Source of the DNA: Roseimicrobium sp. ORNL1
GTDB lineage: Bacteria > Verrucomicrobiota > Verrucomicrobiia > Verrucomicrobiales > Verrucomicrobiaceae
NCBI RefSeq assembly: GCF_011044495.1
Contig: NZ_CP049143.1
Location: forward strand, 6,882,001 to 6,946,000
Length of the DNA stretch: 64,000 nucleotides
Direction: 5' to 3'
Shown here: positions 1 through 64,000 of the stretch, in pieces
Layout: each line of letters begins with the position of its first letter
Numbering within the stretch: the stretch's first letter is position 1
The notes under the pieces: generated by a model
Told to the model about the DNA's origin: nothing
The model's database searches: none
The model's input: only the letters and a program-made list of their open reading frames with translations
Program-made: the position numbers and the translations under genes

Positions 1-1836
1 GTGCGCACGGTGAACTTCGCCAATGGACCCGATGGTCATCTTTATCTCTGCGACATGTATCGCGAGGTGATTGAGCATCCCTGGAGCATTCCGGACGAGA
101 TCAAGAAACACATCGACCTGAACAGCGGTAATGACCGCGGCCGCATCTACCGCATCATCAAGAGTGGAGAGAAGCCAAAGAAGGTCACTCCTCTGGCAGA
201 CGCATCCTTGCAGCAGCTGGTCAATACGCTGGAGAGCCCCAATGGATGGCATCGTGACTGTGCCGCACGCTTGATCTATGAGCGCAACGAGAAAGGCGCC
301 GTGCCCTTGCTCGATGGCCTGATCAGGAAGACCTCCAATCCCCTCGCAAAGCTGCACGCACTCGGCTGCCTCGATGGCTTCAATGCGCTGACGGACGAAC
401 ATCTCATCATCGCGCTCAAGGACGCCAATGAGCACGTGCGCGCCCGTGCGGTGATGCTGGCTGCGATTCGGACAGATGGGAAGGCTCCCTCCCCTGCCCT
501 GTGGAAGGAACTGGAGACGCTGGAGAAGGATCCCTCGCCGCGTGTGCGCCTGCATCTCGCCTTTTTGATAGGCGCCATGAGCGATGGTTCCAAACAAGGT
601 GGAGCAAATCCGTATACTGCCGCTCTCGCACTCGCCGAGGCTTCGGCAGATGATGAATACATCACCTCAGCCATCCTGGCCGCACCACCTCAGCGTGCGT
701 TGCGCCTGCTGGAGAATGTCATCGGCTCGAAGTCCGCACCACTGCAGTCGAAATTTGCCGGGGATCTCATTCTCATCATCGGCAGCGCTGGTGAGCCCGA
801 TGCGAATCGTTATGTGCTGAAGCTTCTGTCGTCCACGGACCTGCCCGCGACCTCACGCAACTCGTGGATTAGCGCCTATACGCAAGGCTTGAAGCGTGCC
901 GGCACGACACTCGAGAAGGTCGACAAGGAAGGCAAGCTCGCGGCAGTGTTCACCAGTGCAGCCACCGTGGCGGCCAATGCTGCGGCCGGCGAACCCGCGC
1001 GGCTGGATGCCATCGCCTTCATGGAGTCAGCTCCATTCGCGAAAGCCCGGGAAGCGCTCACTCCTTGCCTTGCCTCCGGGCAGCCGGAAGCGGTGCAAGC
1101 TGCGGCGATAAAGACGCTCGCCACCTGGTCCGCGGATGAGGCGACGAAGGCCATCATCGACCAGTGGTCCGCCTATGCCCCGAAAGCGCGTGAAGCCGCC
1201 CTGGCAGCCCTCATTGCACGGCCTGCCCGCATCAGCGCTCTCCTTACTGCGATGCAGGCCGATGGCGAGAAGAGCATCAAGCCCGCCGATCTGAGCGCCG
1301 CCCAAGTGCAAGCCCTGCTGAAGATGGAGGACCAGTCCATCGCCAAGTCCGCACGTGAAGTGCTGGCCAGCGTGATCCCGCCTTCTCGTGAATCAGTCAT
1401 CGCCAAGTTCCAACCAGCACTCACCTCCAAGGGCGATGCAGCCAAGGGGCAGATGATCTACATGCAGCGCTGCTTTACCTGCCACCGCGCAGCAGATCAG
1501 GGCCTGGAGGTTGGGCCAGATCTCATCACCGTGAAAACGAAGGGACGTGATGCCCTGCTCACCGCCATTCTGGATCCGCACAAGGAAGTCGCGCCGCAAT
1601 ACATCGCCTATCTGGTGAACACCAAAGATGGCCAGACGCTGAGCGGCATCATCACCCAGGACGAGGCTGCGAGCATGACCATCAAGATGATGGGTGGCGC
1701 GCAGCTCAACATCCCGCGCAGCAACATCAAGGGCTCGTCCTCTTCCTCACAGAGCCTGATGCCCGAGGGTCTCGAAACCGGCATGACCACGCAAGAGATG
1801 GCAGACCTGCTCGATTTCATCGAGGGACTCAAGTAA
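1..1836 (+). CDS. PVC-type HEAT-repeat c-type cytochrome, 5' truncated by window edge
   Basis: C-terminal 611 residues of a secreted oxidoreductase-like protein. The first ~55 residues (NGPDGHLYLCDMYREVIEHP) look like the end of a beta-propeller sugar-dehydrogenase-like domain. Residues ~70-440 are helical HEAT-like repeats, and residues ~470-611 carry a heme motif C491-F-T-C494-H495 followed by the conserved GPDL and ILDPHKEVAPQY stretches of the PVC 'putative heme-binding domain'. Relatives in Planctomycetes and Verrucomicrobia usually exceed 900 residues, so the start lies outside the window and the GTG at base 1 is not taken as the start. Role in extracytoplasmic electron transfer or sugar oxidation is inferred from the family; the substrate is unknown. 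Confidence 0.85.
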   Translation: MRTVNFANGPDGHLYLCDMYREVIEHPWSIPDEIKKHIDLNSGNDRGRIYRIIKSGEKPKKVTPLADASLQQLVNTLESPNGWHRDCAARLIYERNEKGAVPLLDGLIRKTSNPLAKLHALGCLDGFNALTDEHLIIALKDANEHVRARAVMLAAIRTDGKAPSPALWKELETLEKDPSPRVRLHLAFLIGAMSDGSKQGGANPYTAALALAEASADDEYITSAILAAPPQRALRLLENVIGSKSAPLQSKFAGDLILIIGSAGEPDANRYVLKLLSSTDLPATSRNSWISAYTQGLKRAGTTLEKVDKEGKLAAVFTSAATVAANAAAGEPARLDAIAFMESAPFAKAREALTPCLASGQPEAVQAAAIKTLATWSADEATKAIIDQWSAYAPKAREAALAALIARPARISALLTAMQADGEKSIKPADLSAAQVQALLKMEDQSIAKSAREVLASVIPPSRESVIAKFQPALTSKGDAAKGQMIYMQRCFTCHRAADQGLEVGPDLITVKTKGRDALLTAILDPHKEVAPQYIAYLVNTKDGQTLSGIITQDEAASMTIKMMGGAQLNIPRSNIKGSSSSSQSLMPEGLETGMTTQEMADLLDFIEGLK

Positions 1837-1878
1837 ACCATCCGTACAGGGAACATCCCCGCGGCAGCGCATGAACCT

Positions 1879-3774
1879 ATGAAGCGAAATCCCTTTGCGA
1901 CTTTTGCGTCTTTTTGCGGCTATCTCCTCACCTGCATCTTCGCTGTTGACGCTGCAGCACAGGAAACGATTCGCATCATCACCCTGGGTGATTCCATCAC
2001 CAAGGCGGTACGGCCCGGGGTGACGGCAGAGCAGAGCTTCGCCGCTCTGGTGCAAATGCAGCTCCGCGCACAGGGCGTGAATGTCGAGGTGCAGAACGTG
2101 GGCATCGGCGGCGAGCGGACCGACCAAGCCCTGCTTCGATTGGACAAAGCCGTCATTTCGCAGAAGCCGCATCTCGCGACCATCATGTACGGCACGAACG
2201 ATGGATGGGTGGACAAGGGGAAGACGGAGAGTCGCCTTCCGCTCGACAAGTACGAGGCAAACCTGCGCGAACTGGTAGCACGCCTGAAGGCTGCGAACAT
2301 CCAACCCGTGCTCATGACGGAACCGATGTTCGGCGAGAAAAATCAGAAGAACGGCGTGGATGAAGATGGGAACGTGCGGCTGGCCCAATACATGGAGCTG
2401 TGCCGCAAGGTGGCGCGCGAGACCGAGACACCACTGGTGGATCACTTCGGTCACTGGGGATTCATGGCGACGAAGCTCAAGCAGGTGCTGCAGGACTGGA
2501 CCACGGATGGCTGTCACCCGAATCCACTCGGACAGGAGATTCTGGCGCAGCGCATCACCCAGGTGCTGCTGCCGCTGACCCAACGCCTCGCCGAAGAGCA
2601 CCAGGCGTGGCAGAGTGATGTGCCTTATCGCGTAAAGGTGGATGTGCTCACACAGGGCTACGACGGCAAAATGTGCTGGGTGCACCCGCGTGCCGGGATC
2701 ATCCCGGGCAATCCGAACTCCGTGGTCTTCACCATGCAGCGATTGCTCCTCACGGGCAGCGATGTCTTCTACGCACTGAACGACATGCGCTCCGATGACC
2801 TCGGCAAGACATGGACCGCGCCGAAAGAGCATCTCGCCGAGCTTGGGCGTCGCAATGAGGAAAATGGCATCGTGGTGGCCACCTGTGACTTCTGGCCCAA
2901 GTGGCATGCGAAGTCCGGCAAGCTACTGGGCATCGGCCACACGGTGCGCTACGAAAACAACAAGGTCATGCACCAGCGCAAGCGTGAAACCAGCTTCTCC
3001 GTGTACGACGATAAGAGCCGCACATGGACGCCATGGGCCATGCTGGACATGCCTGCTGAGGACAAGTTCTACAACAGCGGAGCAGGCTGCGTGCAGCGTG
3101 TGGATCTTGAGAACGGTGACATCCTGCTGCCCATCTACTTCCAAGCCAAAGGTGACAAGTACTACCGCGTCACGGTGCTTCGTTGTTCCTTCGATGGCAA
3201 GACGTTGAAGTATGTGAGCCAGAGCAATGAACTCACGCTGGAATCTGGACGCGGTGTGTATGAACCCTCCCTCACGCGGTGGAAGGGAAAATATTACCTC
3301 ACCCTTCGCAATGACACCGCCGGCTATGTGAGCATGAGCGAGGATGGCCAGACCTTTGGTCCCATCAAGAAATGGACCTGGGAAGATGGCAGCGAACTCG
3401 GCACTTACAACACGCAAGCCCATTGGGTGAATCACGATGACGCGCTCTACCTCGTGTACACCCGTCGTGGCGCGTACAATGACCACATCATGCGCAATCG
3501 CGCCCCGCTCTTCATGGCACAGGTGGATACAGACAAGCTGGTGGTGCGCCGCGATACCGAGCGCATCATCCTGCCCGAGAATGGCTCACGCTTTGGCAAC
3601 TTCGGCATCACCGAGGTGAATGAGAATGAGACCTGGGTGACCGATTCCGACTGGATGCAAACCCACGGCCCGAACTACATCATCCCCAAGTCCAACGCCT
3701 ATGGCGCGGATGACCGGATCTATGCGGCACGCATCCTGTGGGCGAAGCCGAATGCGGGGTGGGATAAGCGATAG
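1879..3774 (+). CDS. SGNH/GDSL hydrolase fused to a sialidase-like (BNR) domain
   Basis: Secreted two-domain protein of 631 residues. A signal peptide (residues 1-28, ending DAAAQ) precedes an SGNH esterase domain: block I GDSIT at ~37-41, YGTND at ~104-108 and the catalytic pair in DGCHPN at ~210-215. From ~residue 245 the protein resembles sialidase/BNR propeller proteins. By family the SGNH part would de-esterify a glycan and the second domain bind or cleave it; the substrate is unknown. It follows the heme protein by 42 bp on the same strand and may be co-transcribed. The signal-peptide codons overlap a genome-repeat-like motif (1892-1926). Confidence 0.85.
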   Translation: MKRNPFATFASFCGYLLTCIFAVDAAAQETIRIITLGDSITKAVRPGVTAEQSFAALVQMQLRAQGVNVEVQNVGIGGERTDQALLRLDKAVISQKPHLATIMYGTNDGWVDKGKTESRLPLDKYEANLRELVARLKAANIQPVLMTEPMFGEKNQKNGVDEDGNVRLAQYMELCRKVARETETPLVDHFGHWGFMATKLKQVLQDWTTDGCHPNPLGQEILAQRITQVLLPLTQRLAEEHQAWQSDVPYRVKVDVLTQGYDGKMCWVHPRAGIIPGNPNSVVFTMQRLLLTGSDVFYALNDMRSDDLGKTWTAPKEHLAELGRRNEENGIVVATCDFWPKWHAKSGKLLGIGHTVRYENNKVMHQRKRETSFSVYDDKSRTWTPWAMLDMPAEDKFYNSGAGCVQRVDLENGDILLPIYFQAKGDKYYRVTVLRCSFDGKTLKYVSQSNELTLESGRGVYEPSLTRWKGKYYLTLRNDTAGYVSMSEDGQTFGPIKKWTWEDGSELGTYNTQAHWVNHDDALYLVYTRRGAYNDHIMRNRAPLFMAQVDTDKLVVRRDTERIILPENGSRFGNFGITEVNENETWVTDSDWMQTHGPNYIIPKSNAYGADDRIYAARILWAKPNAGWDKR

Positions 3775-3793
3775 AGTCCGTGGAGTGACGGCT

Positions 3794-4132
3794 TCAAAGC
3801 TGCTTAAGAAAATCTCTCCAGCCCAAAGTGGTCAGTGCCAGATAGAGGGCGTAGATCCCCCAGATCAGGCAGGCTCGCGGGAGGACCCTTATCGCAAAAA
3901 ACAGAACAAAAAAGGTTAGATGAACCGCATAGGCAAAAATCAGCAGCGTCTCGCTGAACTCCCGGACTGGAATCGAATGCAGGATACCCGCGGGATAGAG
4001 CAAAAGAGCCAGAAGCAGTTCCTGCAACGTCGACCACTTCTCCGGACGTGTGAGGTAGATGGCACCAACCAGCATGCCGAAAAAGATGGGCGGACAAGCC
4101 CAGAAGGAAACGAATCGGGACGATGGAACCAT
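3794..4132 (-). CDS. small membrane protein with about three transmembrane segments
   Basis: 112-residue very hydrophobic protein. Segments around residues 10-30, 40-55 and 65-105 look membrane-spanning (for example FFGMLVGAIYL and FFVLFFAIRVLP), and charged residues cluster between them. The gene converges with the SGNH-sialidase gene, with only 19 bp between them. No family was recognised. The hydrophobicity pattern argues for a real gene, but there is no homology support. The opposite-strand frame running through 3920-4290 is regarded as a shadow. Confidence 0.55.
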   Translation of the reverse strand: MVPSSRFVSFWACPPIFFGMLVGAIYLTRPEKWSTLQELLLALLLYPAGILHSIPVREFSETLLIFAYAVHLTFFVLFFAIRVLPRACLIWGIYALYLALTTLGWRDFLKQL

Positions 4133-4291
4133 GATACAAGGCCAGAACTCAGGGCTGAAACAAGACCTCTCGGATGGATGTTTGCAAGAGCAAGAGACAT
4201 CACGCCTGTTTCCCTTTGTCCCTTTCCGTCACGTTTTCCCCACGATCTTGAAAAGACAGGCGGAAAATCTGCGTCTATCCTCCCTCTCCAC

Positions 4292-4783
4292 ATGAAATCC
4301 ATCACTCTGCTTACCACCGCCATCGTCCTCGCCATGGGCCTGACCGCCCGCGCTGAGACCACCGTTACCCTGACTGGCCTGCACAACTGCTGCGGCTCCT
4401 GCGAAAAGGGCATCACCAAGGCGCTTACGAGCGTCAAAGACGTCACCGCTGTCGTCGAAGACGACAAGGCCACCATCACCGCCAAGACCAAGTCTGGCGC
4501 CGACAAGGCCGTCGAAGCCCTCCTCGCCGCTGGCTACTACGGCGTGGGCGCTCCCGAGCAGAAGATCGCTGACAAGAAGGTGAAGTCCGCCACCGTGAGC
4601 GGCACCCACCTCTGCTGTGGCAAGTGCGTGACCGGCATCGCCAATGCCATCAAGGAAGTTCCCGGCGCCACCGGTCACACCGCCACCAAGGGAGCGAAGA
4701 CCTTCACCGTGGAAGGTGACTTCAACGTGAAGGATCTCCTCACCGCGCTGAACAGGGCCGGCTACCACGGCGAAATCAAGTAA
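4292..4783 (+). CDS. secreted double HMA-like metal-binding protein
   Basis: 163 residues with a signal peptide (MKSITLLTTAIVLAMGLTARAE). Two tandem heavy-metal-associated-like domains follow, at residues ~24-85 and ~95-163. Each carries a metal site in the usual loop after strand 1, here NCCGSC and LCCGKC rather than the canonical GMTCxxC. Both domains end in a GYxG motif (GYYGVG, GYHGEI) typical of HMA folds. An in-frame extension upstream to 3920 is rejected because it lacks a signal peptide and runs over the neighbouring gene. Likely a periplasmic copper or other soft-metal binder. Followed by a strong terminator. Confidence 0.85.
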   Translation: MKSITLLTTAIVLAMGLTARAETTVTLTGLHNCCGSCEKGITKALTSVKDVTAVVEDDKATITAKTKSGADKAVEALLAAGYYGVGAPEQKIADKKVKSATVSGTHLCCGKCVTGIANAIKEVPGATGHTATKGAKTFTVEGDFNVKDLLTALNRAGYHGEIK

Positions 4784-4810
4784 GCGACGAGCGCTGAAAT
4801 CTTCTTCTAG

Positions 4811-4846
4811 AAGCCTCCACTGGAAACGGTGGAGGCTTTTTCTTTC
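4811..4846 (+). terminator. rho-independent terminator of the HMA-like gene
   Basis: A perfect 10-bp stem (AAGCCTCCAC / GTGGAGGCTT, arms 4811-4820 and 4829-4838) with an 8-base loop, running into a T-rich tail. It starts 28 bases after the stop codon. Confidence 0.9.
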
Positions 4847-4868
4847 CGGATGGATACAGCAAAGCGAC

Positions 4869-5477
4869 TCACCCCTCGCCCAGCAATGCCTTGATCTTCT
4901 CCTCCATCAGCTTCGCGTCATCGCTGCCCTTCTCGTACCGACCGCCTTCGTGGATGTGGCGTATCACACCCTGCCTATCAATGAGGAAGCTCACACTGGT
5001 CCAGGGACGGTCACCGGTCTCGAGCCACCACTGCTTCAACGTGGTCCACTCGCGATCAATCGCCACGGGGAACTGGAAACCCAGACGTTGGGCATGCGCC
5101 GCCACGTCTGAATCCTTGAGCGGTGTGCGACTCTTGTGGTGGTACACACCCACGATCACGAGCCCCTTGTCGGCATACTCCTTGTGAAATTCATTCAGCA
5201 CCGGGGCGGTGGCCGCACAGTGGGGACATTCAGGAGCAGTCCACCAGCGCACCAGCACCACCTTGCCACGCAGGTCGGCGAGCTTCAGCGGTTTGGAGTT
5301 CAGCCATCCATCCAGACGCCACTCCGGAGCGCGCGTGCCGATGAGATCGCCCGAACCACCTTTGGCGGGTGGCGGCATGCCTGAGAGTGTAGTGCTCACG
5401 GTCACGGCAAGAACACACGCGCCCACCGCAGCAGCCAGCACGGCGGGGAATGATGTACGACGACGGATGGATGGCAT
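4869..5477 (-). CDS. TlpA-like thioredoxin-fold protein, membrane-anchored or secreted
   Basis: 202 residues. An N-terminal hydrophobic segment (~residues 10-33) acts as anchor or signal. The thioredoxin fold of the TlpA/AhpC-TSA type starts with IGTRAPEW and LADLRGKVVLVRWW. The active site is CPHC within APECPHC, with a Trp-rich segment before it. Such proteins reduce disulfides or handle apocytochromes and copper-site cysteines outside the cytoplasm; the substrate here is unknown. It converges with the HMA-like gene and the two are separated by the terminator at 4811. Confidence 0.88.
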   Translation of the reverse strand: MPSIRRRTSFPAVLAAAVGACVLAVTVSTTLSGMPPPAKGGSGDLIGTRAPEWRLDGWLNSKPLKLADLRGKVVLVRWWTAPECPHCAATAPVLNEFHKEYADKGLVIVGVYHHKSRTPLKDSDVAAHAQRLGFQFPVAIDREWTTLKQWWLETGDRPWTSVSFLIDRQGVIRHIHEGGRYEKGSDDAKLMEEKIKALLGEG

Positions 5478-5567
5478 GATCTAGCGCTGCTGTTAATCCT
5501 TGCATGAGGATACGCCTCACCGGGTGAGCATGCACTAGGCAATGTGCTCCCTCGCATGCATGCAATG

Positions 5568-5777
5568 CTACTCACGCCGTGCGGGATCCGAGTTGCCAGA
5601 GACCTCGCCGTTGTGGTCCATGGTCTTGTCGCTGCTGCTTCCCGTGGAATATCCTGACGTTGGCATCTCTTCCCGCGTACGCGGCGGCTCAGCTGGCTTA
5701 CAAGCGCTCAGCAGGACCATCGTAGCGCAGAGTACACCGGTCATGATGCCGGATTCCACGATTTCAAAAAGCCTCAT
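5568..5777 (-). CDS. small putative lipoprotein
   Basis: 69 residues with a hydrophobic N-terminus and a lipobox LLSAC (Cys at residue 26), followed by a short hydrophilic, Ser/Gly/Pro-rich tail with no recognisable domain. It lies 90 bp upstream of the TlpA-like gene on the same strand. An alternative start at codon 12 (5744) would leave only 14 residues before the cysteine. A short gene supported mainly by the lipobox. Confidence 0.5.
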   Translation of the reverse strand: MRLFEIVESGIMTGVLCATMVLLSACKPAEPPRTREEMPTSGYSTGSSSDKTMDHNGEVSGNSDPARRE

Positions 5778-5966
5778 GATGCGTCGTGCGGAGGGGGTTC
5801 AAATCCGCATTCCTTCCTTTAAGGAGATCGCCCTCCCGACGAGGGATGCGTGTCTTTGCGTGCCCAAGAACACCTTGCCAAGCCCGTGCAGAACACCCGA
5901 AACCTTCAAGTCACTCGCCCTTATCGCTTTTCACTTCACGCTTTTCACTTAAAGAACCTGTCCCCC

Positions 5967-8669
5967 ATGGATTTCGCAACAGTCTGGCAGCATCTGCATT
6001 CGAAAGAATGGATGTGGACCTTCGGCCGCAATGCGGTGGAAGGCACCCAGCTTGCGAAGGCCGGCCGCGTGCGGGTGCGGAATGCTGAGCTGGTCGATGG
6101 CCGCGACCTGGAGATTACTGCGCACGTCACGGATACACGGCTCACGCTGTATGAGACCACGGTGACGCTACGCTGGCAGGAGCAGAAGCGAGTCACCATC
6201 CTGAGTCGTTGCCTGTGCCCCGCAGGCACGCTTTGCAAACATGCCGCGGCGCTCGTGGCGCACGCGAGTGACAGGCAGCATCAGCCCGAGATCGAGGAGC
6301 GCGTGACGAAGCCACCCCCGCCTCCTCCGCCTGAGCCGAAGGCCGCCGACGCACCGGCCGCGAAGCCGGTCCGTGTTGAACAACACGCCAAAGCCGCGCC
6401 AAAGCCGCTGCTGCTGCTGCGTCGTATCGACGCATCTTTGCCAGGCAAGGATGCAAAGTCCGCGAAGCCACTGCGCCTCCCTGTGGCAGACCCGATGGTG
6501 ATCTATCCCGGCTGTCCGGACAGGCTCTCCATCCTGGTGCGCTCACCGGAGCATGTGTGGCACACGGCAGATGACGTGAAGCACCGCATGCCGCGTGACC
6601 TGGATGCAGAGCGAGCTCTCCTGCGTGAGATCATGTTCCTGGGCCTGCTCCCCTTCATGGAGGCGCACCCGGGCGTGCTCACGAGCGCGCCGTTGAACCA
6701 CCTCGCGGTCCTTCAGGGTCATGAGCTGGAATTTTGGAAGACCTTCCGCCAGAAGGATGCGCCGCAGTTGGAGAAGTGTGGCTGGCGCATCGAGGCCTCA
6801 AATGACTTCGGCTTCGATGTGATCCCGTTGCAGGATCATCACTGGGTCACCGAGCTCAGCACCGAGGGCGCGCAGGGCATGATCTACTCGCTGGAGATGG
6901 GCGTGGAGATTGAGGGGCGTCGCGTGTCGCTGATCCCCATTCTCGCAGAGGCGGTGCAGCAGGGGCTCACCGTGCAGGAGGTGACAGAAAGTCCGGATGC
7001 GCCCTTCCTCTTCGTGGTGCCGGAGCTGGGCGAGCGACTCATTTCCCTGCCGGGCCATCGTCTGCTGCCCATCCTCACCATCCTGCATGAACTCTTCACG
7101 CCCGGGGCGAAGAAGAAGGGTAAACTCATGGTGGATCGCCTGCGTGCAGCACAACTCGGCATGCAGCAGGGCATGGCGCTGCAGATGCCCAAGGAGCTCA
7201 GCGCGCTGGGAGAAAAGCTCGCGTCCTTCACCGAGCTACCCCAGGTGGAGCTGCCTTCGGGACTACGCGCTACGCTGCGCCCGTATCAGCAGGAGGGCCT
7301 CCGCTGGCTGCAATTCCTCCGCGAGTACGGCCTGCATGGCATCCTTGCCGATGACATGGGTCTGGGGAAGACCGTGCAGACCATCTCGCATCTCTGCACG
7401 GAGGTGGAGTCCGGCCGCGCAGACCGGCCCAGCCTCATCCTCGCACCCACGAGTGTGCTGCGGAACTGGGCGTCTGAGATCAAGAAATTCGCGCCTGCGT
7501 TGCGCGTGATGATTCTGCATGGAGAGAATCGTCGCGAACGCTTCCCGTACATCCGCCAGCAGCATGTGGTCATCACCTCCTATCCATTGCTGATACGAGA
7601 CATTGAGAAGCTGCAAACCTACGAATGGCATGTAGCCGTGCTGGATGAGGCGCACGGCATCAAGAACGCAAGGGCGAAGGCCGCCCAGGCCGCACGTTCG
7701 CTGAATGCGAGGCATCGTCTCTGCCTCACAGGCACGCCGATGGAGAACCACCTCGGGGAGCTGTGGAGTCTCTTCCACTTCCTCATGCCCGGCTTCCTCG
7801 GTGAGCAGGATGCCTTCCGCGCTTTCTTCCGGAATCCGATTGAAAAGAAGCAATGCGCCAATGCGCAGCAGCGCCTCTCCGCGCGTCTGCAGCCGGTCAT
7901 GCTGCGCCGTACGAAGGACGCCGTGGCCAAGGACCTGCCACCCAAGACGGAAATCCTCAACACCATCGAGCTCGACAAGACGCAGGCGGATCTCTACGAG
8001 ACCATCCGCGCCGCCGTGCACAAGACGGTGAAGGAAGCCATCGACGCCCAGGGAGTGGAGCGCAGCCATCTCATCGTACTGGATGCCCTGCTGAAACTTC
8101 GCCAGGTCTGCTGCCACCCGCATCTGCTGAAGACGGAGAGCGCGAAGAAGGTTGAGACCTCTGCCAAGACGGAGTTCCTCATGGAGGAGTTGCTGCCCGA
8201 GCTGCTGGAGGAAGGCCGACGCATCCTTATCTTCTCCCAGTTCACACAGATGCTGGAACTGCTGGAGCAGCAGTTCGTGGAAAAGGGACTGCGCTTTGTG
8301 AAGCTCACCGGCAGCACCGCGGATCGAGAGAAGCCCGTGCGCGAGTTTCAAGAGGGCAAGGTGCCGCTCTTCCTCATTTCGCTGAAGGCCGGTGGTGTTG
8401 GCTTGAACCTCACCACGGCAGACACGGTGATTCATTATGATCCGTGGTGGAATCCCGCTGCCGAAGCGCAAGCCACAGACCGCGCGCATCGTATCGGGCA
8501 GACGCGACCGGTGTTCGTGCACAAGCTCATCTGTCAGGGCACGATTGAAGAGCGCATTGTGGAGATGCAACGGCGGAAGAGTGCGCTGATCACCGGCTTG
8601 CTCACGGGCAGCACAGAGTCCTTGAAGCTCACGCATGAGGATATCAAGGAGCTGTTGTCGCCGCTGTGA
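5967..8669 (+). CDS. SWIM zinc-finger SNF2-family helicase
   Basis: 900 residues. A SWIM-type finger (CLCPAGTLCKH) sits at ~residues 81-92, followed by a Pro/Ala-rich linker. The Swi2/Snf2 ATPase core has motif I DDMGLGKT (~461), motif II DEAH (~560), motif III LTGTPMEN, and C-terminal motifs SLKAGGVGLNLT and DPWWNPAAEAQATDRAHRIG. This matches bacterial RapA/HepA-like SNF2 proteins with a SWIM domain, which translocate on DNA to remodel nucleoprotein; the precise role is unknown. The start at MDFATVW is chosen because the longer frame (from 5850) reads through low-quality upstream sequence. It stands alone, without restriction or defence partners next to it. Confidence 0.92.
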   Translation: MDFATVWQHLHSKEWMWTFGRNAVEGTQLAKAGRVRVRNAELVDGRDLEITAHVTDTRLTLYETTVTLRWQEQKRVTILSRCLCPAGTLCKHAAALVAHASDRQHQPEIEERVTKPPPPPPPEPKAADAPAAKPVRVEQHAKAAPKPLLLLRRIDASLPGKDAKSAKPLRLPVADPMVIYPGCPDRLSILVRSPEHVWHTADDVKHRMPRDLDAERALLREIMFLGLLPFMEAHPGVLTSAPLNHLAVLQGHELEFWKTFRQKDAPQLEKCGWRIEASNDFGFDVIPLQDHHWVTELSTEGAQGMIYSLEMGVEIEGRRVSLIPILAEAVQQGLTVQEVTESPDAPFLFVVPELGERLISLPGHRLLPILTILHELFTPGAKKKGKLMVDRLRAAQLGMQQGMALQMPKELSALGEKLASFTELPQVELPSGLRATLRPYQQEGLRWLQFLREYGLHGILADDMGLGKTVQTISHLCTEVESGRADRPSLILAPTSVLRNWASEIKKFAPALRVMILHGENRRERFPYIRQQHVVITSYPLLIRDIEKLQTYEWHVAVLDEAHGIKNARAKAAQAARSLNARHRLCLTGTPMENHLGELWSLFHFLMPGFLGEQDAFRAFFRNPIEKKQCANAQQRLSARLQPVMLRRTKDAVAKDLPPKTEILNTIELDKTQADLYETIRAAVHKTVKEAIDAQGVERSHLIVLDALLKLRQVCCHPHLLKTESAKKVETSAKTEFLMEELLPELLEEGRRILIFSQFTQMLELLEQQFVEKGLRFVKLTGSTADREKPVREFQEGKVPLFLISLKAGGVGLNLTTADTVIHYDPWWNPAAEAQATDRAHRIGQTRPVFVHKLICQGTIEERIVEMQRRKSALITGLLTGSTESLKLTHEDIKELLSPL

Positions 8670-8754
8670 TGAGGTAGAGGGGTCGGTATGAATAACGAAG
8701 ATAAATGCTTTGGCAATCGCCCCTTAAAAGCCTAGCGGTTCCATTTCCCACCTC

Positions 8755-8973
8755 ATGTCTCGCGCACAACAAGCTGATCAAGTTACTCTCTACGTCTACG
8801 CCTTCTGTGCCGTGTTGGTCATCATCGGCATGATTGTCCATGGTTATGCCTGGGCCCGGAAGAGCACTCCCGAACCTCAGCGGAAGCAAAGCAAGAAGGT
8901 GTTTTTACTGCTTCTTGCTGGGTTGGCGCTTATGTCGTGGACGAGTCTCAGTATAATCCTGGGCATCAATTGA
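8755..8973 (+). CDS. small two-pass membrane protein
   Basis: 72 residues with two hydrophobic segments (about residues 12-30 and 48-70) separated by a basic, Pro/Glu/Lys-containing linker (ARKSTPEPQRKQSKK). No family recognised. It follows the SNF2 gene by 85 bp. The clean two-helix hairpin pattern supports a real product, but homology is unknown. Confidence 0.5.
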   Translation: MSRAQQADQVTLYVYAFCAVLVIIGMIVHGYAWARKSTPEPQRKQSKKVFLLLLAGLALMSWTSLSIILGIN

Positions 8974-9007
8974 GACCGCTGCACGTGTCACATGGATGCC
9001 GTCACTA

Positions 9008-9931
9008 TCAGCATCCATCCGCAGTCAGCAAATCCAGGAACTCCCGCATCGCGCCGCTCATCCTGCCGGGGCCGTGGGCAAAGACATGAGTGATTTCGGG
9101 TAATTCCTTCAGCGGCAAAGCGGACACTGCTTTGCCCATCAAGTGTGCCAAGCTCTCCGGCAGCAAGGCCACACCGGAACCTGCGGCCACCATCACGGCC
9201 ACGGCTTGAGCACGCGGTGACTCCAGCACAATGCGCGGTCGGAAGCCTGCCTCGCGACACAAGCTGTGCACATGCGTGGCAAAGGCGGGTGCTGCTCCGG
9301 CGCTCACGGCGATGAAGGACTCACGCGCGAGGTCTGCGAGGGCGATGTGGTATTTCTTTTGCGCGACATGCTTCGCGTTCGTCTTCACCTTCGCCAATGG
9401 ATGTCCAGCTGGCAGGAAGCACAGCAGCGGCTCCTTCCGCCACGGGACGAACTTTACCCCGGCGGGATGGTCTTCTGGCATCAAGCCCACGAAGCCACCG
9501 TCGAGTCGACCTTCAGTGATAGCTTGAAGCTGCTCAGCAGGTGGGCTGTCATGCAGCATCACCTGCACCTGCGCATGGGCGGCGCGGAACTTGCGAAAGG
9601 TCTCCACCAGTTCCGCACTGAGCACGGCACTCACGAAGCCCAGACGCAGGCGTGCAGTCTCACCACGCGCGGCACGGCGCACGGCTTCCCCTGCGCGGGA
9701 GAGCTGTGGGAGGATGCCGCGCGTTTCTTCATAAAAGAGGCCTCCGGCAGTTGTGAGGGAAACCCCATGCTGGTCTCGCTCGAAGAGGCGCACGCCCATC
9801 TTCTCCTCCAGCACACGGATGTGCCGTGAGAGGGGCGGCTGGGCTAGATGCAAGCGACGTGCCGCGCGGGTGAACGACAGCTCCTCCGCCACGGCGGTGA
9901 AGCACTCCAGTTCGCGCAGGGTGTAGTCCAT
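9008..9931 (-). CDS. LysR-family transcriptional regulator
   Basis: 307 residues. The N-terminal winged HTH (residues 1-60) has the classic LysR pattern (LRELECFTAVAEELSFTRAA, then LAQPPLSRHI). The C-terminal part is a periplasmic-binding-like co-inducer domain. It is divergently transcribed from ilvD, so it plausibly regulates dihydroxy-acid dehydratase or itself; this is inferred from arrangement only. A T-N11-A palindrome overlaps its start codon. Confidence 0.92.
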   Translation of the reverse strand: MDYTLRELECFTAVAEELSFTRAARRLHLAQPPLSRHIRVLEEKMGVRLFERDQHGVSLTTAGGLFYEETRGILPQLSRAGEAVRRAARGETARLRLGFVSAVLSAELVETFRKFRAAHAQVQVMLHDSPPAEQLQAITEGRLDGGFVGLMPEDHPAGVKFVPWRKEPLLCFLPAGHPLAKVKTNAKHVAQKKYHIALADLARESFIAVSAGAAPAFATHVHSLCREAGFRPRIVLESPRAQAVAVMVAAGSGVALLPESLAHLMGKAVSALPLKELPEITHVFAHGPGRMSGAMREFLDLLTADGC

Positions 9932-9944
9932 ACCAGAATGGTAT
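9930..9944. promoter_or_regulatory. T-N11-A palindrome, candidate LysR-type operator
   Basis: ATACCA-GAA-TGGTAT is a perfect 6-bp inverted repeat. Its core TACCAGAATGGTA fits the T-N11-A pattern recognised by LysR-type regulators. It overlaps the first codon of the lysR-like gene, so it would suit autorepression; ilvD starts 136 bp further on. Confidence 0.55.
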
Positions 9945-10019
9945 CACGAACGGACAAAAGTGGTAGTTTTGAGATGGTCTGGCTAGGAGCAGTATGAGGT
10001 GCTCTTCCCACCCGACTGA

Positions 10020-10068
10020 TCCGACAGGCCAGAGGCCTATCGCCCACTGTCAGGCCGGAGGCCTAACC
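10020..10068. repeat. tandem CAGGCC(A/G)GAGGCCT repeat in the ilvD leader
   Basis: Two near-identical units (GACAGGCCAGAGGCCTA and GTCAGGCCGGAGGCCTA), each a short imperfect palindrome around GGCC, lie 12-60 bp ahead of the ilvD start. They could form small hairpins in the leader or be decayed genome repeats; no function can be assigned. Confidence 0.45.
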
Positions 10069-10079
10069 TCCTACTCACC

Positions 10080-11774
10080 ATGCTCAGCGACATCATCAAG
10101 TCCGGCCCGCGCCGGGCACCCCACCGTTCCCTGCTTCGTGCCACGGGTGCGATTCAATCCGAAGAGGATTGGAACAAGCCCTTCATCGCGATAGCAAACT
10201 CCTTCGTGCAAATCATCCCCGGCCATGCGCATCTGGATGTGGTGGGGCGGAAGGTGCGCGAGGCGGTGCGCGCCGCAGGTGGCGTGCCGTTTGAGTTCAA
10301 CACCATCGGCGTGGATGACGGCATCGCCATGGGCCACACGGGCATGAAGTACTCCCTGGCCTCTCGCGAGATCATCGCGGACAGCGTGGAGACCATGCTG
10401 CGTGCCCACTGCTTCGATGGCGTGGTGTGCATTCCGAACTGCGACAAGATCACGCCCGGTATGATGATGGCCGTGGCGCGTGTGGATATTCCAGCGGTAT
10501 TCGTCTCCGGAGGCCCTATGCAGACCGGTCGCGATCCGGTGACGGGCCGTGCGCTGGATCTCTCCTCCGTGTTCGAGGCGGTGGGCGCGCATGCGGCACA
10601 ACGCATCAGCGAGAGCCAGCTCAACGACATTGAGCGGAATGCATGCCCCACATGCGGCTCGTGCTCCGGCATGTTCACCGCAAACTCCATGAACTGCCTG
10701 TGCGAGGCTCTCGGGCTCGCGCTTCCGGGGAATGGCTCCATCCTCGCCACCGACCCGGCACGGGATTACCTCTTTGCCGAAGCCGGACGCGCGATCGTGG
10801 AACTCGTGCGGCGTGACCTGCGCCCCTCACACATCCTCACACGTGAGGCGTTTGAAAATGCACTCACGCTGGACATGGCCATGGGCGGCTCATCGAACAC
10901 CGTGCTGCACACCCTGGCCATCGCCCGCGAAGCCGGAGTGCCGCTGAGCATGCAGGACTTCAATGAAGTGAGCGACCGCATTCCGCACCTGTGCAAGGTC
11001 GCGCCCAGCGGCATCCACTACATGTCGGACATCCATCGCGCCGGCGGCGTGTCTGCCATCCTGAAGACACTCTGCGAAAAACCAGGCGCGATTCATGAAG
11101 AGTGTCTCACCGTCACCGGGAAGACGCTTGGGGAAAATATCTCCCATGCGCAGGTGCAGGATGCGGAAGTGATTCGTCCGCTCGACCGCGCATACTCCGA
11201 GCGTGGTGGTCTGGCCATCCTCTTTGGCAATCTCGCTCCGAATGGCTCCGTGGTGAAGGCCGCCGGCGTCGCGCCCTCCATGATGCAGTTCCGCGGGCCA
11301 GCCGTGATTTTTGAATCGCAGGAGTCCGCCACCACCGGCATCCTCACCGGCCAGGTGAAGGCCGGAGATGTGGTCATCATTCGCTACGAGGGCCCCAAGG
11401 GTGGTCCCGGCATGCAGGAGATGCTTTCCCCCACTGCCTCCATCGCCGGTCGCGGTCTTGGCGAATCCGTGGCGCTCATCACGGATGGCCGTTTCTCCGG
11501 CGCCACGCGTGGTGGCTCGATCGGCCACGTGTCTCCGGAAGCGGCTGCTGGTGGACCCATCGCACTGGTACAGCCGGGCGACCTCATTGAAATCGATATC
11601 CCCGCGCGCAAGCTCACGCTGTGTGTAGATGATGCGGAGCTTACGAAACGGAAAGCTACCTGGGAGCAATCACCCCCGATGGGAATGCAAAAGATGAAGG
11701 ACGTCCCACGCGGGTATCTGCATCGTTATGCGAAGCTGGTGGGCAGTGCGGATGTGGGAGCGATGCTGGTATAG
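10080..11774 (+). CDS. ilvD: dihydroxy-acid dehydratase
   Basis: 564 residues, full family length. Converts 2,3-dihydroxy-isovalerate or -3-methylvalerate to the 2-keto acids of valine, isoleucine and CoA precursor synthesis. Iron-sulfur ligands are visible in [10 protein letters not shown] and [11 protein letters not shown], together with conserved [19 protein letters not shown] and [10 protein letters not shown]. The start ATGCTCAGC is the first in frame after the leader repeats. No other ilv genes are adjacent; control by the divergent LysR gene is an inference. Confidence 0.95.
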
Positions 11775-11972
11775 TATGGTATAAGATAGTGTGATGTCAT
11801 TGGCACCGCATTCAGCATGGGGTTTGAGAGAGCGCTGACGGATTGCTGCAACATTCCACATGGCCAGGTTTTACTAAACCTTTAGCCGCCAAACTAAAAA
11901 ATCGATCTCTGCTGATATCATTCTCAGGGAATTTAAGAGCTCGTCCGCTCACAGCAGCAGCGATTTCCCATG

Positions 11973-12061
11973 GTCGGCACACGCCCTTTTTGACCTGTGT
12001 GCCGACACCCAAGGACATCCTCCGCCCGCCGGTGCGACCGGTCAAACCTTACCGGCGGGCG
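11973..12061. repeat. two consecutive strong stem-loops
   Basis: Stem 1: GTCGGCACAC (11973-11982) pairs with GTGTGCCGAC (11997-12006). Stem 2: CGCCCGCCGGT (12023-12033) pairs with ACCGGCGGGCG (12051-12061). Both are perfect, with 14- and 17-base loops. Neither is followed by a T run on the plus strand. They may form a structured RNA or a palindromic repeat element. Confidence 0.5.
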
Positions 12062-12150
12062 AGAGGACTCTCCTTCTCCGGTGGTTGGCCGCGAGTGGTC
12101 GTGCGAAGTGACCGATGCCTGATACCACTGCTTTTTCTGCCGGGTCAGCG

Positions 12151-12209
12151 GGAACCTTTCCCGCAATGACCACTCCACGCGAGTCGAAGGTCTCTTGCGT
12201 CGGCTGATG
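12151..12209 (-). pseudogene. decayed fragment similar to part of the 13809-14540 gene
   Basis: The minus-strand translation reads QPTQETFDSRGVVIAGKV, close to QQTEKIFDSRGVVIAEKV of the secreted protein encoded at 13809-14540. The DNA matches over about 59 bases (compare 14297-14355), and no similarity continues on either side in the same frame. It is read as the relic of a paralogous gene copy. Confidence 0.55.
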
Positions 12210-12431
12210 ATCGCGTGTCCGACCGCACGATCTCCATGCCATACCTTATATCATTCGACAGAATGCCATTGCAGTTGTTATGCAACATGTCGACTATTGG
12301 ATTTTGTCGTTAAAATCATTGAGGATATCAAATCGGTCCAATGTTGCCCGCTGTGGGAGGCCTCCTCGAGAGAGTTAACGCCTCGCCTGAATGGGCATTC
12401 GTCCGGTTAGGCACGTTCCCCACATCCGCTC

Positions 12432-13685
12432 ATGATACAACCTGCTCGCCAATCCCGCTCCTTCTCCCTGCCATCGTTGCTCCTTGCGTTGCCAGCCATG
12501 CTGGCCCTGCAGCCACTTCAGGCCGGAAGCCCCACGACGTTGGAGAAGAACCCGCCTGTCACCTTCGCGGCACCGACCTATCCGTGGTCGTTTTCGGCAG
12601 GTGTCACTGTGCGGAGCATCGATGCGGACTTTCACCTCTCCGCCCCTGCGTTGAACTTGCGGGGATTGGGATTGCCGCGAGGGGCTGGCGACATCGGACT
12701 GTTTTCGGGAGGCGCCACCAGACGCTATGACAATGGGAGCGTGGGACCGGATGCCAGTGCCGCATTGTTGCCTGGGGCAGGCCTGCGCAGCGGACTCGGC
12801 CTCACGCAAGGAGGCAACAGTTACAGCGAGGGCAGGAGCGCTTTCACCAGCCTACCACTCAGCACCTTTGATTTCTACTCCCACTCGTATTCCTATTCCA
12901 GCTCGCTGCAATCGACCAGCGTGGACGTGAGCGACAGCGACGTAGGCGTGGGCCCCTATCTGGAATTCAGCAGGCGCCTGGTCGATAGCCCCTCCCTCAT
13001 CGTGGATGCGTTCGTGGGCTGGAGTTACGTGGAGACCAGCCACTCCTCCGGTCAGCGCACCGTGGCCAGACAATCCGTCTTCCAGCGCGACGTGCGGCAC
13101 ACGTACTCCTATGAAGGCATCGATTTCTCCAACCCCGCCTTTGGTGGGATAACCCCTCCTGGCTTCCCCAATGCCAGCGGGATGGTGATCTATGATGCGC
13201 AGCTTTATAACTCGCTGACTCCTTTTCCCATAGGCATCCGCGGCCCTCGCCAGACGGACAGGGTCACGAACAGGCTCTATGCCAGCTACTACGCCGTCAC
13301 CGGCGGCTCCCTGGATGTGCATCTCAATGAAATCCCCTTCGGTGTGAAAGTAGGCCGGAGATTCGGCGACCTGACCGTTCTCGCGGAACTCGGCGGACTG
13401 TTGGCTGTCATCGACTACGATCTGAGCGCTGAGAGCCGGTGGTACCGCTCCAGCGGCTCGTTGGTTTCTCGCCAGTCCTGGCAGGATAGCGATGCCGATG
13501 TGAAGATGGGAGTTTTCACCGGGCTGACGCTCCAGTACGACCTCAGCAAGGATGGCCGCTGGTTCGCCGAAGCTCACGGTACCTACCGCTGGGTGGATAC
13601 CGCGCATGCCTCCGCCGGCCCGGTCCGCGTGAAAATTGACGTGTCCTCCTGGGAAGGCGGTCTTGGCTTGGGCTACAGGTTTTAG
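12432..13685 (+). CDS. putative outer-membrane beta-barrel protein
   Basis: 417 residues with a signal peptide (hydrophobic core LPSLLLALPAMLAL, cleavage near LQAGS). The rest alternates hydrophobic and polar residues as in beta strands, with Gly/Ser/Tyr-rich segments, and ends in LGLGYRF, an aromatic C-terminal residue typical of barrel proteins. It also carries SYSYSSS-type low complexity. No specific family was recognised; porin-like or autotransporter-like function is a guess. It stands between non-coding DNA and a convergent gene. Confidence 0.75.
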   Translation: MIQPARQSRSFSLPSLLLALPAMLALQPLQAGSPTTLEKNPPVTFAAPTYPWSFSAGVTVRSIDADFHLSAPALNLRGLGLPRGAGDIGLFSGGATRRYDNGSVGPDASAALLPGAGLRSGLGLTQGGNSYSEGRSAFTSLPLSTFDFYSHSYSYSSSLQSTSVDVSDSDVGVGPYLEFSRRLVDSPSLIVDAFVGWSYVETSHSSGQRTVARQSVFQRDVRHTYSYEGIDFSNPAFGGITPPGFPNASGMVIYDAQLYNSLTPFPIGIRGPRQTDRVTNRLYASYYAVTGGSLDVHLNEIPFGVKVGRRFGDLTVLAELGGLLAVIDYDLSAESRWYRSSGSLVSRQSWQDSDADVKMGVFTGLTLQYDLSKDGRWFAEAHGTYRWVDTAHASAGPVRVKIDVSSWEGGLGLGYRF

Positions 13686-13808
13686 TGGGCTTTCGTCCTA
13701 TCCGCTGAAGTAGCGTGTTTGCATTCGGTTGATGGGTCGGAAAACCATCCACCGCTCGGCGATGGCAAACCACAGCTCAACCACCGCAACCTTCTTCGCC
13801 TTCACCAC

Positions 13809-14540
13809 TCACTTCTTCTGCCAGAACCAGCGGCTCTTCTTCTCGGCAGGAGCCGCTGGAGGAGCCGTGGGTTGCCTCTGGGGCTGACCACCCTGGGGAG
13901 GAGGATTGAATTGGGGCTGCACGCTGATGCCGCCGTTGGAATTCATACGCATCCCGGGGGCGGCGGATTCGATCTGCGGTGCCTGGCCGGGTTGTTGTGG
14001 GACATCGTTGCGCGTGCCGTCCTTGGGGGGCAGAGCCGGCATGTTGGTGAAGTTAATCTTGGCCACGCTCATGTTCGGTGCATTCACCTTGTAGTCGAAG
14101 GCCTGCGGCGGCATGGCACGACCACTCTTGTCGTACTGGCGGATGACACGGCGGAAGATTTCATTCTTGGTGTTCACACACCGTTCCTCCACCACGCGGC
14201 CGAGGTCATCGAAATAGAAGATGACACGCGCGATGAGCCCCCCCCGGCCATCATAGATGGCGCCCTGAGTGGGGTCGCCGTTTTGATTGAGCAAGAAAAC
14301 CTTTTCCGCAATGACGACACCGCGTGAGTCGAAGATTTTTTCCGTCTGCTGACGCTTAACAGGGTCCTTGGTGGACTCGGTCTTGGTGTCGTCAGGATGG
14401 AGCACCGTCCGCGCATTCACACTCGGGCCGGTAATGCGCTGGGCATGAGCGGAAGTGAAGGCCAGGAGGGCGACGCCGGGGACGACCATCGCGAACAGGG
14501 TGGTCAGCGAGACAAGGCGGCGTGGACGAAGGGTAGTCAT
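13809..14540 (-). CDS. secreted protein with C-terminal Pro/Gln-rich tail, unknown function
   Basis: 243 residues from MTTLRPRRL; an in-frame ATG at 14624 would add 28 residues before the signal peptide and is less likely. A signal peptide (LTTLFAMVVPGVALLAFTSAHAQ) is followed by an RHS-like strand pattern (IFDSRGVVIAEKV, IYDGRGGLIARVIFYFDDLG, RQYDKSGRAM). It ends in a Pro/Gln-rich region and a basic WFWQKK terminus. Function unknown. It is the last gene of the minus-strand run with fmt and adenylate kinase. A decayed partial copy lies at 12151. Confidence 0.75.
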   Translation of the reverse strand: MTTLRPRRLVSLTTLFAMVVPGVALLAFTSAHAQRITGPSVNARTVLHPDDTKTESTKDPVKRQQTEKIFDSRGVVIAEKVFLLNQNGDPTQGAIYDGRGGLIARVIFYFDDLGRVVEERCVNTKNEIFRRVIRQYDKSGRAMPPQAFDYKVNAPNMSVAKINFTNMPALPPKDGTRNDVPQQPGQAPQIESAAPGMRMNSNGGISVQPQFNPPPQGGQPQRQPTAPPAAPAEKKSRWFWQKK

Positions 14541-14631
14541 TTCCCGTAGAGGGTACTGGAAAGGGCTGGAAACGGCAAGGGGGATGGAGGCGGTAGAAAC
14601 CAGATGTGGGAAGAAGCTCCGCACGGCTGCA

Positions 14632-15612
14632 CTATCCCAACACCATCCCTACCTCCACGGCGCTGCCTTGGAGGAAATCACGGGCACTCATGCGCTTGCG
14701 GCCTTCGAGCTGCACCTCGGTGAGATCCAGCACGCCCTGACCACACGAGACAAGGAGTTGGGTATCAGCGCGAAGGATAGTGCCGGGCGTGGGACATGCC
14801 TCTGCGTCTGGGACCACCGTGGCCTGATGCACCTTGAGCTGGAGGGCAGGAACGGCAGGAGCAGCTTCGGCATTCTCCGGGCCGCTACGAGCCGGGACCA
14901 GGCAATAGGTCCCCGGCCACGGATTGTACGCGCGGATGAGCAGTTCGAGCTCCTTCGCAGGCTGGGACCAATCCAGCTTGCCATGCGCACGCTCCAACTT
15001 TCGCGAGTGCGTGGAGAGGGCGTCGTCTTGCTTGATGCGCGGCGCAGTGCCTTCTTCCACCATGCTCAGGGCACGTAGCAGGCCCTCTGGAGCGAGGGCA
15101 GCCAGTTTGTCATGCAGCACGCCACCGGTATCCGTGGGTTCGATGGTGATGGGGACAGGCAGGAGGATATCGCCCGTGTCGAGACCTTCATCCATCCACA
15201 TGATGGTGACGCCCGTCTCCGCATCGCCCTCGCGAATGGCCGCCTGGATGGGCGAGGCTCCGCGATGTCGCGGGAGCAGGGACGCGTGGACATTCAAACA
15301 CCCCAGGCGCGGGATTTCCAAAACCGTGCGCGGCAGAATCTGCCCGTAAGCAATGACCACGAAGACATCCGCTCGCAGCTCCTTCAGTTTTTCCACCTCG
15401 TTCCGGATGCGCTCCGGCTGCAGCACAGGCACGCCGGCCGCGAGCGCGCGCACCTTCACCTCGGGTGGGGTGAGCACCTGCTTGCGGCCCACCGGTTTGT
15501 CCGGCTGGGTGATGACGGCTACAACCTCGTGGTCATGCCCGTTCTTGGAAAGCAAGGCCTCCAGCGAGGGCAGGCCGATGTCGCCCGTGCCGAGAAATGC
15601 GATGCGCAGCAT
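14632..15612 (-). CDS. fmt: methionyl-tRNA formyltransferase
   Basis: 326 residues, close to the family's ~315. Formylates Met-tRNA(fMet) using 10-formyl-THF. Visible signatures are MLRIAFLGTGDIGLPSLEAL at the start, the catalytic segment LNVHASLLPRHRGASPIQ with Asn and His, and the Asp region MWMDEGLDTGDIL. The C-terminal domain begins near LKVHQATV. The start at 15612 is set by this N-terminus; the longer frame upstream runs antisense-free only through the adenylate kinase gene. Lies 85 bp after adenylate kinase on the same strand. Confidence 0.95.
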   Translation of the reverse strand: MLRIAFLGTGDIGLPSLEALLSKNGHDHEVVAVITQPDKPVGRKQVLTPPEVKVRALAAGVPVLQPERIRNEVEKLKELRADVFVVIAYGQILPRTVLEIPRLGCLNVHASLLPRHRGASPIQAAIREGDAETGVTIMWMDEGLDTGDILLPVPITIEPTDTGGVLHDKLAALAPEGLLRALSMVEEGTAPRIKQDDALSTHSRKLERAHGKLDWSQPAKELELLIRAYNPWPGTYCLVPARSGPENAEAAPAVPALQLKVHQATVVPDAEACPTPGTILRADTQLLVSCGQGVLDLTEVQLEGRKRMSARDFLQGSAVEVGMVLG

Positions 15613-15697
15613 GTGGAGTCCTGCCGTGGGGAAGAGAGCGGGTAGCGGATGAAGTCGATGATCGAAACGTGAGCGAAGTGCGACGCGGTAGAATGCT

Positions 15698-16354
15698 CTA
15701 CACGCGCACCTTCTCGCGTTCCTTCCACACGTCGAGCTGCATGATGCGGGAGAGCACATCCAGCACCACCTTCGCAGGCGGCTGGCTGGCATCGACTTCC
15801 GCCACCATATTGCGTCCGGTGTACTTGCCGCTGCTGTAGTAGTCGAGAATGGGCTTGCTCTCCTCCTCGTAGGTGCGGATGCGCTTGGCGATGACTTCCT
15901 CGTTGGCGTCATCGAAGCGGTTCTCCTTCAGCGCGCGCTTGCGGAGACGGCGGGTGAGCTCGGAGCGGTCCGGGCAGCTCAGGTGGAAGACCTGCACCAC
16001 GTCAATATCCTGCTCCATGAACTTCGCCTGCTCCACGTTGCGCGGGATGCCGTCCAGCACCAGGAAGTCGATATCCGGCTTGAAATTGTGCGTGGTGACA
16101 CGGTCGTGAATGTTTGCGCGCCAGAGCTTCACAGTGGTCTCATCCGGCACGAGCTGGCCGCGGCTGGAGAAGGCCACAAACTCCTGGCCCAGCGAGGTGC
16201 GGGTATCCAGCGAGCGGAAGACGTCGCCGCAGGCCATGTGATGGAAACGCGGGATGGTGCCGAGCACCTTCCCCTGCGTGCCCTTTCCACTGCCGGGCGC
16301 GCCGAACATGAGGAATGTGCGGAAACGTTCGAAAGGCTTGGGGTTGGCGGACAT
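15698..16354 (-). CDS. adk: adenylate kinase-family nucleoside monophosphate kinase
   Basis: 218 residues. The P-loop is GAPGSGKGTQ (~residues 19-28), the NMP-binding part has ACGDVFRSL and SRGQLVPDETT, and the DGIPRNVEQA motif corresponds to the usual DGFPR. LID-region arginines follow in RLRKRALKENRFDD. The LID is of the short type without zinc cysteines. The DGIPR variation and divergent length mean strict AMP specificity is inferred. The start MSANPK is preferred over an upstream codon at 16396. Confidence 0.9.
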   Translation of the reverse strand: MSANPKPFERFRTFLMFGAPGSGKGTQGKVLGTIPRFHHMACGDVFRSLDTRTSLGQEFVAFSSRGQLVPDETTVKLWRANIHDRVTTHNFKPDIDFLVLDGIPRNVEQAKFMEQDIDVVQVFHLSCPDRSELTRRLRKRALKENRFDDANEEVIAKRIRTYEEESKPILDYYSSGKYTGRNMVAEVDASQPPAKVVLDVLSRIMQLDVWKEREKVRV

Positions 16355-16405
16355 GTGAGTGTGACGCAATCGTAGCTCAACCTGCCCAGCCCACAAGCGG
16401 CGGCG

Positions 16406-17371
16406 TCACTTTTCAGTGCCGAGGCGCAGACCTTGCAAGAATCGGCGCATCTCCGCCAGCGCGCGGTCCACAGGCCAGTCCTCCAGCGTTCCCTCTGGGG
16501 GACTCACCACCTGCACTCCCGCATTGCGCGGTGCCCAGGTGAGCGGGTCCGTGGGGCCAAAGAAGAGCAAGCACGGTACCCCGCACGCGGCGGCGAGGTG
16601 GGAGATACCGCTGTCATGCCCGAGGAACGCCGCCGTGCCGCAGAAATGCCCGGCCAGGGTGGTGAGGGGAAGCTGGTCCCAGTGGATGTAGTCCAGCCCC
16701 TGCCAGCCCTCCCGCAGACGCGCGGTGATGCCACGCTCGTGCTCCGCCTCTCCCGTGATCAACGCGAGGCGCACCAGGGGAAATGCCGTGCTAAGGGCCC
16801 GCCCTGCGGCGATCCAGTGCTCCACCGGCAGGTTCTTTTTCAAGGAACCACTCCCGGGGTGCAGCGCCACGAGGGGGCGGTCCGGGAGCGGATGCGTGGC
16901 AGGGGGCTCTGCCACGGCAATGCGCGGCGCGGGGTCCTCCAGATACATGGCCAGGCTCTCCAGCGGCTTCGCAAGCTGCTCGGCGGCATGACCTTTTCCC
17001 ACTTCCACACGATGCGGACAGGCCAGGAAGGTCTTCACCCCCATGCGCTCCATGTTCTCCCGAAAATAGCCATCCGGGTCGTACAAGTAGCTGATGATGA
17101 GGTTGAAACTCCGAAAATAGTCCGCCAACTGGCCTTCAGCGGGTGCCTTCGGAGCGAAGAGCCGGGCCATGCTGGCGTGCTCCAGGCTTCGGGTCTCATC
17201 CGCCACACCCGCCGCGAGGGCGAGCTCGATGATTGGCTTGTACCCCAGCACCTCAATGTGGGCATTGGGAATGCTCTCCCGCAGCAGGCGGATGGCCGGG
17301 AGCGTCAGGATGAAGTCACCAATCGCCCCGCCGCGAATCACCAGCACACGGGGACGGGCAGCAGTGGCCAT
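16406..17371 (-). CDS. family 9 glycosyltransferase (heptosyltransferase-like)
   Basis: 321 residues with the GT9 layout: RVLVIRGGAIGDFILTLPA at the N-terminus, the nucleotide-sugar region near ALHPGSGSLKKNLPVEHW (~170-187), and the acceptor-side motif GHDSGISHLAAACGVPCLLFFGPTDP (read in parts, ~250-275). These enzymes add heptose or other sugars to LPS core from ADP- or UDP-sugars. Acceptor and donor are not determinable here. It lies 51 bp upstream of adk on the same strand. Confidence 0.9.
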   Translation of the reverse strand: MATAARPRVLVIRGGAIGDFILTLPAIRLLRESIPNAHIEVLGYKPIIELALAAGVADETRSLEHASMARLFAPKAPAEGQLADYFRSFNLIISYLYDPDGYFRENMERMGVKTFLACPHRVEVGKGHAAEQLAKPLESLAMYLEDPAPRIAVAEPPATHPLPDRPLVALHPGSGSLKKNLPVEHWIAAGRALSTAFPLVRLALITGEAEHERGITARLREGWQGLDYIHWDQLPLTTLAGHFCGTAAFLGHDSGISHLAAACGVPCLLFFGPTDPLTWAPRNAGVQVVSPPEGTLEDWPVDRALAEMRRFLQGLRLGTEK

Positions 17372-17421
17372 GGCGGTGCGGCGGTTCTCCTTCCCCTGCT
17401 ACAAGGCCCTTTTACCGAACC

Positions 17422-18018
17422 CTACCAGGCGCTCACCGCCGCGACGAGCGTGAGAATGCCATAGGCGACACCGCCAGCGGAGGCCATCCTCCAACGGCCG
17501 GCGTTTGCCGTGGCCCAACTGATGCCATCCCGCAGCAGGTAGGGCATGCCCACCAGGAACATGCCACCCAAGACCCACACATAGGCGAGAATGGGCATCA
17601 ATAGACGGCTGGAGGAAGGCTGGAGGAAGGCGGCGTGCAATACCGGCGAGGCAGCCAGCAGCAGCAGGGCCCCGAGGGCGCGCACGGCCAGAAACTCCGG
17701 CACATACACCACCACCAGCACAAAGGTGAGAGGCAGCAGCATCACCAGCCAGCGACGCCAGGTGAAGAACTCACCCATGTCCATGTACGAGACGAGGAAG
17801 TAGCTCCACACCGTGCCGATGGCGAGGAGGGCAATGCCCCAAGCGCGGTTGCGCGGGAAGTTCTTCGCCATGGCCATGGCCTGCTCCGCCTTCAGATAGG
17901 CCCAGAGATGACCCAGCACCAGAAGTACTCCCACGATGAGTCCGGCGGTCTTCAGCGACAACCCTTCGCCATCGGAGCGTTGATGGAAGATCCAGTCGTA
18001 GAACTCTTGGGGATTCAT
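17422..18018 (-). CDS. polytopic membrane protein of unknown function
   Basis: 198 residues from MNPQEFYDWIFHQ, with about six hydrophobic segments (for example AGLIVGVLLVLGHLWAYL, MLLPLTFVLVVVYV and GALLLLAASPVLHAAFL). The short cytoplasmic N-terminus FYDWIFHQRSDGEG reappears in a truncated copy at 19121-19201. It is the first gene of a probable minus-strand operon with the glycosyltransferase. The longer upstream frame (to 18177) has no membrane character. Confidence 0.7.
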   Translation of the reverse strand: MNPQEFYDWIFHQRSDGEGLSLKTAGLIVGVLLVLGHLWAYLKAEQAMAMAKNFPRNRAWGIALLAIGTVWSYFLVSYMDMGEFFTWRRWLVMLLPLTFVLVVVYVPEFLAVRALGALLLLAASPVLHAAFLQPSSSRLLMPILAYVWVLGGMFLVGMPYLLRDGISWATANAGRWRMASAGGVAYGILTLVAAVSAW

Positions 18019-18168
18019 GGAGGAGGTGCGTCGAGTCGTCTGCCATCCCGCCGGATGCGGCTCCTTGCAAGGGGAAAGAGCACCGCGAGAGAGGGGCGGG
18101 AAAAAATGTGTCTTGCCCCCGCGTGTCCTGCAATGGTAGCACTTCGTGCAATCCATTCGTCCTCTTGC

Positions 18169-19053
18169 ATGAAGCACTTCGTCAAATTTGTCATCATTGA
18201 GTCAGATGAAAGGGTTGGCAGTGAGGGCAAAAGCCTGGCGCCACCAGCCTACGCGGAATGCAAATCTCGCTGGCCCCAATGTTTCGCCCTAGGCACAAGA
18301 TCCATGAGCGTACACTTGGAGGAAGGCGATCCGGTGCTGGAGGAGATAGTGACGTTTCTGCGCCAACAGGGCCTGAAACCGCAAGCGAAACGCCATCCCA
18401 CTCCCAGTTTGGGCGACAAGACCCAGTTCTTCGTCCAAGGCTTGAGGACGTTTGATAAGGAGGACATCAGCGAGGCGGCATTCTACATGCTCATGCCGCA
18501 GAATGAACTGGGCGATGGTGGAAACCATAAATCCACTACCCAGATGTATCTGGAGCGGGGATCACTAAAAAAGCAGCCCGTCGGCAGTATCGGCACTACT
18601 CCAGCAATGGGATGCACAGATACCTTCCGAAAGGAGTTGGAGAAAGCAGGCTTCAAAGGACTCGGCTTCCGGGAAATAGTGAGCAAAGACGGAAAGCCAC
18701 TGCCCGAGCCCTACTGGCAACTGCTGCCAGACACCCATATGCCAGCACTCTTGAATCGAATCGTAGGCGAGGATGGCAACGACTATCAACCGGAACGGGT
18801 GCGCGAAACCGGGTGCTTCATAGACGATTTTTACTTTCCGGAACTGCTGCGTTTCCCTGCGAACGAGGTTCAAGCAATGGGAGGTTTTGACTTTGCCGCG
18901 ACATCCAAGCGCTTCGGCGGTGCGCCCGGGCGCTTTTACACTGGCACGGAGAATTTCCTTGTGAAGCCGCGCATCATTGTCTCCAAGGCATTCCGAGAAT
19001 GGAGCCTCGGTCGGAAGCTGAAGCTTGAATTCTATCCCGTGATTCTCGAATAA
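18169..19053 (+). CDS. unknown 294-residue soluble protein
   Basis: Translation from MKHFVKFVIIESDER gives a soluble, mixed alpha/beta-looking protein. Two similar stretches occur, TFRKELEKAGFKGLGFREIV (~150-170) and SKAFREWSLGRKLKLEFYPV near the C-terminus. The pattern 'x-F-R-x6-8-L-x-F-x-x-V' resembles the C-terminal motif of DUF1629/Imm11-like immunity proteins, but this resemblance is weak and unverified. It sits between a membrane-protein gene and a truncated copy of that gene's 5' end, as if inserted there or left behind by duplication. The longer frame upstream to 17635 is an antisense shadow. Confidence 0.65.
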   Translation: MKHFVKFVIIESDERVGSEGKSLAPPAYAECKSRWPQCFALGTRSMSVHLEEGDPVLEEIVTFLRQQGLKPQAKRHPTPSLGDKTQFFVQGLRTFDKEDISEAAFYMLMPQNELGDGGNHKSTTQMYLERGSLKKQPVGSIGTTPAMGCTDTFRKELEKAGFKGLGFREIVSKDGKPLPEPYWQLLPDTHMPALLNRIVGEDGNDYQPERVRETGCFIDDFYFPELLRFPANEVQAMGGFDFAATSKRFGGAPGRFYTGTENFLVKPRIIVSKAFREWSLGRKLKLEFYPVILE

Positions 19054-19405
19054 GGCGCGGGGCCAACCAGATATCTCCCAAAAAAAGCACGCCTGCGACA
19101 AGGCCAGTCGCCTTCACGGGTCATCCTTCGCCATCGAAGCGCCGGTGGAACATCCACCTGTAGAAGCTTCGAAAAAACACATAGGGGTCGGACGCGTGCA
19201 TTTCCGCCAGAAACGCCCTCTTGCCAAAGGAGAAGACACCCTTGAGAAACGCTCCAGAACCTGGGGGAGGGCGGTTTCTCAATTTTTCCTCAGAGAGATT
19301 CTGAATCCAGCAGTACCGGCTGCGCCGAATCAGGCACGTGTCCACCAAGGCACTTCCGCTTCGGGGGACCAGATCAAAACGCTAACACAACCTGGATAAA
19401 CCATC
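19054..19405. other. 352-bp intergenic region ahead of the bufferin-like operon
   Basis: Contains the truncated minus-strand fragment at 19121-19201 and then about 200 bp that should hold the promoter of the Cys-rich precursor gene. No convincing -35/-10 pair, riboswitch or operator was seen by eye. Confidence 0.5.
19121..19201 (-). pseudogene. truncated 5' fragment of a 17422-type membrane protein gene
   Basis: From ATG at 19201 the minus strand reads MHASDPYVFFRSFYRWMFHR then RFDGEG and a TGA stop. This matches the N-terminus of the membrane protein at 17422-18018 (FYDWIFHQRSDGEG), which continues for 170 more residues. Only the first 26 codons remain, so it is interpreted as a remnant of a paralogue. 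Confidence 0.5.
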
Positions 19406-19696
19406 ATGAAGTCTACGAAGCTGACCAAATCACTGCTCGCCGGTGCGGCGATGACCGGACTCCTGGCAGGTGGATTCACTGCCCAAGCTGCCTCCACCAC
19501 TGGAACTGGCATCTCCATCGCCAAGGCGGGTAGCGCGGACACGCTCGCTGCGCCGAAGGATCACGCCTGCAAGGGCCAGAATGAATGCAAGGGCCAGGGC
19601 GGCTGCAAGAGCGGTGACAAGGGATGCGCCGGCAAGAACACCTGCAAGGGCAAGGGCGGCTGCGCCATCAAGGACGGCAAGCCCGTTCACAAATAG
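19406..19696 (+). CDS. bufferin-like Cys-rich RiPP precursor (BufA-type)
   Basis: 96 residues. A cleavable signal peptide (KSLLAGAAMTGLLAGGFTAQAA, cleavage ~29) is followed by a short linker and six cysteines (55, 61, 67, 74, 80, 86) in two repeats, CKGQNECKGQGGC and CAGKNTCKGKGGC, giving spacing CX5CX5CX6CX5CX5C. Established: precursors of this type sit ahead of DUF692 (MNIO) enzymes, which oxidise cysteines to heterocycles, and the products bind copper in the periplasm (bufferins) or act in related roles (oxazolins). Here the DUF692 gene follows 107 bp downstream. Assignment to the BufA2-type class is from memory of the motif, not a search. Metal and modification are inferred. Confidence 0.88.
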   Translation: MKSTKLTKSLLAGAAMTGLLAGGFTAQAASTTGTGISIAKAGSADTLAAPKDHACKGQNECKGQGGCKSGDKGCAGKNTCKGKGGCAIKDGKPVHK

Positions 19697-19703
19697 GCCG
19701 TAC

Positions 19704-19760
19704 TTCAGCCTACGCTGAAATACCCGACCGCCGGAGCCTGGCACCCGACAGGCTCCGGCG
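19704..19760 (+). promoter_or_regulatory. hairpins between precursor and DUF692 gene (attenuator or mRNA-stabilising)
   Basis: A small stem TTCAGC/GCTGAA (19704-19719) is followed by a perfect 12-bp stem CGCCGGAGCCTG / CAGGCTCCGGCG (19729-19740, 19749-19760) with an 8-base loop. The sequence after it (cattcctctcc) is pyrimidine-rich but not a true T run, so it would terminate only partly or protect the upstream mRNA end. Either would yield more precursor than enzyme. Confidence 0.6.
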
Positions 19761-19803
19761 CATTCCTCTCCACCGTTCATTTTCACCCCCGCTCTCGCGC
19801 TTC

Positions 19804-20658
19804 ATGCCCGCCTCCCGCTTCAATGGAAACACCGAATACGGTGTGGGCATTGGCCTGCGCATCCCCCACTACCGCCATATTTTCGAGCAGAAGCCGGTGG
19901 TGGACTGGTTCGAGATTATTTCAGAGAACTACATGCTCGGCGGTGGCCGCCCCATGGCCGTTCTCGACCGCCTGCTGGAGCAATACCGCGTGGTGCAGCA
20001 CGGCGTCTCGATGTACTTCGGCAACCCCGAGCGGCCCAATCGCGATCATCTGAAGAAGCTCAAGACGCTCTGCAAGCGCACGAATACCCCCTGGCTCTCC
20101 GACCATCTCTGTTGGGGTAGTGTGAATGGGCGCTACTCCCACGACCTGCTGCCCATGCCCTACACCTGGGACGCCGTGAAGAAGACGGCCGCGAAAATCC
20201 GCGAGGTGCAGGACTACTGCGAGCGCCCCGTGGCCGTGGAAAACCTCAGCAGCTACGTGGAATTCCACATCAGCGAGATGACGGAGTGGGAATTTCTGAG
20301 CGAAGTGGTGGAGGCTGCGGACTGCGGCATCCTGCTGGATGTAAACAACATCTATGTCTCCAGCGTGAACCATGCCTTCGACCCGATGGACTACCTCAAC
20401 AACGTGCCGCACCATCGCGTGGCACAGATCCATATTGCAGGCCACACAAAGCACCCCACGCACATCCTGGACACACATGATCACCCCGTGATCCAGCCTG
20501 TGTGGAATATCTATGCGGAGGCCATCAAGCTCTGCGGCCCCACAGCCACGCTGCTGGAATGGGATGACAAGATTCCCAGCTTCGATGAAGTACATGCCGA
20601 AGCCCTGAAGGCCACTCAATTTCTCCCCAAGACGCATGCCAAAGTCCGCGCTGCCTAG
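19804..20658 (+). CDS. DUF692 multinuclear iron oxidative enzyme (MNIO, BufB/MbnB-like)
   Basis: 284 residues, normal for DUF692. TIM-barrel enzyme that uses a multi-iron centre and O2 to modify cysteines of the precursor peptide. Conserved blocks include VGIGLRIPHYRH, DWFEIISENYM, VQHGVSMYFG, LSDHLCWGS, PVAVENLSSYVEF, LLDVNNIYVSSVNH, QIHIAGH and DTHDHPV, which supply the His/Asp/Glu iron ligands. The start at MPASRF follows the hairpin; the frame further upstream overlaps the precursor gene. It overlaps the next gene by 23 bp, so the two are translationally coupled. Confidence 0.95.
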   Translation: MPASRFNGNTEYGVGIGLRIPHYRHIFEQKPVVDWFEIISENYMLGGGRPMAVLDRLLEQYRVVQHGVSMYFGNPERPNRDHLKKLKTLCKRTNTPWLSDHLCWGSVNGRYSHDLLPMPYTWDAVKKTAAKIREVQDYCERPVAVENLSSYVEFHISEMTEWEFLSEVVEAADCGILLDVNNIYVSSVNHAFDPMDYLNNVPHHRVAQIHIAGHTKHPTHILDTHDHPVIQPVWNIYAEAIKLCGPTATLLEWDDKIPSFDEVHAEALKATQFLPKTHAKVRAA

Positions 20659-21580
20659 CAAGGTGAAAACTGCACCTACTGCGAAGGCTCCCCGCAATGC
20701 GGCGGAGGCGCAACGCATGATGTTCGGCGCTGTCACACGAGCGCTGCATCAAAATGGCATGCAACAGACCTGGGTGGATGGCTCGGACATGGCGCGCTAT
20801 GCAGAGCTCTTCGTCAAACCAAACGACCGACTCACCTCCTTCGAGCGGTTGGAGATCTACAATCAACAGTACTGGTGGCGTGTGCTGGAGGGTTTCGCGG
20901 AGGACTTCAGCGGCGTGGCAGCCGTGATCGGCCCAAAGAAATTCGAGGCGCTCTCGGTGGCATACATTGAAACCTGTGGCTCCAACTCCTGGACCATGCG
21001 AAACCTGGGCCGGGACCTGCCCGCGTTCCTCGTGGCGCATCCACAGCTCACCGCACCGCATACCACTCTGGCGCTCGACATGGCCCGCTTGGAATGGGCA
21101 CGATGCCTGGCCTTCGATGAGCCTGCCGACCCTGTGCCAGATACGCAGAAACTGGCCCGCACTCCACCACACGAGTTGCGCCTCGGCCTGCAATCCTACA
21201 TCACCCTGCTCACCCTGGAATATGAGGCTGAGCAACTCCTGCTGCGTCTCCGCCGCCGCTCGCAGAAAGCGGCCGGCTCCACCGCCAGCAATGCCATGAC
21301 CTCCGCGCCCCGCCGCAGCCGCGCGTTGCGCATCGTGGCCAAGCGTGCGCCTGCACCCGTGCATCTTGTAGTGCACCGCTTGCAGAACACCGTGTACTAC
21401 AAGCGCGTAACGCCCGAGGCCCACGTGCTGCTCACCCTGATACACCAGGGCATACCTGTGGAGCAGGCCTGCGCCAGGGCTTTCACTGGGAGTGATTTCA
21501 CCCCGGAAGATGCCGCCTCACAGATCCAGCAGTGGTTTGCGGACTGGATGGAGCTGGGGTGGTTCACGGGACGTGCGTAA
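20636..21580 (+). CDS. DUF2063 (BufC/HvfC-like) partner protein
   Basis: 314 residues. The N-terminal half matches the DUF2063 pattern (RMMFGAVTRAL, RLEIYNQQYWWRVLEGFAED, IGPKKFEALSVAYI). The partner protein accompanies DUF692 enzymes and is thought to recruit the precursor. The C-terminal half (HLVVHRLQNTVYYKRVTPEA) has a winged-helix-like flavour, as in RiPP recognition elements. It overlaps the DUF692 gene by 23 bp and ends the operon, converging on miaB. Confidence 0.9.
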   Translation: MPKSALPSKVKTAPTAKAPRNAAEAQRMMFGAVTRALHQNGMQQTWVDGSDMARYAELFVKPNDRLTSFERLEIYNQQYWWRVLEGFAEDFSGVAAVIGPKKFEALSVAYIETCGSNSWTMRNLGRDLPAFLVAHPQLTAPHTTLALDMARLEWARCLAFDEPADPVPDTQKLARTPPHELRLGLQSYITLLTLEYEAEQLLLRLRRRSQKAAGSTASNAMTSAPRRSRALRIVAKRAPAPVHLVVHRLQNTVYYKRVTPEAHVLLTLIHQGIPVEQACARAFTGSDFTPEDAASQIQQWFADWMELGWFTGRA

Positions 21581-21582
21581 CG

Positions 21583-22950
21583 CTACACCGTCAGGGCCGG
21601 ATCACCGTACAAGGTGAATCCCTGAAACTCCGTGATGTGGACGTCAAAAATCTGACCGATGTGGCGGTCCGGGTTCCCCTCGAAGACCACGATCTTGTTC
21701 GTGCGCGTGCGGCCGGTGAGGCGGGCGGCATTGGTCTTGCTGGGGCCTTCGCAGAGGATTTCCACATTCGTGCCCACCAGCGGCACATACTTCGCCTGGG
21801 CGTGCTTGTTGATGAGGGCCAGGAGATCCTGATTCCTCTCCTCCTTCACACGCTCGGGGAGTTGCAGAGCGTCTTCCATCTCGGCAGCGGGAGTGCCGCG
21901 CCGCTTGCTGTAGCGGAAGATGAAAGCGTTCTCGAACTCGAGGCGGTCGCACAGGGCACGGGTCTCGGCGTAGTGCTCATCCGTCTCGCCGGGAAAGCCC
22001 ACGATGATGTCCGTGGTCACGGCGATGCCGGGGCGCGCGGCGCGGATCCTGGCCACCAGCTCTTCAAACTTCTCCGCGGAATACGGGCGGTGCATCTTCT
22101 TCAGGATGGCATTGCTGCCGCTCTGCATGGGAAGGTGCACGTGCTCGGCCAGCTTCGGCAGGTAGGTGAAGGCATTGATGAGGTCCGCCTTGTAACCGAT
22201 GGGATGCGGGCTGGTGAAGCGGATGCGCTCAATGCCATCCACCTCATGCACGGCCTCCAGGAGCTGCACGAAGGGGCTCTTGCCGTCCTTCATGGGGAAC
22301 TCGTGGCGACCGTAGAGATTCACGATCTGTCCCAGCAGCGTGACTTCCTTCACGCCACGCGCGGCGAGGCGGCGCACTTCCTCCACGATGTCCGCGATGG
22401 GCCTGCCACGCTCGCCACCGCGCGTGTACGGCACGATGCAGAAGGTGCATTTCATGTTGCAGCCCTGCATGATGCTCACGAAGGCGGAGGCCTGGTGCTC
22501 CTTCAGCTCGTGATCGCGGATGGCATTTTGCGAGGCCTGCTCCTCCTCGGTATCGACAATGGAGAAGCGCGCGTCATCCATCTGGCGTTCCTCGCGGCCG
22601 CGAATGATCTGCTCCACATACTCCACCACGCGGTGGTACTTCTGCGTGCCGACCACGAGGTCCACCTTGGAGGTGGTAATGAGCTCGGAGCCGCGGCTCT
22701 GGGCCATGCAGCCCATAAACCCGGTGACGAGCTGCGGACGCTCCTCACGGTACTTGTTCATCATGCCCATCTTCCCCAGCGCCTTCTGCTCCGCCTGATC
22801 ACGCACAGAGCAGGTGTTGATGAGGATCACATCCGCCTCGGCCTCCTGGGCCGTCATGGTATAGCCACGCTCCACGAACATCTGCGACACCTGCTCGGAG
22901 TCGCGCTCGTTCATCTGGCAGCCATAGGTACGGATGTGGACGCGGGGCAT
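21583..22950 (-). CDS. miaB: tRNA-2-methylthio-N6-isopentenyladenosine synthase
   Basis: 455 residues. Radical-SAM methylthiotransferase acting on A37 of tRNAs reading UNN codons. It has the N-terminal cluster domain (RTYGCQMNERDSEQ), the radical-SAM motif CNMKCTFC at ~165-172, and a C-terminal TRAM domain (TGRTRTNKIVVFEG). The start MPRVHIRTYGC matches the family. The frame extending to 23262 is not supported. It converges with the bufferin operon, with 2 bp between stop codons. Confidence 0.95.
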   Translation of the reverse strand: MPRVHIRTYGCQMNERDSEQVSQMFVERGYTMTAQEAEADVILINTCSVRDQAEQKALGKMGMMNKYREERPQLVTGFMGCMAQSRGSELITTSKVDLVVGTQKYHRVVEYVEQIIRGREERQMDDARFSIVDTEEEQASQNAIRDHELKEHQASAFVSIMQGCNMKCTFCIVPYTRGGERGRPIADIVEEVRRLAARGVKEVTLLGQIVNLYGRHEFPMKDGKSPFVQLLEAVHEVDGIERIRFTSPHPIGYKADLINAFTYLPKLAEHVHLPMQSGSNAILKKMHRPYSAEKFEELVARIRAARPGIAVTTDIIVGFPGETDEHYAETRALCDRLEFENAFIFRYSKRRGTPAAEMEDALQLPERVKEERNQDLLALINKHAQAKYVPLVGTNVEILCEGPSKTNAARLTGRTRTNKIVVFEGNPDRHIGQIFDVHITEFQGFTLYGDPALTV

Positions 22951-23104
22951 GATCTGACGGGACTTACGTACTGAAGAGCGGAAGGGGACTCCGGAGGGCC
23001 GGGAAGATACCGCCCTTGGTGGGGATGACAACTGCGGAAGGGAAGTCTTCCCAGTGAAGGTCCGGACTGGGTGCCGTTCCAGCGGGTAGCGCCGTGACCA
23101 GTCC

Positions 23105-23605
23105 CTAGGCGTCTTTCGCGATGACCTTGATCTGGTATGTCGGCTTGTCCGTGAACTGGCTGTTGTAGGAGGCTTTGATGGTGAGGGTGCCGTCCAGAAT
23201 ACCGGAACGGGAGTGAGTGGCGCGTGAGGCGTCAAAGTGGAAACTGCTGTGGTGCCCGCCACGTTCGGTGTCGAGCCAGTAATACATTTTGGTCAGACCT
23301 GACTCCCGCTCTTTGTCGGGCTGATACAGCATGACGGTGACATACTTGCACGGGCCCGGCAGTTCGATTTCGGTGGGCTCACCCTGATCAAGGACTTCAA
23401 TAACCACCTTCACGTTTTTTGGCTTGTCGAAGTCCACCCGGTGCTTGCTGGCCCGAAGCTCGAGCATCTCCTTGATGTCGTCTCCGGTGAGTGGCGGCGT
23501 GCTGTAGGTCAAACTCGGATCAAATCCTGCCGGAGGAGCGGCGTGGGAGGACGCCATGCTGAGAGAGACAAAGGCACACAGAAGAATGCGAAGTGGATGT
23601 GTCAT
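23105..23605 (-). CDS. secreted protein of unknown function
   Basis: 166 residues with a signal peptide (LRILLCAFVSLSMASSHA) and a beta-rich body (VKVVIEVLDQGEPTEIELP, KMYYWLDTERGG) reminiscent of small beta-sandwich or periplasmic proteins. It starts at MTHPLR; an in-frame ATG at 23743 would place 46 extra residues before the signal. No family recognised. It is 154 bp upstream of miaB on the same strand and divergent from the sialidase-like gene. Confidence 0.65.
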   Translation of the reverse strand: MTHPLRILLCAFVSLSMASSHAAPPAGFDPSLTYSTPPLTGDDIKEMLELRASKHRVDFDKPKNVKVVIEVLDQGEPTEIELPGPCKYVTVMLYQPDKERESGLTKMYYWLDTERGGHHSSFHFDASRATHSRSGILDGTLTIKASYNSQFTDKPTYQIKVIAKDA

Positions 23606-23819
23606 GGGATTGGTAGTGGGCTGCAACGGTCGGCGGACAGAGGGCGGCTCATTCAAGGGAGAATGAGAAAAGCTCGCGAAGGGACTCGCGAGGAACGTTG
23701 GGCTGCGAGCATGCCAGATGGGCGCGTGGTTTTTCCAGAACATTCACTGGAAATCGGAAACACGGCGCAATGCGCTTCCCATCCGAAGCGTTCAGAATCA
23801 CCGCTCCACCTTCGCCGTC

Positions 23820-25094
23820 ATGCTGCACCTGCATCCGCTCCCCTTCCCCGGCACCTTCCGTTTCGTAATTGCGATGATGGTTCTGTCAGCAGTGAGCCTC
23901 ACGCTCTCCGCTGCACAACCGCTGGCACAGGACTACGCCATCGTTTTCCGCAACCCGGACCCGGAATACTATGTGGAGGGACCGGGCCTTGCGAAGTTGG
24001 ACGATGGTTCCCTGCTTGCTGTGGTGCCCGTAGTACCTCGTGCGAAGTGGAGCGAGGAACGCCGCGCCACGAAGAGCGCAACCCACCTGCTGCGCAGCGA
24101 AGATGGTGGCAAGACATGGACGGAAATCTCCAGCCTGCCCTACTACTCCGCGGCACCCTTCATTCACAAGGGCATCCTCTATCTCTTCGCGAACAAGGGC
24201 GGCACGAAGTCGCGCAACGATGATGTGGTGCTGCTGAACAGCATGGATGGCGGGAAAACATGGTCCGAGCCAGTGACGCTTTTCAAAGGGCACTTCTGGA
24301 ACTGCCACACCGGCATGGTGCAGCGCGAGGACAAGATCTACTGGGCCACCGATGACCTCAGCCTTGGGAAGAATCGTGGACCTCGTCTCATGGCAGGCGA
24401 CCTCTCACGCAATCCCATGGATCCTGCCTCATGGCGCCTGTCCTCACCGGTCCCCTTCCCCGGTGTACCGAGCATGATGACCCTCTCGAAGGATGAAAAT
24501 GTCTCCAGCCAGTATCTGGAGCCAAACGTCCTCGAAGTCGGCGGCAAGCTGCGCGTGCTCTGCGTCGTGAAGCTGAAGCGCCAGGCCGTGACGAACCTCT
24601 GCGGCGTGTTGGATGCCACCGATGATGGCCCAGGCCAAGCACTCGGACTGAAGTTCACCCACTACCACGCCATGCCCGGCGGGCAGCTCAAGTTCTGCGT
24701 GATCCGCGACGAGCCCTCCAAACTCTTCTGGGCCACCGCCAACTATCCCGCCGACAGCACGGATGTCTTCGACTGGTTCAAGACCGTGAAGGAGGAGACC
24801 GACACCAAGGAATCCACCGTGCCCGCCGGTGGCAATGATCGCCGCTTCCTCATGCTGCAATACAGCGTGGATGGCCTGAACTGGTTCCCTGCCGGTTGTG
24901 TGGCCCAAGCGAAGAAGGTCTCGCAGTCATTCATGTATGCGAGACCGGTGGTTGACGGTGATGATCTCGCCATCATTGCACGCTCCAACATCAACGGCCC
25001 GAATCACCATGACGCCGATTGCGCGACGTTTCACCGTGTGAAGAATTTCCGGGAGCTGGCCCTGGATTTGTATCCTGAGGCGGAGGGGAAGTAG
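23820..25094 (+). CDS. secreted sialidase-like (BNR) protein
   Basis: 424 residues from MLHLHPLPFP (an internal start at 23874 is possible). A signal peptide ending near LSAAQP is followed by a six-bladed-propeller pattern with Asp-box-like motifs (SEDGGKTWTEI at ~100, SMDGGKTWSEP at ~140). Resembles exo-alpha-sialidase family proteins, but active-site arginines were not verified. Part of the glycan-degrading repertoire, together with the fusion protein at 1879. Confidence 0.8.
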   Translation: MLHLHPLPFPGTFRFVIAMMVLSAVSLTLSAAQPLAQDYAIVFRNPDPEYYVEGPGLAKLDDGSLLAVVPVVPRAKWSEERRATKSATHLLRSEDGGKTWTEISSLPYYSAAPFIHKGILYLFANKGGTKSRNDDVVLLNSMDGGKTWSEPVTLFKGHFWNCHTGMVQREDKIYWATDDLSLGKNRGPRLMAGDLSRNPMDPASWRLSSPVPFPGVPSMMTLSKDENVSSQYLEPNVLEVGGKLRVLCVVKLKRQAVTNLCGVLDATDDGPGQALGLKFTHYHAMPGGQLKFCVIRDEPSKLFWATANYPADSTDVFDWFKTVKEETDTKESTVPAGGNDRRFLMLQYSVDGLNWFPAGCVAQAKKVSQSFMYARPVVDGDDLAIIARSNINGPNHHDADCATFHRVKNFRELALDLYPEAEGK

Positions 25095-25190
25095 CCCGCC
25101 GTCAAAGCTTCACTGAATACGCCGGCCAGAGGCCAGCGTTCCCAGGACCAGCAGATGCCAATCACACTCCACGGCAGTTCTTTTGTTCCC

Positions 25191-25225
25191 TCATTAGCGT
25201 CCGTTAGCGCACATTAGCGGTCCGC
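25191..25225. repeat. ATTAGCG-type intergenic repeat, copy 1
   Basis: A unit with three spaced (A/G)TTAGCG motifs ending in GCGGTCCGC. Near-identical units lie at 36918-36950 (same orientation) and 36773-36807 (inverted). It sits just downstream of the tamA-like gene. Confidence 0.6.
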
Positions 25226-25236
25226 TGATCATCCGC

Positions 25237-27315
25237 CTAAAACGCATACCCAAACGTAATGTGCAACGCCCCGATATCTTCGCCTTCACGGCGGTCAGGA
25301 TTGAAACCATAGTCAATCCTCAACGGACCCACGGGCAGCTTGTACCGGATACCCAGACCGATGGCGTATCGAACATCCTCCGGACGCCTGAAGATGCTTT
25401 CTTCTTCACGCGTGAGCGTGCCCATGTCACCAAAGAGCGCCAGCTCAAGGTTCTGAGCGACTTCATAAGAGAACTCCACGCTGAAGGTCTGGCTCAACGT
25501 GCCGCCGATGGGTGTATCGCCCTTGATGCTCTTCAAACCCATCTCCCGCTCCTGGAAGCTGCGCACACTGGTGGCGCCACCGTTGAAGAGCCGCAAATCA
25601 ATAGGCACCTCCTCCAGGCTTTGCTCAGGCCGGATGGCGCTCGTGCGCGCGAGCAGGGCGGCACGAAATTTGTCCGTGAAGCGCACGAAGTAGGCAAAGC
25701 TGAGATCCGCACGAGTGTAGGAAATATCCCCGGCGAGTGTGCCTGAAATGCTCCCATTGAACACAAATCCCCTCGTGGGCAGGACCGGACTGTCGCGGTA
25801 ATCGATGATGGCGGAGAGTCCCACGAGGCCGAGATTGTACTCATCCGGGCCGAGTTCTTCCGGTGTCAGCAGCTCGGATTCGGAATTGTTCAGCGAATAG
25901 TCCGCAAACGCATTGGTGGAGACGTGCTTCGTCCACTGACGGGCCAGCACCATCCTGCCGCCGTAGCTCTGCCTCTTGTAGTCAAAAATTTCTTCGCCGT
26001 CGGCATATAGCGAAAGGTCCAGTGAGAAGGGCGAATTGAAGACCGCTGGATCCGTGAAACGCGCCGAGCCCGTGATGCCGATACCGCTCGACTCCACCTT
26101 CAATTGCGCTGCGTTTCCAGAGTCGAAGATGTTCACCTTGCGCAGTTCCCCACCCACAATGACCCCCTTGAAGGTTTCGTAACCCCCATACCACGCGCGA
26201 GTGCGGGTGGGACCTTCCTCACCGGTGAGCTCCAGGGTGATGGTGTCGTCCGTCAGCTTTTTCGGCGTGACATCCAGGCGCGAGAAGACATCCGACCTCA
26301 GGGCCTGCTTGTGCATCAATTGAAGATCCGCCGGAGAATACACCTGGTTTACCGAGCGCTTGAAGCTGGCGCGCACCACGCGCTCCCCGCCCTTGGAAAA
26401 TCCCGGGGCCACGGAAACACCCGCCACACGGAAGATATTTCCAGGTGTAACCTGATACACCACCGGCACTGGGCCGCCGCGAACCTTCGAGGGATCGGCG
26501 GTCGCCGTGACATCCGCCAGGAAGTGGCCACGCTGCTGGAAGATACCCACAAGCTGCTTGCGCACTTCTTCAATCCTCACTTCGCTGAAGGGCTGCCCCG
26601 TCATGCCTTCGATGGCTGCCTGCACCTCGTCACGGCGCGATTCCCAGTCACCCGTTAGTGAGACCTGGCCAATGTCAAAGCGCGGTCCTTCGGTGATCCT
26701 CACCAGGATGTCCTGCGTCTTCGTCTCCGAGCGCATGGTGAACTCGGGATCCGACACCGTGGCATTCAAGTAGCCTTGAGCCTGGAAGTAACGCTGCACC
26801 AGTTGCGCGCCATGCCGGATGTCTCCCTCCACCAGTGGCGGGTTGGCAATTCTTCGCCCGAGCTTCTCATGCGTGGGGCGCAACAGGAACGCGCGCAGGT
26901 CCTCCTCCCGTTGCGAGGTATTTCCCTCAAACGTGATGATGCCCACCGTGTACTGCGGGCCCTCCACCACCCTCAGCACGGCAGTTCCGCCCTCCACCGT
27001 CCACGCCACCGTTACCTCCGGAAATCCCAGATCAAGGAGCCGCTGCCGCAGGAAGAAAGCGAGGTCATCAGCGAGCGGCTCAGACATGGAGGCATCTCCG
27101 GAGAGGCGGAGCTGATCCTCCAACACCGATGTTACATCGTTCACATTCGTTTGTGATACACCATCCGCCCGGACAGAGAGCCCCTCGATCTGTACCGGGA
27201 CAGAGACCGTCGCGGGGGGGACGGGTGCATTGGCAGAGCGTCTCTCCCTCACCGCGGGTTGCTGGGCGTGGAGGGTGGTGGAGCCCAACAAGCACATCAG
27301 CAGTAGAATCGGCAT
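25237..27315 (-). CDS. Omp85-family outer-membrane assembly protein (TamA/BamA-like)
   Basis: 692 residues from MPILLLMCLLGSTTLHAQ (signal peptide). POTRA-like repeats span ~60-330 (for example VGIITFEGNTSQREEDLRAF, FDIGQVSLTGDWES), then a beta-barrel with GGATSVRSFQERE and FDDP-like strands, ending in HITFGYAF. Transcribed directly downstream of a TamB-like gene, so a TamA role is likely. An ATG at 27519 overlaps the tamB stop (ATGA), but 68 extra codons there run through a palindromic repeat and lack signal character, so the later start is preferred. The choice remains open. Confidence 0.88.
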   Translation of the reverse strand: MPILLLMCLLGSTTLHAQQPAVRERRSANAPVPPATVSVPVQIEGLSVRADGVSQTNVNDVTSVLEDQLRLSGDASMSEPLADDLAFFLRQRLLDLGFPEVTVAWTVEGGTAVLRVVEGPQYTVGIITFEGNTSQREEDLRAFLLRPTHEKLGRRIANPPLVEGDIRHGAQLVQRYFQAQGYLNATVSDPEFTMRSETKTQDILVRITEGPRFDIGQVSLTGDWESRRDEVQAAIEGMTGQPFSEVRIEEVRKQLVGIFQQRGHFLADVTATADPSKVRGGPVPVVYQVTPGNIFRVAGVSVAPGFSKGGERVVRASFKRSVNQVYSPADLQLMHKQALRSDVFSRLDVTPKKLTDDTITLELTGEEGPTRTRAWYGGYETFKGVIVGGELRKVNIFDSGNAAQLKVESSGIGITGSARFTDPAVFNSPFSLDLSLYADGEEIFDYKRQSYGGRMVLARQWTKHVSTNAFADYSLNNSESELLTPEELGPDEYNLGLVGLSAIIDYRDSPVLPTRGFVFNGSISGTLAGDISYTRADLSFAYFVRFTDKFRAALLARTSAIRPEQSLEEVPIDLRLFNGGATSVRSFQEREMGLKSIKGDTPIGGTLSQTFSVEFSYEVAQNLELALFGDMGTLTREEESIFRRPEDVRYAIGLGIRYKLPVGPLRIDYGFNPDRREGEDIGALHITFGYAF

Positions 27316-27350
27316 CACCAATGCGCCTGCACACCGGGAGCCACAGGCAA

Positions 27351-27467
27351 CAAGGAGCGGCTGCTTCAGCTGCCGTGGAAGCGAGCCATCCCTATGCCAC
27401 ACACCTTCCCCCTGGAATCCTCGACAGCTCGTCTCTCCAAACGGCGACTGAAGTCGCCGCTCCTTGG
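27351..27467 (-). repeat. RAYT-associated palindromic repeat, copy between tamB and tamA
   Basis: Inverted relative to the copies at 52385, 55726 and 56549. It begins CAAGGAGCGGCTGCTTCAGC and ends GGCGACTGAAGTCGCCGCTCCTTGG (read in parts), with the same outer arms and the GGCGACT-AGTCGCC hairpin. Its inner segment is longer and degenerate. Confidence 0.7.
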
Positions 27468-27515
27468 AGAGGCGGCGTCCACTCGTCTTTTGTGTGACAT
27501 CCCCCACCTTCATCA

Positions 27516-30500
27516 TCATCGAAGTCTCACCAGGTAATAAAGCAATCCACGGAATCCCTCTCCTCCCACGGAGCCGGTGGCCTGCAGCTTGTCGCTGAGT
27601 TCAATCCGCGCCGTTACCCCGGGACCGGTGCCGCTGCGTCCCGTGCTTCCCACCGGATCCACCGAGAAGGTGATCCTGGAAGGCTCATCATCGAACCGAC
27701 GCCGCGGCGCGGCTTTGTTGAAGAGCCTGCGATACATCTGACTCACCAAAAGGAACGCCGCGCGATTCGCTGCCATGCTCTCGGCGCCTCCTGCGTCTCC
27801 CGCCGTGGAGCCGGTGGCGAGCAGCGAGGCGATTTCGTTCTCCGGCAATGGCGGACTGGAGGTGAAGCGCAACTGCGGAGCGCGCGCGCTGCCATTGGCA
27901 AACACCGTGACGCGGTAGTTGTTGATGAGCGATTCACCCCGCACCTCCAGCGCGGGGTCAAACGGATTCTCCTTGTTGAAGATCACGGCTCCGTTCGTGA
28001 TCGTCAGCCGGCTGAAGGGTAGCATGAGCCTCACGCCATCCATCGTGGCCCTGCCTTCAACGGCCAGGGCCGCCCCGGTGCCACCCACGTGGGCATTCAC
28101 CAGCATGCCTCCGTTCATGATGTTCCCCAGCAAGCGCACGGGATCACGCGTGGTGATGGCCACATCAAACGTCCAATCCTTCAACATGGCAGGAGCCGCA
28201 GGAGGGCCGCTCCTGCCCACGCGTACCGATGGTGGCAGCGGCGGCAACCCATTGGGCAGTGAGAGCGGGAGGAACTCCACCTCCTTGAAGATGCGACCGC
28301 GCACCAGTTCGACGCGTCCTGTCACGGCGGACTTCGCGAGCGTGCCTCGGCAGGACACATCCGCATTCGCACGGAAGCTCATGGCATCATCCCGTATGAT
28401 GAGCGCCTGATCTGCCGTCAAGCGCAGATCCATGATGGGGTCCTTGATATTGGCTGCATCCACATTGCCTCCGAGTCGAATACGGCCTCCTGCCACCAAG
28501 GCCGACACGTCACTGAGCTCCACGCGTGTCTCACGGAAGTCGAGGTTCGCCTTCACGTCCTTGATGTCCATGGGCACATTGTCCAGCGCAACACTGCTCA
28601 CCACGGTACGCAAGGCACCGGACCACGTGGGCTTCGCAGGGGTGCCGGTGATGTCTGCCTCCAGTGCGATGGTGCCATTCACCCTCTGCACCTTCGGCAC
28701 GAAACGCGGAACCACATCCAGACTCGACGTCGGCAGGCTCACATGTGCCTGAAATGACCGCTCCATCAACGCCTTTGGATTCCTCATCACCATCTCCGCA
28801 TCGAGGGCCATGGATCCAGCGACCTTGAGCGGTTGCAAGGGTGGCTGCCTCACGGTGGTATCCAGGGTGAGCCGGTCGCGCTCCAACACCAGTGCAATGT
28901 CCGCCTGCGCAGGCTGCAGCTTCCCCTGCAACGCGCGGCTCCGCACGCCGCTTAGCGAGGCCGTCACTTTTCCCTGCAGTTCCTTCAGCGTGCCCTCAAA
29001 CGAAACTTCTCCCGTCACCGTGCCCTCCACCGGCGCTGTCTTGCCGATGGTGTCGAACACCTGCTGCAGATTCAGCCGCTCCATCTTGAGCTGCAGATGT
29101 ATGGGCCGCGCGTCATCGAGCGGCACGGCGGGACGTGGCTGCTTCGCAAGCGCGAGGGGTAATTGCATCGTGCCATTCAGGAGCTGCACGCGCTGCGTGG
29201 ATAGTGTGAGCTTGGGCACGCTGAGATCGGTGTCCGTGACCGTGGCCTGCGCTTCAAGCTGGAACTCACCCGCGCTGGCTCGCAGCTCGGTAATCTCCGC
29301 GCGTTTCCCTTCGTGTTTGGTATTGAGGAAGAGGTTATACGTCTCTGCGCGACCTTCGATTCTCACGGCATTCACGGCGATGGTGCCCCCACCGGTGATG
29401 TCACGCGTGGCGATCACGCCGCTTCCTTTCCAACCAATGACCGCGCTGCCGGCAGTAATCTTCGGCGTCTTCGCTGCACCCATCCATGGCGTGAGCGCGG
29501 TGAGACGCGGCAGCTTGCCATGCACCTCCGCATTGAAGGGCTGCTCCGTATTCAGCGGCATACGGCCCTCGATGGTGATGTGATTGTCCTTGTCGAACTG
29601 CACCAATCCCGAGGTGATATCCGCAATGCCCTGTTGCACGGTGAAGGCGAGATCCAGATTCTCCACCGTACCGCCGCGCCACTTCAATCCCGCCACCGTC
29701 AGCTCGCCCTTTGCCGCAGGCTTCGCATATTGCTTCTCCTTCAAGTCAGCCACATCAAACGACGCCATCCCTTGTGAGGCCACCGTGCCTGCCGTGGGCG
29801 CGGGTGTCATGCCCATCAATGGACCCAGCGAGGTAAGGTCGTTGAGTTTCACCTCCCATTTCACGGCAGTAGTCTGGCGGCCCGTGAGTTGCATGTCTGC
29901 ATCCACATTCGCGGTGTTCTTGCCTTCATGCTCCAGGCGGCTGCTGGCTCGCAGCAGGCCGTTGGCGACAGAGAACTGCGATTGGAATAGGTCGAGCTTC
30001 CCTTCGCGCCACGCGAGCTTGGTCAATTGCACCTCTCCTTCCGCGGCGACCTTCTGGTATTGTTTCTCCCGCAGGCCAGCCAATTCAAACGTGGCGCTGC
30101 CTTTCGAGTTCACCGCGCCTGCCTGCGGTGGCGGTGAAAGCTGCACGCCTGCGAGTGGCAGCAGCGAGGCGAGATCGCCCAGCTGAGCCGTCCACTCCAC
30201 CTTCACCGGTTGACGTTCAGCTAGCTGCAGGGTGGACTTTAACGTGGCGGTATTCGTGCCTTGGTGATTGAGATTTGCCGTGATGGTCGCAGTGCCATCT
30301 CGCAGGGACACCTCCGTCACCAGCGCCTGCAGGTCGCCATTCCGCCACTTCAGCGCATTCACCTGAAGGGATGCTTGTGCCGTGGCGCGGTTGAAATTCT
30401 TCTCCCGCAGATCCATGAGATCGAAGGCAGAGGTCACCTTCACCTCCGCGCGTCCGGCCTCGGGTGGCGGTGTGTTCGTGAGCTTCAGGATGCGGAAGAG

Positions 30501-32000
30501 CCCGGCAATGTCCGTCACGCTGCCATCCACCTGGAGCTGGGTCGGCTGGCGTCCACTGAGTACCATCTCGCCCGTGGCGCGCACTCGGTTGTCCCCCTGC
30601 TCGTCCAGCGTGGCCAGGAATTCATTGACGCGCACCACGGCATCATTCGACGTGATATCCACCTTGAGCGATGGCACGTCGGCTTGCGGCAGCTTGATAC
30701 CCGCGCCGTCCAGTTTCGCTGTCGCCTCACGCACTCTTCCGTCTGCCAGGGCCACCGTGCCTTTTCCATTCAAGCTCCCCTGCAACGCCATTCCGGCCTG
30801 CTTCACGGTCGAGAGATCCGGCGCCGCGATGGACCACTGCACCTGCATGTCTGCCTTGCTGAACTGCTTCCATGATTCCGGAAGCTGCACCGTCCCACGG
30901 CTTTCGAGAAGATTGGGTCCGGAGGCGATCTTGAACGAACCCACATTGAGCGTGCCGTCCTTGATGGTGCCCAGAAGTTCTGCGGTATCACACGCATAAC
31001 CTGCCACACGCACGCCGCTGACTTGCAGCACCACTTCGGCATCGAGTTGCCGTGGCCATTGGGGTCTTCCCTTCACCTTGATGTCCGCCAGCGTCACCGT
31101 GGTGGCGAAGCCTTCGGGCAGCTTCGTCCACCGCTGCACTTCCGTGTGCGCCATGTTCGTGATGCGCACGGTGGAGTTCACCGCAGGCTCGGTGCCGACA
31201 CCTTCCACACGGCCCTTGGATGAGAATGTGCCCTTGCCGGATTGCACGTCGAGTTGGTACTCCATCGCGCCCTGGTGCAGGTCCTTCACGTCCACATAGA
31301 GCAGTGGTACGGTGACATTCGGGTCGATGCGCAGATCCGCGATGCTGAGCCTCCGGTCCTTCACCGCGGTGCGGCCTTCCACGTCCTGCACATGAAGATT
31401 GGCCGAAGGCAGCACAAACTCCTGGATGCGCAGCGCACCGGGCTCGTCTTCATCGATGAGCAGGTTCAGCCCCTTCAGGACGATATCGCCCTCATCCGTG
31501 CGGATCACGGCATTGACGTTTTGAAGGTTGATGCGGTTCACCCAGATGTCGGGCGGGGGCTTGTTCCGCTTCACTCTCGGTGGTGGCACCGGGGTATCGA
31601 TGCGAGTGCGGATATCCGCCTCAATCGTGGCGCCCGAGAGGCGAATCTCCTCCAGGAAGCTGCCCGGACCTTCCCGCCACAGTTTCCACAGGTTGTACCG
31701 CAGGAGAGCATCCTTCATGTCGATGTTTACCACGGTAGAGTTCTCCGGCCCACGCACCTTCAGGGCTCGCACCTTCAGGTCGGAGAGCATCGAGCCCTCC
31801 AACTCCCACTCCAGCGTGAAGCCCTGACGCTGCGCGAAGTACGTCGCCCCCCAGTTCAGCCCCCATTGCAGAAGCTGCCGGTGAAAAATGACGGCCAGGG
31901 TAAGCAACCCGAAAAGCACCAGAAGCCCGCGCTTCAGCCATCGCCAAAACCGGGACTTGCGTGGGGGCTTGGATTCCGCGGCAGGCGGCGCTTCAGTCAT
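27516..32000 (-). CDS. TamB-like translocation/assembly protein (DUF490)
   Basis: 1494 residues. One N-terminal membrane helix (LKRGLLVLFGLLTLAVIF, ~22-40) is followed by a very long beta-rich AsmA/TamB-type repeat region (repeated 'GxATFELAGLREKQYQK' pattern near 620 and 750). The C-terminal DUF490 domain has INNYRVTVFANGSARAPQL and a barrel-type end LLYYLVRLR. TamB spans the periplasm and cooperates with an Omp85 protein, here the next gene downstream. Internal repeats of about 130 residues are visible by eye. Confidence 0.88.
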   Translation of the reverse strand: MTEAPPAAESKPPRKSRFWRWLKRGLLVLFGLLTLAVIFHRQLLQWGLNWGATYFAQRQGFTLEWELEGSMLSDLKVRALKVRGPENSTVVNIDMKDALLRYNLWKLWREGPGSFLEEIRLSGATIEADIRTRIDTPVPPPRVKRNKPPPDIWVNRINLQNVNAVIRTDEGDIVLKGLNLLIDEDEPGALRIQEFVLPSANLHVQDVEGRTAVKDRRLSIADLRIDPNVTVPLLYVDVKDLHQGAMEYQLDVQSGKGTFSSKGRVEGVGTEPAVNSTVRITNMAHTEVQRWTKLPEGFATTVTLADIKVKGRPQWPRQLDAEVVLQVSGVRVAGYACDTAELLGTIKDGTLNVGSFKIASGPNLLESRGTVQLPESWKQFSKADMQVQWSIAAPDLSTVKQAGMALQGSLNGKGTVALADGRVREATAKLDGAGIKLPQADVPSLKVDITSNDAVVRVNEFLATLDEQGDNRVRATGEMVLSGRQPTQLQVDGSVTDIAGLFRILKLTNTPPPEAGRAEVKVTSAFDLMDLREKNFNRATAQASLQVNALKWRNGDLQALVTEVSLRDGTATITANLNHQGTNTATLKSTLQLAERQPVKVEWTAQLGDLASLLPLAGVQLSPPPQAGAVNSKGSATFELAGLREKQYQKVAAEGEVQLTKLAWREGKLDLFQSQFSVANGLLRASSRLEHEGKNTANVDADMQLTGRQTTAVKWEVKLNDLTSLGPLMGMTPAPTAGTVASQGMASFDVADLKEKQYAKPAAKGELTVAGLKWRGGTVENLDLAFTVQQGIADITSGLVQFDKDNHITIEGRMPLNTEQPFNAEVHGKLPRLTALTPWMGAAKTPKITAGSAVIGWKGSGVIATRDITGGGTIAVNAVRIEGRAETYNLFLNTKHEGKRAEITELRASAGEFQLEAQATVTDTDLSVPKLTLSTQRVQLLNGTMQLPLALAKQPRPAVPLDDARPIHLQLKMERLNLQQVFDTIGKTAPVEGTVTGEVSFEGTLKELQGKVTASLSGVRSRALQGKLQPAQADIALVLERDRLTLDTTVRQPPLQPLKVAGSMALDAEMVMRNPKALMERSFQAHVSLPTSSLDVVPRFVPKVQRVNGTIALEADITGTPAKPTWSGALRTVVSSVALDNVPMDIKDVKANLDFRETRVELSDVSALVAGGRIRLGGNVDAANIKDPIMDLRLTADQALIIRDDAMSFRANADVSCRGTLAKSAVTGRVELVRGRIFKEVEFLPLSLPNGLPPLPPSVRVGRSGPPAAPAMLKDWTFDVAITTRDPVRLLGNIMNGGMLVNAHVGGTGAALAVEGRATMDGVRLMLPFSRLTITNGAVIFNKENPFDPALEVRGESLINNYRVTVFANGSARAPQLRFTSSPPLPENEIASLLATGSTAGDAGGAESMAANRAAFLLVSQMYRRLFNKAAPRRRFDDEPSRITFSVDPVGSTGRSGTGPGVTARIELSDKLQATGSVGGEGFRGLLYYLVRLR

Positions 32001-32242
32001 GTTCCTGAGTTAAATCGTGTCTGGTCCCACTTGAGGACGAGATGGATTCGCATGAGGACGGGGTGACGGCTTTGAAGGACGATCGGCTGTTTTCGCCATC
32101 ATTGCCTGTATTCTGCACGAGCGGAAGGCGAATCTTCGCCGACTCCCCTTTTTCCTCGCCCCGGGTTTCGGTTCCCGATATTCTCGCGTCTGCAAGAAAT
32201 CCCCTGCCGGGATCGTCCCTGTCACCTACGCCTGACTGAGCC
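32001..32242. promoter_or_regulatory. divergent promoter region tamB / DUF1501 gene
   Basis: 242 bp between divergent starts. No clear sigma-70 boxes or operators were recognised. A short GGCGAATCTTCGCC palindrome (near 32125) is the only structure. Confidence 0.35.
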
Positions 32243-33673
32243 ATGGCCACCTGCTCTTGCCCCTCCCACCTGCCCACGGACCGCCGACGTTTCCTTGGCG
32301 GCATGGGCGGCATTGCGCTGGCGCATCTGCTGCAGCAGGATGGCCTGCTGGGCTCCGGCCCGATGGCGGGTTCAGGGAATCCTCTCGCTGCGCAGCGCAC
32401 CCATTTCCCTGCGAAAGCGAAGCGGGTCATCTGGCTCTTCATGCACGGCGGGCCGAGCCATGTGGATCTCTTTGACCCCAAGCCGGAACTCATCAAGTGG
32501 GCGGGCAAGCCGCTGCCCGAGAGTGTGGGCACGTTTGAAACGCGTCGCAAGGTCGCGCAGAATCCCCTGCTGGGTCCGGTGAAGCCCTTCGCGCCGCGTG
32601 GCCGGAGCGGGATTGAGATGAGCGATTTCCTCCCGCACATGGCCGGCGTGGCGGATGAGCTGTGCGTCATCCGGAGCTGCCATGGCGACAGCGTGAATCA
32701 CCCGCAGTCCGTGTACCAGATGAACACGGGCAGCATTCTCATGGGCAAGCCCAGCATGGGAAGCTGGGTGTCCTACGGCCTTGGCTCTGAGAATGCGGAC
32801 ATGCCCTCCTTCGTGGTGATGCCGGACCCTGGAGGTGGCCTGAAAGGCGGCGCGCCAGCCTGGGGCAGTGGCTTCCTGCCTGCGACCTACCAGGGCACAC
32901 CGGTACGACCCGGGCCGAATCCCATCCTGCATCTGCAGCGACCCGAAGGGATGTCTGCCCAGCGCCAACGCAGCACGCTGGACGTGCTGCATGAGCTGAA
33001 TCAATTGCACCTTGACGAACGCGATCACGACACGCAGCTCGCGGCTCGACTGGAATCTTACGAGCTCGCCTGGCGCATGCAGAGCGCGGCGCCGGAAGCG
33101 GTGGACATTTCCAGCGAGAGCGAGGCGACGAAGAACCTCTACGGCCTGGATGATCCTGTGACGCGGGACTTCGGCACGCGTTGCCTGCTGGCGCGTCGAC
33201 TGGTGGAGAGGGGCGTGCGCTTTGTGCAACTTTACTCCGGCGATACCAATGGCTGGGACGCACATGAGGATGTGCTGGACAATCACACCACCCACTGCGC
33301 GAAGACCGACAAGCCCGTCGCAGGGCTCATCCGCGACCTGAAGCAGCGAGGTCTGCTGGAAGATACGCTGGTGATCTGGGGTGGCGAATTCGGCCGCATG
33401 CCCATGAGCGAAAAGGGCAAGGGCCGCGACCACAATCCCTACGGCTACACCACCGTCTTCGCCGGGGCCGGGGTGAAAGGCGGCCACGTGCATGGCGCCA
33501 CCGATGATTTCGGCCTGCGTGCAGAGCGCGACAAGGTGCATGTGCACGACCTGCACGCCACCATCCTGCACTTGCTGGGCATCGATCACGAGCACCTCAC
33601 CTTCCGCCACAACGGACGTGATGAACGCCTCACGGATGTGGCGGGGAATGTGGTGAAGTCCATTCTTGCTTGA
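32243..33673 (+). CDS. DUF1501 protein (sulfatase-like fold)
   Basis: 476 residues. A twin-arginine-like signal (DRRRFLGGMGGIALAHLL) implies Tat export. The body has DUF1501 hallmarks: WLFMHGGPSHVDLFDPKPEL near residue 55-75, RTRCL-type LLARRLVERGVRFVQL, and GGEFGRMP near 385. DUF1501 proteins are abundant in Planctomycetes and Verrucomicrobia and are usually encoded next to DUF1549/DUF1553 cytochromes, as here. The substrate is unknown; the fold is alkaline phosphatase/sulfatase-like. Confidence 0.92.
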   Translation: MATCSCPSHLPTDRRRFLGGMGGIALAHLLQQDGLLGSGPMAGSGNPLAAQRTHFPAKAKRVIWLFMHGGPSHVDLFDPKPELIKWAGKPLPESVGTFETRRKVAQNPLLGPVKPFAPRGRSGIEMSDFLPHMAGVADELCVIRSCHGDSVNHPQSVYQMNTGSILMGKPSMGSWVSYGLGSENADMPSFVVMPDPGGGLKGGAPAWGSGFLPATYQGTPVRPGPNPILHLQRPEGMSAQRQRSTLDVLHELNQLHLDERDHDTQLAARLESYELAWRMQSAAPEAVDISSESEATKNLYGLDDPVTRDFGTRCLLARRLVERGVRFVQLYSGDTNGWDAHEDVLDNHTTHCAKTDKPVAGLIRDLKQRGLLEDTLVIWGGEFGRMPMSEKGKGRDHNPYGYTTVFAGAGVKGGHVHGATDDFGLRAERDKVHVHDLHATILHLLGIDHEHLTFRHNGRDERLTDVAGNVVKSILA

Positions 33674-33681
33674 ACCACGTC

Positions 33682-33996
33682 ATGGCTTCCACGACATACA
33701 CCCAGCGGTTGCTCTACAGTGCTGCACCAGTGCTTATCTTGAGTTGCCTGGTGATGGCAGGTTATTCCTGGGAACCAGCGCTTCATGCACCGTGGCTGCT
33801 TCCTGGCTTTCTCTTTGAACGATCACAGGTGATGGCCGCTGTTCTCGGAACTCCCCTTGTCGCTGGTGTCTGCACTGTCGCGCTCCTCCTTCTGGCCGCA
33901 TGCCGCACCACGACCACGGTTTTGGTGACCGTATACTTTTCTCTGAACATCGCGGCGACTCTCGCGTTTCTCGCGAGCTACGACGGCCACTCATGA
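33682..33996 (+). CDS. small membrane protein in the DUF1501 operon
   Basis: 104 residues from MASTTYTQRLL (a TTG at 33670 overlapping the previous stop would add four). Three hydrophobic stretches (~12-30, 52-75, 80-100). Unrecognised. Its stop overlaps the next start (ATGA at 33993-33996), which supports real co-translation. Confidence 0.65.
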   Translation: MASTTYTQRLLYSAAPVLILSCLVMAGYSWEPALHAPWLLPGFLFERSQVMAAVLGTPLVAGVCTVALLLLAACRTTTTVLVTVYFSLNIAATLAFLASYDGHS

Positions 33997-35885
33997 ATCG
34001 CCGGACCCAATTCACAAGAGTCGCAAGGGCAGCATTGTTACCCTGTGCTCTTGTGTCGCTGCATGTGGCACCGTCACTGTTCGCCAAAGCCATCCGCGCC
34101 TCGACTGACCCGGTGAAGGACGAGCCTCCCATCACGGAGAAGGAGCGGCAGCACTGGGCCTTTGTGCCGCTGGGCTCGCCTGCACTGCCGCAGGTGGCAC
34201 ATCAGGGTGTGATACGAAATGAAGTGGATCGGTTCATTGAGTCTTCCTTGGAGGGAGTGGGACTCACGCTGCTGCCGCAGGCCGATCCGGCCACATTGCT
34301 AAGACGCGTAACCTTTGACCTCATCGGCCTGCCACCTGCAGAAGCGGATGTGGCGGTGTTCGTAGCGAATCCCAGCGATGACGCCTATGCAGCATATGTG
34401 GACAAGCTACTGGCATCTCCGCAGTATGGCGAAGCGGCGGCGCAGCCGTGGCTGGACTTGGCGCGCTTTGCCGAGACAGATGGCTTTGAGCATGACATCG
34501 AGCGCAAGCATGCGTGGAAGTATCGCGACTGGGTCATCTCCGCGCTGAATCGCGACATGCCGTTTGATGCCTTTGTGCGCAATCAGATCGCGGGTGACAA
34601 GATCAAAGGCGGTGAAGCCGCCGCGACTGGGTTCCTGCTTTCTGGACCGGACATGCCGGACATCAACAACCAGGATGAGCGCCGGCATTTTGTGCTGAAT
34701 GACATGACCTCCACGGTCGGCTCCGTGTTCCTCGGGCTGACGATGGGCTGCGCGCAGTGCCACGACCATCCCTATGATGCGGTGAGCCAGGCGGACTTCT
34801 ATCGGCTGCGTGCCTTCTTCGATTCGCTGCCGCCCATTGCACGTGATCGTCAGCTTGGTCCGGAGATGCGTGATGCCGAAGGAACGCGTCCCGTGAGCCA
34901 TGCCTTTGTGCGCGGGGATGTGAAACGCGAAGGGCCCGAGGTGCGGCCTGCGTACCCGCGCATAGCAAACCCACGAGGCGATGTCGCCGATGAGAGTCGT
35001 GCGGCATTGGCCGATTGGCTGGTAACTAAGGACAATGCGCTCTTCCTCCGCGTGTCAGCGAACCGCCTGTGGCAGCAGCACTTTGGCCGTGGGCTTGCCG
35101 CGACCTCCAGTGACTTCGGCAAGCAGGGGGACAAGCCCACGCATCCGGAGCTGCTCGACTGGCTGGCCGCAGAACTGCCACGGCAGGGTTGGAGCTTGAA
35201 AAAGATGCACCGCATGATCGTGCTCTCCGCCACCTATCGCCAGCAGAGCGTGGGCAAGGGTGATGTTTGGGAGGCGGCTCTTGCAAAGGACCCGGAGAAC
35301 AAGCTCTACTCTCGCATGCCAAGGAAGCGGCTTACGGGTGAGGCGATTCGCGATGCGATTCTTTTCACTTCAGGCCATCTCAATCCCAAGGCGGGTGGAC
35401 CGAGTGTGCGCCTCCCGTTGCCGGCAGAGGTGAGCAACAACCTGCTGAAGAAGCAGCGCGAAGACGTGACGAAGGATGCCTCAGAGCATGCGCGGCGCAG
35501 CGTGTACGCCTTCTCGCGAAGGAATCTACGCTATCCGCTGTTTGATCTGTTCGACCGGCCGGATGCGCTGCTGAGTTGTGCACGTCGCGGTGAATCGACC
35601 ACGGCGCCGCAGGCGTTGTTGTTGTTCAATTCGGAGGTGAGTCAGGAGACGGCGGAAGAACTGGCGCAGAAGGTGATGAGTGCCAGTGGCGGTGACAGTG
35701 CGCCGGAGATGCTGGCGAAGGTGACGAGCCGGGTGTTGCTGTCACGCGAGCCAACGAAGGAGGAGTTGATGGTGGGTGCGGCATTCTTGCAGAAGCACAC
35801 GGCGCATACGGAAACGCTGCAGCAGGCACTGGCAGACTACTGCCTCGCCGTGCTGAACTCGAATGCGTTTGTGTGGGTGGATTGA
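33993..35885 (+). CDS. DUF1549/DUF1553 (PSD1) planctomycete-type cytochrome-associated protein
   Basis: 630 residues starting MNRRTQF with a hydrophobic N-terminal signal. DUF1549 (RRVTFDLIGLPPAEADVAVF, LDLARFAETDGF) is followed by a cytochrome-c-like motif CAQCHDHPYDAV at ~255 and DUF1553 (ANRLWQQHFGRGLAATSSDF, RMPRKRLTGEAIRDAIL). The usual separate N-terminal PSCyt1 heme domain is absent, so the protein is shorter than most relatives. Probably envelope-exposed and acting with the DUF1501 protein in polysaccharide processing or redox chemistry (inference). Confidence 0.9.
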   Translation: MNRRTQFTRVARAALLPCALVSLHVAPSLFAKAIRASTDPVKDEPPITEKERQHWAFVPLGSPALPQVAHQGVIRNEVDRFIESSLEGVGLTLLPQADPATLLRRVTFDLIGLPPAEADVAVFVANPSDDAYAAYVDKLLASPQYGEAAAQPWLDLARFAETDGFEHDIERKHAWKYRDWVISALNRDMPFDAFVRNQIAGDKIKGGEAAATGFLLSGPDMPDINNQDERRHFVLNDMTSTVGSVFLGLTMGCAQCHDHPYDAVSQADFYRLRAFFDSLPPIARDRQLGPEMRDAEGTRPVSHAFVRGDVKREGPEVRPAYPRIANPRGDVADESRAALADWLVTKDNALFLRVSANRLWQQHFGRGLAATSSDFGKQGDKPTHPELLDWLAAELPRQGWSLKKMHRMIVLSATYRQQSVGKGDVWEAALAKDPENKLYSRMPRKRLTGEAIRDAILFTSGHLNPKAGGPSVRLPLPAEVSNNLLKKQREDVTKDASEHARRSVYAFSRRNLRYPLFDLFDRPDALLSCARRGESTTAPQALLLFNSEVSQETAEELAQKVMSASGGDSAPEMLAKVTSRVLLSREPTKEELMVGAAFLQKHTAHTETLQQALADYCLAVLNSNAFVWVD

Positions 35886-35889
35886 GATC

Positions 35890-35978
35890 GTGGCCGACTT
35901 TCTCCGAAAGTCGAAGCGGGTGATAGTGGCGACTTGGGTGATTTTAAAGCGCAGCGACTTTCGGAGAAAGTCGGCCAC
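35890..35978. repeat. long palindromic repeat / possible bidirectional terminator
   Basis: Two 24-bp arms (35890-35913 and 35955-35978) are perfect reverse complements. Each arm also contains its own hairpin (CGACTTTC-TCC-GAAAGTCG). It lies between the convergent DUF1549 and Nif3-like genes, so it may end transcription from both sides or be a mobile palindromic repeat. Confidence 0.75.
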
Positions 35979-35993
35979 TATGGATGCGCGATG

Positions 35994-36752
35994 CTACAAC
36001 CCCGTGGGATGATCAATGAACTCCCATGGCAAACCGAAGGTGTTATTGAGGCGCTCCGCCAACGCAGCCACACCAAACGTCTCCGTAGCATAGTGACCGC
36101 CGTAGAGGAGATTCACACCGAGTTCCTCCGCCAACGTGTAGCTCCAATGCGGGCCTTCGCCGGTGAGGAAGGTATCGATGCCCTGGGCTTTCATCGCAGC
36201 CACGGAGTCCCCAGCGCCACCGGTGACGATGCCAATCTGTCGCACCATCTCCGGGCCAGCGGCGCAGATATGGGACTTGCCTTCGATGGCCTTTTCAAAG
36301 CGTTGCACAAGCTCGGTGCGCGGAATCTCCACGGTGGCGCGCACGCCGATGTTGAATCCCTTGTAGGGAAAGAAGGGCTCCCACGCGGCATCCGGCTCAA
36401 TGGCGCGACCCAGCAGCATGGAGTTTCCCAGTTCGAGGTGACCATCCAGCGGTAGGTGCGCGCTGTAGATGGCGAGGTTGTTCTCCATCGCCAGTTTGAT
36501 TTTCTCAAACGTGGCTCCCGTGATGGGCTGAAGTCCACTCCAGAAGATGCCGTGATGCACGAGCAGGAGGTCACAGCCTTGCGCGATGGCTGCCTTCACC
36601 ACCGGTAGATGCGCATCGACTGCTGCGGCGATCTTGGTCACTTCACCCTTCGCGTTTTGAAGCTGAAGTCCATTGAGTGCCTGCGGATAGTCCGGCACGG
36701 TGCTGATTTGCAGCAGGTCGTTTAGATGCGTGGTGAGGTCCGCGAGCTTCAT
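35994..36752 (-). CDS. Nif3-like dinuclear metal centre protein
   Basis: 252 residues from MKLADLTTHLNDLL, the family size. Conserved metal-ligand blocks are visible: LLVHHGIFW near ~70, SAHLPLDGHLELGN ~105, TGEGPHWSYTLAEE ~200 and LLYGGHYATE near the C-terminus. Proteins of this GTP cyclohydrolase I type 2/NIF3 family have an unknown exact reaction. An in-frame ATG at 36866 is not used because the family N-terminus is at 36752. Confidence 0.92.
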   Translation of the reverse strand: MKLADLTTHLNDLLQISTVPDYPQALNGLQLQNAKGEVTKIAAAVDAHLPVVKAAIAQGCDLLLVHHGIFWSGLQPITGATFEKIKLAMENNLAIYSAHLPLDGHLELGNSMLLGRAIEPDAAWEPFFPYKGFNIGVRATVEIPRTELVQRFEKAIEGKSHICAAGPEMVRQIGIVTGGAGDSVAAMKAQGIDTFLTGEGPHWSYTLAEELGVNLLYGGHYATETFGVAALAERLNNTFGLPWEFIDHPTGL

Positions 36753-36772
36753 ACGGTGGCATGGTAGCACAA

Positions 36773-36950
36773 GCGGACCGCTAATAGGCGCTAATGTTCG
36801 CCAATGGAGATCGCCAGGGGCGACGCAGCACGATTGGGATTGGCCGCAAAAGAACGCAAAGAACACAAAAAATCAGGAGCTGACGCCCGCAGGCCATCAG
36901 CTCCTATCAACTGTATCTATTAGCGTTCGTTAGCGCCGATTAGCGGTCCG
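36773..36950. repeat. MITE-like element with ATTAGCG inverted ends
   Basis: About 178 bp framed by inverted ~33-bp units (36773-36807 and 36918-36950) of the same family as 25191-25225. It carries inside a GGCCGCAAAAGAACGCAAAG motif of another dispersed family (36842) and a terminator. No transposase is encoded. Confidence 0.5.
36867..36905 (-). terminator. rho-independent terminator of the FtsK/WXG100-like operon
   Basis: On the minus strand AGGAGCTGA (36905-36897) pairs with TCAGCTCCT (36883-36875), with a 13-base loop, then GA and a six-T run (36872-36867). It lies about 60 bp after the FtsK-like stop codon. Confidence 0.8.
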
Positions 36951-36963
36951 AAACTTCATTACC

Positions 36964-39900
36964 TCACGGACTCGGCAACAACGTCGACAACTCCGATCTC
37001 GCCACGAGATGCTCCGAGGCTTGTTGCAGCCAGGTGGCATCCGGTGAGGCGTAGGGACGGAAGGTTTCCAGGGTGCCTTCCTGCTCGTTGTAGTAGAGGG
37101 CGCGATGGAGACCAAGGTTGCCGGCCTTCGGTGAGTCGATGAGGCTGGCGGAGTCGTTGGCGCTCATCTGGAAGACGACACGCATCTCGAATTCACCCAG
37201 GGCCTTGCGGCTGATGGAGCGGTTCAAGTTGTTGTAGGTGTCCACGGTCGTGATGATGTGGATACCTGCGCCGCTGCCTTCGGTGATGAGGTTGTTGAAG
37301 ATGGCGCTCGGGCTGGAAGCCGGAGAGTCATCCATGGAGAAGGAGAAGTCATCCTCCTGGCGCAGCTTCTTGAACTTATGCAGTCCGTGCACGATCAAGA
37401 AAGTACGCGGCGCATCCGCGCCATGCTCGGCACTCGCAGCGCGGGTCTTCAATTCCTCAGCAAGCGTCTCCATCGCTCCGCCGATATCCTGGCCACGGGC
37501 CATGGTGACTTCATGTGGAATCATGCCGGCCACGCGATCAAAAAACTCCGCATCCTGCGAGCCGGGATTCGCGCTGTGGAAAAGAACAATCTTCAGCGTG
37601 CCGGGTGGATGCTGCGCGGCGAGCGACAGCATGGACATGCCGAGCATGGTCACGGCAGCTTCGTCGCGCTGGCCGACCACCAGCAGGTGGTTGCCACTCT
37701 GGCGATGGAACACCGCCTCGGTGGGACCCTTGATGGAGTTCGGCGCGCCGAGCCAGCATCGCGCAGCCACAGGAGCAGCGCCCGGCGGCTTGAGCAGGTA
37801 ATGACGCAAGCGTTCATTCTCGCGCACGTCGGCAGGCGCATTGCCTTCGAACACCACCGGAGCGGGATGTTCGTCGTTCTTCGCCACGGCCATCTCATGG
37901 ACCTTCACCAGCCACTGGTCACGCTCTTCATCGGAGAGCCAGCACACCTGGAAGGGGCTGTTTCCTTCGATGGCACCGGCAGCGTCGTTGTAGATACCTT
38001 CACCGGGACGGGAAAGCAGGCGCGGCGCGGCGTTGTTCTCATCCATGATGAGGTAGGCGTCCGCTTCGTTGCACTGCAGCGCGACACGAATAACCATCTG
38101 GCCCAGCGTGGCGCGGGCGAGCGAGTAGGAGCCACCCAGTGTCTGTGAACCGAGCAGCACGTGAATGCCGAAGGCACGACCCTGACGTACGATGCGGTCG
38201 AAGAGGAGTGATGCGGTCTGCGCAATCGTATCGTCATCGACGAAGAACTCCTGGAACTCATCGATGATGAGCAGGGAGCGCGGCATGGGCTCGGTGGCGC
38301 CGGAGCGCTTGTAGCCAGCCACATCCTGCACACCCAGCTTGCGGAAGATGTCGCCGCGGCGTTTCAGTTCATCATCCACACGCTGGAGCACGCTGAGGCC
38401 GAACTCGCGATCGCTCTCAATGGCGACCACGCGGGCGTGCGGCAGCTTGTTCTCCGCGTAACACTTGAACTCGACCCCCTTCTTGAAGTCAATGAGGTAG
38501 AACTCCACCTGGTCCGGACTGCACGTGAGTGCGAGGTTCGTGATGATGATGTGGAAGAGGGTGGACTTACCGGAACCCGTCTTACCCGCGAAGAGCGCAT
38601 GCTGACGCGTGCCCTTGCCGATGGAGAGGTACTGCAGCTTCGTGGCTCCGGTGCGGCCGATGGCGATGCGCAGCTCGTTCGTGGTATCGCCCGTCCAGAA
38701 TTCATCGGGAGCGGGCGTGATCTGCTCGAAGGGCACCTCCACACGGTTGGAGTCGATGCTGGCCTTGCCGATGCGATGCGCCAAGGCAGCGGCCTCTTCC
38801 GCCGGAGGTGGCGCATCCAGCGTGAGCGTGGTGGCCGTCTTCGCCTGCGGATAGCCAAGCGTGAAGCGGTCCTTCTGCTTGATCAGGCGGATGCTGCTCT
38901 GCTGCAATTCATCCGGCGAGAATCCATCTGGCAGTGGCTGGCGCTGGTCCCAGTGGATGAGCGTGTACACCCCGCAGCGTGGTCCGCTGGTGGCGATGCT
39001 CTGCAGCCTGCGCGCGGCGATTTCGCTGAAGTTCGAGGGGAAGTCCGCCACAATGAGGAAGTGGTACTTCTCCGCGACGCTGCCTGCCTGCTCGTTGTAC
39101 TCCGTGATGGTTGCGTACTCGTTGCGCAGGTACATCTGGATCACCTTCTCAATGTGCTCACCCAGTTCCGCGAGACGCTCTTCAATCTGGTCGCGCTGGG
39201 TCCAGATACGGCGGTTGATGATGCCCTCTTCATAATCCGAGAGGTGCATGAGGCCCGCAAAGTTTTGTCCAAGGCCCACGGGATCGATGATCGTGAAGGC
39301 CACCTTCCCCGGAGGTGTCTTCGCAAGCAGGCGCAGGATGATGTTGTTCAGCGTGCCCACCACTTCAGGCTCACCGGAGATACCACCTTCGAAGAGCACG
39401 GAGGCCTCATCCGGCATGGAGAGCGAGAGGGGCAGCGTGTACTTCGTGCCTGCGGGAAGCGCGAGACGCGGGTCCTTGGGAATGGAAACGCGCTTGGCGA
39501 GATCCACCTCCAGACTGCCGAAGCGGGAGAAGGATGTGAAGTTCCGCGGAGGCTGCCATGTGTCCGCCGTGACCTGCGACCACGCGGGGAACTCGGCATC
39601 CGCCGTTTCGTTCATCCGCACAATCTCCTGATGCAGCGGCGTGATGCGCGCCTCCCAATCGGATTGCAGCGTCTCCCACGTGGTCTGCTCATGGGTGGTG
39701 TAGGCGGAGGATTCTGTGGCATGGCGTTCACGAGCCTGTGCCATCTGCGACTCCGCCTGTGCGTGGAATGCCTGCACCTGCGAGGGCCGCTGCGAGGAGA
39801 TAGCCCCAACCCTTGCGGCGCGCACCGCATCGATGCGCCCAAGCGCTCGCGGATACTGCATCTCGATGCGGGCCTTTTCCCGCTGCTCGAAATCCTTCTG

Positions 39901-40899
39901 CACGGAGTCCGCGTGCTGGCTCTGCTCCTGGATGTGGGCATTTGCCTCATCGATGGCACCCTGGTAGCGCTTCCTCAGATCCTCGCGCAGCTTGTCCGAG
40001 CCTGCCGCCACGTGATCCAGCAAACGCCGCGCCTCCACGAGGGAGCCCGCGATGCGCTTGGCGCTGGTGCCACCCTGGCTTCCGCCCATGAGATGCAGGA
40101 TCCAGAACACCAGGAAGATCGCGGCAGCCGCGATGGCTGCGATGGTGATCGACGTCTGAGACGCGCCCGGCACGTAGATAATGGCCGCGCCAATGATCAA
40201 CGACACAATAAAAATCATCCACAACGGCACCGTAGCGAAGAGCTTCGGCAAACCCAGCGCCTGGAAGGCGGGCAGTTCCTGCTCCGCCACATCGAGATGC
40301 CCACCGGCATCCACCAGCATCTGATGAATCACGTCCGGGTCCTGCGGCACGGGCTCTCCCGCACGCGGTGACTTGCGTCGCAGTCTGCGGAGGAATCCGC
40401 CGTACCCGCCGAAGAGCGTGGCGGCCTGTCGACGCGCCTGGTCCTGGCGCTCCGTAAAGGCCGGGACGTTTTGCGCGGGATTTCCCATGCCGTGTTCCAG
40501 GGCATTGAGCTCGGAGGACAACTGCCGCTCCAGGTGGAAACGCTGCATCTGCAGCTCGCTCATCCAGCGGTCGCGTGTCTGGCGCGCACGACGGGGAAGG
40601 TTGCGCACCCGGTTCTTTTGCGTGCGCTCGACGCGGGCGCGGCGGCTGGCGTATTTCGCTTCGATGCGCTCCTGCTGGGCCTGCAGGGCGGCCTCTGTTT
40701 CCCCGACCTGGGCGGCGAGCTGCGACTCCGTGTGGCCGGAGGCCTCATGCAGCCGCCTCTCCACGGCCTGCTGGCGGGCACGCAGATCCTTTGTAAGCTC
40801 ATCCTCCCGCTTCGCGAACTCCGCGACGGTCTTCTCCAAGGTCTCCAGGAGCTGCATGCCCCGGCTGGTTCGCATATCTGTCATCGTCGTCTTATTCAC
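36964..40899 (-). CDS. FtsK/SpoIIIE-type ATPase, EssC-like component of a T7SS-like operon
   Basis: 1311 residues. The N-terminal ~200 residues are charged coiled coil. Two adjacent membrane helices (~222-271) follow, then another coiled coil (~280-420) and tandem FtsK-like ATPase modules. Module 1 has Walker A GKTGSGKST (772-780) and Walker B LLIIDEF (~875). Module 2 (~1060-1300) has a degenerate P-loop, GQRDEAAVT, and is probably inactive. EssC/EccC ATPases of type VII secretion share this tandem architecture. The start is GTG at 40899, overlapping the upstream stop; ATG at 40884 is an alternative. Last gene of the operon. Confidence 0.88.
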   Translation of the reverse strand: MNKTTMTDMRTSRGMQLLETLEKTVAEFAKREDELTKDLRARQQAVERRLHEASGHTESQLAAQVGETEAALQAQQERIEAKYASRRARVERTQKNRVRNLPRRARQTRDRWMSELQMQRFHLERQLSSELNALEHGMGNPAQNVPAFTERQDQARRQAATLFGGYGGFLRRLRRKSPRAGEPVPQDPDVIHQMLVDAGGHLDVAEQELPAFQALGLPKLFATVPLWMIFIVSLIIGAAIIYVPGASQTSITIAAIAAAAIFLVFWILHLMGGSQGGTSAKRIAGSLVEARRLLDHVAAGSDKLREDLRKRYQGAIDEANAHIQEQSQHADSVQKDFEQREKARIEMQYPRALGRIDAVRAARVGAISSQRPSQVQAFHAQAESQMAQARERHATESSAYTTHEQTTWETLQSDWEARITPLHQEIVRMNETADAEFPAWSQVTADTWQPPRNFTSFSRFGSLEVDLAKRVSIPKDPRLALPAGTKYTLPLSLSMPDEASVLFEGGISGEPEVVGTLNNIILRLLAKTPPGKVAFTIIDPVGLGQNFAGLMHLSDYEEGIINRRIWTQRDQIEERLAELGEHIEKVIQMYLRNEYATITEYNEQAGSVAEKYHFLIVADFPSNFSEIAARRLQSIATSGPRCGVYTLIHWDQRQPLPDGFSPDELQQSSIRLIKQKDRFTLGYPQAKTATTLTLDAPPPAEEAAALAHRIGKASIDSNRVEVPFEQITPAPDEFWTGDTTNELRIAIGRTGATKLQYLSIGKGTRQHALFAGKTGSGKSTLFHIIITNLALTCSPDQVEFYLIDFKKGVEFKCYAENKLPHARVVAIESDREFGLSVLQRVDDELKRRGDIFRKLGVQDVAGYKRSGATEPMPRSLLIIDEFQEFFVDDDTIAQTASLLFDRIVRQGRAFGIHVLLGSQTLGGSYSLARATLGQMVIRVALQCNEADAYLIMDENNAAPRLLSRPGEGIYNDAAGAIEGNSPFQVCWLSDEERDQWLVKVHEMAVAKNDEHPAPVVFEGNAPADVRENERLRHYLLKPPGAAPVAARCWLGAPNSIKGPTEAVFHRQSGNHLLVVGQRDEAAVTMLGMSMLSLAAQHPPGTLKIVLFHSANPGSQDAEFFDRVAGMIPHEVTMARGQDIGGAMETLAEELKTRAASAEHGADAPRTFLIVHGLHKFKKLRQEDDFSFSMDDSPASSPSAIFNNLITEGSGAGIHIITTVDTYNNLNRSISRKALGEFEMRVVFQMSANDSASLIDSPKAGNLGLHRALYYNEQEGTLETFRPYASPDATWLQQASEHLVARSELSTLLPSP

Positions 40900-41104
40900 A
40901 ATCGCGCTTCAGTTTGGAAAGCAAAGTGTCCATCTCCTCCATCACATTCCGGGTGATCTGGACATATCCGGGAAGTTTTTCCAGGTACTTATGTTCGAAT
41001 TCGGCACTCTTGGCATCCCGCCAGTAATTGCGGGTATCCTGCCATTGAACGATGTAATCCTTGAGCACCTGCCCAAGGTTCGAGGCGGCGGCTTTGGTGC
41101 TCAT
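40892..41104 (-). CDS. small helical protein of the T7SS-like operon
   Basis: 70 residues, almost fully helical and charged (VLKDYIVQWQDTRNYWRDAK, NVMEEMDTLLSKLKRDCE). It overlaps the upstream gene by 4 bp (ATGA) and the FtsK-like start by 8 bp, implying tight coupling. Size and helicity fit a WXG100-like or chaperone-type partner, but the WXG motif is absent. Function unknown. Confidence 0.75.
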   Translation of the reverse strand: MSTKAAASNLGQVLKDYIVQWQDTRNYWRDAKSAEFEHKYLEKLPGYVQITRNVMEEMDTLLSKLKRDCE

Positions 41105-41649
41105 GCGGTCGGGGACTTTTCGTCAGGGGTTTCAGGCAGGGGCGTCTCCGCAGACGGTGGTGCCGAGGCAAAGAGCGGGCTCACTTCCGCGTAGGCTTCC
41201 AGCGTGCGCTGGATCTGCACAATGTAGGCAATCGCCCTGGGAACGTCATTGTCCAGATACTGGCGGAGCATGTCCAGCTTCCTCACCAGAGGGTCAAAGG
41301 AAGTGTCAAAATTCCGGAGCCAGCCTTTGATGCGCCGCAGCTTGTCCTCGGCCTCCGCCACCGCTTCCTTCGCCTTGCGCACTGCGGAGCGCTGCATGGT
41401 CTGGGTTTCATTGAACTCCGAGTAGCGTGCAGAAAGCAGCTCCTGCTCGGCGCGCTCCAGATTCCGGGTGCGGCGCTTCAGCTCATTCTCCCAGTGAGGG
41501 CGGCGATCATGCTCCAGCCAGTAGCGGGCGCGGCGGACTTCATCAGAACCCTGGTCCACCGCGGTGCGAGCCTTCGTCATGAAAATGATGGATGCCGCCC
41601 GCATCGAATCGAGCGCATCCAGCGAAGTGACTTTTGCCTGGTCTGCCAT
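41101..41649 (-). CDS. coiled-coil protein of the T7SS-like operon
   Basis: 182 residues. Long amphipathic helices (DEVRRARYWLEHDRRPHWEN, RRTRNLERAEQELLSAR) and a Pro-rich acidic tail (PPSAETPLPETPDEKS). Looks like an elongated LXG/WXG-type helical substrate or structural component. No signal peptide. It overlaps the next gene by 4 bp and follows the WXG100-like gene by 104 bp. Confidence 0.75.
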   Translation of the reverse strand: MADQAKVTSLDALDSMRAASIIFMTKARTAVDQGSDEVRRARYWLEHDRRPHWENELKRRTRNLERAEQELLSARYSEFNETQTMQRSAVRKAKEAVAEAEDKLRRIKGWLRNFDTSFDPLVRKLDMLRQYLDNDVPRAIAYIVQIQRTLEAYAEVSPLFASAPPSAETPLPETPDEKSPTA

Positions 41650-41753
41650 GCCTGTGCCTGGGAAGAAATGACGGAATCAGAAGGACGAATGAAGGAGCCG
41701 TCGCCGTTGAGGGGGAGATACTGCTCACCGACGAGTCTACACCACTCCGTGTG

Positions 41754-42026
41754 TCATCGCTGGTCCAGATACTGCTCGATGCGCTGGGCCTTGCGCAGGA
41801 GGAAGGGTGTGTGCTTCTCGGCGATCTCCGTGAACTTCTTCAGCGCCTTCATGGTGGAGATGAACTCCTCCGCGAACTTCTCTTGTTCCTGGTCCTGCCA
41901 AGTGCTCGCCAGCGCGTTGAAGCGGGCCTGAAGCGCGCCGGCTTTCACCGTCACGTCATCATTGAAGCGCTTGAGCTCCTTGGCGAAGCGCCGCACTTCC
42001 TCGGGATCCATGATTGCCTGGGCCAT
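41754..42026 (-). CDS. WXG100-like protein
   Basis: 90 residues, two helices with a central turn. The turn is LASTWQDQEQEKFAEEF, i.e. W-Q-D in place of W-x-G (Trp at ~43), with the following hydrophobic/charged register of ESAT-6-like proteins (HxxxD/ExxhxxxH-type C-terminus, KFTEIAEKHTPFLLRKAQRI). First gene of the operon that ends in an FtsK/EssC-like ATPase, which is the T7SS gene set in Gram-positives. Likely secreted substrate or structural helper; not experimentally known. Confidence 0.78.
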   Translation of the reverse strand: MAQAIMDPEEVRRFAKELKRFNDDVTVKAGALQARFNALASTWQDQEQEKFAEEFISTMKALKKFTEIAEKHTPFLLRKAQRIEQYLDQR

Positions 42027-42264
42027 AAGTGAGGGAAATTGAGGTGAAAACGAAATCGAGAACGATCAGATTGAGTACGAGCAGCAACCCGCCGGAGAGG
42101 CTTCGGTTGCGCAGGGCTAAATTCTTTTCGATCCAACCGTGCCGCGAGGGGAATGTCACGAAGTTTTGTCTGCGGGTTGAGTCGATTTCCGACCCTTGTT
42201 CGTGACACGATGAAACGAACTCCCTACTCTCCAGCCCTGGATTGCCACCCGATAAGACTCTACC
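42027..42264. promoter_or_regulatory. divergent region between the T7SS-like operon and a lipoprotein
   Basis: 238 bp with divergent starts at both ends and no recognisable RNA or repeat. It presumably holds the operon promoter; no clear boxes were seen. Confidence 0.3.
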
Positions 42265-42681
42265 ATGAACCCTTGGCTCTCGACCTTCCTGCTCTTGGTA
42301 ATTCTGACCCTCACGTCGGGATGCACAACGCCTCCGCCAGAGCGGAGCAAAGTAATGCGTTTTGACTATGACAAGCCTTGGGCACCCCAGTTGAAAGCGG
42401 TGGACGCCTCTGACGGCATTTCCGCTGGTGAGGCGGACCTGCTTTCCACCGCCTACTTCATCAAGTATGAGGGGCTATGCGGTGGCTCGGACCCCGTCTT
42501 TCGCAGGCGGGGCGAGTGGATCGCGGAAACCTTCGTAGGCCCATCTGGCGCGACTGGAAAGGACATCCGAGTTGACGCCAGTTCTGGCGAAGTTCGCCAA
42601 CGCGGGAACCCTGTCAGTCGCCCTCCTTGGGACGAGTTGATACAGGTGATCGAAATGACACAGGGACGCCGAAGGAAATAG
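42265..42681 (+). CDS. putative lipoprotein
   Basis: 138 residues. N-terminal signal MNPWLSTFLLLVILTLTSGC with lipobox LTSGC (Cys 20). The remainder is a small soluble domain with no recognised family (FIKYEGLCGGSDPVFRRRGE near residue 70-88). It converges with the DEDD-nuclease gene, 16 bp between stops. Confidence 0.72.
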   Translation: MNPWLSTFLLLVILTLTSGCTTPPPERSKVMRFDYDKPWAPQLKAVDASDGISAGEADLLSTAYFIKYEGLCGGSDPVFRRRGEWIAETFVGPSGATGKDIRVDASSGEVRQRGNPVSRPPWDELIQVIEMTQGRRRK

Positions 42682-42697
42682 GGCGCATCAACCCTGC

Positions 42698-43243
42698 TTA
42701 CAGCGTCCAGTTCACCGCGAGCTGCTGTTCCCGGCCGTTGCGGTCCTTGTATTTCACATGGCCGTGCTGGGCGCCGTATTCGTGCACGCACTTGGTGACT
42801 TTCACGTCGTAGGCGCAGTACTCGGCGATCTCTGCCAGCTTGCCCTGCTGCCACCAGCGGATGGCCTGGAGGCCTTCGGCGGTCTTGCCGACGCCGAGGG
42901 TGGCCACGGCGACGTCCTCCAGCTTGGGGCGGTGGCCGAGCTCCTTTTCCAGATCCACCATGAGGTCCAGGCTGCGCAGTTCCATCGCGAGGTCGAAGGC
43001 GTAGTAACCGCCGAGCACGCCGTAGTCGAAGCTCACATGATTGAACCCAATCACGAGACTGGCGGAGCGCAGCTCGGCGATGAGCTGGTTCACGGTCTGT
43101 TCGCTGTAGATGTTGTACGCGCCCTGACCAGTGTTGTAGGTCACGCCGATGGACATGCCCATCTGGTGCTTGTTCGACCAGCCGCCCACGTCATTTGCGG
43201 TACGCTGGGTTTCGAGGTCGAAGTAGACGATGCTGCCTGCCAT
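42698..43243 (-). CDS. DEDD-type RNase H-like exonuclease domain protein
   Basis: 181 residues. The 3'-5' exonuclease fold is recognised by its acidic motifs: YFDLET near residue 7-12, GFNHVSFDYGVL ~66-77, and YCAYDVKVT ~142-150, which fit a DEDD pattern. Homologous stand-alone proteins in this phylum are annotated ribonuclease H-like. The substrate is unknown (RNA or single-stranded DNA by family). Confidence 0.85.
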   Translation of the reverse strand: MAGSIVYFDLETQRTANDVGGWSNKHQMGMSIGVTYNTGQGAYNIYSEQTVNQLIAELRSASLVIGFNHVSFDYGVLGGYYAFDLAMELRSLDLMVDLEKELGHRPKLEDVAVATLGVGKTAEGLQAIRWWQQGKLAEIAEYCAYDVKVTKCVHEYGAQHGHVKYKDRNGREQQLAVNWTL

Positions 43244-43276
43244 GGGGTTGCTTTCACCTCATGAAGCACAGGCCGC

Positions 43277-44092
43277 TTACTTGGACAAGTAGTTGCGCCG
43301 GGCCGCCTCGAACTCAGGCCACTTTTGCACCATCACAGCGAGAAAGGTCATGGCGACCCCCAGGACGATGCCGGTGAGAAGGACGTAGCGCCACGGCTCG
43401 GGCTCCCCATGTTCCACGCGCATCTCGGAAGACTCATCCCACGGAGTGACGCGGTTCTGCACGAGGCGATACTTCCACCAGAGCATCATGAACATCGAGA
43501 TGAACGGCAGGCCCAGCGCCAGCCCCTTCAGGTACACCAGCCAGCCCCGGAGCATCGCCTGCCGGAAGGTGGGCAGGCTGCCGGGAAGCGTCCGCACCTG
43601 GATACGCAAGAGCGATTTCCCCGGCGTGGTGCCGTAGCGGGAGAGCATCCACGCCTCCAGCGGGATGTAGAGCAGCAACACGAACGGCTCCAGCGGGATG
43701 GGAGGGCGATCCAGGCGGCCGAGCCACTGCACCGCGGACTCGGGCAGGGTGAACCCCAGAAATAAGGTGAAGGCGCAGAAGAACCACGTCAGGTCCAGCA
43801 TGCGTGCCCAGAAGCGCAGCCACGGCTGGGGCTGGTCCAGCTCCGTGCGGGCCCGGGCAAGCTCTTTCGCTGCGTCGGCCTTTGCCTGGGCTTCCGGTGT
43901 GAGCGGCCAGTAGCTGGAGAAGTCCTCCAGCTCACGAAGTGGCTGCCAACCTTCCAGACCCAGGCGCCAGATGAGCTCAGAGCCATGAAGGCGACCCTCG
44001 CGAATGCCCTGAATGATGTAGAACTGGCTGTGCGGACCGCTCTGCTTGTCCGCGATGGTGAGGTGATAGTCAGACATCGCGGCGCTTGGCAA
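43277..44092 (-). CDS. RDD-family membrane protein with N-terminal GYF_2 domain
   Basis: 271 residues (or 266 from MSDYHLTI at 44077). Residues ~8-60 match a GYF_2/DUF4339 domain (GPHSQFYIIQGIREGRLHGS, WRLGLEGWQPLRE). The RDD domain (RFWARMLDLTWFF, YIPLEAWMLSRYGTTPGKSL) carries the membrane segments, with a final helix near the C-terminus. RDD proteins are transport- or stress-associated in other bacteria; the role here is not determined. Confidence 0.85.
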   Translation of the reverse strand: MPSAAMSDYHLTIADKQSGPHSQFYIIQGIREGRLHGSELIWRLGLEGWQPLRELEDFSSYWPLTPEAQAKADAAKELARARTELDQPQPWLRFWARMLDLTWFFCAFTLFLGFTLPESAVQWLGRLDRPPIPLEPFVLLLYIPLEAWMLSRYGTTPGKSLLRIQVRTLPGSLPTFRQAMLRGWLVYLKGLALGLPFISMFMMLWWKYRLVQNRVTPWDESSEMRVEHGEPEPWRYVLLTGIVLGVAMTFLAVMVQKWPEFEAARRNYLSK

Positions 44093-44168
44093 GAGTGGGG
44101 TGAAGCTGCTGCCAGGAATCTTCGCGGTGGGCAGATGATTTTACCTCAACCGCGAGAACTGTCCGCGG

Positions 44169-44579
44169 TCACAGACGGTAAACGATACGCGCCTTGTCTG
44201 GATCGTAGGGGGACATTTCGAGCTTCACCTCGTCTCCGATCACAAGACGGATGAACCGCTTGCGCATTTTGCCGGAAATGTGAGCCAGGACCATGTGGCC
44301 GTTGCGCAGCTTCACGCGGAACATGGTGCCCGCGAGCACGGCGGCCACGGTGCCTTCCACCTCCACGGCGTCTTCAGGGTTCGTGGGTTCCTCGGGACCG
44401 GGCCGGCCAAACCGGCCACCACCCATGGGGCCGCCACGACCACGACCACCGGAACCACCGCGGCCTCTCCCGCCACCTCCGCGATGCGGTTGCCGGGTGG
44501 CTTGCTCGGGGCCAAAGTGGGCTCCGGCAGGAGAAGAAAGTTCGGAGGAGTGAAGAGTGGGACGGAACGGGGAAGACAT
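44169..44579 (-). CDS. infA: translation initiation factor IF-1 with Gly/Arg-rich N-terminal extension
   Basis: 136 residues. The C-terminal ~70 residues are a standard IF-1 S1/OB fold ([52 protein letters not shown]). An unusual N-terminal part of ~65 residues ends in an RGG-like tract ([19 protein letters not shown]). The start ATG at 44579 is chosen; a frame to 44696 adds only non-conserved sequence. IF-1 normally has about 72 residues, so the tail is a local oddity or a lineage feature. Confidence 0.85.
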
Positions 44580-44702
44580 GCAGTCGATGAGCAAAATCCT
44601 GCGCAATAGCAGAAACCGCAACGTGCCGTCACCCAAGGGGGCTGACAAGGAGTTTTTCGCTGGAGATAAAGGAGCACCCGGCGCGGCGCTCTGCATTTCT
44701 CC

Positions 44703-45200
44703 TTACTGGTACTGCTTCAACAGGTCCTGAGCCTTGTCCGGCTGGATGGCTTCATGAAAATCATCCTCCACCATGCACACGGGGCCGAAGCCGCAGCTTG
44801 CAAGGCACTCGGCGAACTCGATACTGTACTTGCCATCCGGGCTGACCGAGATGGGATGATGGTGATCCGCGTGGGAGCGGTCGATATTCGCCACCTTGCA
44901 GAGGGACTCCATCAGCTCATAGCTGCCCGCCATGGCGCACGAGAGCGTGCGGCACACGCGGATGTGGAACTTGCCGGGCGCCGTCTGGCGGAAGCCGGGG
45001 TAGAAGGTCACCACTTCCAGCACCTTGATGGGCTCCAGCTCCAGCTTCGCCGCGACCCAGGTGACCGCCTCCTCGCTGATGTAGCGGAAGTGGTGCTGGA
45101 TGAGGTGGAGCAGTGGCAGGACGGCACTGCGCTTCGAGACGGGGTAATGCGTGATTACCTCATCCATCTTCGCTTCGAGCTCTGCGGGGACTTGCAGCAT
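44703..45200 (-). CDS. nuoE: NADH-quinone oxidoreductase subunit E
   Basis: 165 residues with the 24-kDa subunit layout: helical N-terminus (LLHLIQHHFRYISEEAVTW), YPGFRQ, and a [2Fe-2S] cluster from CRTLSC (~85) and CLASCGFGP (~135). Start MLQVPAEL. Part of the NADH-oxidising module of complex I. Other module genes (nuoF/G) are absent here; nuoD lies 7 kb away. A CRP-type palindrome lies 85 bp upstream of the start. Confidence 0.92.
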   Translation of the reverse strand: MLQVPAELEAKMDEVITHYPVSKRSAVLPLLHLIQHHFRYISEEAVTWVAAKLELEPIKVLEVVTFYPGFRQTAPGKFHIRVCRTLSCAMAGSYELMESLCKVANIDRSHADHHHPISVSPDGKYSIEFAECLASCGFGPVCMVEDDFHEAIQPDKAQDLLKQYQ

Positions 45201-45284
45201 GAATGAAAGAAAGAAATGCAGTGGTGCCAGTTGCCTGGGTTGGAGGTGAAGAATGCTGCACTCCACGGGAGCGGCAAGGCGAAT

Positions 45285-45302
45285 TTGTGAAAAATTTCAC
45301 AA
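45285..45302. promoter_or_regulatory. CRP/FNR-type palindrome upstream of nuoE
   Basis: TTGTGAAAAATTTCACAA is a perfect inverted repeat with 8-bp arms and core TGTGA-N6-TCACA, the CRP consensus. The same 18 bases, plus flanking GGCAAG and AAGCG, stand upstream of nuoD at 53806. Confidence 0.72.
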
Positions 45303-45374
45303 GCGGGTTTGATTCATCCCCCAGCAGGCCGGCAGCCGCTCTCAGGCTCAGCGTGGTGGGCCGATGGGGAGCTG

Positions 45375-45833
45375 CTATTTGCCCACCTTCGTGTAGAAGC
45401 GTTTCACCCCTGACTTGGTCATGTATCGCAGCACACGCGACTGGGTGTCTTTATCGAGGCCACGGTCAAAGATGACATCTTCGTCCTTGGTCCCGGCAGG
45501 AATGACCTTGGAAGTGAGATACACATAAGAGAGCTTGTGCGGGACGAAACCATCCCAGTCCTTCTTCCAGGCCGAAGTCCGCTCGAGCTTCCAGGTGCCG
45601 GTGTACTCATCCGCCAGCACGCTGCGGTGGTAGCTTTTTCCACGGAAGGTGCCATCCGCTGCGAAGGTGATGAAATGTTCCGTCTCACCGACCTTGGCCG
45701 TCCAGGTACCCGCCAGTTCTTCAGGGGTGGTGGCATCATAGGGGTCCCTCCCCTTTACTGAAGGAACCCCCAGTACCATCAGAAAAAGAACCCCCAAGAG
45801 GCTTGCCCAAGGAATGTAAGAGCGGCTGCCCAT
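45375..45833 (-). CDS. secreted protein of unknown function
   Basis: 152 residues from MGSRSYIPW with a signal peptide (ASLLGVLFLMVLGVPSVKG). The domain (ELAGTWTAKVGETEHFITFA, GTFRGKSYH, YTGTWKLERT) is lipocalin/DUF-type beta, recalling proteins that report 'GTW' repeats. The upstream frame to 46031 is antisense to the BlaI-type region and not used. Lies ahead of nuoE on the same strand. Confidence 0.65.
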   Translation of the reverse strand: MGSRSYIPWASLLGVLFLMVLGVPSVKGRDPYDATTPEELAGTWTAKVGETEHFITFAADGTFRGKSYHRSVLADEYTGTWKLERTSAWKKDWDGFVPHKLSYVYLTSKVIPAGTKDEDVIFDRGLDKDTQSRVLRYMTKSGVKRFYTKVGK

Positions 45834-45977
45834 GTCAGGAAGCCTAGAGTACGTGCGACGTGAGGTCGAGGTTTTTCGAGGTGATTGAAGTGAGGAGCGT
45901 CTCAGGCAGGTCGGAATTTGAGAGAGTAAGTGCTCCTCTGGTCTCTTGGCCGCAGATCTCTTCCGAAGAAAATCGTT

Positions 45978-45987
45978 TACAATTGTT
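45978..45987. promoter_or_regulatory. possible BlaI-type operator
   Basis: TACAATTGTT, close to the TACA-N2-TGTA core recognised by BlaI/MecI, occurs about 27 bp ahead of the BlaI-type gene. One base departs from the symmetric core. Tentative. Confidence 0.35.
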
Positions 45988-46013
45988 TTCGTTTTGGCTA
46001 CAAACGCAATCGT

Positions 46014-46406
46014 ATGGCTGGAAATCGACAAAAATCGACGGTGTCACAAGCCGAGTGGAGCGTGATGGAAACGCTGTGGGATGACTCCCCCCTCACGGCA
46101 CTGGACGTGGCAGAGAGGGTGAACCGCACGCAAAAGAAACCGATGGCCATCCAGACCGTGAAGACGCTCCTGGCACGACTGGTAAAAAAGGGGGCGGTCA
46201 CGCACCGGCAGCAGGGCAACCGGTATCTATACGCCCCCACGAATGCGCGAGAGGACTATGTGGCGGCGGAGTCAGAGAGCTTTCTGCAGCGCATCTTCCG
46301 CGGGGCAGCCGCACCGATGCTCGCCCATCTCGTGAACCGCTCGGATCTCACGCCGGAGGAGATCGCGGACCTTCGGAAACTTCTCGATGAAAAGGAGGGC
46401 TCCTGA
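46014..46406 (+). CDS. BlaI/MecI/CopY-family repressor
   Basis: 130 residues from MAGNRQKSTVSQAEWSVM. Winged-helix DNA-binding domain (VSQAEWSVMETLWDDSPLTA, AIQTVKTLLARLVKKGAVTH) and a helical dimerisation/cleavage tail. By family it represses the adjacent BlaR1-like gene and itself until inactivated. The gene overlaps the M56 gene by one base (TGATG). The natural signal may be a cell-wall-active compound or, in CopY relatives, copper (inference only). Confidence 0.92.
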   Translation: MAGNRQKSTVSQAEWSVMETLWDDSPLTALDVAERVNRTQKKPMAIQTVKTLLARLVKKGAVTHRQQGNRYLYAPTNAREDYVAAESESFLQRIFRGAAAPMLAHLVNRSDLTPEEIADLRKLLDEKEGS

Positions 46407-49400
46407 TGAACCTGATACTCACTTACGCCGGGGCTGCCCTGCCGGCCGTGCTCAGCGCCTCTATCGCCGCTGCCGCGCTGGTACTCGTGGTGCAGGCAAT
46501 CGTGTGGCTGGCCAATGCGCGTCTCTCGCCCCGCTGGTGCCATGCCCTGTGGCTGGTGGTATTTGCCCGTCTGGCCCTACCGGTGCTGCCGGAGGTGCCG
46601 CAGGGCATCTCGCCGCCGAAGCCCACTGCCCACGCCGTGGCGCAGTACATCTCCACCCTGGAAGAGGTCCCTGCAAAATCGATGGCGGAGGCACCCCAGC
46701 GGCCACGCCCGGATCTGGAGGCACAACGCCTGCCCAATCCTGCTGCTACGCCAATGATGGCGACTCCAACTGCCGCTACTCCTGTACAGCCCGTGGTCTG
46801 GCACTGGATGGAGATTCTGGCGGTCATCTGGATCGCGGTGGCTGTGGGGATGCTGGGTGTGGTGTGGGTCTCCTCATGGTACACGGTGCGCCGCTGGCGT
46901 CGCGCGTCTGAGCCTGTGCCCGCGAAGGTGACGCAGGTTTTCCATGAACTGTGTGCCGAGCTTCAAATTCGCAAACGACCCGAGGTCATGCTGTGCCCTG
47001 CACTCGCCGCACCGGTGCTGGCGGGCCTGTGGCGGCCTCGCATCCTGCTGCCTGCGCAGGTGGCGGAGTCTTTCTCCGTGGAACAACTGCGGCATGTGCT
47101 GGCGCATGAGCTGGGCCACCTGCGGCGGCGGGATCTCTGGCTGCATGCCGGGGTGACGGTGCTGCAGTCGCTGCACTGGTTCAATCCCTTCGCGTGGTAT
47201 GCAGCCCGCCGGGTACGCGCCGCCGCAGAGCGCTGCTGTGATGAATGGGTGCTACAGCGCCTCTCGCTGAAGCAGGGCCGGGATTATGCGGACACCCTGC
47301 TGCGTGTGCTAGAGAATCCTGGACGCGCATGGCCACTGCCGGGCATTGCGGCCATGGCGGAATCCAAAGCGGATCTCACGCACCGCATTCGCGCGCTGGC
47401 GAAGTGGGGCTCGCTGCCGAAGCGCTGGATGTTTGCCTCCGCGTGCATCCTGGGAGTACTTTCGTTTCTGGCGCTGACCGTGCCGGGTGCGGAGGAGAGG
47501 AATGCGAACGACGGAAAAGCGGCTCCCCTTCCGACTGCTGAACTCATCGTGACGGTGCTCGATGGCAAAAAGGAACCGCTGGCGGGCGCGACAGTGAAGA
47601 TGTCAGGCCTGCGTGTGGTAGAGAGTCCGGTGTCCGGCTATGGATGGGCCAGGCGCGAAGGCATTCCCCTCAGCTTCAATACAGGGAAGGATGGCAGAGC
47701 GGCCCTCAAGTATCCCACGCAGTTGGAAGGTGGCGAGCACGTCGACCGCCTCAGTTTCCACGTGTTCGCGAACGGAAAAGAGTCGCGGTTCACGGAAGTC
47801 CCTGTGAAGGAGGAGCCCGCTCCCATCCAGCTTGAGCAAGCGGCCACGCTGCGCGTGCGCGCCCTCCTGCCGGAGGATGGGAAAGTGGTGCCCCGTTTTC
47901 TGGTCGTACAAGGCACCCGGTTCGACATCACTCGATGGCAGAACGAGCCGGATGGATCGCAGATCTGCAGTGAGCTGGCACCCGGAGTCGTGCGGCTGCG
48001 CGCGGTATGGCATGACAAGGCCACCGGCCAGACATGGTTCAGCAAGCTGCACATGGCCACGCTAAAGCGCGGCGAAGAGAAGCAGCTGGATCTCAAGCTG
48101 CTGCCGGCAAAGGTGCTGAAGGGCACGCTGGATGCCACCGTGCCGCGACCGGTGCGGGGCGGCAGCATTCACGCGTACTTCGCGCCCACCAGCATGGGGC
48201 AGGAATACAGCCTGGTGTGGCAGTCCACCACACGGGTGGCTGAGGATGGATCCTTTACCATTGCCGACTGCCCGCCGGAAGACGACGCGTATGTGGCGGC
48301 GGTGTGCGAAGGATACTTTTCCACGAGCCCTGCGGAGCCGCCCACCGGTCAGCAGGTCGCAACCAAGGTGGAAGCAGGCAGCCTGGGCGAAAAGCTCACT
48401 CTGATGATGCGGCCCACTGCCACGCTCGCTGTCTCGGTGAAGGTCCCAGACGGGAGTAGTGCAGAGGGCATCAAGATGATGGTCTGCCCCAATACGAGCT
48501 TTGGGATGATGAACACGGTTTACGGGTACACCGGGGAATGGGTGGGGAGGAAAATGGCATCCGTGTCCTGCGAGGAACAGCGCCGGCTGGTGGAGGATCC
48601 CTGGTCGGAGGACATGTTTGCGCACCTCACGCAACCGACCAATGCGAAGGGTGAGGTGCTCTTCAAGAACCTGCCGGAGTCTTCACTGTCAGTCATGGCA
48701 TCCTCGGAAGTCTGGGAACTGCCGCCCACCGAAGTCGAAGGCACCGGGCACTGGTACCGCTTCAAGAACGTGGCTCTTAAAGCTGGAGAAAACGCCGCGA
48801 CTACCGTCTCCCTGGTGAAGAAGGGGACCACCACGCTTCCCAAGCCTCCGGTCCCCCGAGGACAAGTGAACTCGGGACCGCCGCGGGAGCATCGCTATGT
48901 GGAACAGGCAGCGCCAACCGAGTCTCCCAATCCGGACATCAAGGCGGAAAAGGTGGCGCCCGATGAATTCGCCGGCGTGGTGCTGGATGTGAATGGCAAG
49001 CCCATCGCAAAAGCCCATGTGCTCTCGTATGGGGTGGACGATGAGAAGTGGATGCCGACGGATGAGCAGGGCCGCTTCCGCTATCGCATTCCTGGAGCAA
49101 AAGGGAGGAAGACCACGGACCTGGTGCGCATCCATGCAAAGGGTTGCAGTCCGGTGACACTCACGCAGCCGACCGGCGAGTATGGATTCATCACCATGAC
49201 CGGGGATACGCTGGTGGAAGGTGTGGTGAAGGATACCACCGGAGTGCCGGTGAAGGGTGTCGTGGTCCGCATGGAACAGGACAGGAAATGCGGCCAGTAC
49301 GTGGGCCAGGGGTGGTGCCACAGCATGCCTTATCGTGAGGCAACGACAGATGACGCGGGACGGTATCGCATGTTCGTGGAAGGGGACTACTACACGGTCA

Positions 49401-50413
49401 CCGTATTCGGCAATGCGCTGGGCACTTGTGAGCACGGGGAGGTGTGGGTGGCCAAGGGCGAACACAAGAAAATGGACTTCCAGGGAGACCCTGCAGTGAA
49501 GCTGGAGGCGGATATGGTGGATGCTCAAACGGGCGAACCTGTGCGGGATGCGGAACTGGCCATCCTCTACTTCCACATGGACAAACGCTGGAAGGGGAAT
49601 GGCCATGGCAGGGTCACGGTGAGCGGCGTGTTTGCGGGCAACTGTGAGTTCTACCCGAAGCATCCGGGCTATGCGCGGTGGTGGAGTGAAGAGGCGGTAA
49701 AATCCTGGCAACGGTTTGAACCGGAGGACAACAAGAAGACCAAATGGCAGCGGAACTTTGACGATCTCACTTTCAAAGTGAACGCAGAGACTGCGGGAAA
49801 ACCCGTGAAGATCTTCATGGAGCGCGCGGTGATCGTGCGAGGCCGGGTGCTGGATCCGGATGGCAAACCAGTGGCCGGCGCCACGGTGGACCCGGCACAT
49901 ACCGGCACGGACAATTCATTGACGGGTGACACAAGGTTCTCCGCGAAGACAGATGCGGAGGGCCGGTATGAACTGCGCCTGCCCGCGAGCAACGCGGCGC
50001 AATACAACCTGGTGGCTCATGATGGGAAATATCAGGAGTGGAGGACGTGGGCCAACGGAGTACTGCCACCCGTGCGTACGAAGCCCGGCGAGGTGCTGGA
50101 GAACGTGGACATCCACCTCACGCGTCCGGGTGTGGTCACAGGCGTGGTGCTCGACAAGGAGGGCAGGCCTGTGGCCGGACAGCGCGTGCGTACGAACCCC
50201 GTGGACCGGAACGAGAACCGGTACTACGATCCTGAGACGGTGACGGACAAGGAAGGGAAGTTCAGCCTGCCGTTTGTGCGCCCCGGGAAGCACTACCTGT
50301 GGGCGAGGCGAATGAACCATAATCCCGAGGACATGAAGCCGGAGGATCTTCACATCATTGAGGTGAAGGCCGGGGCGACGCTGGAGGTGAAGGCGCGGAA
50401 ATACGAAGACTAG
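46406..50413 (+). CDS. M56/BlaR1-like membrane peptidase with long carboxypeptidase-regulatory repeats
   Basis: 1335 residues. N-terminal M56 peptidase with membrane helices (residues ~10-65 and ~135-155) and the zinc motif HELGH (~234). It ends in a second transmembrane stretch near residue 350. The remaining ~950 residues are repeated beta-sandwich modules of the CarboxypepD_reg type (GVVLDVNGKPIAKAHV, GVVKDTTGVPVKGVVV, GRVLDPDGKPVAGATV, GVVLDKEGRPVAGQRV). BlaR1-type sensors normally end in a penicillin-binding domain; here it is replaced by an extracytoplasmic repeat array that may sense glycan, protein or other ligands. Overlaps the repressor gene, so it is a two-gene sensor-repressor unit. 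Confidence 0.9.
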   Translation: MNLILTYAGAALPAVLSASIAAAALVLVVQAIVWLANARLSPRWCHALWLVVFARLALPVLPEVPQGISPPKPTAHAVAQYISTLEEVPAKSMAEAPQRPRPDLEAQRLPNPAATPMMATPTAATPVQPVVWHWMEILAVIWIAVAVGMLGVVWVSSWYTVRRWRRASEPVPAKVTQVFHELCAELQIRKRPEVMLCPALAAPVLAGLWRPRILLPAQVAESFSVEQLRHVLAHELGHLRRRDLWLHAGVTVLQSLHWFNPFAWYAARRVRAAAERCCDEWVLQRLSLKQGRDYADTLLRVLENPGRAWPLPGIAAMAESKADLTHRIRALAKWGSLPKRWMFASACILGVLSFLALTVPGAEERNANDGKAAPLPTAELIVTVLDGKKEPLAGATVKMSGLRVVESPVSGYGWARREGIPLSFNTGKDGRAALKYPTQLEGGEHVDRLSFHVFANGKESRFTEVPVKEEPAPIQLEQAATLRVRALLPEDGKVVPRFLVVQGTRFDITRWQNEPDGSQICSELAPGVVRLRAVWHDKATGQTWFSKLHMATLKRGEEKQLDLKLLPAKVLKGTLDATVPRPVRGGSIHAYFAPTSMGQEYSLVWQSTTRVAEDGSFTIADCPPEDDAYVAAVCEGYFSTSPAEPPTGQQVATKVEAGSLGEKLTLMMRPTATLAVSVKVPDGSSAEGIKMMVCPNTSFGMMNTVYGYTGEWVGRKMASVSCEEQRRLVEDPWSEDMFAHLTQPTNAKGEVLFKNLPESSLSVMASSEVWELPPTEVEGTGHWYRFKNVALKAGENAATTVSLVKKGTTTLPKPPVPRGQVNSGPPREHRYVEQAAPTESPNPDIKAEKVAPDEFAGVVLDVNGKPIAKAHVLSYGVDDEKWMPTDEQGRFRYRIPGAKGRKTTDLVRIHAKGCSPVTLTQPTGEYGFITMTGDTLVEGVVKDTTGVPVKGVVVRMEQDRKCGQYVGQGWCHSMPYREATTDDAGRYRMFVEGDYYTVTVFGNALGTCEHGEVWVAKGEHKKMDFQGDPAVKLEADMVDAQTGEPVRDAELAILYFHMDKRWKGNGHGRVTVSGVFAGNCEFYPKHPGYARWWSEEAVKSWQRFEPEDNKKTKWQRNFDDLTFKVNAETAGKPVKIFMERAVIVRGRVLDPDGKPVAGATVDPAHTGTDNSLTGDTRFSAKTDAEGRYELRLPASNAAQYNLVAHDGKYQEWRTWANGVLPPVRTKPGEVLENVDIHLTRPGVVTGVVLDKEGRPVAGQRVRTNPVDRNENRYYDPETVTDKEGKFSLPFVRPGKHYLWARRMNHNPEDMKPEDLHIIEVKAGATLEVKARKYED

Positions 50414-50430
50414 GAAATAGAATATCAGAA

Positions 50431-50462
50431 CGATGGGCGTGCTCGCCCAGCCACGCCCATCG
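50431..50462. terminator. stem-loop after the M56 gene
   Basis: CGATGGGCGTG (50431-50441) pairs perfectly with CACGCCCATCG (50452-50462) around a 10-base loop, 17 bp after the stop. There is no T run, so termination is only probable. Confidence 0.5.
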
Positions 50463-50593
50463 CGGGATGAACCTTGGATTAGACTCCGCACAGAAGCGGG
50501 AGATCATGAGCCAATGGTATCATGCCATTTTAGAGCAGTGGCATGGCGGATGCTAATTCACCCTCGAACTTTCTTTAACCCCCCTACGAAGAA

Positions 50594-51472
50594 ATGAGAC
50601 GAGGCTACTTAATCGATATGGATGGCGTGATGTACCGCGGCAAAGACCTATTGCCCGGTGCCGGTGAATTTGTGGAACAGATGCAAAGGCAAGGTATTCC
50701 CTTCCTGTTCCTCACGAACAACTCCGCTCCCACGGCGGAGGATCTCGCGGTGAAGATGAAGCACCTGGGTCTGCCGGGCATCTCACCGAAGCAGTTCTAC
50801 ACGTCCGCGATGAACACGGCGGACTTCCTGGCGCAAAACCACACCGGCTGCACCGCCTACCTGCTGGGCGATGAGGGCCTGGCGGCTGCCATGAATGCGC
50901 AGGGCATCCCCAACGATGCCATCAAGCCTGATTATGTGGTGGTGGGTGAAGGCAATCCCTCCATGGAGCGATTGGCCAAGGCGCACCAGTTCATCGAGAA
51001 CGGCGCCCTGCTGGTGGCGACCAATCCCGACAACTGGTGCCCCATGGCCGGAGGCACCTCGCGACCCGGCGCCGGCTCGACCGCCTCCTTCCTGGAAGCG
51101 AGCACGGGGCGCCCCGCCTACTACCTCGGCAAGCCTAATGGCTTCATGTTCCAATGCGCCCGCGCCCGCCTGCTGCGCCAGGCCTGCCGTAATGTGGATC
51201 AGGTGGTGATGATCGGCGACACGATGGAAACCGACATCCGCGGAGCGAATGAGAGTGGTCTCATGTCCTATCTGGTGCTGACCGGCTCAACGACCTTGGA
51301 GGAAGTGTCCGCCTATGTGTACCGACCCACCCGCATCCTGCAGGGCGTGGCGGACCTTGCTCAAGAAATGGAAACCGGAAAAGAGCGACCTCTCGTCGTC
51401 ATCCAAGGTGGCGCCAGCCTTCGCAAGACCGCCCCACGCCTGAACCTGCCGAGACCAATGCTGGCGTCGTAG
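50594..51472 (+). CDS. HAD-IIA family hydrolase (NagD-like phosphatase)
   Basis: 292 residues. HAD motif I DMDGVMYRG (8-16), motif II FLTNNS (~44-49), Lys-containing segment and LGKPNGFMF (~176-184), and motif IV MIGDTMETDI (~203-212). Class IIA phosphatases act on nucleotide or sugar phosphates (NagD, PNPP-like). Isolated gene; substrate unknown. Confidence 0.9.
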   Translation: MRRGYLIDMDGVMYRGKDLLPGAGEFVEQMQRQGIPFLFLTNNSAPTAEDLAVKMKHLGLPGISPKQFYTSAMNTADFLAQNHTGCTAYLLGDEGLAAAMNAQGIPNDAIKPDYVVVGEGNPSMERLAKAHQFIENGALLVATNPDNWCPMAGGTSRPGAGSTASFLEASTGRPAYYLGKPNGFMFQCARARLLRQACRNVDQVVMIGDTMETDIRGANESGLMSYLVLTGSTTLEEVSAYVYRPTRILQGVADLAQEMETGKERPLVVIQGGASLRKTAPRLNLPRPMLAS

Positions 51473-51849
51473 GGAGGCAATCTATCCTCGTGCGTTGCGA
51501 GGCCGTCTCGTCGGAAAGAAGGCGCGGCGTGCCTCTGGTGATTCGCAATGCGTCCCCCGAAACTGGTAGGGGGCCGCTGCGCCAGCCTCCTAATTTCCGT
51601 GGGCGCAGGCGGCGCGGAGCTGTGGGAGATACGTTCACCGCGCGTTGCACACGGGTCAGCAACTTGGAGTGCTGGAGCTTGCTCCAGCACTCCAAATTTG
51701 CAGCGAGCTCGTGAGACACGGCAATGGAAGGCAACGACCGCGGTCCGCCACTCAACCGCGCTCAACAACCGCTCCCGTCAGCCCAGCGGGTTTCCAGGCT
51801 CTGGGCGGTAGTCGAAGGGGCTTCGCCCTTCCCTCCTCAAAAAAGTTGG
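51473..51849. other. 377-bp non-coding region with a strong palindrome
   Basis: No coding frame looks real. It contains the perfect inverted repeat at 51664-51695 and CDS-like shadow frames only. The overlapping segment at 51680-51760 resembles repetitive low-complexity sequence. Confidence 0.5.
51664..51695. repeat. perfect 15-bp palindromic stem
   Basis: TTGGAGTGCTGGAGC (51664-51678) and its exact complement (51681-51695) are separated by 2 bases. No T run follows. Looks like a repeat-element hairpin rather than a terminator. Confidence 0.65.
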
Positions 51850-52338
51850 CTATTCCAAATCCAATTTCCCAGGGAAATCTCCACACAAGAAAGACTGGGG
51901 AATGGCCCCAGTCGCATCGAACCGGAAGAACTCCATCTTACCGCTCTCGTCACACAGCCACACTTCCTGGGCTCCGGCAGAGAAGTAGAGCTGCATCTTG
52001 CCCTGCATCTCCTCCTTGGTGTTGGAGTTAGAAAGGATTTCGACACAAATCTCCGGAGCAATCGGCAGGCTGTAAGCCTTCTTGTGCGGCGCAAAGCGGT
52101 CCTTGGAAATCCATGCCACGTCCGCCACTCGAGTGCCATCCGTCGTTTCCACGGCGCATTCTGTGATCACACGTCCCTGCGGAAGAAGCTTCTTGAGCAG
52201 GGAACCGATTTCGAATTGATAGTTCCCGTGCCACAGATAAGTGGGACTCATAAGAATCTTGCCGTACCGATTGGTTTCAATCTTGTAGGGCAAGTCCTTG
52301 AGATGAGGACTTTCACAGACTTCGGCCCAAGAGATCAT
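51850..52338 (-). CDS. Uma2-family (DUF820) endonuclease-fold protein
   Basis: 162 residues. PD-(D/E)XK-like Uma2 pattern: GNYQFEIGSLLKKLLPQGRV, VADVAWISKDRF, and the signature PEICVEILSNSNTKEEM-GKMQLYFSAGAQEVWL region. Uma2 proteins are numerous in cyanobacteria, Planctomycetes and Verrucomicrobia; their role is unknown. Followed downstream by a non-coding region. Confidence 0.85.
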   Translation of the reverse strand: MISWAEVCESPHLKDLPYKIETNRYGKILMSPTYLWHGNYQFEIGSLLKKLLPQGRVITECAVETTDGTRVADVAWISKDRFAPHKKAYSLPIAPEICVEILSNSNTKEEMQGKMQLYFSAGAQEVWLCDESGKMEFFRFDATGAIPQSFLCGDFPGKLDLE

Positions 52339-52384
52339 GGACGCAAAGTAACTGACAAATGCCAGTGTGGCAAGCCAACGCCCT

Positions 52385-52472
52385 CCAAGGAGGGGCGACT
52401 TCAGTCGCCCGCTTCCTCGCGCCTGAGGCGCAAGATAACGGTACTCCCGCCAAGCGGGGCAGCCGCTCCTTG
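52385..52472 (+). repeat. RAYT-associated palindromic repeat
   Basis: Same orientation as 55726 and 56549: outer arms CCAAGGAG / GCTCCTTG, GGCGACT-AGTCGCC hairpin, then a degenerate middle. It lies downstream of nuoD. Confidence 0.75.
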
Positions 52473-52492
52473 TGATGCTCTTGCATCAAGCC

Positions 52493-53740
52493 CTACCGGT
52501 CGCACTCGCCCATCACGAAGTCGAAGCTGCCGAGGATGGCAGGGACGTCGCTCAGCATGTGGCCGGGGAGAATCTTGGGCAGGATGCTCAGGTTGATGAA
52601 GGAGGGGCTGCGAATCTTCAGGCGGTACGGGACGCCGCCGCCCTTGCTGCAAAGATAGAAACCGAGTTCGCCCTTGGGGTTCTCCGCGCCGAAGTACACT
52701 TCGCCGGCGGGGGCATCCAAGCCTTGGGTGGCGACGATGAAGTGGTGGATGAGCTCCTCCATCTTCATGAGCACGCCTTCCTTCTTCGGCAGCATGCCCT
52801 TGGGGTCGCCCACGTTGATGGGGCCACCGGGCAGGTCGGCGAGGACCTGATTCAGGATGCGGACGCTCTGGCGCATCTCTTCCATCCGGACGAGGTAGCG
52901 GTCGTAGCTGTCCCCCGTGGTGCCGATGGGGATGTCGAAGTCGTACTTGTCGTAGTCGAGGTACGGGTTGGCTTTGCGAATGTCGAAGTCGACACCGCTG
53001 CCACGCGCGTTCGGACCGGTGATGCCCCAGGTGATGGCATCTTCCTTCGTGATGACGCCGAGGCCCTGGGTACGGCCGAGGAAAATGCTGTTCTTCGAGA
53101 GCAGGGCTTCCAGCTCATCGATGACGGGAAGAATCTCACCCAGGAACTTCTTCAGGCCGGTGATGAAGGCCTCATTCATGTCGCGGGTCTGGCCGCCGAC
53201 ACGGGTGTAGCTGGTGGTGAAGCGGGCTCCGGTGAGCTGCTCGCTGAGATTGTAGAGCTTTTCGCGCTCCGTGAAGGTGTACAGGAACGCCGACATGGCA
53301 CCCACGTCCATGGCAAACACCCCCACCCCGAGCAGGTGGGAGGAGATGCGGGCCATTTCGCAGCAGATGACGCGGATGGCCTTGCCACGGGCGGGGAGTT
53401 CCCAGCCCATGAGCTTTTCCACGGTCATGGCGTAGGCCACGTTGTTGGCGAGGGGGGCGAGGTAGTCCAACCGGTCCGTGTAGGGCACGAACTGGTTGTA
53501 ATGCATGTTCTCGGCGATTTTCTCATCCCCACGGTGCAGGTACCCGACATCCGGGTCTGCCTTGGTGATGATTTCACCGTCGAGTTCCAGCACCAGGCGG
53601 AGCACGCCGTGGGTGGCCGGGTGAGAGGGGCCCATGTTCAGCACCAGCTTCTCGCCAATCATGTCTGACACCGCCTCTTCGTGCAGCGCGGATTTCGCGG
53701 CGGCATCGGGAGCTTCAAGTTCGCGGACGGTGGTGGCCAT
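52493..53740 (-). CDS. nuoD: NADH-quinone oxidoreductase subunit D
   Basis: 415 residues, the 49-kDa subunit that forms the quinone pocket with NuoB. Features: LNMGPSHPATHGVLRLVLEL, RGDEKIAENM, the conserved LLGVGVFAMDVGAMSAFLY-like block, and EVYFGAENPKGELGFYL near the C-terminus with Arg/His quinone-site context. Not flanked by other nuo genes. Has the same CRP-type palindrome as nuoE. Confidence 0.95.
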   Translation of the reverse strand: MATTVRELEAPDAAAKSALHEEAVSDMIGEKLVLNMGPSHPATHGVLRLVLELDGEIITKADPDVGYLHRGDEKIAENMHYNQFVPYTDRLDYLAPLANNVAYAMTVEKLMGWELPARGKAIRVICCEMARISSHLLGVGVFAMDVGAMSAFLYTFTEREKLYNLSEQLTGARFTTSYTRVGGQTRDMNEAFITGLKKFLGEILPVIDELEALLSKNSIFLGRTQGLGVITKEDAITWGITGPNARGSGVDFDIRKANPYLDYDKYDFDIPIGTTGDSYDRYLVRMEEMRQSVRILNQVLADLPGGPINVGDPKGMLPKKEGVLMKMEELIHHFIVATQGLDAPAGEVYFGAENPKGELGFYLCSKGGGVPYRLKIRSPSFINLSILPKILPGHMLSDVPAILGSFDFVMGECDR

Positions 53741-53805
53741 GAGTTCGGCGGAATAGGAGGGCTGAAAGGGAAAGTGCCCGCGGCAGGGCGTGCGGCAAGA
53801 TCAAT

Positions 53806-53823
53806 TTGTGAAAAATTTCACAA
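53806..53823. promoter_or_regulatory. CRP/FNR-type palindrome upstream of nuoD
   Basis: TTGTGAAAAATTTCACAA, identical to the site at 45285, starts 66 bp upstream of the nuoD start. Perfect 8-bp arms with the TGTGA-N6-TCACA core. Confidence 0.75.
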
Positions 53824-53840
53824 GCGAAGTTGAGAGAGCT

Positions 53841-54240
53841 TCAGGGAATGGCCGCAAAAGAACGCAGAGAACACAAAAAGGGATGCGGCTGAAAGGGGGC
53901 GGTGCGTGAGGAGCGGCTTCCGGCTAGCCGCAAAGGGGCGGAGGGATGCTTGCGGACCTCTCCAGCTATCCCCCTAACCCATTTGAGCCTTTTGCGTTTT
54001 TTGGCGGCTACCTCATTCAGTCAGAGCGAAACGCTTCACCTGTGCGTCTCTGCCTCCTCTGCTTCGAAACGCAACTACGCCACCCCGTGACGCACACCTT
54101 GGCCCCCAAACCCCTTCCCTCCTCTGCATCCTTTGCCTCTCTGCCCCTTTGCGGTTAACCAGAATCGTCCTCGGCGCATACCACCCCTTCCGTCCTCATC
54201 CTTTTGCGCCCTTTGCGTTCTTTTGCGGCCATTCCCTCAG
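53841..54240. repeat. nested inverted repeat with GCCGCAAAAGAACGC ends
   Basis: Outer arms: GGGAATGGCCGCAAAAGAAC at 53844 onward against its complement ending near 54237. Inner arms around GCCGCAAAGGGGC at 53927 and its complement near 54150. About 90% arm identity by eye. Related motifs occur at 36842 and, in coding DNA, at 1892-1926. Confidence 0.6.
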
Positions 54241-54327
54241 TTCTTCGCCAGCCGATTGATCCGTATCTTCCGCGTGAACTCTCGAATCGTACTTGACCTT
54301 ACCCCAGCGTATTCGATTGAACAGGGA

Positions 54328-55299
54328 ATGTCGTCCCGCCGAAATGCCCCCAGCAAAAAACCAAAGTCCGCTGGGGCCACTGATCCGGTGCTGCGGCCGG
54401 AGTGGCTGGTGAAGGCGGCGCCCATCGTCGCCAGCGTGGGACCCACGGATGCGCCTCGGCTCATCCACGAGGACACTCAACACGGCGCGTGGCTCTACCA
54501 AGGGGACTGCCTAGCGCTCATGGAGGCGGCGGTGGACCTGCACCCAAATGGCGTGTTCGACACCATCTTCGCCGACCCGCCCTACTTCCTCTCCAACGGC
54601 GGCATGACCTGCAAGAACGGCCGCATGGTGAAGGTGGACAAGGGCGACTGGGACAAGTCCCGGGGTGCAGAACTGAACCACGAGTTCAACCTCGCCTGGC
54701 TGGAATGGTGCCAGAAGGCGCTCAAACCCGACGGCACTATCTGGGTCAGCGGCACGCACCATGTCATCTTTTCCGTGGGCTACGCCATGCAGCAGCTTGG
54801 GTTCAAGATTCTCAACGACATCACTTGGGAGAAGCCCAATCCCCCGCCCAACCTCTCCTGCCGCTACTTCACCCACGCCACGGAGACCGTGCTCTGGGCC
54901 GCGAAGTCCGCGAAGAGCAAGCACACCTTCAACTACGCCGCCATGAAGGCCGTGACCGGCAAGCAGATGAAGTCCGTGTGGCGCTTCCCCGCGCCGGGCA
55001 AGGACGAGAAACAGCACGGCAGGCACCCCACACAGAAGCCGCTCACGCTGGTGGAGCGCTGCATCCTCTCCTCCACCAAGGAAGGCGCACTGGTCTATGA
55101 CCCCTTCATGGGCAGCGGCACCACGGGTGTCGCGGCGCTGCGCACGGGTCGACGCTTCGTGGGCACCGAGATGGAACGCGACCACGCCACGCTCGCGGTG
55201 AAACGTGTGAGCCATGCGCTGTCCGCGTCGGCATCATCTTCTCCTACACCCCATCATTCCCATCCTCATCCTTCTTTGAATCAACATGGCTGGGCGTAA
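54328..55299 (+). CDS. site-specific DNA methyltransferase (adenine/cytosine-N4 class, beta type)
   Basis: 323 residues from MSSRRNAPSKKP. Motif IV DPPYFLSNGG (~81-90) precedes motif I DPFMGSGTTG (~258-267), the beta-class order. The start is set after the repeat region; the frame to 54133 is shadow. It is followed by an overlapping nuclease, so this is the modification half of a small restriction-modification unit. DPPY with this order fits N6-adenine or N4-cytosine; the target sequence is unknown. Confidence 0.9.
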   Translation: MSSRRNAPSKKPKSAGATDPVLRPEWLVKAAPIVASVGPTDAPRLIHEDTQHGAWLYQGDCLALMEAAVDLHPNGVFDTIFADPPYFLSNGGMTCKNGRMVKVDKGDWDKSRGAELNHEFNLAWLEWCQKALKPDGTIWVSGTHHVIFSVGYAMQQLGFKILNDITWEKPNPPPNLSCRYFTHATETVLWAAKSAKSKHTFNYAAMKAVTGKQMKSVWRFPAPGKDEKQHGRHPTQKPLTLVERCILSSTKEGALVYDPFMGSGTTGVAALRTGRRFVGTEMERDHATLAVKRVSHALSASASSSPTPHHSHPHPSLNQHGWA

Positions 55300-55684
55300 G
55301 ACGGCAGTCGTCAATGGAGCGCAGCTTGTGAAGCTGTGCATGGATCTGGCCGTGAAGCTCGGCCTGCAAGCGCGCGAGCAGGTCGTCGTCGCCCGCCGCA
55401 TCTGGGGCGCCCGCCGCCGCATCGATGTTGTCCTCACCGACCCCGTCACGCGCAAGACCCTGGGCATCGAATGCAAGTTCCAGGGTGTGGAAGGCACCGC
55501 CGAGGAAAAAATTCCCTCCGTCATTCAAGACATCGCCGCCTGGCCCATCCCCGGCATCGTCGTCTTCGCCGGCGAAGGGTTTACCGAGAACATGAAGTCC
55601 TTCCTCATCTCCACCGGCAAAGCCGTCGAGTTCGAAGACGTGGAGCCGTGGCTGAGGCTGTTCTTTGGGCTGGAGTTGGAGTGA
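55286..55684 (+). CDS. PD-(D/E)XK nuclease, restriction half of the RM pair
   Basis: 132 residues. The fold's catalytic triad is readable as D47 in RRIDVVL and E62-x-K64 in GIECKFQ. The gene overlaps the methyltransferase by 14 bp in the same direction, implying coupled expression. Unusually small for a type II enzyme; it may need partner subunits, or it is a half-site nuclease. It is recognised from motifs and context, not from sequence similarity. Confidence 0.8.
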   Translation: MAGRKTAVVNGAQLVKLCMDLAVKLGLQAREQVVVARRIWGARRRIDVVLTDPVTRKTLGIECKFQGVEGTAEEKIPSVIQDIAAWPIPGIVVFAGEGFTENMKSFLISTGKAVEFEDVEPWLRLFFGLELE

Positions 55685-55725
55685 GGGGCGAGCAAAACCC
55701 AGCGTGCGAAAGCGAGAGTAAACCT

Positions 55726-55803
55726 CAAGGAGGGACGACTTTAGTCGCCCGCTTCTCGCGCTCGAAGCGCGAGCTCACGGCAGCTAAAGCAGCCGCTCCT
55801 TGG
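55726..55803 (+). repeat. RAYT-associated palindromic repeat, copy adjoining the transposase
   Basis: Arms CAAGGAGG...CTCCTTGG enclose three hairpins: GACGACTTTAGTCGCC, CTCGCGCT-CGA-AGCGCGAG, and GGCAGCTAAAGCAGCC. It ends 5 bp before the RAYT stop codon. Confidence 0.85.
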
Positions 55804-55808
55804 AAAGC

Positions 55809-56468
55809 TCACCGCCTTTCAGCAAACAAATGCGCCAGTTCGCTCTCGTAGTGAGTGAATTCACTTTCCTTGAGTCGTGCTTTCGTGGGTTTCGCCCGTA
55901 TGTAGCGCACACAACTTGCGAAGTGATCGCCATCACGGATGAGCCGGTCGAAATAGTCCTTCTGCCAAAGCCGCCCTCTCCGACCGAGCCGTCGATTGAT
56001 CCCCCGCGATGAAGCACCTTTCCATGATTGCAGTACTGCAGACAATGAAATGGCCGTCTCCTGCCCCAACGTCATGAGTACATGCACGTGATTGGGCCTG
56101 ATGACCCAAGCGTGTTGATGGCAAGCGTCCTGTGTGTCCTCTCCCTCCAGGCACGACTGCACCTCATCGCGGCACTCTCGCCGCCGCAAGTGACGTGCTC
56201 CATGGCCAGCATCGAGCCACTTGTCCATACGCAGGCTGAAGCGGAGATGATACTCCCTCTCCGTGTCCGTATCCCATGGCTTGGGATGACCAATCAACCA
56301 GGCGCTGCGCTCACGCTCCCACTCCCGGCGCAAGGTCTCCGGCACGGCATCCGCCAGGCGGAAAGTGATGAAATAGGACGCTCCGGCCTGCTCCCAATGA
56401 GGCAGCCGATTGCAGGTTTTCTCAACGCGATCGAATGGGTTGAAGAACTTCAACTCCTCGGGGTGCAT
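55809..56468 (-). CDS. REP-associated tyrosine transposase (RAYT, IS200-like Y1)
   Basis: 219 residues. HuH motif RPNHVHVLM (~122-130) and downstream helix WQKDYFDRLIRDGDHFASCV carry the catalytic Tyr region. RAYTs bind and mobilise palindromic repeats of the host. Two copies of such a repeat flank this gene in the same orientation, and further copies lie elsewhere in the window. This makes it the likely engine of the repeat family. Confidence 0.93.
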   Translation of the reverse strand: MHPEELKFFNPFDRVEKTCNRLPHWEQAGASYFITFRLADAVPETLRREWERERSAWLIGHPKPWDTDTEREYHLRFSLRMDKWLDAGHGARHLRRRECRDEVQSCLEGEDTQDACHQHAWVIRPNHVHVLMTLGQETAISLSAVLQSWKGASSRGINRRLGRRGRLWQKDYFDRLIRDGDHFASCVRYIRAKPTKARLKESEFTHYESELAHLFAERR

Positions 56469-56548
56469 GGACTGTCAGTGCTGTTTTGCACGAGTTCAGT
56501 CAAGCATGGAAAAACAAAAGCACACGACGAGAGTATGGCTGACACCTC

Positions 56549-56627
56549 CCAAGGAGGGGCGACTTTAGTAGCCCACTTCTCGCGCTCGAAGCGCGAGGCC
56601 ACGGCAGCTAAAGCAGCCGCTCCTTGA
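56549..56627 (+). repeat. RAYT-associated palindromic repeat, upstream copy
   Basis: 79-bp copy about 93% identical by eye to that at 55726, in the same orientation, 81 bp before the RAYT start. Together they frame the transposase gene as a BIME-like unit. Confidence 0.85.
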
Positions 56628-56666
56628 CGAGGTATGCGCCACCCAATCGCACTTGACATCCGCCTG

Positions 56667-56692
56667 ATAAAGTGTTCACAAGAACACTTTAT
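56667..56692. promoter_or_regulatory. perfect 11-bp inverted repeat, possible operator
   Basis: ATAAAGTGTTC (56667-56677) and GAACACTTTAT (56682-56692) around four bases. The end coincides with an ATG at 56691. A TTGACA-like box lies 9 bases upstream (56653-56658). Could be an autoregulatory operator, but the gene that follows is doubtful. Confidence 0.45.
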
Positions 56693-56909
56693 GAGCCCAC
56701 CCATACATGTCGTTGAGCGCGCGCCCGGAGAGGGGGCTTCGGTCCGAGTTTGGCCGGAGAATGGCGCCGAGGCTGCGGCCATCTTCAGCATGCATTGGTG
56801 GGATGAGGTGCGGGTACGCGATAGGCACACCGCGCGCAGACAGATGAAACAAGGTCCGGGATATGGAATCACTTCGCGGGTGAACCAGCCGGAGTTGGCA
56901 CTGGCTTGA
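56691..56909 (+). CDS. doubtful small hypothetical protein
   Basis: 72 residues from MSPPIHVVERAPG; also open back to 56634. Contains WPENGAEAAAIFSMHWWDE. No homology recognised, and comparable antisense frames exist. Position directly after a palindrome overlapping the start codon is the main support. Confidence 0.25.
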   Translation: MSPPIHVVERAPGEGASVRVWPENGAEAAAIFSMHWWDEVRVRDRHTARRQMKQGPGYGITSRVNQPELALA

Positions 56910-57039
56910 GGCTGGAGGCCTAAAGCAGCCGTCATGGAGTGACTCAGCGAAACATTCGTCCCTTTCCAAGAGACATGAGTTGCGGGGCAGCCCGGCGCCG
57001 GCGCTGAGCCTCCATCCGCTATTGAACGACCTTGGCGGA

Positions 57040-57546
57040 CTAGCAGTCTGGAGGGGGATGTGCCAACCACTCTGCGGCTTGTCCATCGGGATTGGCGGCA
57101 GTGATAGCGTCCACGACTAGCGCATCGTAGTCGTGGTTATTGTCGACCAGAATGACAGCGCCTTCGATTTCTGGAACACGTTTTCGAATCTGACGGGCAG
57201 CTTCGACCGCCATGGAGTAGTAGCGCCCCCGGTCGTGTGTTGGACTTTCCCCCGCAGACAACACTTCTCCTTGTACTGCTTCAGGTCGCCAATGCTGATA
57301 CAACCAGCGGGCCTGGGCCAAGCGCACTCCTGTTCCGACAACCTCGTTCACAACATCCACCTCGTTGATCCATATCTCGGTGGTGAATTGCTCGCTTCCC
57401 TCATGATCATTGATAATGAGAGCAATTGAGTCGACTCCTCCGAGTAGCATCTCTTGCAATGCGGCAACTGCACCGCCAACCATCCGGAGCACGGCCTCTT
57501 TTTCGGCATTTGTAAAGTTGGCCGCATCGACAAGTTCGTCACTCAT
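57040..57546 (-). CDS. unknown 168-residue cytosolic protein
   Basis: From MSDELVDAANFTNAEK, with an AGGAA motif 10 bases upstream; upstream in-frame starts at 57573 (ATG) and 57576 (TTG) are alternatives. Contains helical and beta segments (VGGAVAALQEMLLGGVDSIALI, TEIWINEVDVVNEVVG, GAVILVDNNHDYDALVVDAI). No family recognised. Ends close to the secretin-related gene's downstream edge. Confidence 0.6.
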   Translation of the reverse strand: MSDELVDAANFTNAEKEAVLRMVGGAVAALQEMLLGGVDSIALIINDHEGSEQFTTEIWINEVDVVNEVVGTGVRLAQARWLYQHWRPEAVQGEVLSAGESPTHDRGRYYSMAVEAARQIRKRVPEIEGAVILVDNNHDYDALVVDAITAANPDGQAAEWLAHPPPDC

Positions 57547-57624
57547 TGCAGTGGTATTCCTGAACAGTGCCATCAATCGAGTTCACTGCGAAGCCCAGAA
57601 GCACATCACCTATCCGTTGGGGCC

Positions 57625-59703
57625 TCAGTCACCCTTCTTCCCTTCATACTCCAGCTTGACGATGTCCACCTTCATGAAGGCGGCCTGCATCACATCGGTG
57701 TTCTCGAATTCTGGCAGGCCGGTGGGTTTCCAGATGCCCAGCAGACGCCGCTGCCCTTCGTGCATGGTGAAGGCGGTAGAGAGTTTGGTCCGGTGGAACT
57801 CAAGACCGGGCGGTTGGAATCGGAACACCTTGTCGTCCGCCACCAGGGGCTCACGGCGCGTGGTGGGTGGGGTATGGTCGTAGCCGAGGGTGAGATTGAG
57901 ATCCACCGTGATGCCGTCCGGGCCGATGACCGGATCCAGGTCCAAATCGAATCCCACCGGCCGCATATTGAAACTTGTGACGAGCGGCATGGAGCCACCG
58001 GTGGCGATAGTGACGTTCTGCACCGCCCCAGACTTTTCACCGACTCCAGCACCCGCCTCGCCAGACGTCTTGGCGTATTCCGAGCCTTCTGCATAGATAC
58101 ACTCGGTGACATCCTGAAACGTGCAGCGCTGGCCGCTGCGTGTCTCCAGAGTGGAACTACGCAAGACCTTCGCGCGACCCGAGGCGATTTCACTCTCCAG
58201 CAAGTTCCATGCAGCAGTGTGCTCCGCGCGATTCGAAGTTTCAGACTCCACTTTTCTCAGGACGGCCCCATCTGCCTGCACCACATGCACCGTCACCACG
58301 AGCACCCTCACATTCGTCCTCATCAAGGCACTCGTGTAGGCCTCGACCAGCGCAAGGTTGTCCAAAGTATTGCACACCACCAGTTCGCTGGTCGAAAAAT
58401 TGAACTTCGCATACGAGCCTGCCGGAAAGGAAACCCCTTGTGCCTTGAGAACTTCCAGGGCCGTGGGTCGCGGGTCCTGCCACCGGGGTGATTGAAAATC
58501 GATGGGCTCGGTCGGCACGGGAGGCTCCCCGGTCACGGTAAGGAAAGACGGCGGGACACGAAAGCTCCGGAGCTCCATGCCAGGCGGTACATCCGTCGTG
58601 TCTGGCGGGAGGGTTTTGGGGGTGGGCTCAACCTTCTCTCCATGGGCGGAAAGGAGGCGCTCCAGCCGCTCATCCGGCGCCGGCATGATCGTCACCACGT
58701 CACCTTTCAAGAAGGCCACCTGAAGACGGTCCGCAGGCTGCGCTCCTGCGGCATCCACAGCATTCCACACGGCCAGCAGTTTCGTCATACCACTGAGGAG
58801 CGTGACCGAGGTGGTGACCTTCGCCACATGAAAATCCGGTACAGGCGATTCGATGGCTCGCGCACCGCGCTGGCCGCTGACCACCCACTTCATGGTGGGC
58901 GGCGCAGGGTGATGCTCCAATGAAACGTAGGCATCAATCGTGAATCCGTCCGGGGCAATGACCGAATCAATCTCCAATACGGTCCCCACGGCCCGCGTTT
59001 CCTGCGTGGTAGCGGCCAAGTCCCTGCCATCCACCGTTTGTCCGGACAGGTAGCGGAAGTCCGTCGCATTGGTCATCGTCAATCGCTGCCCGCTCCGCGT
59101 ATCTGCGCGCAGGATGCCAAGGTGTTTCGCCTGACCTTGAGCCACCAGCCCCTCCAACCGGGCGAGCGCGGCTTGATGATCCGCCCTGGTGGAGCATTCA
59201 TTCAGCATCTCCCGCACCGTCTTGCCATCCGCCTCCAGCATCCGGACGCTGAATGCGAGATATGCGGGAAGCGCGTTCATGTATGACTCCGCCAGCCCCT
59301 CAATGCGTTGGTGCACGGCCTTCGTTGTCCGGATCGCCAGCGTCTGGTTCTCGACATCGTACACCGCCACTGAGCCCCTGGGCAGGAGCACGGACTCCAT
59401 TCTAAAATGCTGGTTCACCACCTCATGGCTGCGCTTCAGGAAATCGATGATTTGATCCGGGCCTGCTTCGCGCGAGGGCATCGGCGGCGCTACCAGCTTG
59501 CCACGTTCAATCGTGTCAAAGCCCTCGAGGAGCGGCGGCGCCGGATAACGATACGACTTGAGGATCCAATCGCCGGTCTCAGCCTTCTCAGCCGGAGGCA
59601 CTAGCTTGGAACTCTGCGCAGGAGCCGTGGCTGGCGGCAGCACACAGGCACTGACAAGGCACAACACAAGGCAATGCAGGAAGCGGGGGGAGAGTTTTTG
59701 CAT
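57625..59703 (-). CDS. secretin-related secreted protein with an internal duplication
   Basis: 692 residues from MQKLSPRFLHCLV, with lipoprotein-like signal LVSACVLPP. Two similar ~300-residue halves (~55-365 and ~390-690) each show AVYDVENQTLAI/AKFNFSTSELVV, then a 'VxMLEADGKTVREM'/'VHVVQADGAVLRKV' segment, 'RSGQRLTMTNATDF'/'RSGQRCTFQDVTEC', and a beta block 'IDSVIAPDGFTIDAYVSLEH'/'LDPVIGPDGITVDLNLTLGY'. The last is typical of the secretin (GspD/PilQ) C-terminal fold. No recognised N-domain repeats, so it may be a secretin-like non-channel protein. The phylum has many such proteins. Confidence 0.8.
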   Translation of the reverse strand: MQKLSPRFLHCLVLCLVSACVLPPATAPAQSSKLVPPAEKAETGDWILKSYRYPAPPLLEGFDTIERGKLVAPPMPSREAGPDQIIDFLKRSHEVVNQHFRMESVLLPRGSVAVYDVENQTLAIRTTKAVHQRIEGLAESYMNALPAYLAFSVRMLEADGKTVREMLNECSTRADHQAALARLEGLVAQGQAKHLGILRADTRSGQRLTMTNATDFRYLSGQTVDGRDLAATTQETRAVGTVLEIDSVIAPDGFTIDAYVSLEHHPAPPTMKWVVSGQRGARAIESPVPDFHVAKVTTSVTLLSGMTKLLAVWNAVDAAGAQPADRLQVAFLKGDVVTIMPAPDERLERLLSAHGEKVEPTPKTLPPDTTDVPPGMELRSFRVPPSFLTVTGEPPVPTEPIDFQSPRWQDPRPTALEVLKAQGVSFPAGSYAKFNFSTSELVVCNTLDNLALVEAYTSALMRTNVRVLVVTVHVVQADGAVLRKVESETSNRAEHTAAWNLLESEIASGRAKVLRSSTLETRSGQRCTFQDVTECIYAEGSEYAKTSGEAGAGVGEKSGAVQNVTIATGGSMPLVTSFNMRPVGFDLDLDPVIGPDGITVDLNLTLGYDHTPPTTRREPLVADDKVFRFQPPGLEFHRTKLSTAFTMHEGQRRLLGIWKPTGLPEFENTDVMQAAFMKVDIVKLEYEGKKGD

Positions 59704-59845
59704 AGCGGCAACGATGCTGCCATGAAGACGAAAGAGGCGACAAGGGAAAAGGTGTGAAGAACTTGTGCCCCTTTGAAGCGTATCATCAAGTGGTGACAAA
59801 TGCTGCATTTGACACAGCCGACACTGAAAAGTAATCTTGTTCTAG

Positions 59846-60058
59846 ATGAGCATCACCGCGCTCAAAGCCGAACTGGCACAACTGCCGCAAGACCAGCGTA
59901 GAGAGTTGGTGGGCTATCTCATTTCGCTCAATCGCCCCGCTGCGGAGGAAGAGCGGCTAAAGAGCGAGTTGGCGCGGAAAATTGAAGACAACGATCCAGC
60001 GAACTGGATGAGCCTTGATGATGCAGAAAAGCTGCTTCTTCCTGAGCAGGACTCATGA
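59846..60058 (+). CDS. type II antitoxin-like protein
   Basis: 70 residues, helical (LAQLPQDQRRELVGYLISLN, SELARKIEDNDPANWMSLDD). Overlaps the toxin gene by 4 bp (ATGA), the usual order and coupling of an antitoxin. Related to the short RHH-less antitoxins that carry an EEERLKSELARK-like helix. Binds its toxin and probably its own promoter. Confidence 0.75.
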   Translation: MSITALKAELAQLPQDQRRELVGYLISLNRPAAEEERLKSELARKIEDNDPANWMSLDDAEKLLLPEQDS

Positions 60059-60309
60059 AGTTGCGGCTGCTGGTAGACTTGGAAGTTATTGAGGCTCTGC
60101 AACAACTGCCGGTTGCCCAACGAAAGCTGCTGCTCACGAGATTCCGGGCCATCCAGGACTTTCCCGCCAACTACTCAGACTATAGCCAGCCCGCAGAACA
60201 TTCCATGCGGGTGGACGTCAATGTCTGTGGGAACTGGGCCATTCACTATTGGGCAGATCACAACGACCGCCACGTCAAAGTCCTCAAGCTGCTGCCACTT
60301 GGTCGCTAA
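60055..60309 (+). CDS. RelE/ParE-superfamily toxin-like protein
   Basis: 84 residues, compact beta-sheet toxin shape: KLRLLVDLEVIEALQQLPVA (alpha hairpin) and DVNVCGNWAIHYWADHNDRH, then KVLKLLPLGR at the C-terminus. Typical of RelE/ParE-fold toxins that cleave mRNA or poison gyrase; the target is not determinable. It follows the antitoxin directly. Confidence 0.75.
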   Translation: MKLRLLVDLEVIEALQQLPVAQRKLLLTRFRAIQDFPANYSDYSQPAEHSMRVDVNVCGNWAIHYWADHNDRHVKVLKLLPLGR

Positions 60310-60318
60310 TCAGCTTCC

Positions 60319-61002
60319 CTACCTCCGCTCCACTACCTGCTGCGTCTGCCGCAGCTTCACGAAGGAGTTCGCCGGGATGACGCCATTCACACTGGTGAGC
60401 GGGTAGATGATGCTCTTCCTGCCCACCAGGGAGCCGGGGTTCACCACGCTGTTACAACCAATCTCGGCATGGTCGCCGATGATGGCGCTAAACTTCTTCA
60501 AGCCAGTCGCGATGCGCTTGCCATGATGCATGACAATCACTTCGCCGCGATCCAGGCGCACATTGGAAAGAATCACACCTGCGCCGAGGTGGGCCTTGTA
60601 GCCGAGGATGGCATCTCCCACGTAGTTGAAGTGCGGCACCTCGCAGTTGTCGAAGAGGACGCAGTTCTTGAATTCACACGAGTTCCCCAACACGCAGTTC
60701 GCACCGGCGATGACGTTCTCGCGGATATACGCCCCACTGCGCACCTGACATCCGCGCCCAATCCACGCGGGACCTTTGATCACTGCGCCTGGTTCGACCA
60801 CCGCACCTTCATCAATGAAGACGTGCTCGCCGATGGTGGCCTTGGGAGAGACCTCTCCAAGGATGGCGGGCTTCAGCTCCGTCTGCAGATAGCTCGCGAT
60901 GCGCGCCAATGCACTCCACACCGGCTGATCATCAGGAAACAAAGCGCGATGCGCCGTGTGGGTGAAGTCGAGGTAGTCGGCGGGGAGCATGGTTGATTGC
61001 AT
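60319..61002 (-). CDS. left-handed beta-helix (hexapeptide) sugar-nucleotide transferase-like protein
   Basis: 227 residues from MQSTMLPADYLD (or 60990). From ~50 on, hexapeptide repeats of the LbH type (ATIGEHVFIDEGAVVEPGAV, IGRGCQVRSGAYIRENVIAG). Resembles the acetyltransferase half of GlmU. The uridyltransferase domain is absent. Likely acyl/acetyltransferase on an amino-sugar or UDP-sugar. Confidence 0.85.
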   Translation of the reverse strand: MQSTMLPADYLDFTHTAHRALFPDDQPVWSALARIASYLQTELKPAILGEVSPKATIGEHVFIDEGAVVEPGAVIKGPAWIGRGCQVRSGAYIRENVIAGANCVLGNSCEFKNCVLFDNCEVPHFNYVGDAILGYKAHLGAGVILSNVRLDRGEVIVMHHGKRIATGLKKFSAIIGDHAEIGCNSVVNPGSLVGRKSIIYPLTSVNGVIPANSFVKLRQTQQVVERR

Positions 61003-61042
61003 TCGAAGTTTCAGACAGCTCTATCACCCATCTTAAGAGTCG

Positions 61043-61247
61043 CAGCCGGAGCCGAAGGCCCTGGACTGCGGCAGCCTGCTGCCGCTTTGAAGAGTCCGCA
61101 GCCTGCTGTGGCGATGGCAATGCTTGCCCGTAACGTCACATACTCAGAGAACAGCTAGGCGACTTCGTCGCTGTGTTTCGTGCAGCAGGCTGCACTTAGG
61201 GAAAGCGGCAGCAGGCTGCCGCAGTCCAAGGCCTCCGGCTCCAGCTG
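61043..61247. repeat. MITE-like element with ~65-bp inverted arms
   Basis: Left arm 61043-61108 and right arm 61183-61247 are largely complementary, including a perfect 26-bp core (61063-61088 and 61202-61227). About 74 bp lie between them. No gene inside. Lies in the 261-bp gap between the hexapeptide protein and frr. Confidence 0.75.
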
Positions 61248-61263
61248 CCCCCTTCCTGAGAAA

Positions 61264-61830
61264 CTACACCGTCATCAGCTCCTTCTCCTTCGAGGTCAGG
61301 TGCTGGTCGATTTCGCCAATTTTCTTGTCGGTGATGTTCTGCACTTCCTTCTCACCGCGGCGGAGGTCGTCTTCCGTGATCTCGCCGTCCTTCTCCTGCT
61401 TCTTCAGGGTTTCCAGGGCGTCGCGGCGGGCGGAGCGCACACGCACGCGGGCTTCCTCGCCCATCTGCTTGATGGTCTTCACGAGCTGCTGGCGGCGCTC
61501 GGTGGAGAGCTCCGGCACGGGCAGGCGGATGACCTTGCCTTCCACGGCAGGGTTGAGCCCCAGCTTGGACTCGTTGATGGCGCGCTCGATGTCCTTGATC
61601 GTGCCCGGGTCAAAGGGCTCAATGCGAATCAGCCGCGCTTCCGGGGTGGAAATCATCGCGAGCTGCTTCAGCTTCATGTGGCTGCCATAGCTCTGCACCA
61701 GCACGTCGACATTTTCCACGAGCATGGGTGAGGCCTTCCCGGTGCGCACGGCGGCGAACTCATGGATGGCGTGCTCGACGGCCTTGGTCATGGCGTCTTC
61801 AGCGGACTGGATGGTAACATTGGCGGACAT
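61264..61830 (-). CDS. frr: ribosome recycling factor
   Basis: 188 residues, standard. MSANVTIQSAEDAMTKAVEH start, RTGKASPMLVENVDV, and the C-terminal helix (MGEEARVRVRSARRDALETL). Dissociates post-termination ribosomes together with EF-G. Preceded on the same strand by pyrH, a conserved bacterial pair. Confidence 0.96.
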   Translation of the reverse strand: MSANVTIQSAEDAMTKAVEHAIHEFAAVRTGKASPMLVENVDVLVQSYGSHMKLKQLAMISTPEARLIRIEPFDPGTIKDIERAINESKLGLNPAVEGKVIRLPVPELSTERRQQLVKTIKQMGEEARVRVRSARRDALETLKKQEKDGEITEDDLRRGEKEVQNITDKKIGEIDQHLTSKEKELMTV

Positions 61831-61974
61831 GGCGGTGCAGGGACGTGTGGTTGGTTTGAAACAGGGAGGAAAGTAAAGCGAATCGCAGGGCAGGCCGTCG
61901 ACAGGTGGGTACCCTCGGCGGGCAAACAATGTGGCACGCTCCAGGACTGTGTCTTGCAGTCTTTTTTGGGACGC

Positions 61975-62703
61975 TTACGCAGTGACGATGGTGCCGATGG
62001 GCTCGCCAATGAGCGCCTGCCGGATGGTATCCGGCTCGTTCATGGAGAAGACCACAATGGGCATGTTGTTCTCCTGGCACAGGCTGAACGCCGTGGCGTC
62101 CATGACCTTGAGCTGGCGGACCAGCGCCTCCTGGAAGGTCAGGCGCTCAAAGCGGACCGCATCGGGATTCTTCTTCGGGTCGCTGTCGTAGATGCCGTCC
62201 ACCTTCGTGGCCTTCAGCACCACGTCCGCGGCAATCTCACTGGCGCGCAGGGCGGCGGTGGTGTCCGTGGAGAAGAAGGGATTCCCCGTGCCGGCGGCAA
62301 AGATGACCACACGGCCCAGCTCCAAGTGGCGCATGGCCCGGCGGCGAATAAAGGGCTCTGCCACGCCGTCCATCTTGATGGCGCTCTGCACCCGCGTGGG
62401 CACATCCAGCGCCTCCAGCATGGACTGCACGGCCAGCGAATTCATTACCGTGGCCAGCATGCCCATGTAGTCCGCCGTGGCGCGCTCCATGCCGCGGCTG
62501 CTCGCCGTGACGCCACGCCAGAAGTTTCCACCGCCCACCACCAGGGCGATTTCGAGTCCGTTTTGGTGCGCCGCCTTGATCTGGTGCGCAATGTTTTCCA
62601 CAATGGGTGGAGAAATATTATCATGGCTCCCCACTTCCCGGAGGGCCTCACCACTGAGTTTCAATAGAACGCGTTTGAACTTCCGCTTTTCGTCTTCGGG
62701 CAT
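61975..62703 (-). CDS. pyrH: UMP kinase
   Basis: 242 residues. Phosphorylates UMP to [18 protein letters not shown] at the N-terminus, the GGGNFWRG loop (~60), [14 protein letters not shown] (~82-95) and the [14 protein letters not shown] segment. The ATG at 62703 gives the conserved N-terminus; the longer frame (62733) is less likely. Confidence 0.96.
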
Positions 62704-62759
62704 CGTGTGGGCTAGATTTTGCCCATCAAACACGGGGATGCCGGTGTTGCAAAGCTAAA

Positions 62760-63470
62760 TCACCCGCGGCGTCGCAACCGAATGAAGGGAAGATCGAGCA
62801 AAATGAAGAAGACCAGCGCCAGCAGCGAGGTCACGCCGATGTACCACGGCCAAGGTCCGAGCGCGTCGAACAGACTCGCGGTGGGCGGCTTGCGGCAGAG
62901 GAAGCCGTAGTTCGCCCCCACGGCCCAGTCGAAGATGCCCACCACCACGGCATACAGTAGGATGAAAAACCACGCCCGCCACTTCGCATGAGCTCGGGGG
63001 ATGAAGCCCAGCCCCAGCACCCCGTACAAGGCGGCGATGACCACGCCCCCGTGATTCACGAAGAAGAGAAAATACCGCGGATGCGGCCAGTCCTGCGTGA
63101 GCGCAGGGGTGATGAGTCCCTGCAGCGTGCCGGCCAGTCCCCAGAAGTACACCAGCTCAAACACCGGTCTCCGGTGGGTGAAAAGCGCGATGATAGCCAG
63201 GAACGCGCCCATGTCGCACAGGTGACACGGGTACGCATTCTCCGCCGTGAGGAACCCCATGTTGTACGCGACCCAGTAGCTGAGCGGCCACTGAATCAAC
63301 AAAAGCACGGCCATGGTCGTCTCCAAGGTTCGCTGCAGGTGCCGCCGGCGGGTGCGCGCCGCCCAGACCATGAGTGCCCCCACCACAAACACCGCCGCCA
63401 GCGCGGCGAGGTGCGCCGTGCTGAACGCACGGAATACCGGAGAAGCGACCTCAACAGGACTCGGGGGCAT
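62760..63470 (-). CDS. TIGR02206-family membrane protein
   Basis: 236 residues with six predicted membrane segments and the family's short conserved segment ENAYPCHLCDMGAFLAIIAL. Function unknown (YwaF-type). Ends in basic IRLRRRG. Independent of its neighbours. Confidence 0.85.
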   Translation of the reverse strand: MPPSPVEVASPVFRAFSTAHLAALAAVFVVGALMVWAARTRRRHLQRTLETTMAVLLLIQWPLSYWVAYNMGFLTAENAYPCHLCDMGAFLAIIALFTHRRPVFELVYFWGLAGTLQGLITPALTQDWPHPRYFLFFVNHGGVVIAALYGVLGLGFIPRAHAKWRAWFFILLYAVVVGIFDWAVGANYGFLCRKPPTASLFDALGPWPWYIGVTSLLALVFFILLDLPFIRLRRRG

Positions 63471-63496
63471 GCTGCGCAGCAGAGGGACGGGTCAGC

Positions 63497-64000
63497 CTAT
63501 CGCGTCCAGCGTCCGCCAGGGGAGAGGTGCACGCCACCGCCCGGGTCTGAGTAGTCCGTCTTGCCCACCGCACCCCACAGGGACACGCCAGTGGCCTTCT
63601 TCCAGGCCTTGCTCATGCTCTCCCCGGTGTGGCAGCCCCAGCTTTTGCAAAAGGCATCCCTCGTGAAGGCACCGCGATGGATGCGCGGCAGGTCCTTCTC
63701 GTGCAGCCAGGCTGAGGAGGCGCCGTAGATGTCGCTGCTGTAGTCGAACATGAAGCAGAACTTGTTGCTGTGGCCGAAGAACTCGAAGTTCGCGATCGGC
63801 AGGCGGTTGCGGTTCTGCCCGTTGTTGATGTAATTGATGAGCTGCGTGTTGTTGTCGAACCACAGCAGGCGCACCTTGTACTTGTCCCGCACACTCTCCA
63901 CCAGCTCCGTCAGGCTCCGATTGTCCTCCCCGCTGCGCGAGACGAAGGCCTTGCGGTAAACCAGCCACGTGATCACGGCATTCGGGTCTTTTGCCTGAAT
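63497..64000 (-). CDS. protein of unknown function, N-terminus cut by the window edge
   Basis: The frame stays open to the last base (codons IQAKDPNAVITWLVYRKAF), so an internal GTG at 63976 is not the real start. Residues ending in the window include FEFFGHSNKFCFMFDYSSD and KSWGCHTGESMSKAWKK. A hydrophobic-GH...hydrophobic-GC pair with ~50 residues between resembles the His/Cys dyad placement of clan CD cysteine peptidases, but this is only a motif reading. Not otherwise recognised. Confidence 0.65.
   Translation of the reverse strand: MQAKDPNAVITWLVYRKAFVSRSGEDNRSLTELVESVRDKYKVRLLWFDNNTQLINYINNGQNRNRLPIANFEFFGHSNKFCFMFDYSSDIYGASSAWLHEKDLPRIHRGAFTRDAFCKSWGCHTGESMSKAWKKATGVSLWGAVGKTDYSDPGGGVHLSPGGRWTR

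Follow-up and report, generated by a model that had tools for sequence, protein, structure and literature searches.

Buf1, Buf2, EGKCG and other groups of MNIO precursors are found throughout the bacterial tree (PMC12452194). Those with six cysteines have been reported almost exclusively from Proteobacteria (PMC8692599), and the class as a whole, which includes a Cys-Lys group, has been named captophorins (PMC13097082). The partner proteins of PME-type 1 have a DUF2063-RRE layout (PMC12452194), and the specificity site of the enzymes is Asp where the precursor is of the Cys-Lys kind (BufB2-Asp251), Phe in Lys-Cys enzymes and not conserved in DUF2282 enzymes (PMC13097082). As far as we found, the published biochemistry of these copper peptides is that of Pseudomonadota, and what has been published on how C. 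vibrioides Buf2 is modified is described as preliminary. The text of PMC12452194 makes no mention of Verrucomicrobiota or CKG, and its figures or supplements may include such sequences; a literature search for papers naming both MNIO and Verrucomicrobi* found none. Here, we describe an operon from Roseimicrobium sp. ORNL1 (Verrucomicrobiota), located in a window of 64,000 nucleotides (contig NZ_CP049143.1, positions 6,882,001 to 6,946,000, numbered below from the first letter of the window). We are confident that it is best read as a bufferin-2-type (Cys-Lys captophorin) operon, and its rearranged Cys core is common to Verrucomicrobiota and Acidobacteriota and absent from the Pseudomonadota examples checked.

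Gene content of the operon

Three genes on the forward strand follow the order precursor, MNIO, partner, which is the bufABC order of bufferin operons. The first-pass annotation had read them as a bufferin-like MNIO/DUF2063 RiPP operon in a verrucomicrobial genome, and the profile matches for enzyme and partner agree. The arrangement is not due to chance, given that most of 80 loci from two phyla have the same gene order and a matching precursor. None of the three reading frames is disrupted, and the motifs and the set of six cysteines are complete.

The bufA-like precursor (19406-19696, 96 aa) has a Lys-rich start and a hydrophobic stretch ending in AQA, followed by a linker and the core CKGQNECKGQGGCKSGDKGCAGKNTCKGKGGC; its putative N-terminal Sec signal, MKSTKLTKSLLAGAAMTGLLAGGFTAQA, was read by eye from the sequence. 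The six cysteines are arranged as CX5CX5CX6CX5CX5C (spacing 5-5-6-5-5) in two three-Cys cassettes, CKGQNECKGQGGC and CAGKNTCKGKGGC. A signal-peptide precursor with six cysteines in a duplicated CKG cassette had been claimed at first; the six cysteines hold, but the duplication is only approximate, as the second cassette starts with CAG instead of CKG. Lys directly follows four of the six cysteines, and multiple Cys-Lys motifs combined with an enzyme that has Asp after its catalytic Asp (see below) are what defines a Cys-Lys captophorin. The profile search suggested for the precursor did match the BufA2 model (NCBIfam NF050166), but at 32.6 bits, below the curated cut-off of 60. The precursor has no DUF2282 match, the mark of Bufferin 1, and no DUF2282 protein in the genome exceeds the cut-off. 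A second BufA2-like match in the genome (E 0.024, L023) was discarded, since the translated locus contains no precursor-like ORF.

The bufB-like MNIO (DUF692; 19804-20658, 284 aa), the only MNIO gene of this genome, scores 350 bits with PF05114 (cut-off 25) and 341.8 bits with NCBIfam BufB NF050167, over the curated bufferin-maturase cut-off of 310. Its matches to the HvfB (246.9 bits, cut-off 360), ApyH, ChrH and MbnB (39 bits, cut-off 325) models all fall under their cut-offs. The frame is open back to 19624, and homology with relatives begins at the ATG at 19804. The motifs DVNN (residues 179-182) and DTH (223-225) are kept with few changes across 21 MNIOs (that of the window and 20 aligned relatives) and correspond, via alignment with 3bww, to N175, D242 and H244 of HvfB, whose replacement abolishes activity (PMC13419390). 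The motif LLEWDD (250-255) occurs in 114 of 136 MNIOs collected; within it D254, the presumed catalytic Asp, corresponds to FonB D249 and is directly followed by Asp255. This specificity site is Phe in the HvfB-like structure 3bww, Ala or Thr in the three Buf1-type plasmid MNIOs, and Asp or Gly in Pseudomonadota Buf2-type MNIOs. Covariation between the residue after Cys and the specificity residue was considered and is not clean (L120 and L062 combine Ala with CK cores).

The bufC-like partner (20636-21580, 314 aa) overlaps the MNIO gene by 23 bp (20636-20658), as had been described for the DUF692 and DUF2063 genes, and matches PF09836 at 44.5 bits (cut-off 27.2). The first-pass annotation had made its reading depend on matches to both profiles; the searches were run, and both families matched over their cut-offs. 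A sequence search of BufC against the PDB gave no match. For a structural model built from 47 aligned sequences (mean pLDDT 90.8), the only Foldseek matches at E < 0.001 are NGO1945 (3dee) and TglI (8hi7, 8hci), with VIA-align Z scores of 14.0 for NGO1945 and 12.5 and 12.2 for the TglI structures, and residues 181-313 of the model match RRE proteins, for example TbiB1 at Z 8.6. In its predicted fold, BufC has the DUF2063 plus RiPP-recognition-domain layout of PME-type 1 partners.

The gap of 107 nt that separates bufA from bufB contains a GC-rich hairpin of 12 bp (19729-19760, forward strand) without a T tract, around which it folds at a z score of -5.3; this hairpin is a possible attenuator or mRNA-stabilising stem. 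Stems of at least 9 bp occur in 66 of 93 loci, the window included, compared with 10% of dinucleotide shuffles, the 93 loci being related and hence not independent; several Opitutaceae-type loci have an intrinsic-terminator-like T run after the stem. An Rfam search of 18000-22000 gave no match up to E 0.1, and a sigma-70 promoter scan found none. The hairpin probably provides an excess of precursor, through partial termination or transcript protection, keeping the precursor transcript above those of the enzymes.

The cysteine core in relatives

The Cys pattern had been put forward as a verrucomicrobial novelty, a view that gives way to its being usual in the Verrucomicrobiota and Acidobacteriota loci examined. 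Using the MNIO as query, we fetched 80 named loci (by title 49 Acidobacteriota and 31 Verrucomicrobiota), and 59 of these have the exact 5-5-6-5-5 core, as do 16 of 18 loci of the window's own family. Hence, the core is a shared lineage variant and not peculiar to this genome. It departs from the Pseudomonadota spacing, 5-5-6-5-12, found in all nine BufA2 genes examined; these were taken from a collection of plasmids and do not sample the phylum at random. BufA2 model scores are 84-92 bits for three Pseudomonadota BufA2, against 19 to 46 for four Acidobacteriota/Verrucomicrobiota precursors. With the last Cys 5 residues after Cys5, instead of 12 as in Pseudomonadota, the core becomes two near-identical three-Cys cassettes. 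Across 70 variant cores, Lys is the next residue after Cys2 in 70, Cys5 in 68, Cys3 in 65, Cys4 in 60 and Cys1 in 57, but after Cys6 in only 7.

The precursors of relatives span 4 to 11 cysteines, with four-Cys cores (5-13-5) in Granulicella, Edaphobacter and Bryocella and 8 to 11 cysteines in others, among them L102 with nine CKGKDG-type units. Extreme cassette expansion, with seven to nine near-identical units of this type, is seen in L102, L118 and L119. Three further MNIO operons of the same gene order (L125, L126 and L127) have LLEWDG at the specificity site, and the upstream ORF of L127 encodes a peptide of repeats, each with a single Cys set in a DDCP context, possibly a different type of substrate. 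The MNIO of L111 (family f5, same class) is 49% identical to that of the window, groups with a Pseudoalteromonas plasmid MNIO (L163) and adjoins a 237-aa ORF with CAGGNSCANLGGC; the L111 stretch examined gave no BufC match.

The variant may already have been counted, undescribed, within Buf2. We entertain, tentatively and with less than even confidence, that the Acidobacteriota/Verrucomicrobiota peptides are a separate bufferin class, in which the disulphide is lost, five or six cysteines become thiooxazoles, the two copper sites are equivalent and cassettes drive the number of sites. Such a class may lack the first-to-last disulphide, established for Buf1 and presumed here for Buf2, because the terminal Cys has moved into the second cassette. 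If this is true, copper-site number evolves by cassette gain or loss.

Distribution and origin of the operon

PF05114 is found over cut-off in 26 of 289 verrucomicrobial genomes, and 19 of 68 genomes of the window's family have an MNIO. Among 50 relatives scanned, 29 have DoxX as their downstream neighbour, and the upstream neighbours in relatives share no common family. In the window, no DoxX gene adjoins the operon (DoxX-family genes are present elsewhere in the genome), neither a copper gene nor a copper-responsive regulator was identified beside it, and bufC is followed by an opposite-strand gene whose sequence we read as miaB. Two operon copies, on different contigs, are present in Chthoniobacter flavus Ellin428 (L046 and L095). 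Canonical BufA2 operons on Pseudomonas plasmids have metal genes as neighbours, a multicopper oxidase in L132 and a heavy-metal P-type ATPase in L157, which speaks for the bufferin-2 reading.

In the one congener compared (G344), the operon is absent from the same site and the flanking genes abut: window positions 17422-18079 (84% identity) there directly adjoin those from 21577 on (92% identity). The strain-specific segment in between (18080-21576) holds bufABC, an orphan gene (18304-19053, forward strand, 249 aa) and a degenerate copy of the first part of the membrane-protein gene beside the segment (copy at 19096-19165, reverse strand; gene at 17422-18018, reverse strand), which is a possible scar. 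The orphan gene is absent from 194 other verrucomicrobial genomes searched, and nothing marks it as part of the system. In a tree of BufB and BufC, the window groups with Chthoniobacterales (support 100/99), separate from the clade that nine members of its own family make up (100/100). Constraining the window to its own family was rejected (p-AU 0.035), which is modest for a grouping that was put to the test once the tree was known. BufC similarity agrees, at 264-286 bits for six Chthoniobacterales loci compared with at most 226 for the own family. Absence from the congener site together with the grouping with Chthoniobacterales suggests lateral acquisition, which on these sequence comparisons fits best; loss in the congener combined with old paralogy is less favoured.

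Proposed function and comparison with known systems

Very probably, the three genes produce a small peptide that is exported and binds excess copper through chemically converted cysteines. From their sequences we infer the following chemistry and copper role. After synthesis of the precursor in the cytoplasm, the RRE domain of BufC would bind its N-terminal part, and BufB, a diiron MNIO, would oxidise cysteines of the CK-motif core to 5-thiooxazoles, with four hydrogens lost per Cys. The modified peptide would then be exported by Sec and chelate copper in the envelope, buffering the cell against excess copper. Counted against the bufferin-2 reading are the BufA score under the BufA2 cut-off and a neighbourhood without DoxX or an identified copper gene or regulator.

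The sub-cut-off precursor and its rearranged core could also point to a distinct MNIO-modified class that serves another stress or metal (gold, mercury, oxidative, sulfur) and resembles bufferins only in shared enzymes; a response to gold is seen in related operons, and fusions with MerC occur (PMC12452194). We consider this unlikely, as the enzyme exceeds the bufferin-maturase cut-off and has the Cys-Lys specificity residue, and characterised MNIO-PME1 products are generally copper binders (PMC13097082). That the operon is decaying or silent after its acquisition, without a functional product, would fit the empty congener site, the missing DoxX and the adjoining gene fragment, but with three intact frames, complete motifs and all six cysteines this appears quite improbable. 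An HvfA/oxazolin-like (Lys-Cys, EGKCG) system, suggested by sub-threshold matches of the MNIO to HvfB and of the partner to HvfC, can be dismissed almost entirely, given that EGKCG repeats are absent, Lys follows Cys instead of preceding it, the specificity site reads EWDD instead of RDF and the HvfB score is under its cut-off.

Taken as a bufferin-2-type operon, the locus represents a coherent variant in two largely soil-dwelling phyla that widens the known range of these peptides and is missed by the curated precursor model, so that members of the class go uncounted when annotation relies on the BufA2 cut-off. Relatives with 4 to 11 cysteines form a natural series in which Cys number can be compared with copper capacity.

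Bufferin 2 (BufA2/Buf_6-12Cys, Pseudomonadota) shares with the operon the bufABC order, a putatively exported six-Cys precursor, an MNIO with a PME-type 1 partner, the 5-5-6-5 spacing of the first five cysteines, CKG motifs and Asp (or Gly) after the catalytic Asp. The operon differs in having its last Cys 5, not 12, residues after Cys5 and hence two three-Cys cassettes, in Lys usually following Cys1 and Cys3 too, in its sub-cut-off BufA2 score and in the lack of DoxX. Bufferin 1 (DUF2282, Caulobacter) likewise has an MNIO with a DUF2063 partner, an exported precursor and copper buffering, which for the present operon we infer from the genes; however, its four cysteines are spaced 10-6-20 or 10-8-20 (three DUF2282 precursors read), its specificity site is Ala or Thr, and DUF2282 does not exceed the cut-off in this genome. 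Oxazolin/HvfA, fontiphorin and bulbicupramide also combine an MNIO and a DUF2063-RRE partner with a Cys-rich repeat precursor and have thiooxazole copper ligands, as would the peptide here, but their repeats are Lys-Cys-Gly with Phe at the specificity site, as opposed to Cys-Lys-Gly. Methanobactin (MbnABC) shares the MNIO enzyme family, with these differences: the MbnB score is below its cut-off, a DUF2063 partner takes the place of MbnC, and methanobactins acquire copper and have precursors without a Sec signal peptide.
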